Virus record (IMG/VR): IMGVR_UViG_3300048930_000041 | Coordinates: 1-30,217 of that record | Reading direction: 5' to 3' (one strand) | Source of the DNA: a virus | Length of the DNA stretch: 30,217 nt | Shown: positions 1-30,217 of the stretch, one piece after another | Numbering within the stretch: the stretch's first letter is position 1 | How the letters are laid out: each line of letters starts with the position of its first letter | Notes under the pieces: generated by a model | The model's input: the letters and a program-made list of their open reading frames with translations, nothing else | Databases searched by the model: none | What the model was told of the DNA's origin: nothing | Program-made: the position numbers and the translations under genes

Positions 1-174
1 AGTGACCACCGCCACCCGGCTTGCATTCCACAGCAAGGCACCATGCACCCCACGCCACAGCACGCCGCCAGGGTCTGCAAGCTCAGTGCCCCCGGAGTCG
101 TACACCCGCCACTGCCGGCCATCGAACACCTTGCGGCCCGTGAGCAGGGCCAGGATCTGGGCTTCGGTGCTCAT
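1..174 (-). CDS. Phage protein of unknown function, C-terminus outside window
   Basis: The ATG lies at 174-172, 7 bases after the TGA of the gene upstream (182-184), and a GAGGG Shine-Dalgarno overlaps that stop. All 58 visible codons are open and run off the left edge. The start reads MSTEAQILALLTGRKVFDG, followed by a Trp-rich stretch (RQWRV, VLWRGV, LLWN). I do not recognise a family. It follows an appendage gene in the same transcription unit, so it is probably a late-gene product such as a tail-associated or lysis-region protein. That role is inferred from position only. Confidence 0.6.
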   Translation of the reverse strand, partial: MSTEAQILALLTGRKVFDGRQWRVYDSGGTELADPGGVLWRGVHGALLWNASRVAVVT

Positions 175-181
175 GGAACCC

Positions 182-1228
182 TCACGCCAGCGCGTCTATC
201 CGCGCCAGTACCCCGCCAGAGTAGGGAATGGTCCCAGCAGCATCCGCCCAGGCATTGGACTGGTACAGCACGGTCGTGCCGTCGTCGTCGTACAGGGTGA
301 ACATGCCAGTCGCCGCGTTGAGTTCCTGCCGGTTGCGCAGGATCTTGAGGATCAGGGAAAGATCGTCGACTGCCGCTGTCGGCGCCAGCGCCGTATCGGT
401 TTCCGTTGCCACCCCGACCAGCAGCTTCTGCACTGCGGCCAGTGCGAATGCTGTGTCGCTCTCCGATGCGATGCCCGGAGCCGTGCCAGTGATTCCGGTC
501 AGCGCCAGGGCGGTGTCTGTCTCCAGAGCGATGCCGGTCGCGGCAATCTGCACACCAGCCAGGGCGAGTGCGGTGTCGGTTTCGGTGGATAGGCCGACTG
601 GCGAGGAACTGCCTGTAGTGGCCTTGAAAGTTGCAATCGTGGTCGAGCACGAATTGCTCGACGACCATGACCACGAAGGGCTGCGCGCCGTCGCCGTGGT
701 CTGAATCTCATACGCCAGCCCGATGCCGTAGCTCGTCCCGCCGATGATCGCCGCCGTGTCCAGCATCGTGCCGACACTGACCGACAGCGCCGAACTCGCA
801 TACCCGCATCCGTAGATGACAAGCTCGTTGTTCTCGCTCGGCGTCACCGATCCGGTCGCCAGCGATGTGCCCGTCAGCGTCGTGGCGCCGGTCTCTTGGT
901 CATATGGACTGGTTGCCGTGCCGGAATATGCCGCAATCGCAATCGCCGCAAAACTGTTCGTTCCCGTCGCACTGAACGTGTGACTCGCGCTCGTCGTCGG
1001 GCTGGCGCAGTAGTACATCTGCGACCGCATGTTCCCGGTCAACGGTCGCGCCGTCAGCGCCGTCCAGGTATTGCCCTGGCTGTCCGCAAACGTCGCCGCC
1101 GCACTGCCGGTGAAGTCCGCTACATACGCGACAAGCAGGCTGGCGCCTGTCGTGTCAATCGCTGGGCTGGTTCCGCTCCCCCCGGAATTGCCCTGCTTGT
1201 AGGTATGGCTGAGAAGCGCGATGGTCAT
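182..1228 (-). CDS. Virion appendage protein with 20-residue tandem repeats
   Basis: This 348-residue protein has three visible parts. Residues 1-205 are rich in Ser, Thr, Gly and Ala and look like a beta-sandwich or jelly-roll domain. Residues 211-283 are four copies of a 20-residue unit centred on [ST]E[ST]DTA[LF]A. Residues 284-348 form a short C-terminal domain with the stretch FTLYDDDGTTVLYQ, a pattern seen at the end of other phage tail proteins. No signal peptide or enzyme motif is visible. The ATG overlaps the stop of the gene upstream by 4 bases (ATGA at 1228-1225), so translation is probably coupled. A distal tail or decoration role is inferred from composition and position. Confidence 0.65.
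   Translation of the reverse strand: MTIALLSHTYKQGNSGGSGTSPAIDTTGASLLVAYVADFTGSAAATFADSQGNTWTALTARPLTGNMRSQMYYCASPTTSASHTFSATGTNSFAAIAIAAYSGTATSPYDQETGATTLTGTSLATGSVTPSENNELVIYGCGYASSALSVSVGTMLDTAAIIGGTSYGIGLAYEIQTTATARSPSWSWSSSNSCSTTIATFKATTGSSSPVGLSTETDTALALAGVQIAATGIALETDTALALTGITGTAPGIASESDTAFALAAVQKLLVGVATETDTALAPTAAVDDLSLILKILRNRQELNAATGMFTLYDDDGTTVLYQSNAWADAAGTIPYSGGVLARIDALA
380..598 (-). repeat. 60-bp tandem repeat coding ETDTA units
   Basis: Four tandem units of 60 bases (the last one partial) encode 20-residue repeats at residues 211-230, 231-250, 251-270 and 271-283 of the appendage protein. The conserved core is [ST]E[ST]DTA[LF]A, preceded by V/T/P-G-[LIV]. The units have diverged at the nucleotide level, so the repeat is selected as protein and is not a recent slippage product. 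Confidence 0.8.
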
Positions 1229-1632
1229 TTGAAGTCAACGGCATAGCGCAAATCAAAAGGCGGCGAGTCGGTGAAATAGATCGGATGTAACCGCAGGCGG
1301 CGACTTTTTCCGGGCGGCAGCCAGAACGTAGTGACGCCCTCGGCAATCTCCTTGATCGGGTTGCCGTCGATGTCTCGTTCCTGCTGCACGCCGCCGAACG
1401 CAGAGAACTGGCCGTAAAAGTTCCAGCCGCTGCCGCTGTCCACGAACAGCACCCAACACACCCCGCCATCTGGCCATTTCAGCGGATCGGTCGTTGTGCT
1501 GCGTTCGACAACAAACAGCGCCTGCTGCGCGCCGTCTGGAATGGCGATTTGCTTTTCAGGGGGCAGCTTTTCAACCGGATCGACATAGACAACTGCCGAT
1601 GCCGACAGCGCCGGCTCCAGCTTCGTCGCCAT
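1225..1632 (-). CDS. Hypothetical late protein, 135 residues
   Basis: The start chosen is the ATG at 1632, two bases after the TGA of the preceding gene (1637-1635). The end overlaps the next start by 4 bases (ATGA). The protein has an aromatic-rich middle (DPLKWPDG, CWVLFVDSGSGWNFYGQFSAF) followed by TTFWLPPGKSRRLRLHPIYF, which looks like alternating beta strands. I do not recognise the family. Its place between two virion-type genes suggests a structural or assembly role, which is inference. Confidence 0.7.
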   Translation of the reverse strand: MATKLEPALSASAVVYVDPVEKLPPEKQIAIPDGAQQALFVVERSTTTDPLKWPDGGVCWVLFVDSGSGWNFYGQFSAFGGVQQERDIDGNPIKEIAEGVTTFWLPPGKSRRLRLHPIYFTDSPPFDLRYAVDFK

Positions 1633-1634
1633 GA

Positions 1635-2096
1635 TCAGCTCGCCCGGAAGAACACGCCAGTCGTCATCTGGATGTCGGCGCCGCTCGGTGTCTGCGCGAA
1701 ATCGAACATCGTCAGCGGAATGATGTTGCTGTCCGTGCCGCCAGTGGTGTCCGGGTCGTAGCACACCGCAATCTTGCTGATCGCGTTGCCGGTGGCCGCC
1801 GTCCACGTCACAGTCGGCAGGCTGCGGTCGTTGCGGTCGTTCGCGTCATCCGGCGCAGGGATCGCGGCCAGGTCCGAGTCGGTCAGGGTCTTGCGGCCCA
1901 TCGTGGTCTGCTCGTTGGTCGTGCCTGCGATCAGCGCCGCGAGTGTGTCCACGTCGATCAGCGTGGCATCGGCCTCCAGGCCCGATGTCTCGATCGGCAC
2001 GAGGATGATCGCGCTGTTGGCCGGGTCGTTGGATTTGACACGGTCGTAAAGCTCGGCCACGCGGCCCTTTGCGATGTTGAAGACGAAATTGGCCAT
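1635..2096 (-). CDS. Hypothetical virion-associated protein, 153 residues
   Basis: The ATG at 2096 has a clear GGAG Shine-Dalgarno about 7 bases upstream. The start reads MANFVFNIAKGRVAELYDRV, followed by an acidic, Thr-rich body. The pattern (one helix, then beta-prone segments such as IILVPIETSG and ISKIAVCYDPDT) resembles small structural proteins of many phages, but no named family is recognised. It is preceded by a 60-base gap, the largest in this part of the operon, which holds one copy of a 17-base repeat. Confidence 0.7.
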   Translation of the reverse strand: MANFVFNIAKGRVAELYDRVKSNDPANSAIILVPIETSGLEADATLIDVDTLAALIAGTTNEQTTMGRKTLTDSDLAAIPAPDDANDRNDRSLPTVTWTAATGNAISKIAVCYDPDTTGGTDSNIIPLTMFDFAQTPSGADIQMTTGVFFRAS

Positions 2097-2145
2097 GGTT
2101 TCTCCAAGGAAAGTGTTGGGATATTGCGCCGCCCCGTGCCGATCA

Positions 2146-2162
2146 GCGCCAGAAAATCACTC
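2146..2162 (-). repeat. 17-nt exact repeat, copy 1
   Basis: The minus-strand sequence GAGTGATTTTCTGGCGC occurs here and again at 15594-15610. This copy contains the TGA stop of the 161-residue gene (2159-2157) and runs into the gap before the next gene. It may be a shared 3'-end or processing signal. Confidence 0.5.
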
Positions 2163-2642
2163 CCCGCCGCCGAACATCTTCGCCGGCTCGCGGGCCTTGG
2201 GGATCGACTCCAGAGGCACCAGAACCGCCGTCTGCAGCCGGTCGTCCCGGTCGTAGGTGAAGCGCATCTCGAATGCCCCAGCCTTCGCGCGCTCGATCAC
2301 CTGAACGACCGGGGTGATGGTCAGTGGGGTCGGGCTCACGTTCACCGTGACGTCGCGCAGGCTCTTGATGGCACTAGTCAGGGCGGACACTGGGCTATTG
2401 CTTTTGCGTGACTCAATCGCCTTGACGAGCTTCGCGAGCTGCGCGGCCACATCTGCGCTTGATTCACGTCCGCCCTCCACAGCCTCAGCCGCACGCCCCA
2501 GCGTCTCAGATACGGCATCCAGCAGATCCTCGAGAAGTCGACGACGCTTTACTGGCTGGTCATCTGCCTCGTCGTCGTCCAGAAACGACGAGGCGCTGCG
2601 GTCGTCCAGAAACTCAGCAGCCTTTGCGGTCGATCCGGTCAC
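2157..2642 (-). CDS. Hypothetical virion protein, 161 residues
   Basis: The GTG start at 2642 overlaps the TGA of the large ejection-type protein by 4 bases (GTGA). The N-terminal half is acidic and helical, with probable coiled coil (for example LLEDLLDAVSETLGRAAEAV). The C-terminal half is a small mixed domain containing FEMRFTYDRDDRLQTAVLVP and ends in a Gly-rich tail. No family is recognised. It directly follows the ejection-protein genes, so a virion or morphogenesis role is likely but unproven. Confidence 0.65.
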   Translation of the reverse strand: MTGSTAKAAEFLDDRSASSFLDDDEADDQPVKRRRLLEDLLDAVSETLGRAAEAVEGGRESSADVAAQLAKLVKAIESRKSNSPVSALTSAIKSLRDVTVNVSPTPLTITPVVQVIERAKAGAFEMRFTYDRDDRLQTAVLVPLESIPKAREPAKMFGGGE

Positions 2643-5140
2643 TGGTCAAACCCCATCGCCTGCAACTTTTCCATCGCCTGCTGCTTGGTCAACTTGCCGG
2701 CTCGGTATTCAGAGCGCACAGCTCGCGCCGCCGCAAAATCTGGTTGCCTCTGCTGGCCAGTGGGAGATGCAGCGGCTCCGCCAGCCACTGCGGCCGGCTT
2801 CATCGGAAGTTGAAGAACCTTCTGCAATTGCTCTGGAGCCTCGCGTTCCACCTTTTCTGCAGCCGGTCGCAAGGCCTGCTCAATCTTGCGCTCCGTCTGA
2901 ATCTCCCCGATCTGGTTGGCAATCATCCTGGCCCCAGGCACCTTGCGCATGATGGGCGACTCCGACAGTTTGGACAGCAGATTCATGACCGCCGCGCCAG
3001 TGCCACTGGTATTCGTGCCGTACTTGGCGCCGACCGGGATACTGTTGATGTCGCTCGCAACCTTGCCCGCAAGGTTCAGGCGCACGATCTCGGCCGGAGT
3101 GAAGAAGACCTCCAGCTTCTTTTTCCCCAGCGATCGAACTGTGTTCAGGTAACGATCCGCGGTGAATGCCTTGTCGGCGCTCGGGTTCTCGCCAAAAGCG
3201 GCCCGCTTGAGGTGATCTGCGATCTGCGCGCGGGCCTGATTTAGCGCCTCTGGGCTGTTCTTGAGGATGGCTTTCAGCGACTCCACATCCCGCACGTCGG
3301 CATTCAGGATGTAGTTCCGCACGAAATGATCTGGCGCCTCGTCCTCCAGAGCAGCCTTGAGTGCCGGCGTCTTGTCGATCGTGGCAAACCGATCGCGCGC
3401 AGCTTTGCGAGCTTGCTCGAATGCCTTGCGGGCCGCCTCTCCCTCGTCAATCGGTGGCGGCTTCGGCGTGATCGCTGGCCCGATCTCCCGCCCCTGTCGT
3501 GGCAACGGGATTTCAATGTCAGGCGCCAGCGCCGTGCTTGTGGGAGCCGGCAGCGCAGGCTTGTCGACCATGCGGGCGGCAACGTCCGTCACGCTATCGT
3601 CAACCGTGCGCGCTGCATCGGCTGCAGCACGTCCGGCAAATCCAGCATCTGGCGCGGACGGCCCCGCCATTGGCGCATCATGCAGGGCCTTCCTGATCAC
3701 ACCAATTGCAGACGCTTGCGGAGATCCCTGCCCTGCGCGACGCTGCGCGGCAGACAGTATGGAATCCATCTGCGTTGCAGTTTCCACCGTGAGCGGCGTT
3801 TTTCCGCTGGTCACATCGTTGAGCAAGTTACGGATCTCGGGCGGGACGAAGTGGCCCCACATCCCTTCGTCAAGCGTGCTGTTTGCGGACTGAGAGAATG
3901 CCGCGCTGTCGATCGTTGCCGCACGCCCACCAGTCATCGATCGTGCAGTGTTGTACAGATCGTCGACACCAGCCTTTACTGGCTCGTCTGACTTTCGCAG
4001 GGCGCCGAGTATCGATTGTCCTGCCGTGACTCGATCCGTTGCGCCGCTTGCTCCAGCCTGGTCGAACACCTCGCCCAGCCGCTGGTTCTGTAGTTGAAAT
4101 CTGTCGGCAAGCGGATTGCCTTCTCCACGCGCCGTCTTAATTCGAACTCCAGACAGGTTCTTTTCGTTCGCCCACTGCATCGGGTCTCGTGTTGCCTGCC
4201 CGAGTGTTGGAGCAGCATCCCCGGAAAGGCCAACCGCTTCGAACTGCGCTTTTCGCATGATCGCCTTGGGATCGATCTTTGCCCCGGCGTCCAGCGCCTC
4301 CTTCACCTGACGGTTGATGGATTGCAGCATCACCTCCGGGACATCGGACGGCGACATGCCTTGACTTGCAAACGTGTTGTTCACGGCGATCGTCACGCGG
4401 CCCGGATCCGTTCCAGCCCGAGCGCCAGGCGCCAACCTGTCGAAAAAGCCCGTCGCCGCCTTGCCGGCCGCTTTCGCTCCGCGGTCGATGGCGGGTGTTG
4501 CGACTGCTCCTGTTGCGGCGCCCGTAGCCACCTGGCCGGCTTTGCTGCCCCAGAAGTTGTCGGTGTCCAGAACCGGTTGCAGAGCCGCAGAAGCGCCGCC
4601 AGCTTTCGCGCCCGCAAAGGCCAACGCCTTGATACCCTGCGCCGCCTTGATGGCCCCACCGCCGACGTAATTTGCCGGGTTGAGCATGTTCCCGACCAAG
4701 CGCGACCAGTCAAAGCCCGGCTCCGGCTGCTGACCAGTAACAAGACCGGACAGCGTCTGCGCATCCTTCCTGCGGTTGGCCTCGTATCCAGCATTCGTCG
4801 ATTTGACGATGTTGTCCACGCCTTGGACGCCAGAAGACGGCGCCACGGGAAATCCCTTGGATGCGAGCCAATTGCCAGCAGAGTCGATGGCGCCTCCGAT
4901 ACGCTCCGGGACAATCCGGCGCAACATCTGCGCTCCAGCATCGATTGGGTCGCGCATCCCCATGACGATCCCGCTTGTCGGCGCGTCTAGATCTGGGGTC
5001 ACAGTTCCAGCGAGGATCGGAGGTTGCGACTGACCACGAATCTTCGACACCCGATCCTTGAGGCTTGGGTGATCAGCCGGCACTTCATCCGGAATATTCT
5101 GGATCGTGATGCCGTCGCGCGTGGTGATCGAGTACGGCAT
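2639..5140 (-). CDS. Large internal virion / DNA ejection protein (P22 gp16-like role)
   Basis: At 833 residues this is the largest protein in the window. The N-terminus (MPYSITTRDGITIQNIPDEV) matches the short beta-hairpin opening common in large phage internal proteins. Residues about 150-240 are Ala/Gly-rich and partly hydrophobic, which suits membrane insertion. The rest is long, charged and alpha-helical with a Pro-rich linker near residues 545-570. No transglycosylase motif is obvious. It is the last of a run of internal-type proteins (219, 495 and 833 residues), an order and size series like P22 gp7, gp20 and gp16. The start ATG at 5140 is 3 bases after the previous TGA. The ejection role is inferred from context and composition. 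Confidence 0.7.
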   Translation of the reverse strand: MPYSITTRDGITIQNIPDEVPADHPSLKDRVSKIRGQSQPPILAGTVTPDLDAPTSGIVMGMRDPIDAGAQMLRRIVPERIGGAIDSAGNWLASKGFPVAPSSGVQGVDNIVKSTNAGYEANRRKDAQTLSGLVTGQQPEPGFDWSRLVGNMLNPANYVGGGAIKAAQGIKALAFAGAKAGGASAALQPVLDTDNFWGSKAGQVATGAATGAVATPAIDRGAKAAGKAATGFFDRLAPGARAGTDPGRVTIAVNNTFASQGMSPSDVPEVMLQSINRQVKEALDAGAKIDPKAIMRKAQFEAVGLSGDAAPTLGQATRDPMQWANEKNLSGVRIKTARGEGNPLADRFQLQNQRLGEVFDQAGASGATDRVTAGQSILGALRKSDEPVKAGVDDLYNTARSMTGGRAATIDSAAFSQSANSTLDEGMWGHFVPPEIRNLLNDVTSGKTPLTVETATQMDSILSAAQRRAGQGSPQASAIGVIRKALHDAPMAGPSAPDAGFAGRAAADAARTVDDSVTDVAARMVDKPALPAPTSTALAPDIEIPLPRQGREIGPAITPKPPPIDEGEAARKAFEQARKAARDRFATIDKTPALKAALEDEAPDHFVRNYILNADVRDVESLKAILKNSPEALNQARAQIADHLKRAAFGENPSADKAFTADRYLNTVRSLGKKKLEVFFTPAEIVRLNLAGKVASDINSIPVGAKYGTNTSGTGAAVMNLLSKLSESPIMRKVPGARMIANQIGEIQTERKIEQALRPAAEKVEREAPEQLQKVLQLPMKPAAVAGGAAASPTGQQRQPDFAAARAVRSEYRAGKLTKQQAMEKLQAMGFDQ

Positions 5141-5143
5141 AGC

Positions 5144-6631
5144 TCAATAATCCACAGTGACAGTACGCCCAGGGGTTGCAGGCGCCCCCCATGAACCGGT
5201 GTAGCCATCGCCGCTCTGTGGCTGCTGAGGCTGCGCAGCGATGGGCGCAGCGCCGCGCGCCCGCACGGCGTCCGGAACCTCCATCAGCATCAATTCGGTG
5301 GCGCGCTGTCGGTTGCGTCTCTTTTGCTCGATGACTGCCGGAGCATCTCCAGGTTGCGGGAAATACTGCTGCGCAGCGTTGGTGAACTCGCCTTCAGAGA
5401 TCACGGCGCCAGACTCACGACGCAAAACCGCGTTCACGAAATCGCGCTGGGCCTGCTCTACTTGTTGCTGATCAGAATTTGGGGCGCCCATCCATGTTGG
5501 CAACGAATTCACGATGGTTCCAAGCCCTGCGCCAATCAGAGGTACAGCGTCTGCCGCCCGCTTAATCTGCCCTGGCTTGGATGTGCCGCGCGCCGCCATG
5601 TCATCAAGAATGCGATTCGACTCTGCCATCCGTTGGCCGAACAAATTTGCCTTTGCCTGGCCCTCGGTCATCTTGGTGTAGCCCGCCATCACAGAGTTTC
5701 CGAATGGCTTGCCGCCAGGTCCGGTTACCAGCGTTGCCGTTCCAGTTCTCGGGTTGACCAATGCCAACCCTTGATCAGTCTGCTGCAGCGTCCCCTTTTC
5801 GCCAAGTTCGATATCGCGCCGAATCTTGTCCGTCGCTGCTCGGTGCTGGCCTGCGGCAGCGTAACTATTGGCGGCAGATGCTTTCGAGGCACCAGCCTGC
5901 GCGATCGACGCGCCAGCCCTGGCTTGGTCCAATGCGATACCAGCGCGTCCCTGATCTCCGAACAGAACTTCCATGCCCGGATTTAGCGATTGCCCCTGGC
6001 CGGTGAAGACGTTGAACCCCGCCCCGGTGTTGCCGATATTGTTGATCATGGGCTTGCCGGCGACCGCCGCCTGTGCCGCACCCGCCCTACCTGAATCAAC
6101 CTGCCCGGACAGCACAGAGTCACCCAGCGCCTGATTGCGGTACTCGCCGCGCGCGTTGGCGATCTGGTCCCAGTTCGTTTTGTCCGCAGGGGTCGCCATC
6201 GCCGGCCCGAACAGCGTCAGGATCGCATCGTCAAACGCCGCAGTCCGACCGCTCGGCCCAACCCCCTCGATCGGTTGCGGCAGCAACGCAGGCCCGACCG
6301 CAGGCGCGCCGTATTTGCGCTCGTTGACGCCCGCCTGGAACTCGGGCACCGACATGCCCGCACGGGTTGCGCCCATCAGGTTGAGCACGTCCGGGCGGCC
6401 TTCGAGGGTCTTGGCCTCCTGCTGCTTGATGGCAGCCTCGGCCAGCACGCGACCGATGTTCGCGTTCGCAAGGCCCGTCTGCGCACCGATCAGGTCGCGC
6501 TTCATGCCGGCCGTCTGCGCTTCCTCGGCCGCCTGGGCTTCTTGCAATGGTGCAAGGGCCATCGCACGGAAGAAATTCCCGATGCCGTCGGCTGCCTGCT
6601 GCCCGCCAGTGTTTGGTACTCGAAACCGCAT
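5144..6631 (-). CDS. Internal virion / DNA ejection protein (P22 gp20-like role)
   Basis: This 495-residue protein starts at the ATG at 6631. An AGGGGGG Shine-Dalgarno overlaps the previous TAG; an in-frame upstream start inside the previous gene is less likely. The N-terminal half is Ala/Gln-rich helix. The C-terminal part has the stretch FVNAVLRRESGAVISEGEF followed by AAQQYFPQPGD, a motif I recognise from phage DNA-transfer and internal proteins. The tail is Pro/Gln-rich. It sits between a 219-residue and an 833-residue protein of similar composition. The assignment as an ejection protein rests on that motif and on gene order. Confidence 0.7.
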   Translation of the reverse strand: MRFRVPNTGGQQAADGIGNFFRAMALAPLQEAQAAEEAQTAGMKRDLIGAQTGLANANIGRVLAEAAIKQQEAKTLEGRPDVLNLMGATRAGMSVPEFQAGVNERKYGAPAVGPALLPQPIEGVGPSGRTAAFDDAILTLFGPAMATPADKTNWDQIANARGEYRNQALGDSVLSGQVDSGRAGAAQAAVAGKPMINNIGNTGAGFNVFTGQGQSLNPGMEVLFGDQGRAGIALDQARAGASIAQAGASKASAANSYAAAGQHRAATDKIRRDIELGEKGTLQQTDQGLALVNPRTGTATLVTGPGGKPFGNSVMAGYTKMTEGQAKANLFGQRMAESNRILDDMAARGTSKPGQIKRAADAVPLIGAGLGTIVNSLPTWMGAPNSDQQQVEQAQRDFVNAVLRRESGAVISEGEFTNAAQQYFPQPGDAPAVIEQKRRNRQRATELMLMEVPDAVRARGAAPIAAQPQQPQSGDGYTGSWGAPATPGRTVTVDY

Positions 6632-6639
6632 GTGCCCCC

Positions 6640-7299
6640 CTATTGCGGCCCGACCAGCCAACTACCACCACCGAAACCGCCGGGCGAGCCGGGCTTCATC
6701 TTGGCCACGCCCGGCAGGCTCGCACGCCCCATGCCGTAGGCGCCCAGCGCGGAACTGACCAGCATGCCGCCCAGGCTCGGCTGACCCGCCGCCTCGATGC
6801 CGATCTGGTCGATGTTCCCCATGTTGTTCGCGCCGGTCTGGATGCGGCCGATCTCCCCGGCCGTGTCACCGAACCCGACCGCCTCGTTGCGGCGAAGCTG
6901 CTGCGCCCCGCCGATGCGCCCGAATAGCGCCGCCAGTTGCCGGCTCGACTCGGCCGCCTTGGCCGTTTCCCGGGCCTTGGACGTCAGGTAGTCCGCCGTC
7001 CCGCCGGGGATCGTCGCGCCGACCTCCACGCCCTGCGCCGTGATCGGCTTGGATGGCACCGACTGCTCGAGTTGCTGCGTCAGGTCCTGCGTGACCTCGT
7101 CCTGATTCTGCTTGCGCACCGTCGGGTCGAACTCTTGCGCGCGCTTCATTGCCGCGTCGGTCGCCTGGTTCTGGCTGGCCAGGGCGCGTTGCTGGGACTC
7201 CACTGCCATGCGCTTCTGGCGTGCCGCTGCATCGCTTTGCGTCTTCGCCTGCAGCGCCGCGCTCAGGAGCATCGCGCCAATACTGATTGGATCGAACAT
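6640..7299 (-). CDS. Small internal virion / ejection-type protein
   Basis: This 219-residue protein starts at the ATG at 7299 with a very strong AAGGGGG Shine-Dalgarno. It begins MFDPISIGAMLLSAALQAKT, a short hydrophobic helix, then a long Gln/Ala-rich helix (about residues 20-80), and ends in a Gly-rich tail. This layout (hydrophobic N-terminus, amphipathic helix, Gly-rich end) is typical of small proteins carried inside the head or at the connector of podoviruses. The size matches P22 gp7 (229 residues), but no similarity is claimed beyond order and layout. Confidence 0.65.
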   Translation of the reverse strand: MFDPISIGAMLLSAALQAKTQSDAAARQKRMAVESQQRALASQNQATDAAMKRAQEFDPTVRKQNQDEVTQDLTQQLEQSVPSKPITAQGVEVGATIPGGTADYLTSKARETAKAAESSRQLAALFGRIGGAQQLRRNEAVGFGDTAGEIGRIQTGANNMGNIDQIGIEAAGQPSLGGMLVSSALGAYGMGRASLPGVAKMKPGSPGGFGGGSWLVGPQ

Positions 7300-7308
7300 G
7301 CCGCCCCC

Positions 7309-8157
7309 TTACGTCGTCGTGCCGACGTTTCGCTTGCCGGTAAAAAGGTTGCCGAAGAAGCTGCTCCCCGACGACTGCTGTGGCAGTCCATTGGGATACC
7401 GGGCGGTGTTCACCCGGTTCGCCAGGTATGCCTGCCCCATGTCATCGAACAGCCGACCCACCGACGCCCCTGCACTGTTGGCCTTGGCCGTGTCTGCTGC
7501 ACTGGCCATCTGCCCTGCTGCAAGGCTCGCCGCGGTGCCGGTGTCGATCCCCGACTGGGCCAGTGAGATCAGGTTCTGCCGGGTCTTCTCGTCCACCGAT
7601 CGCAGGTCCGATGCTGCGCCAAGTCCTGCATTGGTTGCACGCACCTTCCCTTCACCGTACCGCGCCTGCAGATCACCGCCGGATTCAGCGTCCACCGACC
7701 CGCCCAGCAGCCCGGCACGCGCCAGGCCGAACAGGTTCTGCCGGCTGGCCTGCGTGAACTGCCGATCAAGATCGCGCGTTGCCACGCCGGTCGTCGCGTC
7801 TCCGACGTCCTTGTATAGGGCCTCGCGGGCGGTCTTGGCATCCGACACACCCGTCTGCTGACCCTGGAATGTCTTCATGGCCGCATCGAACGCAGCCTGA
7901 TCGAATCCACCGGGCGAACCAGCTACCGGGGCGACGTACCACCGCTCTTCCCGTCCGACATCGACATACCCGCCGGGCGTACCAGCGACGGGCGCCGTCG
8001 TGAACTGCTCGCGCGTGGGCGCTGCAACAGTGCTCGCAGGCGTGATGCCGAACTTGGCGTTGATCGTGTCGACCGCCGCCTGGATCTTGCGCTGGCGCGC
8101 AGCCTCTTCTGCTCGCAGGTCGGACGCGCCGCCGTCTCCACCACCGCCCATATTCAC
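7309..8157 (-). CDS. Hypothetical virion protein, possible internal protein, 282 residues
   Basis: The GTG start at 8157 overlaps the TGA of the GNAT-like gene by 4 bases (GTGA). The N-terminus is Gly-rich (MNMGGGGDGG). Two copies of a Pro-Val-Ala-Gly-[ST]-Pro-Gly-Gly unit follow near residues 55-85. The middle is helical and Gln/Ala-rich, and the end is Ser/Gly-rich with GSSFFGNLFTG. No enzyme motif is seen. Position next to the ejection genes and composition suggest a minor head or injection protein. That is inference. Confidence 0.6.
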   Translation of the reverse strand: MNMGGGGDGGASDLRAEEAARQRKIQAAVDTINAKFGITPASTVAAPTREQFTTAPVAGTPGGYVDVGREERWYVAPVAGSPGGFDQAAFDAAMKTFQGQQTGVSDAKTAREALYKDVGDATTGVATRDLDRQFTQASRQNLFGLARAGLLGGSVDAESGGDLQARYGEGKVRATNAGLGAASDLRSVDEKTRQNLISLAQSGIDTGTAASLAAGQMASAADTAKANSAGASVGRLFDDMGQAYLANRVNTARYPNGLPQQSSGSSFFGNLFTGKRNVGTTT

Positions 8158-8570
8158 ACCTCGACTCGAAGGAAGTTATACCGATGCTGGAACCCCAGGG
8201 CACGCAATACCCGCGTCATCGCCGGGAGCGCGCATGCCTCGATCCGTGTTGCCCCCGATTCTTTGGCCCACTCGGTGAACTGGCGCCAGAAAGTCATCGC
8301 CGCATCAGCGAGATTTCTGCCGCCCAGCGCCATGATGTGGACCGCCGTCGACCGCGGGTAGTGGACGAACCGAAACACCGCCGCGAGCATCGGAGATCCA
8401 TCGTCGTCCAGCACCAGAGCGGCCACCGCGGCTCCATCGCACACCATCGCCGCCAGGTCCGCCAGGGTGTATTCGTCCGATACCTGCTCCACCGCCTCGT
8501 CCAGCAGGTAGGCCACCGACCACCAGTGCGTGTCGATCAGGCCCGGCGTGGTCAGGAACAGGACCTGCAT
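8154..8570 (-). CDS. GNAT-like acetyltransferase-fold phage protein
   Basis: This 138-residue protein shares one base with the previous stop (TGATG at 8572-8568). It has the length and strand-helix pattern of GNAT N-acetyltransferases. A central VAALVLDDDGSPMLAAVF strand pair leads into a long helix (AAMTFWRQFTEWAKESGATR), then RIEACALP and the terminal RVLRALGFQHRYNFLRVE, which resembles the GNAT motif B end (leucine, gly-phe, aromatic). The acetyl-CoA loop Q/RxxGxG/A is weak. Similar small proteins occur in tail clusters of other podoviruses; their substrate is unknown. It could be structural only. Confidence 0.55.
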   Translation of the reverse strand: MQVLFLTTPGLIDTHWWSVAYLLDEAVEQVSDEYTLADLAAMVCDGAAVAALVLDDDGSPMLAAVFRFVHYPRSTAVHIMALGGRNLADAAMTFWRQFTEWAKESGATRIEACALPAMTRVLRALGFQHRYNFLRVEV

Positions 8571-9181
8571 CAGACTGTCCCCAGGTTGTCCCAGTAAACC
8601 GTAAGGCGATTTATTTGGACCTCAAGGTTCGGATCGCCGATGAATCGCAGTTTGAACTCCGTCCCGGCCGCCGTCAGGGGCAGCACGCCGCCGTTGTAGG
8701 TCCACCCGCCGTCGGCCGATCCGACCGCAAGGGATTCGGCCAGGGTGCCGTCCCTGCCGCCGTTCTCGGACACGTAGACCTCGAGCGTGACCACGTTCAA
8801 GCCGTCGAAGTCGATCCCCGTCAGGCCCTTCAAGTCCCCGGGTTTGCCGAAGTCCAGCCACTGCGTCTCGGCATAGACCGACTCGCTTTCGGTGTTCGTG
8901 TCATCGGCCAGGAAGAACACATCGGGCATCATCAGGTGCAGCGCAGTGTCCCCATCCCGGCGCAGGTACATGGAGTTTCCAAGTTGCGCCCATGCGTTGA
9001 TGTTGGCCGTGCCTGTCTCGCCCAGGCCGTGCCACGCCCATGCGTTGAGCTTGGCCGTCTTGGAATAGGTCCATGCCGACCATCCATATTCACCAACGGA
9101 CGCGGCCGACAGCGTCTGGCGATACGGGATCTGACCAGCAGCGAACGGGCGCCGGGAGAATGCAGCGGATGCGAATGTCAT
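8570..9181 (-). CDS. Tail protein, beta-rich, following the gp10-like hub
   Basis: This 203-residue protein is rich in aromatic residues and beta strands (repeated Trp-Ala-Trp and Asn-Ala-Trp patterns near residues 35-65, and a terminal INRLTVYWDNLGTV strand). The ATG at 9181 follows the TAG of the gp10-like gene after exactly one in-frame codon (TAG GCC ATG), so it lies in the same frame as that gene. GGGG just before the TAG could act as a Shine-Dalgarno. It may be an independent tail component or a C-terminal domain of the hub reached by amber read-through. Confidence 0.65.
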   Translation of the reverse strand: MTFASAAFSRRPFAAGQIPYRQTLSAASVGEYGWSAWTYSKTAKLNAWAWHGLGETGTANINAWAQLGNSMYLRRDGDTALHLMMPDVFFLADDTNTESESVYAETQWLDFGKPGDLKGLTGIDFDGLNVVTLEVYVSENGGRDGTLAESLAVGSADGGWTYNGGVLPLTAAGTEFKLRFIGDPNLEVQINRLTVYWDNLGTV

Positions 9182-9184
9182 GGC

Positions 9185-10222
9185 CTACCCCGATGCCCAC
9201 CGCGACGGTGCCGTGACCCAGTACTGCGAGACCGGACCTGCAGCGATCGCCACCACCGATGGCTGCAGCCCGCCATTTGCTGTGCGGGTCAGCGACGTCG
9301 GCGAGCTGGTGAACGCCTTGATGGGGAGGCCCACATCCACGTCGGTCGGAAAAAGCGCGCTGGAGAGCGTCGTCAGGCTCCGTACCCCCGACTCGGAGAG
9401 GAACAGCAGATCACCGTACAGGCTCACGATCGAATGGTGATGGCGGGTTCCAACCCCGTCGACAACCCGGTCCAGCGCCATGCCGGTCGGGTCTGCATCG
9501 ATCGTCCACAGTTGAATCGACTGGTCGGTGAAGACTGCGAGCTTGCCCTGGTACAGGCCCAGCCCATAGACCTTCTGACCGCTGCTGAAGTGCTGGGCCA
9601 CCGGCAGGAAGCCCGCATTGCTTGCCGTGGTCCAGTCGGTCGGGTCGCCCACCTTGGAGTATTGCACCGCCTGGCCGTCGTCGGACACGGCATAGATCCG
9701 TCCCGTGGCAGTGACCATCTGGCCGGTCTTGGGCATGTTCACGTCCGACACCAGCGTGCCGGTGACGGTGTGGGTTCCGGTGTTCACGGAGAACAGGACG
9801 CCGTAGTTCGTCGTCCCGTTGTCGGGCGATACCACCGCCAGGAATCCGTTGTCCCAGCGCGAGACACCAAGCAGCCGGGCCGTCGTGGCATCGGCAAATG
9901 TCCCACCGGTCCCTGTCGAGTAGAACGCATAGACCAGCCGGTCGGCCGTCTCCGTGTTCACGATGTCGCTGACAAGGCCCGTGCTTGCGACGTTCCAGCA
10001 GGAGAAGGTCCACAGATACCCGGCATTGGACTCCAGGCCCTTCCACTGCGGACCCAGCGAGAACGACCCCGGCGCCTGCTTGAACTTGGCCCGCGAGCGC
10101 AGCCAACCGCCAGGCTGCACGTCCATGTTGATCAGCTTGGACAGAGAATTTGCAGGGGCAACACTCGAAGGTCGCGCCAGCAGCAGCCCGCCGTCGAACT
10201 TGTCGAAACTCGTCCTCGGCAT
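9185..10222 (-). CDS. P22 gp10-like tail hub / packaged DNA stabilisation protein
   Basis: This 345-residue protein starts at the ATG at 10222, one base after the stop of the connector gene. After MPRTSFDKFDGGLLLARPSS comes a series of repeated beta-strand units with Trp and Gly at strand ends (for example YLWTFSCWNV, GRIYAVSDDGQAVQYSKVGD, KLAVFTDQSIQLWTID). This is a beta-propeller-like pattern typical of P22 gp10-type proteins that plug the portal. The location after the connector gene fits. It is shorter than P22 gp10 (472 residues) and ends at an amber codon in frame with the next gene. Confidence 0.65.
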   Translation of the reverse strand: MPRTSFDKFDGGLLLARPSSVAPANSLSKLINMDVQPGGWLRSRAKFKQAPGSFSLGPQWKGLESNAGYLWTFSCWNVASTGLVSDIVNTETADRLVYAFYSTGTGGTFADATTARLLGVSRWDNGFLAVVSPDNGTTNYGVLFSVNTGTHTVTGTLVSDVNMPKTGQMVTATGRIYAVSDDGQAVQYSKVGDPTDWTTASNAGFLPVAQHFSSGQKVYGLGLYQGKLAVFTDQSIQLWTIDADPTGMALDRVVDGVGTRHHHSIVSLYGDLLFLSESGVRSLTTLSSALFPTDVDVGLPIKAFTSSPTSLTRTANGGLQPSVVAIAAGPVSQYWVTAPSRWASG

Positions 10223-10223
10223 G

Positions 10224-10931
10224 TCAGTCCCAGACCTGCCGGAATCCTCCAGCGGTTGCCACGATGCGCGGGGTCGGGGCGCGATCGCACGGCGGGATGA
10301 AGCGGCGGTTCTCCTTTTGCTGGTACTTCGCCTTGGACAGGCTGACCTTGAAAGCCTGCCCTGCGACCTCGGCATCGGCCTTGCCGTAGTGGGCCTTGCC
10401 CATTGCAATCGCATAGGCCAGGACCAGCCGATACGGAACACTCGGCACGTCCGCCGACTCGCTGAACCGGGTCAACACCCGGTTGTGGTCGATGTAGAGG
10501 GTGTACGCCTGGTCCGGGGTCGGCCACACCTCGAGCGTGAACACCGCGGGATCCGATGTGTAGTTGCTGTCGTACCACTCCGGGATGGCACGAAGGTCCG
10601 AGTGCGCCCGCATGGCGTGGGTGATGCCCTGGGACAGCGGCACTCGCTCTTGACTGCCCTGCGCAATCCAGACCTCCTGCACGCTGCCCCGGGCAATCGG
10701 CACGCTGTCGACGTCGGCCTCCCACGGGTATGTGGCGACATCGGCCGCCAGCGTGATCGTCGAGCGCACAGGGAACCCGTCATCGAGTTGCTCGTAGACG
10801 TATTCGTGCGCCTCGGTGAGGATGTCCTCCAGGGCCGGCGCGCTCCCCACCGCTGCGTTGTAGCCCACGCGTGTGCGCAGCGTGGCAAGCATGCTGGCGA
10901 AGGTCTTGGCGGGGGTGACGGTGATGGTCAT
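10224..10931 (-). CDS. Head-tail connector / adaptor protein
   Basis: This 235-residue protein starts at the ATG at 10931. It has an N-terminal helix pair (SMLATLRTRVGYN, ALEDILTEAHEYVYEQLDDG), then beta strands, and a C-terminal helix ending in a basic stretch (KAKYQQKENRR). The pattern of a helical start followed by FPVRSTITLAADVATYPW resembles phage adaptor proteins that bind the portal ring (gp4/gp6 class). It directly precedes the gp10-like hub, which supports a connector role. The Shine-Dalgarno is weak. The exact family is uncertain. Confidence 0.6.
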   Translation of the reverse strand: MTITVTPAKTFASMLATLRTRVGYNAAVGSAPALEDILTEAHEYVYEQLDDGFPVRSTITLAADVATYPWEADVDSVPIARGSVQEVWIAQGSQERVPLSQGITHAMRAHSDLRAIPEWYDSNYTSDPAVFTLEVWPTPDQAYTLYIDHNRVLTRFSESADVPSVPYRLVLAYAIAMGKAHYGKADAEVAGQAFKVSLSKAKYQQKENRRFIPPCDRAPTPRIVATAGGFRQVWD

Positions 10932-10963
10932 GGGGGTCTATGTGTACCGGCAGGGGATGGGAA

Positions 10964-12445
10964 TCAGGCCGAAGGAACCATCTCATCCATCGTCGGACAC
11001 TCCAACGTCCCTGCTGCAACCAATGTTTGCAGAGCCGCGCCAAGAGTGTGGAGTCGGTCGGCCTCGATCTGGATCGTCGTTGATGCCGCGCCCCGCCCGA
11101 CCACCTCATGCAGAACAAGGTACGAATCCAGGCCCGACGCTGCGACAAATTGCGCTCTTGTAATGACCGCGTTGATATTTATTGTTTCGGCGGCATCGTC
11201 TGCCGTATTCGCAGCGCCCTCATAGCGATGGCCGAAACTGGTTCCAAGCAAATTGTGTTTCCCCGCCACTACTCGTGGTGCGTTGACAAACCGCTTAGTC
11301 TGTACATCGGAGAGTCGCGCCACTCGAAAGCCAGCCGTCCATGCCAGATCGAGAAACGCCGGATCGCCCGCAGTGCGAGTCCATTGCCCTTGCGGCCAGA
11401 TGTAGCACTGCGCGCCCTGATTGTTTGTCAAACCACGCGACAAGAGCCAGTCCCGATTGGCCTGCATATCCGCGACGGCCGCCGCGTCTGTGGCATTGAC
11501 GGAAAACAGATTGCCAGAACCGCCCACAGGGCCGTGCGCCACGCAGAGATTGCCAGCCGCCACGTAGTCGCGCAGTTGCCGCTCGGTCGTGAAATAGCTG
11601 GTTGCGCCCACCCGATCAGCGATGATCCCGGATGTTGACTTGAGCCCATATCGGGCGAGAATCTGCACGCCAAGGTCATGAAACGATGCCGCGCCATCGT
11701 CGGCAATGATGAAGATTCGACCCTTGCGGCGGCGGAACCCGGCATACAGCGCGCGAACTCGAATTGTGGTCGTGCTGGCATTTGGCACAACGAATCGCAC
11801 CTTTGCGACGGTCCACAGTTGCTCGCTGGTGTCGCGGGTGTAGCTGTTTTTGGTCAGTTCCGTCCATGCGCTTGGTGCGCCGATGGTGCCAGAGTGCCCG
11901 CGATACACGGTAGCGGATGCCGATGCCATCGCACCGCCGCTGGAAGTTGCCGATGTGGCATAGGATGCCGTGCCAAGGTAGACCGTCGCGCTGATCCCGC
12001 TGTTGACGACCGAACTGCGCCAGTGCAGCATGGCCGAGTCCGCCGACAGCGCGGCAAAGGTGGGGACATTGACCTCCAGGTAATTGGCCGACCCAGAAAT
12101 GCCGGTGATGGTGTACCAGCGCCATTCCTCGCCATCAATCGTCTCGGTGCCGCTGGCGTCCAGCGTTGCGCCTGCGCCCATGGTGGTGGTGAGCGTTTGG
12201 CCGTCGCCAGGAGCGAACAGGGCGCGGGCCATTTGCGTCTCAGTCAGCCGCAGCACCTGATTCCCAGCCCCATCCACCAGGGATATGGCGTTGCCGTACC
12301 GATCAAGACCAGTTCTAAGTGGGTACGAAGTCCCGCCATACACCGCCGCCCCAGCCGCCACCGCAGCCGCCTCGGTCGTCGCCGCAAGCGTGCCCACCGA
12401 TGCACCCGCCGGATACCCGTTCCAGTCCCGCGTGAATGTGATCAT
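10964..12445 (-). CDS. Tail appendage with NodB-like polysaccharide deacetylase domain
   Basis: This 493-residue protein starts at the ATG at 12445 with a GGAG Shine-Dalgarno 8 bases upstream. Residues 1-235 are a beta-rich, Ser/Thr/Gly-rich particle-binding region. Residues about 240-490 match the NodB (carbohydrate esterase 4) layout: GRIFIIADDGAASF (DDG at 249-251), GLKSTSGIIAD, a helix, then AAGNLCVAHG (His304), YIWPQG (350-353) in place of RxPYG, and SYLVLHE (445-447) as the last motif. The second His of the usual HxxxH metal pair is absent (HGPVG). The inferred role is trimming host surface glycans. It could also be catalytically dead and only bind glycan. Confidence 0.65.
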   Translation of the reverse strand: MITFTRDWNGYPAGASVGTLAATTEAAAVAAGAAVYGGTSYPLRTGLDRYGNAISLVDGAGNQVLRLTETQMARALFAPGDGQTLTTTMGAGATLDASGTETIDGEEWRWYTITGISGSANYLEVNVPTFAALSADSAMLHWRSSVVNSGISATVYLGTASYATSATSSGGAMASASATVYRGHSGTIGAPSAWTELTKNSYTRDTSEQLWTVAKVRFVVPNASTTTIRVRALYAGFRRRKGRIFIIADDGAASFHDLGVQILARYGLKSTSGIIADRVGATSYFTTERQLRDYVAAGNLCVAHGPVGGSGNLFSVNATDAAAVADMQANRDWLLSRGLTNNQGAQCYIWPQGQWTRTAGDPAFLDLAWTAGFRVARLSDVQTKRFVNAPRVVAGKHNLLGTSFGHRYEGAANTADDAAETININAVITRAQFVAASGLDSYLVLHEVVGRGAASTTIQIEADRLHTLGAALQTLVAAGTLECPTMDEMVPSA

Positions 12446-12458
12446 TTCCAGTTCTCCG

Positions 12459-13670
12459 TCATTTCTTGAGTTGTGACACTTCTGCCTGCAGCGCCACAAT
12501 CTGCGCCTGCTGCTCTTGGATTGCTTTAAACGCAAGGGCAACCATGTGCCCGTAGTACAGGGCGTCCGGTGATCCGTCCTCGTCGTATTGCACGAACTCT
12601 GTCAGGCCGGCCGCATGGACTTCCTCGGCAATCAGGCCGCCATACGTGCGATCGGCAGGGTCAGAGTCGCCGGGCTTTTTGTCCTTGATCTTCTCGGCCC
12701 GCCGATCCACATCGCCTTTGGCCTTGCTCTTGTACGTCACCGGGCGCAGCCGCATCACGGCATCGATGCCGTTTGCATAGTCCGCGACGTCCTTCTTGTA
12801 CTTGACCGAGGATGTAGATCGATACAGGAACCCGTCTGACTGAATGACCACGTTGGCCGCAACGGCAGTGGTCAGCAGGTACGGATTGGATGCGGCGCCT
12901 CCAGACCCTCCGAAGTTGATGGCGCCATCGTCTCGGAACTGAGCAAGCTGCGACGACGCGGAATTGAGGACAAGCAGGGAATTGCTTGTCAAAGTCGCAC
13001 CGCCGCCTTTGATGTACAAACGCTGATTTGCGGTCGCTGCAATGCCCAACCCCAAATTGCCATCCGAGCGCATGCTCATGCGCTCAGTGCCAGATGTGCG
13101 CCACGAATACTGCAGCGAGTCGTACCGCATTTCCGTGTAGGCAGCACCGGACCTGTTGTAGCTCTGCAGCGTGGTTATCGAGGCTCCCGGGTCAATCTCA
13201 AGGCCGTTTGCCCCGGCATTGGAGATGACGAGTTTGAACAGCGGGGTCGTCGTCCCGATGCCGATGTCGCCAGACCCCAGCGACGTGATGTCGGTGTTCG
13301 CTCCAGACTTGGCCGCCACCAGAGCGGCGCGCCACTCCGCTTGGATCGCACTCGTATCCGGCGCCATCGGGGCAATGCCCACCAGCTTCGTGCCGGCCGT
13401 GAAGTTCACCGCCGCACCTCCGTTGCTCGACCCGCGAACCGTCGTGCGGGTGAGCTGGTTCGCACCGGAATAGGTCCCCAGGCCGTACTCATACTCGCCG
13501 GTCGGCTGACCGAAGGAGTTGACGCCCTCGATGTAGTACCAGACCGTGTCGGCCACCGAGCACACCGACGCGAAGGAGCGGAACCCCAGCGATGCACCGG
13601 CGAGCGTGAACACGCCAGTGCCCGTCGTGGTGCTCGACTCCAGAACGCGGTCTGCGACGATCAATGGCAT
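12459..13670 (-). CDS. Tail fibre/spike with C-terminal S74 intramolecular chaperone
   Basis: This 403-residue protein starts at the ATG at 13670 after a TAAGGA Shine-Dalgarno that overlaps the previous stop. Residues 1-130 form a particle-binding region with a Trp-Tyr-Tyr strand and TYSGANQLTRTTV. Residues 130-285 are beta-rich with the IGIGTTTPLFKLVIS pattern common in S74 fibres. Residues about 286-403 are the S74 self-cleaving chaperone: STSSVKYKKDV (candidate catalytic Ser287/288 and Lys292/293), LRPVTYKSK, GLIAEEVHAAG and YYGHMVALAFKAIQEQQAQI. In this family the domain trimerises the fibre and then cuts itself off before the Ser. The product is probably the receptor-binding protein. Confidence 0.85.
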   Translation of the reverse strand: MPLIVADRVLESSTTTGTGVFTLAGASLGFRSFASVCSVADTVWYYIEGVNSFGQPTGEYEYGLGTYSGANQLTRTTVRGSSNGGAAVNFTAGTKLVGIAPMAPDTSAIQAEWRAALVAAKSGANTDITSLGSGDIGIGTTTPLFKLVISNAGANGLEIDPGASITTLQSYNRSGAAYTEMRYDSLQYSWRTSGTERMSMRSDGNLGLGIAATANQRLYIKGGGATLTSNSLLVLNSASSQLAQFRDDGAINFGGSGGAASNPYLLTTAVAANVVIQSDGFLYRSTSSVKYKKDVADYANGIDAVMRLRPVTYKSKAKGDVDRRAEKIKDKKPGDSDPADRTYGGLIAEEVHAAGLTEFVQYDEDGSPDALYYGHMVALAFKAIQEQQAQIVALQAEVSQLKK

Positions 13671-13682
13671 GACGAGCCGTCC

Positions 13683-14198
13683 TTACGCCGGCACGGCGGC
13701 CTTGATGGCCTCCAGGATCTGCGCCTTGGTGGAATCTTCGTCCACGTCGATGTCGTGCGCGGACGCGTATTCGAGCAGCTGCGCCTTGGTCCACTGGGCC
13801 CCGGGTTTCCCGGCCGCTTCCTGGCCAGCTGAGTCGCTGGCAGGGGCACCGGTCTTGACGGACTTGGGCTTGGAGTCAGGGCCCTCGAGCACGATACCGG
13901 TGTTCTCGTTCTCGACCTGGCCGACGCTGGCGTTGAGCACAGCCCGGCGGATGTCGCCGCGCGCCGTCACGCCATAGGCATCACGCACTGCGTTCTCGTT
14001 GTACTTGCGGGTCAGGCGGTCGTATTCGTCGTCCGCGTCGATCTCGGCGTTTTGGCCGGTCGGCTCGCCCGGGTAGACGTTCGAGTCGCCATGAATCGCC
14101 TGCAGAACAGGGATCTCGTATTCGGGAACCTGGGGGTAATGCGTGGTCGTGATGTCACGATGCACGCCGACGGAGAACAGGGGGACAAGATGTTTCAT
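13683..14198 (-). CDS. Head/tail-associated protein with C-terminal HeH/SAP-like domain
   Basis: This 171-residue protein starts at the ATG at 14198. The N-terminal part (PLFSVGVHRDITTTHYPQVP) is unlike anything I can name. The C-terminal 35 residues read WTKAQLLEYASAHDIDVDED then TKAQILEAIKAA, which is a helix-extended-helix (HeH/LEM/SAP-like) motif of the kind that often closes small phage head proteins and can bind nucleic acid. It follows the major capsid gene across a 74-base gap that holds a strong hairpin. Confidence 0.65.
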   Translation of the reverse strand: MKHLVPLFSVGVHRDITTTHYPQVPEYEIPVLQAIHGDSNVYPGEPTGQNAEIDADDEYDRLTRKYNENAVRDAYGVTARGDIRRAVLNASVGQVENENTGIVLEGPDSKPKSVKTGAPASDSAGQEAAGKPGAQWTKAQLLEYASAHDIDVDEDSTKAQILEAIKAAVPA

Positions 14199-14240
14199 TG
14201 GAGGGTTCTCGCTTTCTGTGTAGCAGGGGTCAAGGAAGCA

Positions 14241-14266
14241 GCGGCCCGGGGTTTATGCCGGGCCGC
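14241..14266 (-). terminator. Strong hairpin after the major capsid gene
   Basis: A perfect 9-bp GC stem (GCGGCCCGG with CCGGGCCGC) around an 8-base loop lies 7 bases past the capsid stop. No U-tract follows on the minus strand, so it may be a leaky or factor-dependent terminator, or an RNA-stability element that keeps capsid mRNA abundant. Confidence 0.6.
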
Positions 14267-14272
14267 CAGGGG

Positions 14273-15319
14273 TTACGCGACGATGATCAGACCGTGCGCG
14301 TTGCGACGGTGCGCCTTCACGCGGCACCGCAGGTCCACTGACACGTAGGTCGCGCGGATGTTGTGCGGCGACTGCGGGCTGTAGACCGTCATGCCGTCGT
14401 CCTCGTACATCAACTGGTCGGAGTTGATGAAGTAGGCCCGCTTCTCCCACAGGGCCGAAGCAGCCGGAGTTTCCAGCGCGTCCAGGGTCGAGAACGTCGG
14501 ATCCCACAGGATTTCCACGCCCTTGTAGAACAGGCCCGTCTTGGAGCCCTGGCCCACACCGGCGTCGATGCGCTTGACGCTGCCGGCATCGGTGTTCTGG
14601 GTCAGCGTGATCAGCGTGCGGTACACGTCGATGAACGTCGATCCAGCCAGGATGCAGTCAGGAGTGCCACCGTTGCGATGGCAGGCGCGCCACATGGTTT
14701 CCATGGTCGCCAGCAGGTTGCCCGTGGCCACCGCGCCGGCGAAGTAGTTGCGCCAGTAGGTCTTGGTCGCCGGGTCCAGGCCGCCATAGGTGCCGACCGC
14801 AGGGGTGCGCGACACAGCAGCATCCAGGCCGACAACCGCCTCGGCGCTCGACGTGCCATCACGGTGCAGTTCGATGTCCAGCTTCTCCTTGAAGCCAAGC
14901 TCGAACGCTTCCATGTGCTCGGTGATCATGTTCGTGATCACGGCCTTCTCGTTCGCAGTGGGCACCAGCTTGCCCTTGCTCGCCGGGTCCGGGTCCACGT
15001 ACACGCCAGCGGCGAACAGGTTGTCCCAGGGCAGGTACATGCCGTCCAGGGCGGTGTACCACTCGTAGGTGGCCTGATCGACCGTATCGCGCTTGGTGAA
15101 GGTGCGCGCCGACTCGCCCTTGGACCAGGCGAAGTTGGTGCCATAGCCCTTGCGCACTTGAACCTTCTGGTTCACGCCAGGGTTGAGCTTCTTGCGCTTG
15201 GCCATGAGCTTTTCGAGCAGCGGATGCTGCGTGCCGACCTGATCGATCGGGCGATTGCGGAGATAGTCCGCGATAGAGAGCGTGGCAATGGTTGCCAGAT
15301 CGCCGCCAGAGATAGCCAT
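14273..15319 (-). CDS. Major capsid protein
   Basis: The start chosen is the ATG at 15319, which has a strong GGAGG Shine-Dalgarno 7 bases upstream; the frame remains open further upstream but without a comparable start. The 348-residue product begins MAISGGDLATIATLSIADYL and has the Gly/aromatic-rich, mixed alpha/beta composition of an HK97-fold coat protein, with a late FYKGVEILWDPTFS beta segment. It follows the scaffold gene and precedes a strong hairpin, as capsid genes often do. The order terminase, portal, scaffold, capsid is the main evidence. Sequence similarity to a named coat family is not claimed. Confidence 0.8.
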   Translation of the reverse strand: MAISGGDLATIATLSIADYLRNRPIDQVGTQHPLLEKLMAKRKKLNPGVNQKVQVRKGYGTNFAWSKGESARTFTKRDTVDQATYEWYTALDGMYLPWDNLFAAGVYVDPDPASKGKLVPTANEKAVITNMITEHMEAFELGFKEKLDIELHRDGTSSAEAVVGLDAAVSRTPAVGTYGGLDPATKTYWRNYFAGAVATGNLLATMETMWRACHRNGGTPDCILAGSTFIDVYRTLITLTQNTDAGSVKRIDAGVGQGSKTGLFYKGVEILWDPTFSTLDALETPAASALWEKRAYFINSDQLMYEDDGMTVYSPQSPHNIRATYVSVDLRCRVKAHRRNAHGLIIVA

Positions 15320-15458
15320 GATGGGCCTCCGTGAGAAAGAAAATGGGTCATTCCTTTCACGCTGCCGACGCACCATCTCGGCTGGAGGCATTTGCAGGAC
15401 TCGGCTTGCCGGTGGTGAACCCGGCTTGCACCTTGTGGCCTTGCCCTGCTGGGGCTGT

Positions 15459-15470
15459 GGGTCGCGACCC
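15459..15470. repeat. 12-bp palindrome in the capsid leader
   Basis: GGGTCGCGACCC is a perfect palindrome in the non-coding gap upstream of the capsid gene. It could form a short hairpin in RNA or bind a dimeric protein. No partner copy was seen. Confidence 0.4.
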
Positions 15471-15593
15471 CCACGAACGAGCGAAAATTCCGAGCGTGTT
15501 GTCAGCCGCAAAACCGCCGGACGCGACCCCGGCTACTGCGATTTAGGTCATGGCAACTGACGGGTGTGATTCTTGTACGATGTCAAGCGTCTG

Positions 15594-15610
15594 GCGCCAG
15601 AAAATCACTC
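15594..15610 (-). repeat. 17-nt exact repeat, copy 2
   Basis: This second copy of GAGTGATTTTCTGGCGC begins 4 bases after the stop of the HNH-AP2 gene. Its end overlaps a perfect 12-bp palindrome TCTGGCGCCAGA (15590-15601). Copy 1 also sits at the 3' end of a gene. Confidence 0.5.
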
Positions 15611-15614
15611 TTAC

Positions 15615-16112
15615 TCAAATAGTGCAACCAGCATGCAATTTTCTTTTCTCCAGCAAGTAGGCTGCATGCGCCGCCTCTGGGCTATCAAAAACGCCGATAT
15701 GCCTTTGGCGCGATCCAGGCGGCTTGATATGCGCATACCACTTCTTGCCATGTTTCGAAACGCCTAGATAGCCAGACTTGTTGTGACACATGGCGCCTGT
15801 TTGATTCTGCGAATTTGTGAACGCATCAACGTCGCGCAGGTTTTCCCACGTGTTGTCATCTCGAATACCGTTCTTGTGATCAACAAGCCCGGACGGCCAA
15901 TTGCCAGTCACGTGCAGCCAGATGAGTCTGGCGGCTCGATAGCGCCTTTGATCAACCATCACTGAAAGGTAGCCACTGCCGGAAGGCGTTCCTGCAACGT
16001 CCCCAGCCCGCACGCCTCCAAATTTTGGGGAACGGCGCCACGTGAGTAAGCCAGTCTCTTTGTTGTAGTCAAATAATTGGCGCAGACGATCCGCGGTGAT
16101 ATCGTGTTTCAT
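15615..16112 (-). CDS. HNH homing endonuclease with AP2 DNA-binding domain
   Basis: This 165-residue protein starts at the ATG at 16112, 14 bases after the scaffold stop, with a GAGGG overlapping that stop as Shine-Dalgarno. The N-terminal half is an HNH_3-type nuclease (YRAARLIWLHVTGNWP, then LVDHKNGIRDDNTWENLRDV, with His79 and Asn87/Asn91 as likely active-site residues, and TNSQNQ). Residues about 113-160 form an AP2 domain (SGYLGVSKHGKKWYAHI, IGVFDSPEAAHAAY). This architecture is typical of freestanding selfish endonucleases in phages. The DNA is visibly richer in A and T than its neighbours, which suggests recent arrival between scaffold and capsid genes. Confidence 0.9.
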   Translation of the reverse strand: MKHDITADRLRQLFDYNKETGLLTWRRSPKFGGVRAGDVAGTPSGSGYLSVMVDQRRYRAARLIWLHVTGNWPSGLVDHKNGIRDDNTWENLRDVDAFTNSQNQTGAMCHNKSGYLGVSKHGKKWYAHIKPPGSRQRHIGVFDSPEAAHAAYLLEKRKLHAGCTI

Positions 16113-16126
16113 GTTCTTGCCAACCC

Positions 16127-17200
16127 TCAGCCAGGCAATCCAGCCGATGCCCACGCATGCTCGACGGATTCCTCTGCCGTCACCGGCTTGGAGCCGATCT
16201 GCCGGGTTCCGCTTGCCACATACCCCGGGCGCAGTGGTTGCGGTGCTGGTGGCGCCGCGGGCGGCTGGGGGGTGTAGGCGTCGTACATCATCAGGATCGC
16301 CGACTGCCACTGGTTGGGCTGGTACGTGGTCACGAACTGCTGCATCACGCCGGGCTCGCGCAGTTTGCTCTGGATGAACGCCAGCTTTTCCGCATGGCCC
16401 GGGGTGGCTGCACGCTTGGCCAGCGCCTCGTCCATCTGGCTCGCCGCAGACTCGATGGTCTTCTGGAATTGCGTCTGCTCCTGATTGGCGCGGTTCTGCG
16501 CATCCAGGCGTGCCTGCTGGTCGCGCAGCTTGGCGATCTCCAGCGCCCGCTCGCGGGTGATCGACATGTTCTCCACATCGGCCGCAAGGTCTGCGTGCTT
16601 GGACAGCAGATCAATGCCCGGCGCATCCACACCCAGACGAGTTGCCAGGTCCGCCCGCAGGCCGTCGAGTTGCTTGAGCGCCGTCTGCAGGTCGTTCGGG
16701 TCCGCTGACTTGAACAGGCGTCCCATCTCGAGCATGCCGGCGAATTCATCCTGCGCCAGACCGGACTGCTGCACCATCTCGCGCACGCTGGCCAGGGCCG
16801 TCTCTGCCTCGGTCGCTCGCTTTTCCAGATCGGGGACCTGCTTTGCCCGCTCGGCCAACTGCGCCCATCGGCCTTTTGCCTTCTCGCTCGCTCCCTCGGG
16901 TGGGGTCAGGTCGTCATCCTCGGCCTTAGGCTTGACCTCTGCCGGCTTGTCGACAGGCTTGTCCTGCGCCTCGGGCTTGGAGTCGTCCTCGGGCTTGCCG
17001 ATGCCGTCCAGCAGCGCGGTGATCTTGGCCGTGTTCTCGTCGCCGTGGCCGGTTTCGACCTTGACGACTTCGGGCTCTGGCGCCGCGGGTGGATCTTGCG
17101 TGACCTCGGGTGCAGCGCTTTGCGCTGGCGCCGCTCCGGTGTCGGTGCCGCCGGTGTCGCCGGGTTCTGGTGCGAGTAGTCTGGGTCGTGGGTATTTCAT
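16127..17200 (-). CDS. Capsid scaffolding-type protein
   Basis: This 357-residue protein overlaps the portal stop by 4 bases (ATGA at 17200-17197). Residues 1-110 are Pro/Glu/Asp-rich and disordered. Residues about 110-275 are strongly charged helix, probably coiled coil (QLAERAKQVPDLEKRATEAE, ALEIAKLRDQQARLDAQNRA). The end is Pro-rich (PQPPAAPPAPQPLRPG). Acidic disorder, long coiled coil and position between portal and capsid are the hallmarks of an assembly scaffold. It ends just before the homing endonuclease gene. Confidence 0.75.
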   Translation of the reverse strand: MKYPRPRLLAPEPGDTGGTDTGAAPAQSAAPEVTQDPPAAPEPEVVKVETGHGDENTAKITALLDGIGKPEDDSKPEAQDKPVDKPAEVKPKAEDDDLTPPEGASEKAKGRWAQLAERAKQVPDLEKRATEAETALASVREMVQQSGLAQDEFAGMLEMGRLFKSADPNDLQTALKQLDGLRADLATRLGVDAPGIDLLSKHADLAADVENMSITRERALEIAKLRDQQARLDAQNRANQEQTQFQKTIESAASQMDEALAKRAATPGHAEKLAFIQSKLREPGVMQQFVTTYQPNQWQSAILMMYDAYTPQPPAAPPAPQPLRPGYVASGTRQIGSKPVTAEESVEHAWASAGLPG

Positions 17201-19203
17201 TGAAGTTGTGCAGGGGGTTGACCAGGCAGGCCGCCTGGCATGGGCATGCCCGGCTGCATGCCGGGAATCTGGGGCGCCGCCTGGGCGATGGGCTTGGGCG
17301 GCAGGAATCGGTCGACGTCCAGCGATTCATCGAACCTTGCCGCCGTCTCCTTGACCAGTTCGCGGTATGGCGTGCTGTCGCCGTTCATCGCGTCCGTCTG
17401 CATGATGATCCCGATCATCTGCTGCAGCAGCGGGAGCGCACGGGTCCACGACTCCTGCTGCTCGAGCTTGTTCGGTGCCGCGGTCGAGCCGGCGCGGATC
17501 TTCATCTGGATCAACTGGAACACGGTGTCAGGCGTGCGGGTGGCGGGCCATTCGTAGGGCAATTCGGGTTGCGGCGGTTGGCCAGACATCACAGCGGCCA
17601 GAGTATCCTGCTCGGTGGGTGGCCTCGGACCGCCCATGATCTGCTCGACCTGGGCCGGCTCCATCGCCAACAAACACAATTCGCTCGAATACTGCGCGAT
17701 CTCCGTCAGCCAGTCTTCGACCGTGTCGCGGAAGTCCGCCACCCTGGCGCCCAGCGATTGGTCCGAGATGCTCGCTTCGGTCGCGGTCTTGGGCTTGGTG
17801 ACGATCGACCGGGCGGCTTCCTGTAGCCCCGATACCGTCTCGATGTCGTAGCTGATCGGGGACGTGTCGTACACCGCTGGATCAATCTGCAACTGCTGGC
17901 CCTGGGCGAACATGTTGCCCAGCGGCTGCCCGCCCGTGTCCACGACGAGAACCTCGCCAATCTCCGGGTGGACGTGCTTCTTGATGTCCTTGTCCCGCAC
18001 GTCACCCGATGTGACCCAATGCGGGCGGACATTGCGGCGGACCTCAGCGAATTTATCGCGGGTTTCGTTGTGCTCGACCTCGAGCTTTTCCAGATCATCG
18101 ACGAGGGACTGGCTTACCACCTCGCCATCGACCACCCCCCAGGGCAGGATGAAGTACGGCCACCAGCGCTCACCGGCGTATTGCGGTTGGTACGGCGGGC
18201 GGGCGAATTGGGACTTGATCCCGTCCACCAGCGTGTAGATGGTGTTGTCGACCTTGTTCCACGCCTCGTAGACCAGAACCAGCGGGTCGTCCGCGCTGTT
18301 GCCCTGCATGTTCGTGCCGGAATACGGGCTGTTGGCCTGCGGTGACTTGTCGACCTCGCCCACCTTGTAGGTCGTGGCATTGGTCAGATCGAACCCGGGG
18401 AACAGGCCCATCGCCGCAGTCTTGCGCATCGGGATCTTCTCGATCATCCAGTCGGACTGCTCATAGTCGAGGATGTCGTCAATCGCAGTGTCCAGCAGCA
18501 GCCGGTCGGTGCGCACCATGTCCAGCACCAGGCCCTCGGACGCGACGACCTCCTTCTGCGCCTCCATGCCCTTGATGGCCTGCTCGATCTCGCGCTTCTT
18601 GGACTCCAGATCCACCCGGCCGGCCTCGTCGCCCTCGATCTGGGACAGCAGGGCCTCGATGTTGGCGATGTTCTCCTGCGCGTCCTCGATGCGGTCCTTG
18701 ATGATCGGGTCGGTCCTGCGGTCGCGCTGGTACTGCACCTTGAGTATTCCCAGCGTGCAGGTCATCGCAGCACGCACGCCGCGCTTGGCCTTGGCCTTGA
18801 GCTTGGCGTCCTCGAGCATCGTCTGCGTGACGGTGGACACGGTATCGCAGAGCTTGCGCAGGTTGGCGCCCTTGTTCGTGGGCTCGGCGCTAATTTCCGG
18901 GTTCTTGGCGTAGACCTTGGACTGCACCACCGCGATGTTGGCCTTGACGAGGTTCGCGCGCTTCTTGTTGTAGTGCGGGGATTCCGGGGTCGTGGCCGGC
19001 GAATCGTCGATGCCACGCACCAGGCGCCGGTTGTATCGGACCCGACGGTGAAATGCGTCCCAGTGCTTTTCGGCCGCCTTGATGCGCGCCATCCACGTTG
19101 CGACCAGCGGATCGTCCGCGGGCTTGGTCTGCTCGACCTGGCTGGTGACGATGGCTTGCGCGCTGCCCGCTGCAGGCGGCGGTGTGGGGGTCAGGTCAAT
19201 CAT
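17197..19203 (-). CDS. Portal protein (P22-like, large)
   Basis: This 668-residue protein has the length and layout of large podovirus portals (P22 gp1 is 725). It has an N-terminal helical region with NKKRANLVKANIAVVQSKVY, a long charged coiled-coil insert (residues about 170-230), a wing and stem region with DDLEKLEVEHNETRDKFAEVRRNVRP, and a Pro/Gly/Met-rich C-terminus. It forms the dodecameric ring through which DNA enters and leaves. It overlaps the large terminase stop by 4 bases (ATGA) and the scaffold start by 4, so the packaging genes are translationally coupled. Confidence 0.85.
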   Translation of the reverse strand: MIDLTPTPPPAAGSAQAIVTSQVEQTKPADDPLVATWMARIKAAEKHWDAFHRRVRYNRRLVRGIDDSPATTPESPHYNKKRANLVKANIAVVQSKVYAKNPEISAEPTNKGANLRKLCDTVSTVTQTMLEDAKLKAKAKRGVRAAMTCTLGILKVQYQRDRRTDPIIKDRIEDAQENIANIEALLSQIEGDEAGRVDLESKKREIEQAIKGMEAQKEVVASEGLVLDMVRTDRLLLDTAIDDILDYEQSDWMIEKIPMRKTAAMGLFPGFDLTNATTYKVGEVDKSPQANSPYSGTNMQGNSADDPLVLVYEAWNKVDNTIYTLVDGIKSQFARPPYQPQYAGERWWPYFILPWGVVDGEVVSQSLVDDLEKLEVEHNETRDKFAEVRRNVRPHWVTSGDVRDKDIKKHVHPEIGEVLVVDTGGQPLGNMFAQGQQLQIDPAVYDTSPISYDIETVSGLQEAARSIVTKPKTATEASISDQSLGARVADFRDTVEDWLTEIAQYSSELCLLAMEPAQVEQIMGGPRPPTEQDTLAAVMSGQPPQPELPYEWPATRTPDTVFQLIQMKIRAGSTAAPNKLEQQESWTRALPLLQQMIGIIMQTDAMNGDSTPYRELVKETAARFDESLDVDRFLPPKPIAQAAPQIPGMQPGMPMPGGLPGQPPAQLQ

Positions 19204-20630
19204 CTGGTGATCCGCTCAATGCGATGTGCTCCATCGGGCAGAATATGGACGAGGTTTGCCTCGGGATCGCCAGAAAGTGATTCATCGTCGCCAGGTGGAT
19301 TGGTCGTCCGACGCATCAGCGCAGCTTTGAGCATGTCGAACGCATGGTCTTCCTCGTCGGTTGCCACGTCATCCGGGTCATCCGGGTCGGGGTTGAGCGT
19401 TGGGACCGTCCTGATGGTGTGAACGCACGACCGGAAGATCGCCAGTTGGTCTTCCTCCAGCGTCTGCTTGACCAGCATCGCGCCGGCCTTGCGGCTCCCA
19501 GGCCCCGCCCACCATGGCCGGAACTTGAGGCCAGAACGTCGGAATGTCTGCGCGTGGGTGATCTGCAGGCCGTATTGCCCCGCCCCTCTGGCAAACAAAT
19601 CAGGCCCGGTGATCCGCAAACTGATGTCGTAGCCCACCCGCTCGTCGTGCGCCTCCCGGGCAATGATGCGCTGCGCCACTTTCTCCGGCGTCTCCTTGGT
19701 GCCGGTGTCGGGCATGATCTTGCCGTCGTCGTCCGTGGCGATGCCGTAGAGCTCGCGCCACATGTAGGTCTTGCCCTCGGGGTCTTTGGCGAACCAGCCG
19801 ATGGCGTAGGGCTTGGAATAGCCCCAATCCATCGCCATCCATATCTTCCAGTTCGCCGGGATCGGAAACGGGTCCACCACATGCTTGTCAGGATCCCACG
19901 CATCGGCCAGGAATGCGCCGACGTTGATGTCCCACGCACCGTAACGCCATGCTTTCTTGCGGTTCGGGTCTTTGATGCCGTCCAGAGTGGCCAGATACTC
20001 CGGGTCGTTGGCCAGCAGCGTGATGTTTTCCTCGATGTCCGAGTGAACGTAGGTGCGCTCGCGTCCGTTCTCCCGGATGATCTGCCCGGGCCGCATCCCG
20101 CCCTCCCCCAGGTTCCATCGCGCCTTGACTGCAACGTGCCCCCGCCCGTATGGGTTCGTCGTCGCCCGCACCATCCTGGGCATGCCGGGATGGCTCGACC
20201 GGCAGCACGACAGCATCATTTCGTAGAACGCCAGGTCTTTCCAGTTGGTCAGTTCCTCAAACCCGAGCCACGGGTATTCGTGTCCGTGGTAGTCCCAATA
20301 GTCATCCTCCCGAACCCCCTGCCGCAGTAGCAGTTCCTCGCCGTTGGGGAATTTCCATGTGTAGCTGGCCTCGTTGAACCGTGCGGCCGGGAAGAACAGG
20401 CGGAACCACTGCTTGCTTTTCGTGGCCACGTCGGCAAGCTGCGGGTATGTCTCGCGGAACAGCGCACCACGCCACGCCGCGCCATAGCCGCGGTTGACGT
20501 ATTGAGCGAAGGACATCAGCAGCGCAGCGGTCTTTCCCCCTCCGCGCGTGCCCTCCAACAGGCATTCGAACACCGGGCAGGTCAGGAATTGCACCTGACT
20601 GCCGGGATGGGGTGCCCATACGGTCGTCAC
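19200..20630 (-). CDS. terL: Terminase large subunit
   Basis: This 476-residue protein starts with GTG at 20630, overlapping the small upstream gene by 4 bases. The ATPase part carries Walker A EGTRGGGKT (26-34), Walker B with catalytic acids WLGFEE (121-126) and coupling motif RATTNP (155-160). The nuclease part begins near Asp268 (WMAMDWGYSKPYAIGWF), the first metal-binding Asp of the RNase H-like fold. It pumps DNA into the prohead and cuts it. No frameshift or insertion is seen. Confidence 0.95.
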   Translation of the reverse strand: MTTVWAPHPGSQVQFLTCPVFECLLEGTRGGGKTAALLMSFAQYVNRGYGAAWRGALFRETYPQLADVATKSKQWFRLFFPAARFNEASYTWKFPNGEELLLRQGVREDDYWDYHGHEYPWLGFEELTNWKDLAFYEMMLSCCRSSHPGMPRMVRATTNPYGRGHVAVKARWNLGEGGMRPGQIIRENGRERTYVHSDIEENITLLANDPEYLATLDGIKDPNRKKAWRYGAWDINVGAFLADAWDPDKHVVDPFPIPANWKIWMAMDWGYSKPYAIGWFAKDPEGKTYMWRELYGIATDDDGKIMPDTGTKETPEKVAQRIIAREAHDERVGYDISLRITGPDLFARGAGQYGLQITHAQTFRRSGLKFRPWWAGPGSRKAGAMLVKQTLEEDQLAIFRSCVHTIRTVPTLNPDPDDPDDVATDEEDHAFDMLKAALMRRTTNPPGDDESLSGDPEANLVHILPDGAHRIERITR

Positions 20631-20782
20631 TTCTTGCGCAGGCCCGGAAACAGCCGCGCCAGCCCGCCAGGCGTGCGCACCCTCGCCAGTTCGATGCGCT
20701 TACGCAGTTGCTCGGCGTAATAGTTGCCCAGCATCTTGTCGCGCTCGGTCATCGGCGGATCGGGTTTCTTGTCGTCGGTCAC
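20627..20782 (-). CDS. Small protein between terminase subunits, 51 residues
   Basis: This gene is short but well bounded. Its GTG at 20782 overlaps the small-terminase TGA (GTGA) and its TGA overlaps the large-terminase GTG (GTGA). The product begins VTDDKKPDPPMTERDKMLGN and ends in a basic stretch (GGLARLFPGLRKK). It is charged and likely helical. The double coupling argues that it is a real gene and may be produced in fixed ratio with both terminase subunits. The function is unknown. Confidence 0.7.
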   Translation of the reverse strand: MTDDKKPDPPMTERDKMLGNYYAEQLRKRIELARVRTPGGLARLFPGLRKK

Positions 20783-21351
20783 TTCTTCTGCACCAGTTTT
20801 GTCCATGCTCCTGCGTCCTCGATTACCCCTGGGACTACCAGAACCCCCGGGTGTTCTCCCTGCTCATCAAGCGGCGCGTTCTGGCGCTCGACAAGGGCTT
20901 TGTTGGCGGCCAGCAGGTTGATGCCGATCGACGCCGATTCATTGGCCAGCTTGGTCAACACCCCCACATTGCGCAGTTGCTTGATGGACTTGAGCGGGTC
21001 CGCGTCGTCCACTTTGCTTACCTCGCTGTTCGCCAGGGCATTGAGGCGGTGCGCCGTGGCCGACCCATGCATTGCAGCGGATGCCAGGTTCTCGCTGATG
21101 TCGATTAATTTCCGCGCGAGACTATTCGCGGTTATTTGCGCGGGAATCGGCAGGGAACGCAGCGCAAGCGCAGCGTCCGCCATCTTGTTCGCCACCACCT
21201 TGATGGTGTCTGTCTGCCCCTTGAACTTCTCCCGGATTGACGATTCCGCGATACCGAATTCCTTGCCCAGGGACGTGCGCGACTCGCCATTGAGCATGCG
21301 AGATTCGATCTCTGCCCATTGCGCCTCGGTCAGCTTCGATTTACGTCCCAC
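20779..21351 (-). CDS. terS: Terminase small subunit
   Basis: This 190-residue protein starts with GTG at 21351 and has GGAAG upstream. The N-terminal 45 residues form a helix-turn-helix (KLTEAQWAEIESRML, SLGKEFGIAESSIREKF), the DNA-recognition part. A long helical oligomerisation region follows, then a short Pro/Gly-containing C-terminus that would contact the large subunit. The location two genes upstream of the large terminase fits. It is the first gene of the late block and starts next to a control region with inverted repeats. Confidence 0.8.
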   Translation of the reverse strand: MGRKSKLTEAQWAEIESRMLNGESRTSLGKEFGIAESSIREKFKGQTDTIKVVANKMADAALALRSLPIPAQITANSLARKLIDISENLASAAMHGSATAHRLNALANSEVSKVDDADPLKSIKQLRNVGVLTKLANESASIGINLLAANKALVERQNAPLDEQGEHPGVLVVPGVIEDAGAWTKLVQKK

Positions 21352-21366
21352 TGATCACTTCCGTAT

Positions 21367-21381
21367 TAGGGTTTATCCCTA
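21367..21381. promoter_or_regulatory. Inverted repeat near terS, possible operator
   Basis: TAGGG-TTTAT-CCCTA is a perfect 5-bp inverted repeat, 16 bases upstream of the terS start. It may be an operator for the late genes or a hairpin in their leader. Confidence 0.4.
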
Positions 21382-21392
21382 TGCAATACCCG

Positions 21393-21421
21393 TTGACTGA
21401 TACACGCATTGCGTGCATACT
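21393..21421 (+). promoter_or_regulatory. Sigma70-type promoter for the plus-strand pair
   Basis: TTGACT (21393-21398) and CATACT (21416-21421) are separated by exactly 17 bases. The first matches the -35 consensus at 5 of 6 positions and the second matches TATAAT at 4 of 6. The first plus-strand ATG is at 21487. Confidence 0.55.
21403..21415. promoter_or_regulatory. Palindrome in promoter spacer, likely operator
   Basis: CACGCA-T-TGCGTG is a perfect inverted repeat lying wholly between the -35 and -10 boxes of the plus-strand promoter. This is the usual place for an operator. The helix-turn-helix protein encoded downstream is an obvious candidate for binding it. Confidence 0.5.
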
Positions 21422-21486
21422 ACTTTCCATGGACGGCGCAATTGCAGTCCGCCGGCGCCTCCCGGTAGTGGGGCAGGAGATACAAA

Positions 21487-21735
21487 ATGACCGAAGCCGA
21501 AAACTACGCATTGCTCCACGACGGCGGCAATACGGAGCAAGCCTACAAGCTCGCCAATAACATGAGCATCAGCATCGATCAAGACTGGAAAAACGAAGTC
21601 ACGGTCTTTCATTTCGCTGACGGTTCGCACATCTACGCATCCGGCCACGAGTTTCGCGCTGCCACGCAAGCCGAAGCGGACGTCGATTGGAATCTGGAAG
21701 CCCGCCCCGCGTCTTGGTCCGACAAAGAAGACTGA
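21487..21735 (+). CDS. Hypothetical plus-strand protein, 82 residues
   Basis: The ATG at 21487 has AGGAGA 6 bases upstream and lies 66 bases after a good -10 box. The small acidic protein has aromatic and Ala-rich segments (VTVFHFADGSHIYASGHEF, WNLEARPASWSDKED) and looks like a compact alpha/beta fold. No family is recognised. The downstream helix-turn-helix gene begins 1 base after its stop, so the two are probably co-transcribed, and this protein may modulate that regulator. Confidence 0.75.
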   Translation: MTEAENYALLHDGGNTEQAYKLANNMSISIDQDWKNEVTVFHFADGSHIYASGHEFRAATQAEADVDWNLEARPASWSDKED

Positions 21736-21736
21736 A

Positions 21737-21943
21737 ATGACCAACCACCCCAACCGCTCCCCGGGCCACCCCGGGCGCAACCCGGACCCCGCCGAGATCC
21801 GCGCAGCCCGAAAAGCCGCCGGCCTGAACCAGACCCAGGCCGCGCAGCTGATCCATGGCACGCTGCGCGCATGGCAAGAGTGGGAGGCCGGCAACCGGCG
21901 CATGCACCCGGGCCTATGGGAACTTTTCCAGCGCAAGCTGTGA
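21737..21943 (+). CDS. Helix-turn-helix DNA-binding protein (XRE-like)
   Basis: This 68-residue protein has a Pro-rich N-terminus and then AEIRAARKAAGLNQTQAAQL, a typical XRE-type helix-turn-helix start, continuing into LRAWQEWEAGNRRMHPGLWE as the recognition and following helices. It lacks a separate ligand or dimerisation domain. It is the second gene of a plus-strand pair driven by a promoter whose spacer contains a palindrome, so autoregulation and control of the adjacent late block are likely. Its stop is 1 base from the stop of the convergent minus-strand gene. Confidence 0.75.
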   Translation: MTNHPNRSPGHPGRNPDPAEIRAARKAAGLNQTQAAQLIHGTLRAWQEWEAGNRRMHPGLWELFQRKL

Positions 21944-21944
21944 A

Positions 21945-22193
21945 TCATCCGACCACCTCCACCAGCTCAGGCAGCAGCAACACGACGGCAAACGCCCGGT
22001 TGCGGGGGGTCAGGTAGCGCAGGACGAGGTATTCCCGGTGCTGGCGGCGGCGCCCACGGTATCCGGTGACCCGGGCCAGTTGGCCCAGGGGGGTCCGCAC
22101 CAAGGTTCCGATCGGGATGGATTCGACCTCGACCGGGCGCGGGGTGAACCGCAGCAGGCCGATCGGTGGCTTGGTGTTGATCCCGGCTGTCAT
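21945..22193 (-). CDS. Small phage protein of unknown function, 82 residues
   Basis: The ATG at 22193 overlaps the stop of the previous gene by 4 bases (ATGA), which decides this start over longer in-frame options. The protein is beta-prone and basic in the middle (IPIGTLVRTPLGQLARVTGY, RGRRRQHREYLVLRYL), an SH3-like pattern, and ends in a hydrophobic stretch (AFAVVLLLPELVEVVG). It is the last gene of the early block and converges on the plus-strand regulator with a 1-base gap. Confidence 0.65.
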   Translation of the reverse strand: MTAGINTKPPIGLLRFTPRPVEVESIPIGTLVRTPLGQLARVTGYRGRRRQHREYLVLRYLTPRNRAFAVVLLLPELVEVVG

Positions 22194-22444
22194 GGCTTGT
22201 GAGATAGGGCCGCGCGCCGGGCCTTGTTGCCATCGGCGTGATTGAGGGACGACAGGTGCCACAGGAAGCAGATCGGACAGCGGTAGGGTGTGGTCGACGC
22301 GTTGCCGTGCAGCTTCTGGCCCCGTATGGCGAAGTCCCGGGCCTCGTTCTTGCTGGCGAATCGCTTCTTGTCGATGCACATGCGCTGGGCGGTCTTGACC
22401 GTGACGGTGCGGCCGATCTTCTCCATGGGGATCGGCGGCTTCAT
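22190..22444 (-). CDS. Small zinc-ribbon-like phage protein, 84 residues
   Basis: The start ATG at 22444 overlaps the previous stop (ATGA). After a Lys/Arg-rich region (IDKKRFASKNEARDFAIRGQ) comes YRCPICFLWHLSS. This is the common small phage motif with a Cys pair followed by WHL, in which a basic helix leads into a half zinc site, and it suggests nucleic-acid binding. Such genes are common next to ninG in lambdoid-type blocks. The exact role is unknown. Confidence 0.7.
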   Translation of the reverse strand: MKPPIPMEKIGRTVTVKTAQRMCIDKKRFASKNEARDFAIRGQKLHGNASTTPYRCPICFLWHLSSLNHADGNKARRAALSHKP

Positions 22445-22569
22445 TGGCGCCTCGCTTGCTCGAATGCCCTCTGGATGTGCATCCAATGCTGGCCGGCGGA
22501 TCGGTTGATCAGCACGCGGATGCGGGCCTGGGCCTGGGCTTGCATGGCGTCGAGTTGGGCGGGGGTCAT
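22441..22569 (-). CDS. Very small helical protein, 42 residues
   Basis: ATG at 22569 overlaps the ninG stop (ATGA) and its own stop overlaps the next start (ATGA). The product is almost one helix (MTPAQLDAMQAQAQARIRVL) followed by INRSAGQHWMHIQRAFEQAR. The double 4-base coupling supports a real gene. No family is recognised. Confidence 0.6.
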   Translation of the reverse strand: MTPAQLDAMQAQAQARIRVLINRSAGQHWMHIQRAFEQARRQ

Positions 22570-23141
22570 CGGGTTTTCTCCAGCTCCTTGCGCTTTGCCG
22601 CGTACCGTGCGCGGATCTCGATCAGTTCGCCGCGGGTCCACTTCCTGACTCGGTTGTCCGCTTCCAGGGCCTCGACGGCGGCCAGGCCGATGCGATTGAT
22701 CAGGCCAATGCGGTAGTCCACCGCCCGCCCGGCGCCGTGCCGGTTGCACACGACAAGCTGCCGGTGGCAGTTGTCCTCATCGAATCGCAAGTGGCCAGCA
22801 CTCCCGGTTGATCGGTAGTGGCCGGCATCCCAGCGGCTCCCGGTGATCAAGTCCCGATCGTTGGCCGTCCTGCCGCAGCAGATGCAAGGCTTCCCCGCGT
22901 CCCGGGCCCGGATGTAGGCATTGAATTCACGCTGGGCCAATCGGATCAGTTGGGGAATGGTCTGGATGGCATCGCGCCTGGCGCGGGTTTTCGCGCGATC
23001 CTGGGCTTTTCTGGCCTTGGTGGATGCCGTGGCCTCGGCCTTGGCGCATCGCAGGCCACACACAGCCTGCAGCGGTCGCACGGGGGTGAATGCCTTGCCG
23101 CAGCGGCGGCAGTCTTTGGGGGCTACTGGCTGGAGCATCAC
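22566..23141 (-). CDS. ninG: NinG (Rap) recombination nuclease
   Basis: This 191-residue protein matches the lambda NinG/Rap layout. An N-terminal zinc region (CRRCGKAFTP, VCGLRCAK) and a Lys/Arg-rich helix are followed by LAQREFNAYIRARDAGKPCI with CICCGR. The nuclease-like core is WDAGHYRSTGSAGHLRFDED-N-CHRQLVVCNRH, and YRIGLINRIG comes after it. NinG is known to cut branched recombination intermediates in the Red pathway. Start may be GTG at 23141 (4-base overlap with the methyltransferase stop) or ATG at 23138. Confidence 0.9.
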   Translation of the reverse strand: MMLQPVAPKDCRRCGKAFTPVRPLQAVCGLRCAKAEATASTKARKAQDRAKTRARRDAIQTIPQLIRLAQREFNAYIRARDAGKPCICCGRTANDRDLITGSRWDAGHYRSTGSAGHLRFDEDNCHRQLVVCNRHGAGRAVDYRIGLINRIGLAAVEALEADNRVRKWTRGELIEIRARYAAKRKELEKTR

Positions 23142-25027
23142 GCCGCCTCACGTTTCTCGATTCGCAGCGCATCAACGGCGGCGATCCTCTCCCCGATCCA
23201 GCGCACGACCGGCACCGCCCAACTGTTGCCCAGCGCCTTGTACCGTGGGCCGTCGGCCGCTGGCTTGCCGCGGTGCGGGATGGCGGTGTAGTCCGCCTCT
23301 ACGTCAATCTCAAAGGAGAAAGAGTCGGGCAGTGTTTCGCTTGGAATGCACCCACTTATGGCAGCCAACACAGAGCAAAGCAAGGTTGCTGCTGGTGAGT
23401 CGGTGCTCGGGACAAGACGCCCAAGGTCGGATGTGGTGAACCTCGCCAGCGGCGCATCGTTCTTTGCATCGCTGGCAGATGCCGCGCTCTCGGCGCCAGA
23501 CTTCGGAACACTTTGAGCGCCACTCAGCCCCGGAATAGAAAGCCTGATGGGCAGATGTAACTCCACCTTTCCAGAACGGACTTCCAGGCCCAGACATTGC
23601 GACCGCTTTGCAACGGCGCCCGCAATACTTGCGATCTGCGTAGGCGGGAGAAACAGATTTGATGCGCCCGCACTGCTGGCAGACCAAATCGACCTTCCGT
23701 GACTGCGCAATTCCAGAGGCTCGGCCTCTGAGCCCAGACGCGCACGCAGGGCTGCAAGCGGCTCGCGGCCTGCCTGGCTTGTGCTCAAAGCCTGCGCTGC
23801 AGAACCCGCAGATGGCATGAACCTTTCTGCGTCGGCACGCGAGGCATTGCTCGGCCACCTGAGACATGACAGCGCCACATCCACACTGCCGCTTTGATGG
23901 TCGATGCATGCGTTTATCCTAATCAGTTCGTGAATTGAGGGGAATCCATGCAGGCGCTCGCACTCGCGCGGCGTCAGGAGCCGGACCTGCATGCCGGCCA
24001 TGACAGCCTGATGCCCGCCGCCGTTCGTGTGGCTGTTGGCATGTCCCATGGCGCGCTGCGTGCTGGCGATCTCGCCTATGCCGAACCCGTTCCGGCCTGA
24101 TGCCTTGCAGTCAAAGGCAATGGCCGGCACCAGCGGCGTGCCACGTCCCGTCCCGTCCTCGCTGGCGTCGAAGCCTTCGCCGCGCAGGGAGTGGGTGACG
24201 ACCCACTTATTGCCGTCGATGTCGTCGTTCGACTGTCCTCCGTTGCGCGCACCCCGTGCCGTCAGGCTGCCCGCGATATACGGTGCCTCATGGTTGCAGT
24301 TCAGCGTCGGCGCCATGTCGGCACCCATGTCGGCACCCGCCTGACCAGTGGCTACGCACAGAAGTTCCGCCGGCTGTGGGATTAATCCGCTGCCTCCATC
24401 CTGTTCTTGGATTCCGCCACGCTTCGCAGCGCTTGCTCTAATGCTGCCGGCAACGCTTTTCCCCGTTTCTCGGCGCGGCGCAGGATGCCCTTGCAGGCTG
24501 TGGCGCTCAAAAAGTACCGCTGCGGCACTGCGCCAGTCTCCAAGACATCCGACAACGAACACACGGCGCCGACGCTGGGCCACTCCGAAGTACTGAGCGT
24601 CGAGAACCCGGTAGGCGAACCCATACCCGAGGACGCCCAGGAGCCCGAGGAAGGCGCCAAAGTCCCGTCCTCCGTTGCTGGACAAGACGCCGGGGACGTT
24701 CTCCCATACCAGCCACCGGGGCCGATACTTTGCAGCAATGGCACCAAAGGTAAGCATGAGGTTGCCACGCGGGTCATCCAGTCCTTTTCGGAGTCCTGCG
24801 ACACTGAAAGACTGACAGGGGGTTCCTCCGCAAAGAAGGTCAATTGGTTCATTGGGCCAGTCCTTGAACTTGGTCATGTCGCCGCGGTTCGGCGTGTCTG
24901 GGTAGTGGTGGGCGAGCACGCTGCAGGGAAACGGCTCGATCTCGGAGAATGCGGCCGCCTTCCAGCCCAGCGGGTTCCAGGCCACGCTGGCGGCTTCGAT
25001 GCCGGAACAGACTGAAAGGAATTTCAC
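23138..25027 (-). CDS. C5 DNA cytosine methyltransferase, interrupted by HNH insertion
   Basis: The GTG start at 25027 overlaps the ninB stop (GTGA). Motifs appear in order: I (SVCSGIEAA, 5-13), IV (TPCQS, catalytic Cys71), VI (WENVPGV, Glu109), VIII (QRRRR, 151-155), a target-recognition region, IX (RECERLHGFP, 354-363) and X (ALGNS, GNS at 600-602). It transfers methyl groups from S-adenosylmethionine to cytosine C5. Between motifs IX and X, residues 364-578 are foreign: they are the other-frame translation of an inserted HNH gene. The frame stays open, so a 629-residue product is possible, but whether it is active is doubtful. Without the insert the protein would have 414 residues, a normal phage size. 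Confidence 0.85.
   Translation of the reverse strand: MKFLSVCSGIEAASVAWNPLGWKAAAFSEIEPFPCSVLAHHYPDTPNRGDMTKFKDWPNEPIDLLCGGTPCQSFSVAGLRKGLDDPRGNLMLTFGAIAAKYRPRWLVWENVPGVLSSNGGRDFGAFLGLLGVLGYGFAYRVLDAQYFGVAQRRRRVFVVGCLGDWRSAAAVLFERHSLQGHPAPRRETGKSVAGSIRASAAKRGGIQEQDGGSGLIPQPAELLCVATGQAGADMGADMAPTLNCNHEAPYIAGSLTARGARNGGQSNDDIDGNKWVVTHSLRGEGFDASEDGTGRGTPLVPAIAFDCKASGRNGFGIGEIASTQRAMGHANSHTNGGGHQAVMAGMQVRLLTPRECERLHGFPSIHELIRINACIDHQSGSVDVALSCLRWPSNASRADAERFMPSAGSAAQALSTSQAGREPLAALRARLGSEAEPLELRSHGRSIWSASSAGASNLFLPPTQIASIAGAVAKRSQCLGLEVRSGKVELHLPIRLSIPGLSGAQSVPKSGAESAASASDAKNDAPLARFTTSDLGRLVPSTDSPAATLLCSVLAAISGCIPSETLPDSFSFEIDVEADYTAIPHRGKPAADGPRYKALGNSWAVPVVRWIGERIAAVDALRIEKREAA
23310..23909 (-). 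CDS. HNH homing endonuclease with multiple zinc-finger Cys pairs
   Basis: This 199-residue protein starts at the ATG at 23909, with AGGA (23920-23917) 7 bases upstream. It lies in a different frame of the methyltransferase gene. Four Cys-pair zinc sites occur before the nuclease (C9/C11 with C22/C25, C34/C37 with C52/C56, C77/C80 with C96/C100). Then comes GPGSPFWKGG, a linker found in homing HNH enzymes. The HNH core is CQRC (145-148), EVHHIRPWASCPEHR (His158/His159), SSNLALLCVGCHKWVH (Asn175, His184, His188). It would cut intron-less or insert-less alleles and spread by repair. It is translated from its own ribosome-binding site within the host gene mRNA. Confidence 0.85.
   Translation of the reverse strand: MHRPSKRQCGCGAVMSQVAEQCLACRRRKVHAICGFCSAGFEHKPGRPRAACSPACASGLRGRASGIAQSRKVDLVCQQCGRIKSVSPAYADRKYCGRRCKAVAMSGPGSPFWKGGVTSAHQAFYSGAEWRSKCSEVWRRERGICQRCKERCAAGEVHHIRPWASCPEHRLTSSNLALLCVGCHKWVHSKRNTARLFLL
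23917..23920 (-). promoter_or_regulatory. Ribosome-binding site of the nested HNH gene
   Basis: AGGA lies 7 bases before the HNH ATG, inside the inserted segment. It supports independent initiation on the methyltransferase mRNA and decides the start. Confidence 0.6.
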
Positions 25028-25497
25028 GCTGCCTCCACAATCTCGCCCGTCTCGGCGTCCACCGTCTGCCCAATCTGCCGCGGCGCTTCGGGGAATGCGA
25101 TGTCGTTCTCCGATCCCCACGCGAAGATGAACTCGATCAGCTCCGCGCATTCCTTGCGGGTCAACTGCGATGTCCTGCGGAACACGATGTCCACCCCATG
25201 CCCGTCCAGGGCCGGCAGCAGTTCGACCTGTTCACCCCGGGCCCGGCACCACGCAGCCACCAGCAGGCGTTTCCACGTCTCGATGTCCCGGCGCTTGCCG
25301 GCCCATTCCTGGGTTTTGCTGATGTGGCCCAGCATGGCGTGCAACAGGCGGTTCTCCGCATCGCTGCGCTTTTCCTCGCGCACATCGAGCGTCAGCGGCC
25401 GGCCACCGGCCAGCAAGTGGCCCTTGATCGCCGGCCAGACGACATGCGCCAGGTCGTTGTATGCTTGCTGGGGGTTGTGGCAGCGGATGTGGATCAT
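25024..25497 (-). CDS. ninB: NinB (Orf) recombination mediator
   Basis: This 157-residue protein matches the lambda NinB family. After the N-terminal strand-helix region comes EEKRSDAENRLLHAMLGHIS, then KTQEWAGKRRDIETWKRLLV, LPALDGHGVDIVFRRTSQLT and KECAELIEFIFAWGSENDI. These features are conserved across the family. It binds single-stranded DNA and SSB and substitutes for RecFOR in phage recombination. The C-terminus has an extra acidic tail (DAETGEIVEAA). ATG at 25497 overlaps the previous stop (ATGA) and the end overlaps the methyltransferase start (GTGA). Confidence 0.9.
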   Translation of the reverse strand: MIHIRCHNPQQAYNDLAHVVWPAIKGHLLAGGRPLTLDVREEKRSDAENRLLHAMLGHISKTQEWAGKRRDIETWKRLLVAAWCRARGEQVELLPALDGHGVDIVFRRTSQLTRKECAELIEFIFAWGSENDIAFPEAPRQIGQTVDAETGEIVEAA

Positions 25498-25733
25498 GTC
25501 TTGCCCTTAAGTTCGAACCCTTCGCACCGCTGCAGGATGGTCCGCACCGGCTCAAACGCGCCCCTTGTGACAACGTGCATCGCCTCGCGCGCATCCGACC
25601 GGCACACGCGCCCGTCAAGATTCGCGCACTCGAAACACACGCGCCGGTCGTCGCCAGAACCTGGCCGATCGCGCAGCAGCATCGCAACCGCCGTGCGCGT
25701 GGCCTCGATTTCTTCAATGCCTGCCTGTTCCAT
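25494..25733 (-). CDS. Small Cys-containing protein upstream of ninB, 79 residues (or 102)
   Basis: Two starts are possible in this frame. ATG at 25733 has a perfect AGGAGG 9 bases upstream and gives 79 residues; ATG at 25802 has GGGGAG and gives 102. I prefer the shorter form because its signal is stronger. The product has a helix (EEIEATRTAVAMLLRDRP), then CFECANLDGRVC and a final Cys (RCEGFELKGK), a possible small zinc site of four Cys. Such genes are often found before ninB. Function unknown. Confidence 0.65.
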   Translation of the reverse strand: MEQAGIEEIEATRTAVAMLLRDRPGSGDDRRVCFECANLDGRVCRSDAREAMHVVTRGAFEPVRTILQRCEGFELKGKT

Positions 25734-26041
25734 CGCCTTCTTCCTCCTGAGTAGCCTCTTGGCTTCCAAATCCCCCTGAACTTCCCCTCTGTCTTCTGAC
25801 ATCCCTGCAACTCCCCTGTTGACTGCCTGCTATGCCTTTCGGTGGACGGACTCAGCCCATCCTGCCGAGTCCTTCACACATGCCTCACGGAGCCACATGA
25901 CCCGCCAGCCGTTCGACAATCGGGCGCTAGCTTCGCCACCCTTACCCCTGCTTCCTTGTCTTTCCCACGGTAGGGGGTCTTCCTGCGCCGCCGTGGTTAA
26001 ACCATGTCCCCCAGCGCAGTGCTCCATCGTTTCGGGCTACG
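25734..26041 (-). other. Gap upstream of ninB, possibly structured RNA
   Basis: About 240 bases (308 if the shorter downstream start is used) separate the nuclease gene from the next gene in an otherwise gap-free operon. It contains a strong hairpin and other short complementary pairs (CTGCGC with GCGCAG, CCCCT with AGGGG). A 65-codon frame (26027-25830) is open but lacks a Shine-Dalgarno, so I do not call it a gene. No convincing promoter was found. Confidence 0.5.
25848..25872 (-). promoter_or_regulatory. Strong hairpin in the gap upstream of ninB
   Basis: In the minus-strand RNA GGACTCGGC pairs with GCTGAGTCC (9 bp, one G-U) around the 7-base loop AGGATGG. No U-tract follows, so a simple intrinsic terminator is unlikely. 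A regulatory or processing role is possible. Confidence 0.5.
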
Positions 26042-26434
26042 TCATGGCCAGAGATCCCCGCGCTTGGCGTCTTCAAGCAAAGCCTCTGCCTCGCTCATCC
26101 CGTAAACAATGCGAACCGGTACGCGGAACTGGCCATATCTAGATCCCTGTCTTGTTCCATGCCAATCGGTGCCGTGGCAAATGCTTGAAACCTTGACTTC
26201 AATGATTCCTGCCAATCCGTCTGGGCCAAACACGGCTATGTCAAAACGAACCTTGGCTCGGCCAGCGAAAACCGAACAGACCTCACCTCTCGCGTTAATC
26301 CCGAGATCGCGCAGGCCGCGCCAGATGACCGCCTGAATCTCAAATTCAGTCGGGCGGTCAGGCTCGACCACCGCCACCGACTCATCGCGCGCGGTGACAT
26401 TTCGCCCTGCAGTGAATGTCTGACGACTCTTCAC
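26042..26434 (-). CDS. Small PD-(D/E)XK-like nuclease (VRR-NUC/resolvase-like)
   Basis: The GTG at 26434 overlaps the primase stop (GTGA) and decides the start over longer in-frame options. The 130-residue protein shows the PD-(D/E)XK pattern: Glu32 in FEIQAVIWRGLRDLG, then VRFDIAVFGPDGLAGIIEVK with Asp65 and Glu79-x-Lys81, then a helix and RVPVRIVYGM. This is the core of VRR-NUC and Holliday-junction-resolvase-like enzymes. Substrate is unknown. Position next to primase, helicase and ninB suggests processing of replication or recombination intermediates. Confidence 0.7.
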   Translation of the reverse strand: MKSRQTFTAGRNVTARDESVAVVEPDRPTEFEIQAVIWRGLRDLGINARGEVCSVFAGRAKVRFDIAVFGPDGLAGIIEVKVSSICHGTDWHGTRQGSRYGQFRVPVRIVYGMSEAEALLEDAKRGDLWP

Positions 26435-27249
26435 AGCGACACCCCCATGGCGTACCTCAATGCCTGCGACACCTTGAACAGCGACGTCGACTGGTGGTAG
26501 TCGTTGAAGTCCTGTCCGACATCGGACGGCATGAAATACGGCCAACCAATTTCTTTCGCCACTCGCTCACCAGTTCCAGATGCGTCGTTGTCGGCCACCA
26601 CGAAGCCGCTCGGCAACGTTGCTGCGATCGTCTTGAGGTTGTTGGCAGAGAAGCACACGAACAGCGTGTACCGGCGCTTGAGCGCGGCCAGGGCAGCGCG
26701 AATGGACAGTGCAGTGGCATACCCTTCGCACAGGACGTTCGGGCCTCTGGCGTCGATCACGAACGCCGCGCCGCTGGTGCGCTGGCCGAACAGGAACTTC
26801 TTGTTGCCCGCCTCGTCGATCAACTGGCAGCCGACGATCCGCCGGCCGATCCGCATCGGGATTACCAGTCGATTGCCGTCATCCCACACGTTGGCCAGTT
26901 CGTCCTTGAACCCCTTGCGTTCCAGATACGGATGGGTCTTGAGTTCGCACTGCGACAAGATCCACTCTGCACGCTCCGCAGCCGCATGACGCCCGGCCTC
27001 GATGTCCTTGGCGACCTCGTTGGCCTGGCGCTGCATCTTGGCGACGTCGACCTGCTGGTTGCCCTCTGGTTTCCACAGGGCCGGCTCGGTCATGGTCGAG
27101 TGCTCCTGCACGAACCCATGCGTCTCCATGAACTTGTAGGCGCCATTGCGCTTGCGCGGGTGATGCACTGTCGGAACCCTGATCCACCGAAACGGGATCA
27201 CGGTGTTGACGATCAGCCCGTGCGCTTGGGCAAACTGCACGAAGTTCAT
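26431..27249 (-). CDS. Toprim-domain primase-like protein
   Basis: The ATG at 27249 overlaps the helicase stop (ATGA) and is preferred to a longer in-frame start. The 272-residue protein has a helical N-terminal part, then NRLVIPMRIGRRIVGCQLID, a common lead-in to Toprim domains in phage primases. The Toprim motifs are NVLCEGYATALSIRAAL (Glu175) and FVVADNDASG (Asp220, Asp222), followed by GQDFNDYHQ. No zinc-binding CHC2 domain is visible, so the zinc part is absent or elsewhere. With the adjacent helicase it would form the priming machinery of the phage. Confidence 0.8.
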   Translation of the reverse strand: MNFVQFAQAHGLIVNTVIPFRWIRVPTVHHPRKRNGAYKFMETHGFVQEHSTMTEPALWKPEGNQQVDVAKMQRQANEVAKDIEAGRHAAAERAEWILSQCELKTHPYLERKGFKDELANVWDDGNRLVIPMRIGRRIVGCQLIDEAGNKKFLFGQRTSGAAFVIDARGPNVLCEGYATALSIRAALAALKRRYTLFVCFSANNLKTIAATLPSGFVVADNDASGTGERVAKEIGWPYFMPSDVGQDFNDYHQSTSLFKVSQALRYAMGVSL

Positions 27250-28718
27250 GCCGCCTTCCTCGCCTTCGCCCATGCAATGCGTCGGGACTTCTCCCAGCGC
27301 GACACCTCCATAGATGGCGGCGCGGCCACGCGCTCAAGGCTGCGCGGCCACACTCCGAACTTTTCGCGAAACTTGTGGCCGACCCAGCCGTCTGCATACC
27401 CTCGGTCCTGCGCGATTCCAAGCAACTCGGAGAACCACCGCTGCTTGACTTCACGGCTGACCACCGGGCCACCGCCAAGTTCCTGCAGCTCACCGGGGAC
27501 CGCCACCACTTCACTGCGCCGGGCGCGGGTGTGGCCGCATGACGGGCATGTGTCAGAGCTTCCCGGCCACAGATGCCCGCACGCCGGGCACTTGGCGGCT
27601 TCCTTCTCCTTCTCGGACTTCTCCTTCTTTGGCTTTTCCTTGTCGTCCTGCAACTCGGTCACGCCAGCCTGGTAGATTTCGTCCCATTCCTCGCGGAATC
27701 GCAGGTAGTTGCCAGAGTGATCCAGCCACAGGCCAAATTCCTTGCCCTGCGCTGGCCGCATCACGCGCCCCATTTGCTGGATGTGGCTCGACAGTGACTT
27801 GGTGAACGGACGGGCCGATACGCCGATCATCACGTCTGGTACGTCGAAACCCTTGGTCAGGATGTCGCACGCGATCAGGCCGTTGATCTTGGTGTCTGGT
27901 CGACTGAAATCCTCGACCGCCTCGGCCTTGAAACTGTCGTCGTCCTTGTAGGAGATCGGAACGAAGTTGTAACCGGCTTCGGCGAACTTCTGCGCCAGAT
28001 CGGCGCCATGGGCCACGTTGGAGCAGAACACGATGGTCTTGCGTGGCCCTCCGAAAACCTCGGTCGTCTTCTTGACCCACTCTGAGACAACATCGCCAGT
28101 GATCTGCATGCCACGCTTGCCCGCCTCGCCCTGACTCCACTCGCCGGCCACTTTCTTGGCGCCGGTCATGTCAATTTCCTTGGCGATGAACACCTTAAGC
28201 GGGACGAGAAACCCGTCGTTCGTCAGTTGCTCCGTCGTCGCAGAGCACACCACGTTCGTGTATGTCGCACTCAGACCCTTCGTGAACGGTGTTGCCGTCA
28301 GACCTATCACCTTCACTTCCGGGTTGTTCTTGATGAACTCGATGGTCTGTTCGCGCTGCGCGTGGCATTCGTCGATGATCAGCACGTTCAGACCGGGGAA
28401 CGATCCGCGCTTCTCCAGGGTCTGCGCGCTGCACACTTGGATGCGCTCGTAGGGCCGGTATCTCCAGTGTCCCGCCTGCATCACGCCATGGTCGATGTTC
28501 CACTTCGTCAGCCTTGCACTGGTCTGGTTGCACAGCACGATCCGGTCCAGCACCATGGCGCCACGCTTGAATTTCTTGCTGGCCGCGTCCAGCATCGATA
28601 TGGCAACTTCGGTCTTGCCTCCGCCCGTTGGCAGGTACAGAATCTGCGCCCGATGCCCAGCGGCAAAGCCGGCGCGCAACTTGTCCAGAATCGATTCCTG
28701 ATATGGGCGAAGGATCAT
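27246..28718 (-). CDS. SF2 DNA helicase with C-terminal zinc ribbon
   Basis: This 490-residue protein has all main superfamily 2 motifs: RPYQ (Q-like, 4-7), Walker A LPTGGGKT (29-36), DECH (116-119), GLTATPF (139-145), a second RecA domain with KTIVFCSNVAHG, LIACDILTKGFDVPDV, and motif VI QMGRVMRP (315-322). It resembles the type III restriction res/UvrB-like group used by phages. A Lys/Glu-rich linker (about 359-375) leads to a four-Cys ribbon (C377, C380, C391, C394). Its start overlaps the ParB-like stop (ATGA). It probably unwinds DNA for phage replication. Confidence 0.9.
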   Translation of the reverse strand: MILRPYQESILDKLRAGFAAGHRAQILYLPTGGGKTEVAISMLDAASKKFKRGAMVLDRIVLCNQTSARLTKWNIDHGVMQAGHWRYRPYERIQVCSAQTLEKRGSFPGLNVLIIDECHAQREQTIEFIKNNPEVKVIGLTATPFTKGLSATYTNVVCSATTEQLTNDGFLVPLKVFIAKEIDMTGAKKVAGEWSQGEAGKRGMQITGDVVSEWVKKTTEVFGGPRKTIVFCSNVAHGADLAQKFAEAGYNFVPISYKDDDSFKAEAVEDFSRPDTKINGLIACDILTKGFDVPDVMIGVSARPFTKSLSSHIQQMGRVMRPAQGKEFGLWLDHSGNYLRFREEWDEIYQAGVTELQDDKEKPKKEKSEKEKEAAKCPACGHLWPGSSDTCPSCGHTRARRSEVVAVPGELQELGGGPVVSREVKQRWFSELLGIAQDRGYADGWVGHKFREKFGVWPRSLERVAAPPSMEVSRWEKSRRIAWAKARKAA

Positions 28719-29548
28719 GCAGCCACCTTGTCCAACTGCTTGCGCTGCATCGCTACCTGCTTCTTGAGCTGCGCGTTCTCGCGCATGTACCCATCGCGCG
28801 ATGCCTTGACCGCGGATAGTTCGGACTCCAGCGTCTTGACCTTGGCGCGCAGTTCGGCGATCGTTTCTGCGGCGGCCTTGCGTTCCTCGTCGCTGGCATC
28901 CATCGACTGCAGCGCCAGCCGGTCATTGAGCCGGTCGTTTTCCTCGGACAGCACGGACACCGCTTCCTGGGCCTCGCCCAACTTCTCCACGATGGCCGGG
29001 TCGATGACAGGGGCAGGCGCTGGTTTGGACTTGGCCGGTTTGGGTGCAATCTGTTTCGCAGCCTTGGGCAGACTGATCTCGCCGTGCGCCACCGCCACCG
29101 CAAGATCCGGCGCCTTCTTGGCAACGGCATCGGCCATCTTCTGTGTGCGGACACTGGCACCGGACTGAGCTGCCCGGTCCTTCGCAGAATCAAAGTGCAA
29201 CGTTGCACTTTGATCGGACTTGCGGTCGCCACCCTTCGTGTTTGCCTTCGCCCAATCCTGCGCACTGGCAACGATGGCCGCTTGCTGTCCGGGTGAAAGG
29301 TGGCGACGGAAGAAGTTCGCCGACAGCACGTAGGTGACAAGGTTGCCCCCGGTGTACTCGGTCATCATCGGCTTGATGCCGAGATCCATGCACGCCTGGT
29401 AACGGTTGCCGCCGTCCAGAATCATCCCGTTGTGGGTGATGATCGGATGCCGCAGTCCGTTGACCCTGATGTCTTCCTTGAGTGCTTCGTATTCCGCACC
29501 GGACATCCGGGGGAACAGGGCGCACAATGGGTGCAGTTCAAACTTCAT
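28715..29548 (-). CDS. ParB-like domain protein with C-terminal coiled coil
   Basis: The ATG at 29548 overlaps the previous stop (ATGA) and is preferred to a longer frame that runs into the upstream gene. Residues 1-75 form a ParB/sulfiredoxin-like domain (HPLCALFP, EALKEDIRVNGLRHPI, MILDGGNRYQACMDLGI). Residues 76-165 are a helical DNA-binding segment (LSPGQQAAIVASAQDWA, VRTQKMADAVAKKAPDLAVA). Residues 185-277 are an acidic/basic coiled coil. No ParA partner is seen in the window. The middle region contains a perfect 26-bp palindrome in its DNA. The role may be replication initiation, nucleic-acid cleavage or gene control. Confidence 0.8.
   Translation of the reverse strand: MKFELHPLCALFPRMSGAEYEALKEDIRVNGLRHPIITHNGMILDGGNRYQACMDLGIKPMMTEYTGGNLVTYVLSANFFRRHLSPGQQAAIVASAQDWAKANTKGGDRKSDQSATLHFDSAKDRAAQSGASVRTQKMADAVAKKAPDLAVAVAHGEISLPKAAKQIAPKPAKSKPAPAPVIDPAIVEKLGEAQEAVSVLSEENDRLNDRLALQSMDASDEERKAAAETIAELRAKVKTLESELSAVKASRDGYMRENAQLKKQVAMQRKQLDKVAA
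29189..29214. repeat. Perfect 26-bp palindrome inside the ParB-like gene
   Basis: The sequence reads identically on both strands from 29189 to 29214, with centre AAC|GTT at 29201/29202. It encodes residues 112-120 (DQSATLHFD) of the ParB-like protein. The next base pair on each side breaks the symmetry. Its 10-base core GCAACGTTGC recurs once, at 26613-26622 in the primase gene. Confidence 0.85.
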
Positions 29549-29889
29549 GCCGCGGCCTGGAGCTTTGCCTTTGCCGGATCGGCCAGCAGCCACACCCGAC
29601 CCTTGCCGTCGCTGTAGCGGGTCGTGAACTTTGCGACACACTTGGCGCCGGTGTTCTCGATCCACTTCTTCATTGCGCCGCACAGGGCTGCAGCCTCGTC
29701 CGAGGCGCACACGATGCACTGGCCCGGCTTCATCGCCTCGAATATTTCCGCGTATTTGTTCGCCGGCCTGGCGCGCCCGACAAGCGGGTCATTGGCAATC
29801 TTGAGCTTGGTAGGGTCGATGAAGCGGTCGCGGCGCTGGGCCTTGGCCTGGTTGAACGGGTTGTTGGCTGAGACTGCAATGCGTGGCAT
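29545..29889 (-). CDS. Conserved phage protein of unknown function, 114 residues
   Basis: The ATG at 29889 has an AAGGAG Shine-Dalgarno 6 bases upstream that overlaps the previous TAG. Residues 1-40 are basic and lack clear structure (PFNQAKAQRRDRFIDPTKLK). Residues 45-107 form a compact alpha/beta unit: YAEIFEAMKPGQCIVCASDE, a helix (AALCGAMKKWIENTGAK), then FTTRYSDGKGRVWLLAD. I recognise this last pattern from many phage hypothetical proteins, but no function is known. It overlaps the ParB-like start (ATGA). Confidence 0.75.
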   Translation of the reverse strand: MPRIAVSANNPFNQAKAQRRDRFIDPTKLKIANDPLVGRARPANKYAEIFEAMKPGQCIVCASDEAAALCGAMKKWIENTGAKCVAKFTTRYSDGKGRVWLLADPAKAKLQAAA

Positions 29890-29892
29890 GGG

Positions 29893-30135
29893 CTACTCCT
29901 TGGGTGGTCCAGTTCTGACCGTTGACCGGAAATGCTCGACCAGAGATGCTTCGGCCATGTCGGCACCGCAGAACTTTTCGATGAGCATGTTTCGGATCAC
30001 TTCGGCCTCGGTGCTGCCGGTGTGGGCGGCATGCACGCGAAGCCGGCGCTCGATTTCCTCGGGGATCGTGGTCTTCACGCTCGAGAGGCACTTACCCCAA
30101 GGCGTGACCATGGCCGGGCGAGAGGGTTGGCCCAT
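29893..30135 (-). CDS. Ribbon-helix-helix-type DNA-binding protein
   Basis: This 80-residue protein starts at the ATG at 30135, one base after the TGA of the incomplete gene upstream. Residues about 19-58 read SVKTTIPEEIERRLRVHAAH then TGSTEAEVIRNMLIEKFC: a beta strand followed by two helices, the Arc/MetJ/CopG ribbon-helix-helix pattern. Such dimers bind palindromic operators and often regulate the operon in which they lie. An alternative start at Met9 would keep the domain intact. Confidence 0.7.
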   Translation of the reverse strand: MGQPSRPAMVTPWGKCLSSVKTTIPEEIERRLRVHAAHTGSTEAEVIRNMLIEKFCGADMAEASLVEHFRSTVRTGPPKE

Positions 30136-30136
30136 G

Positions 30137-30217
30137 TCAGGCGGCCTTCGCTTCCATCTCGGTCGCTCTTTTGCCGTTGAGGAAGAGGTCGGGGTGGTCC
30201 AACTTGACGCGCGGCGG
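30137..30217 (-). CDS. C-terminus of an unidentified protein
   Basis: 26 codons and a TGA (30139-30137) are visible; the rest lies beyond the right edge. The visible end contains LDHPDLFLNGKRATEMEAKA. The frame is continuous and the next gene begins 1 base after the stop, as in other junctions of this operon. The family cannot be told from so short a piece. Confidence 0.55.
   Translation of the reverse strand, partial: PPRVKLDHPDLFLNGKRATEMEAKAA

Follow-up and report, generated by a model that had tools for sequence, protein, structure and literature searches.

Inteins and homing group I introns home into conserved motifs, occur as filled and empty alleles and yield trees that are incongruent with those of their host genes, and HNH genes are common in both group I and group II introns. 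Homing endonuclease genes may also be free-standing, as is reportedly the case for MobE in nrdA of phage Aeh1, which splits its host into two genes. The closest described arrangement to the one considered here is the ShiLan domain of Mycobacterium phage ShiLan gp65 in which, according to two reports, an out-of-frame HNH gene lies within a methylase gene whose own frame is open, with no intron or intein, a disjunct spread and a predicted outlying loop (PMC9957025; PMC11855218). A hidden out-of-frame HNH gene and an open host frame are likewise described for the methylases of Pacc40 (gp60; PMC11855218) and Applejack (PMC12613952), phage examples that resemble the present one.

This article examines an HNH gene hidden within a C5-cytosine DNA methyltransferase gene of a virus, found in the 30,217-base IMG/VR record IMGVR_UViG_3300048930_000041 (hereafter the window). 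It is of the ShiLan kind, in that an HNH gene with zinc-finger-like motifs lies in another frame of a phage methylase gene that has no host-frame stop and no known intron or intein, and in that its distribution is disjunct and its insert tree unlike that of its hosts. Comparison with the gp65 sequence shows that the relation of the two frames is identical, and the Cys4 region with its W[KR]GG linker, the only part that aligns well, is shared (hhalign 95.2%, E = 2.5e-8). The original prediction that the locus may represent a novel means of carrying a selfish gene has been overtaken, since such a means had already been published in 2025 with the ShiLan domain (PMC11855218). Homology to the ShiLan domain itself is nevertheless not indicated, as host family, insertion site and HNH family all differ: gp65 carries the VTDPPYG motif of amino-methyltransferases and does not resemble the C5 enzyme in sequence (lowest blastp E 0.43), its insertion site is unlike that between motifs IX and X, and its HNH belongs to Pfam HNH_3 (PF13392) rather than HNH (PF01844). 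The ShiLan domain is also limited, in these reports, to GC-rich mycobacteriophages, whereas the C5 family spans 31-62% GC. No earlier report of a hidden HNH gene in C5-methyltransferases was found in the open-licence literature, preprints aside, and in the searched text of PMC11855218 the words 'cytosine', 'statistical', 'codon usage' and 'purifying' are absent. The kind is therefore already published; what is new is the methyltransferase class, the site, the HNH family and the statistical evidence for maintenance of the frame.

The Methyltransferase Gene and Its Insert

The host gene (Table 1) is identified as a C5-methyltransferase by Pfam PF00145 DNA_methylase (E = 9.6e-47), the only Pfam name in its product, together with the PCQ, ENV and QxRxR motifs and motif X, and it also matches PHROG 116, DNA methyltransferase (E = 6.4e-85). 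It stands in what resembles the nin region of lambda (22566-25497, minus strand), where Pfam places NinB (25024-25497), the methyltransferase and NinG (22566-23141) in succession.

Host sequence breaks off at the GFP that ends a segment we take to be motif IX (last codon CCC, 23941-23939 on the minus strand) and resumes at 23293 with DYTAIPHRG, ahead of a segment that is presumably motif X. The 645 bases between GFP and DYT, the stop-free methyltransferase frame across them and the resulting 629-residue open reading frame (ORF), all set out in the original prediction, are read directly from the sequence. Empty alleles mostly have GFPDDYT at the site when uninterrupted relatives are aligned, so that by homology the net insertion in the window is closer to 642 than to 645 bases. 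Only 45 bases of the insert lie outside the HNH ORF. In the host frame the right-hand flank is the end of a strand-like stretch that reads SFxVxVET..GYT in relatives.

Table 1. Features of the methyltransferase gene and its insert (window coordinates).
Feature	Coordinates	Strand	Remarks
C5-cytosine DNA methyltransferase gene	23138..25027	-	GTG start at 25027, stop 23138; 629 aa with insert read through
Segment taken to be motif IX, VRLLTPRECERLHGFP	23939..23986	-	Final host sequence before insert
Insert	23294..23938	-	645 bases, open in host frame (host residues 364-578); same-site inserts in relatives
Left flank of insert, outside HNH ORF	23910..23938	-	In host frame, alternating hydrophobic stretch common to relatives; predicted strand 365-376
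TAG stop in HNH frame	23919..23921	-	Three codons before HNH ATG; overlaps AGGA
AGGA upstream of HNH start	23917..23920	-	Weak, not conserved
HNH endonuclease ORF	23310..23909	-	199 aa, stop included in coordinates; two N-terminal Cys4 (zinc-finger-like) motifs and HNH domain
Right flank of insert, 3' of HNH stop	23294..23309	-	In host frame, end of strand-like stretch; predicted strand 569-578
Segment taken to be motif X, YKALGNS	23222..23242	-	Read in sequence

The Hidden HNH Gene

A 199-residue HNH ORF does indeed occupy another frame within the insert, as is evident from direct reading and from its match to Pfam PF01844 (HNH, E = 4.8e-8). The Cys, His and Asn positions of its product are invariant in 19 of 19 aligned relatives, which points to intact HNH and metal-binding residues, and among PDB entries its profile matches the phage HNH 5h0m and group II maturases, the best being 6me0_C (E = 1.6e-10). 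Each host codon consists of positions 2 and 3 of an HNH codon and position 1 of the next, so that the third position of an HNH codon serves as the second position of a host codon. The HNH frame is under purifying selection, with dN/dS of about 0.08-0.31 in the seven pairs that have differences.

Because of the TAG stop upstream of it, the HNH ATG is the sole start available among ATG, GTG and TTG. The AGGA site that had been assigned to this start is present, but the pairing of its stretch with the 16S tail does not exceed background (p = 0.28 against 200 random places), and no conserved ribosome-binding site precedes the start among 19 relatives tested; the start is uncertain in three relatives (L150, L155 and L143). 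Expression as a frameshift fusion of the N-terminal part of the methyltransferase to the HNH protein was considered and rejected for the window, as the same TAG leaves no space for it.

Relatives at the Same Site and Their Mobility

Relatives were gathered by searches with both the HNH and the methyltransferase sequences. HNH matches above 180 bits comprise 33 entries, in which the window appears twice (as W and L001), and removal of same-contig and near-identical copies leaves 20 distinct sequences including the window. In all 20 the HNH gene occupies the same position in a C5-methyltransferase, which is between motifs IX and X, and stands in the same frame relation (host = HNH +1), with the GC content of the HNH region ranging from 0.31 to 0.62. 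Both sides of the insertion site are visible in 19 of them; L153, which begins inside the insert, displays the right side only and was excluded as partial from two alignments (A6 and A7), while L148 was excluded from the host tree. None of the 33 entries has a stop in frame +1, whereas each of the 72 weaker entries has at least one. A motif search saw no methyltransferase motif near these weaker homologues, although the same search overlooked the motif in five genuine members.

The spread of the element is patchy. It is present in 4 of the best 80 of 599 methyltransferase loci, two of the four being near-identical, and in bacterial genomes it was found in 1 of 399 and 1 of 398, on both occasions in the same Massilia sp. 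TS11 genome (L123); a scan of genome contigs matched 44 stretches, of which one was confirmed. Bacterial chromosomes were accordingly set aside as the home of the element, Massilia sp. TS11 being its only occurrence among the bacterial genomes scanned. Among isolated phages the window HNH matches 10 records, none covered to 80%, and the HNH of a second family member, L088, matches 37, of which five are covered to 80%. The two of those five that were examined are both annotated as separate genes, and these have as many host-frame-like stops as expected (19 versus 19.05, and 5 versus 5.6). One plasmid record matches, at 28.6% identity.

Two lines of evidence bear on movement. In the HNH tree the window groups with L087 and L123 (support 99/99), whereas in the host tree it groups with L030 (96/96) and L087 groups with L142 (100/99); the HNH and methyltransferase trees disagree, and the element has by this token moved between methyltransferases. 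Further, filled L030 and empty L033 differ by a 588-base net insertion or absence in near-identical virus DNA: the left side matches at 99.6% identity over 1391 bases, and the right side at 97.1% over 927 bases, with no difference in the first 234. Together, the filled/empty pair and the tree conflict provide indirect evidence for homing, in which an empty allele would be cut and the element copied in. The earlier picture of a naked endonuclease gene that happened to enter a coding sequence and kept its frame open does not survive the finding of 20 distinct same-site sequences; the insert is, to judge from these relatives, an old, mobile, dual-coding element that arrived with the host frame already open.

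Maintenance of the Host Frame

The number of host-frame stops expected by chance was obtained by redrawing each HNH codon from among its synonyms at the frequencies found in the surrounding ORFs. For the window alone 3.7 stops are expected and none is seen (P of zero stops 0.011 by simulation and 0.026 by the Poisson distribution), which is suggestive only. The case of ShiLan is similar, with 2.6 expected and none seen, and is not conclusive alone; an open second frame is cheap in GC-rich mycobacteriophages, and whether it is really maintained had thus been unsettled. In the present family the 20 sequences have no host-frame stop where 65.3 are expected, whereas in a control of 59 more distant HNH homologues (the distinct plus-strand sequences among the 72 weaker entries) 330 stops are found where 246.6 are expected, and none of the 59 has zero. 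Stops are also lacking in the six members with a full-length HNH and an HNH-region GC of 0.40 or less, in which the third frame contains 18-31. Taken singly, AT-rich full-length members have simulated probabilities of 0.0003 to 0.03, with the exception of L154 (0.09); for L146 none of 4000 simulations was free of stops. Since the 20 sequences are related, their stop counts are not 20 independent trials and no overall probability is given.

Within the bounds of sequence comparison, the stop counts of the family are decisive for a host frame held open by selection, as had been proposed from the window, and it is the AT-rich members that show the frame to be truly maintained. A competing explanation is that the open frame is a by-product of GC-rich coding and the methyltransferase was merely broken by the inserted gene. 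The window figures above would leave some room for this, as would certain GC-rich members that singly have a probability of zero stops of 0.10-0.21; it fails on the 20 relatives, AT-rich ones included, when set against the 59 controls, and on the purifying selection that hosts show on either side of the insertion event. In this form it appears already refuted by those counts, and we accord it next to no probability.

Constraint on Host-Frame Residues

Residues encoded in the host frame of the insert are more alike between divergent relatives than synonymous shuffles would make them (z = 15.1 by BLOSUM62 and 13.1 by hydropathy, for 74 divergent pairs among 14 representatives of the 20), the excess being greatest at both ends of the insert. 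The unused +2 frame, used as a control, is also above the null (z = 6.3 and 2.6, respectively), so that part of the excess reflects shared descent. A further pairwise test of 154 pairs gives a mean z of 2.3, with 58% above 2 and 6% below 0. In close pairs the naive dN/dS of the insert's host frame is near or above 1 (0.18/0.12 for L018/L019), while that of the HNH is about 0.3 or lower, and the host-frame residues of the insert are therefore constrained only loosely. Selection, as it can be read from these comparisons, guards the HNH sequence most; it keeps the host frame open and shapes it loosely. The original prediction had counted against itself the discovery of numerous relatives in which the methyltransferase frame conserves a homologous domain. 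Such relatives have now been found, yet they change the reading rather than refute it, because conservation extends to the HNH frame, where it is stronger.

The same residue constraint could be taken to mean that the insert now serves the methyltransferase as a useful domain, for example in DNA contact, with the HNH kept for a joint function and not as a parasite, and strands and two helices do recur in two low-confidence models built from overlapping alignments. A domain of this sort sits poorly with the patchy spread described above, with an almost identical empty allele (L033 versus L030) and with host-frame dN/dS near 1 in close pairs, and this explanation is considered unlikely.

Introns, Inteins and Translational Bypassing

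No intron is detectable with the Rfam families: in the window and in 23150-24100 no intron family reaches its gathering score, and only two chance-level matches are returned at E up to 10. An unrecognised self-splicing intron carrying the HNH ORF would give the same mobility pattern, would be a usual home for an HNH gene and would accord with the group II maturase (6me0_C) that is the best PDB match of the HNH profile. Besides the Rfam result, there are only 45 bases of insert outside the ORF in which it could reside, and splicing does not require an open host frame; such an intron is therefore rated improbable, a little more so than the useful domain.

An aberrant intein, by which the host-frame insert would excise itself from the protein, would explain why the insert is in-frame, open and located at a conserved motif with an intein-like pattern of mobility. 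Inteins need a nucleophile at both junctions and a terminal Asn (PMC11855218), but across the members C, S or T is not present at both junctions and the terminal Asn is lacking. No Hint domain is present either, Pfam naming only DNA_methylase in the host product, and an intein is thus very improbable.

In phage T4, ribosomes hop over a gap in gene 60, which offers a precedent, linked to a homing endonuclease, for translational bypassing of the insert. A hop would tolerate stops in the skipped segment, whereas here the frame is kept free of them and the residues it encodes are under constraint, and hardly any likelihood is left to this possibility.

The element does share with inteins and group I introns the homing into conserved motifs, the empty and filled alleles and the incongruent trees, a comparison also drawn in PMC11855218; it differs in that no RNA or protein splicing is detectable and two overlapping frames are found instead. 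With free-standing homing endonucleases such as MobE it has in common an HNH homing gene in a conserved gene without a splicing element of its own, but the nrdA host is said to be split into two genes and here the host frame runs on.

Six short PHROG families (16528, 17284, 23296, 26324, 13621 and 31585) match one side of the motif IX/X junction only, and possibly represent split or interrupted methyltransferases elsewhere.

State of the Host Enzyme and of the Predicted Loop

All 15 filled hosts examined keep the PCQ, ENV, QxRxR and GN motifs, and dN/dS over the first ~200 codons is about 0.18-0.33 in six pairs of such hosts, in keeping with purifying selection. A dead enzyme, one of the outcomes contemplated at the outset, is accordingly unlikely, but not every filled host is intact, as the L088 methyltransferase changes reading frame at about 2690 to 2860, between two hidden nucleases, through either a true break or a sequencing error. 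The 629-residue protein with an overprinted loop stands as the most likely host product, the frame being open and kept, with neither intron nor intein detectable.

In an AlphaFold model of this product residues 1-170 mostly have pLDDT above 85 and residues 580-629 have 86-96. The insert is mostly below 50, except for strands at 365-376 (about 65-75) and 569-578 (about 62-71), and host residues 180-347 are below 50 too; modelled alone with 19 sequences, the insert has a mean pLDDT of 49. A fold search of the fusion model returns C5-methyltransferases (best 2uz4_A, 166 columns) for the N-terminal part only and is uninformative on the loop. The predicted structure supports an outlying loop, and not a fold.

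The second hidden nuclease of L088 (L088:2164-2688, plus strand) lies in the same methyltransferase gene, is unrelated to the first and stands in a different frame relation to the host. It has no host-frame stop where 15.0 are expected, and 15 in the other frame where 8.4 are expected; among its relatives in phages the annotation is endonuclease VII or HNH, and no Pfam family is named for it. The hidden HNH genes of the window and of ShiLan, which are of different HNH families, both have host = HNH +1, and the second L088 nuclease has +2.

Proposed Mechanism and Significance

The reading that we favour, and hold to be probable, is that of a mobile, homing-type HNH gene that lives inside C5-methyltransferase genes without a splicing device, its dual-coding insert being translated through as a loop. 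Translation of the HNH protein would begin at its own start codon inside the methyltransferase mRNA. The protein would cut alleles that lack the insert, in the conserved region of motif IX, and the element would be copied into the cut allele during repair. Ribosomes on the host gene would read on through the insert, so that the methyltransferase would carry a loop of some 200 residues; this loop would project from a surface turn of the enzyme core by way of two strands and would not abolish activity. The open second frame would thereby do the job that splicing does in introns and inteins.

A wider proposition, to which we would give even chances, is that homing endonuclease genes have, besides introns and inteins, a third mode of residence in conserved genes that dispenses with splicing. 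The second frame of such a dual-coding element would have evolved to encode a passenger domain, stalked and in frame, which allows the host enzyme to go on functioning. Such elements would be spread over phage C5-methyltransferases of 31 to 62% GC and would have arisen more than once, the present family, ShiLan and the second L088 nuclease representing different HNH families, sites and even frame relations, and protein-coding sequence would be created by overprinting. Should the present case be confirmed, it would follow that a homing gene can occupy the gene of a conserved enzyme with no need of splicing, that annotation counts too few of the overlapping genes in phages, and that some 200 residues of new protein sequence have been overprinted on an older gene. 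The filled and empty alleles of L030 and L033 and the copy in Massilia sp. TS11 provide material for direct tests.

Other Features of the Window

An Rfam match to Betaproteobacteria-1 sRNA (RF02932; 25900-26021, minus strand; 89.5 bits, E = 1.4e-15) hints at a betaproteobacterial host for the virus. The window also contains a free-standing HNH_3 endonuclease ORF (15615-16310, minus strand; Pfam E = 4.4e-11), which is of the same Pfam family as the hidden HNH of ShiLan and the 5' part of which overlaps an ORF at 16127-17200.

Follow-up and report, generated by a model that had tools for sequence, protein, structure and literature searches.

A palindrome in the domain linker of a phage ParB-like gene is the probable binding site of the encoded protein and a possible in-gene replication origin

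A gene for a ParB-like protein in the virus record IMGVR_UViG_3300048930_000041 (IMG/VR) contains a perfect 26-bp palindrome, which is very probably the cognate site bound by the gene's own product. The analysed DNA comprises positions 1 to 30,217 of this record (30,217 nucleotides) and is referred to here as the window. The initial annotation described an exact 26-bp palindrome in the coding region that links the ParB-like domain to the DNA-binding helices, and its presence was confirmed at positions 29189-29214 (Table 1). No other inverted repeat in the 30 kb belongs to its class, and the runner-up is 16 nt long at 81%. The chance expectation at the window's own composition of 63% GC is about 0.001 palindromes of this kind, against the 0.0005 given in the initial annotation. 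Chance origin of the palindrome is ruled out by this expectation together with the synonymous-codon shuffles of homologous genes described below. The palindrome is read in frame as codons 112-120 (peptide SDQSATLHFDS), and in the AlphaFold2 model it is placed between the ParB N-domain (helix 86-104) and the helix-turn-helix (helices 122-129 and 133-145). Further copies, also considered in the initial annotation, were not found elsewhere in the window at three or fewer mismatches. The 10-bp core GCAACGTTGC recurs at window positions 26613-26622, inside the primase-like gene, which is not significant when compared with shuffles. No direct DNA relatives were found among phage GenBank records.

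Table 1. Features of the window that bear on the palindrome (window coordinates)
Feature	Position	Strand	Basis or remark
ParB-like gene, 277 aa	28715..29548	-	PHROG ParB-like partition, PDB profile and Foldseek matches
ParB N-domain, aa 1-104, motifs ILDGGNRYQAC and NFFRRHLSP	29237..29548	-	counterparts of the ParB nucleotide-binding boxes
Linker, aa 105-121, encodes the palindrome	29186..29236	-	pLDDT 59-66; location of the inverted repeat in homologues
Perfect 26-bp palindrome ATCAAAGTGCAACGTTGCACTTTGAT	29189..29214	.	putative cognate site of the protein that the gene encodes
Helix-turn-helix, aa 122-145	29114..29185	-	AlphaFold2 model
Recognition helix, aa 133-145, VRTQKMADAV...	29114..29152	-	residues 133-138 vary together with the half-site
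Long C-terminal helices, aa 184-276, presumed coiled coil for dimerisation	28721..28999	-	prediction only
Helicase gene, directly downstream (phrog_16)	27246..28718	-	homologue in 27/29 relatives
Primase-like gene, following in the operon-like array	26431..27273	-	
Small ribbon-helix-helix-like ORF, upstream	29893-30135	same as ParB-like gene	weak Pfam FitA-like RHH and RHH_10 matches below curated cut-offs

The assignment of the protein to the ParB-like proteins is supported by profile and structure searches. The PDB profile search returned Noc and Spo0J (E 2-9e-4), and the search with the predicted structure in Foldseek returned Spo0J (E 1.2e-5), with ParB, Noc, and KorB also among the top matches. 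The AlphaFold2 model has a mean pLDDT of 91.5; its weakest stretch comprises residues 101-120, and the linker scores 59-66. The protein combines the N-domain fold and the helix-turn-helix that characterize the ParB/Noc/KorB superfamily. The residues L44, D45, G46, R49, N78, R81, R82, and H83, which belong to the nucleotide-binding motifs, are invariant in 42 sequences. Binding of a nucleotide (CTP) and closure of a clamp are predicted from the conserved motifs and the fold. The ParB-like gene heads a helicase-primase module in the window. The neighbouring ribbon-helix-helix protein had also been regarded as a candidate binder of the palindrome, and no evidence was found in its favour.

The occurrence of the repeat in related genes was assessed in 135 distinct viral homologues, which were collected by profile searches and with a few conserved peptides; the IMG/VR contigs among them are possibly fragments. 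A near-perfect inverted repeat (score at least 8) is present in 112 of the 135, and in 109 of these 112 it starts at residues 94-143. About one in six viral homologues has no clear repeat. Among 78 representatives at 70% identity, a score of at least 9 is reached by 54 genes, versus 4.9% of synonymous-codon shuffles. This control is conservative, because the linker peptide is itself the translation of the repeat. In a held-out set of 31 genes with less than 75% identity to the training set, a score of at least 8 was found in 20 genes (3.8% of shuffles) and a score of at least 10 in 14 genes (0.4% of shuffles). The initial annotation had proposed to judge the palindrome by nucleotide conservation beyond the needs of the protein, and with these shuffle controls the outcome is strongly positive. 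The linker repeats themselves vary in sequence among homologues, as seen in GTGCAACGTTGCAC, CGGCAACGTTGCCG, CCGGTAACGTTACCGG, TCCGCACNGTGCGGA, GGGTGAACNGTTCACCC, GGGTCTGCAAATTTGCAGACCC, CCGCCACGTGGCGG, and TGCTCCCGGGAGCA. Most records carrying the pattern have one site per genome. The window palindrome itself was found by exact 22-mer search in four other viral contigs, in three of them within homologous genes and in one within an unrelated gene (L004). The embedded repeat appears to belong mainly to the phage branch of the family, since it is absent from most of the plasmid relatives examined, such as pCAR1, Rts1, and others, with the exception of one Streptomyces plasmid. Only 3 matches came from a sample of 369 genomes belonging to the Paraburkholderia class.

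Several variants of the arrangement were observed. The exceptional Streptomyces plasmid carries a DUF5131 gene with a ParB-like N-domain, in which a perfect 30-bp palindrome occupies the same relative position (L258:1483-2919). One viral homologue (L063:2001-2897) has a pair of different palindromes in a single linker, spaced by about 30 bp and comparable to the extra iterons of lambdoid O genes. The linkers of the RT[IM] subfamily (L009, L057, L080, L091, and L099) have one extra central base pair and therefore odd-length repeats, and the repeats of the TQ subfamily are mostly even. Two homologues (L049:1761-1774 and L035:1763-1778) carry a second palindrome upstream of the gene, at a distance of about 230 bp. 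The upstream site of L049 belongs to the GTGCAAC class, though its own in-gene site is GGTAAC, and it is thus of the "wrong" class.

The repeat could be maintained for the sake of the protein, the RNA or the DNA. Conservation of the peptide DQSATLHFD at the protein level is ruled out, as the same DNA is also translated in other frames and recurs in a gene unrelated to this one. The GTGCAA core is read in different frames as QSATLHF, QSCNLAPL, and KVQPLHL, and the CGGTAA core as KSGNVTGL versus GPVTLPD. The arms differ among subfamilies with matched changes on both sides; at arm positions -3 to -5, pairing is kept in 328 out of 330 cells across many different sequences. One core in several reading frames, together with the matched arm changes, argues that selection is on the DNA of the repeat. 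The initial annotation also offered an RNA hairpin, which would act in the mRNA as an attenuator or in translational control. Central mismatches and spacers of 1-3 nt are tolerated in some homologues, as they would be in a hairpin loop. Non-Watson-Crick cells on the coding strand, with the centre pair excluded, comprise 21 A.C, 5 G.T, and 29 others, and the ratio of A.C to G.T does not point to tolerated G.U pairs, as a stem in the mRNA would show. Moreover, the sequence classes of the repeat track the helix-turn-helix, identical sites occur outside the gene, and no Rfam match was found in the window at 28500-30217. A role as RNA is consequently very improbable.

The helix-turn-helix of the protein is the probable reader of the repeat. 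Half-site differences were compared with differences in 8-residue windows of the protein in 63 representatives, with overall divergence controlled (partial Mantel test). In a separate run the recognition helix gave r 0.329, which none of 2000 permutations equalled (largest permuted value 0.18); kinship is only partly controlled and may inflate this covariation, though less so given the partial test and the held-out genes. The 8-residue windows covering residues 127-140 reach 0.14-0.32, and those off the linker and the helix are at or below 0.11. Apart from the linker, where a correlation is trivial, no segment of the protein but the recognition helix follows the half-site. Corrected mutual information places pairs of residues 134, 137, and 138 with bases -3 to -7 in four of the top six positions, or in five when listed by rank as 1, 3, 4, 5, and 6; the pair at rank 2, residue 161 with base -2, may be phylogenetic. 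The helices and sites fall into corresponding classes: [VIL]RTQK with TGCAA, ERTQR with GGCAA, [DE]KTQR with GGTAA, VATIE with CCCTCC or CCCTAC, RTIE with CCGCAC, and RTIQ with GTGAAC. The same correspondence is seen between close relatives. The genes L089 and L094 are 97% identical outside the linker and differ by Lys/Arg in the helix and by T/C at -4 in both arms, a natural compensatory set. L002 and L063 are 87% identical and differ in helix and site together, as do several other pairs at 80-87% identity.

A rule for the bases at -5/-4 was derived from the training set: Arg goes with GC or GA, Lys with GT or GA, and other residues not with GC. It held in 20 of 20 held-out cases, where Arg was found with GC in 13 of 13 genes and GC in none of the seven others; the Lys branch was not exercised in this set. 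Since the recognition helix covaries with the half-site, including in this held-out rule, the most likely identity of the palindrome is that of the cognate site. The covariation suggests that the helix-turn-helix reads a palindrome, as it does in the ParB/Noc/KorB superfamily. The suggestion of the initial annotation that the palindrome is a parS-like or operator-like site of the ParB-like protein itself is thus supported by nucleotide conservation as well as by covariation.

We propose the following mechanism. A dimer of the protein would read the two half-sites with its two recognition helices, as the covariation suggests. The flexible linker between the nucleotide-binding domain and the helix-turn-helix would tolerate nearly any peptide and could thus house the site in frame, adjoining the codons of the helix that would read it. 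Helix and site could then be exchanged together as one cassette. Judging from the fold and the motifs, the site would be the loading point of a nucleotide-dependent clamp, as in other ParB-fold proteins. It may define where phage replication starts and serve to recruit the helicase-primase, in the way lambda O acts at the origin inside gene O.

Sequences of the same kind were also found outside the ParB-like genes. In the Treponema MAG RUG314, the palindrome core lies in the 3′ end of parA, directly upstream of a parB-like gene (L016:5419-5442), and on another contig it occurs five times in 5 kb (L018:679-5315). The repeated core is the same 18-bp core as that of the window palindrome. The recognition helix of the Treponema ParB (GERNVKKAINIL) fits the recognition code, with Arg and Lys where a GTGC site would call for them. 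Treponema RUG314 thus apparently possesses a parABS system with a non-canonical parS, in which the same kind of sequence stands in a classical parABS setting. The exact window 26-mer is present on its own in Chiayiivirga and Lautropia MAG contigs (L013:443-468 and L019:1682-1707); in Lautropia it lies inside a larger GC-rich inverted repeat. No homologue of the window ParB-like protein was found in the Chiayiivirga genome, and Lautropia gave only a marginal ParB-domain match. These two occurrences count against the pairing of site and protein, as do the viral homologues with no clear repeat, the plasmid relatives that lack it, and the upstream site of L049. A 28-bp version is in frame in the phage gene phrog_8246, adjoining a portal gene (L004:6170-6197).

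The exact 26-28 bp copies in these unrelated places (the gene beside the portal gene and the Chiayiivirga and Lautropia contigs), as well as the two units in one linker of L063, would fit a mobile palindromic element inserted in frame, like the Rickettsia palindromic elements. Such an element would hardly be expected to keep a single copy per genome, a fixed position in the linker, and a sequence that changes with the recognition helix, and this explanation is the most improbable of those considered. Multiple copies of one sequence in unrelated genes, as in the Rickettsia elements, were not found here; there are a few isolated ectopic copies.

The role of the site is much less certain than its pairing with the protein. 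A replication origin within the gene, where the initiator is loaded, is the likeliest role, and we put it forward tentatively. It is favoured because helicase and primase genes follow, ParA is absent, and most genomes have a single site. A homologue of the window helicase is present in 27 of 29 records, by coordinates generally beside the ParB-like gene, and in the phages AP1 and LE1 the ParB-like gene is likewise followed by a helicase gene. The detrended cumulative GC skew has its minimum about 0.4-3.7 kb from the site in four of seven relatives and not in the other three, which is suggestive only as an indicator of an origin. This fit in about half of the genomes and the usually single site also weigh against the origin role.

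Autoregulation without an origin function is a less likely role. The protein would bind the in-gene site and repress its own operon as a transcription roadblock. In the ParB-like, helicase, and primase array the site falls within the first gene, about 330 bp in, and this position is compatible with such a role, as are the usually single site per genome and the fact that KorB, a relative of ParB, is a repressor (PDB titles). However, autoregulation leaves unexplained why the site adjoins the codons of the helix-turn-helix instead of the promoter; the extra upstream sites in L035 and L049 show that an upstream operator is possible but rare. Partition is rather unlikely. The palindrome would in this case serve as a genuine parS centromere, either in a phage ParABS system or in one with ParB only, as could be expected from the ParB fold, from the same core repeated beside parA-parB in Treponema RUG314, and from Bacillus subtilis, which has parS within spo0J. 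Nevertheless, a ParA-type ATPase (PF13614) was detected in none of the 29 records, the window included, while 14 of 14 control genomes were positive. Several parS sites clustered near the origin, as in ParABS systems, were not found either: most records that carry the pattern have one site. The in-gene origin is therefore preferred over autoregulation and partition, as far as can be inferred from gene content and site number.

The arrangement resembles that of lambda O and ori-lambda, where an initiator-type DNA-binding protein has inverted-repeat sites in the middle of its own gene and replication genes lie downstream; here, too, the presumed cognate sites are inside the gene and replication genes are linked to it. 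In gene O of Stx phages, the number of sites varies and lengthens the protein, two more iterons corresponding to 13 more residues (PMC7466680). In contrast to lambda O, the ParB-like protein has an unrelated fold, and both helicase and primase are phage-encoded. Lambda has 4-6 iterons and an AT-rich tract, whereas the homologues studied here usually have one longer palindrome and no iteron array. KorB of plasmid RK2, one of the Foldseek matches, is similarly a ParB-fold DNA-binding regulator; its sites are at promoters and are not known from the korB linker. ParB-parS and Noc-NBS share with the present system the ParB-type N-domain, the helix-turn-helix, and the palindromic site. They differ from it in that here ParA is lacking, the site is in the linker between N-domain and helix-turn-helix of the gene, and its sequence varies widely between relatives. 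Small numbers of substitutions within or close to the recognition helix are enough to change specificity, namely R173Q, T179K, A184K, and G201R (Jalal 2020, PMC7383237). A 2025 survey of the ParB-CTPase fold covers ParB-like proteins from phages and prophages, among them fusions to methyltransferases, and finds that their NTP preference varies (PMC12704722); the terms "palindrome" and "inverted repeat" are absent from it, and embedded sites are not described there.

Sites within the gene of their own binding protein are already known, such as the lambda ori in O and the parS in spo0J of B. subtilis. A search of mostly open literature gave no report of a ParB-like family with the site systematically in the domain linker and covarying with the recognition helix. 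With still more reserve than for the origin role itself, we consider that there may be a large, so far unrecognised group of initiators of phage replication that use the ParB nucleotide-clamp fold, with the origin in the domain linker of the initiator gene, helix and origin exchanged as a cassette, and each genome disclosing its own recognition code. Odd linker peptides such as SATLHF, APGADL, SANLQTR, and GNVTGL would be explained as translated DNA sites. Each gene would hold both halves of a protein-DNA pair, so that recognition rules could be read from sequence across more than 100 relatives, in a field where only a few such ParB or Noc pairs have been available. Orthogonal ParB-site pairs may thereby be offered for DNA labelling. 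For the ParB-like proteins of phages that lack ParA, the finding gives a testable function, that of binding to an in-gene origin or loading site.
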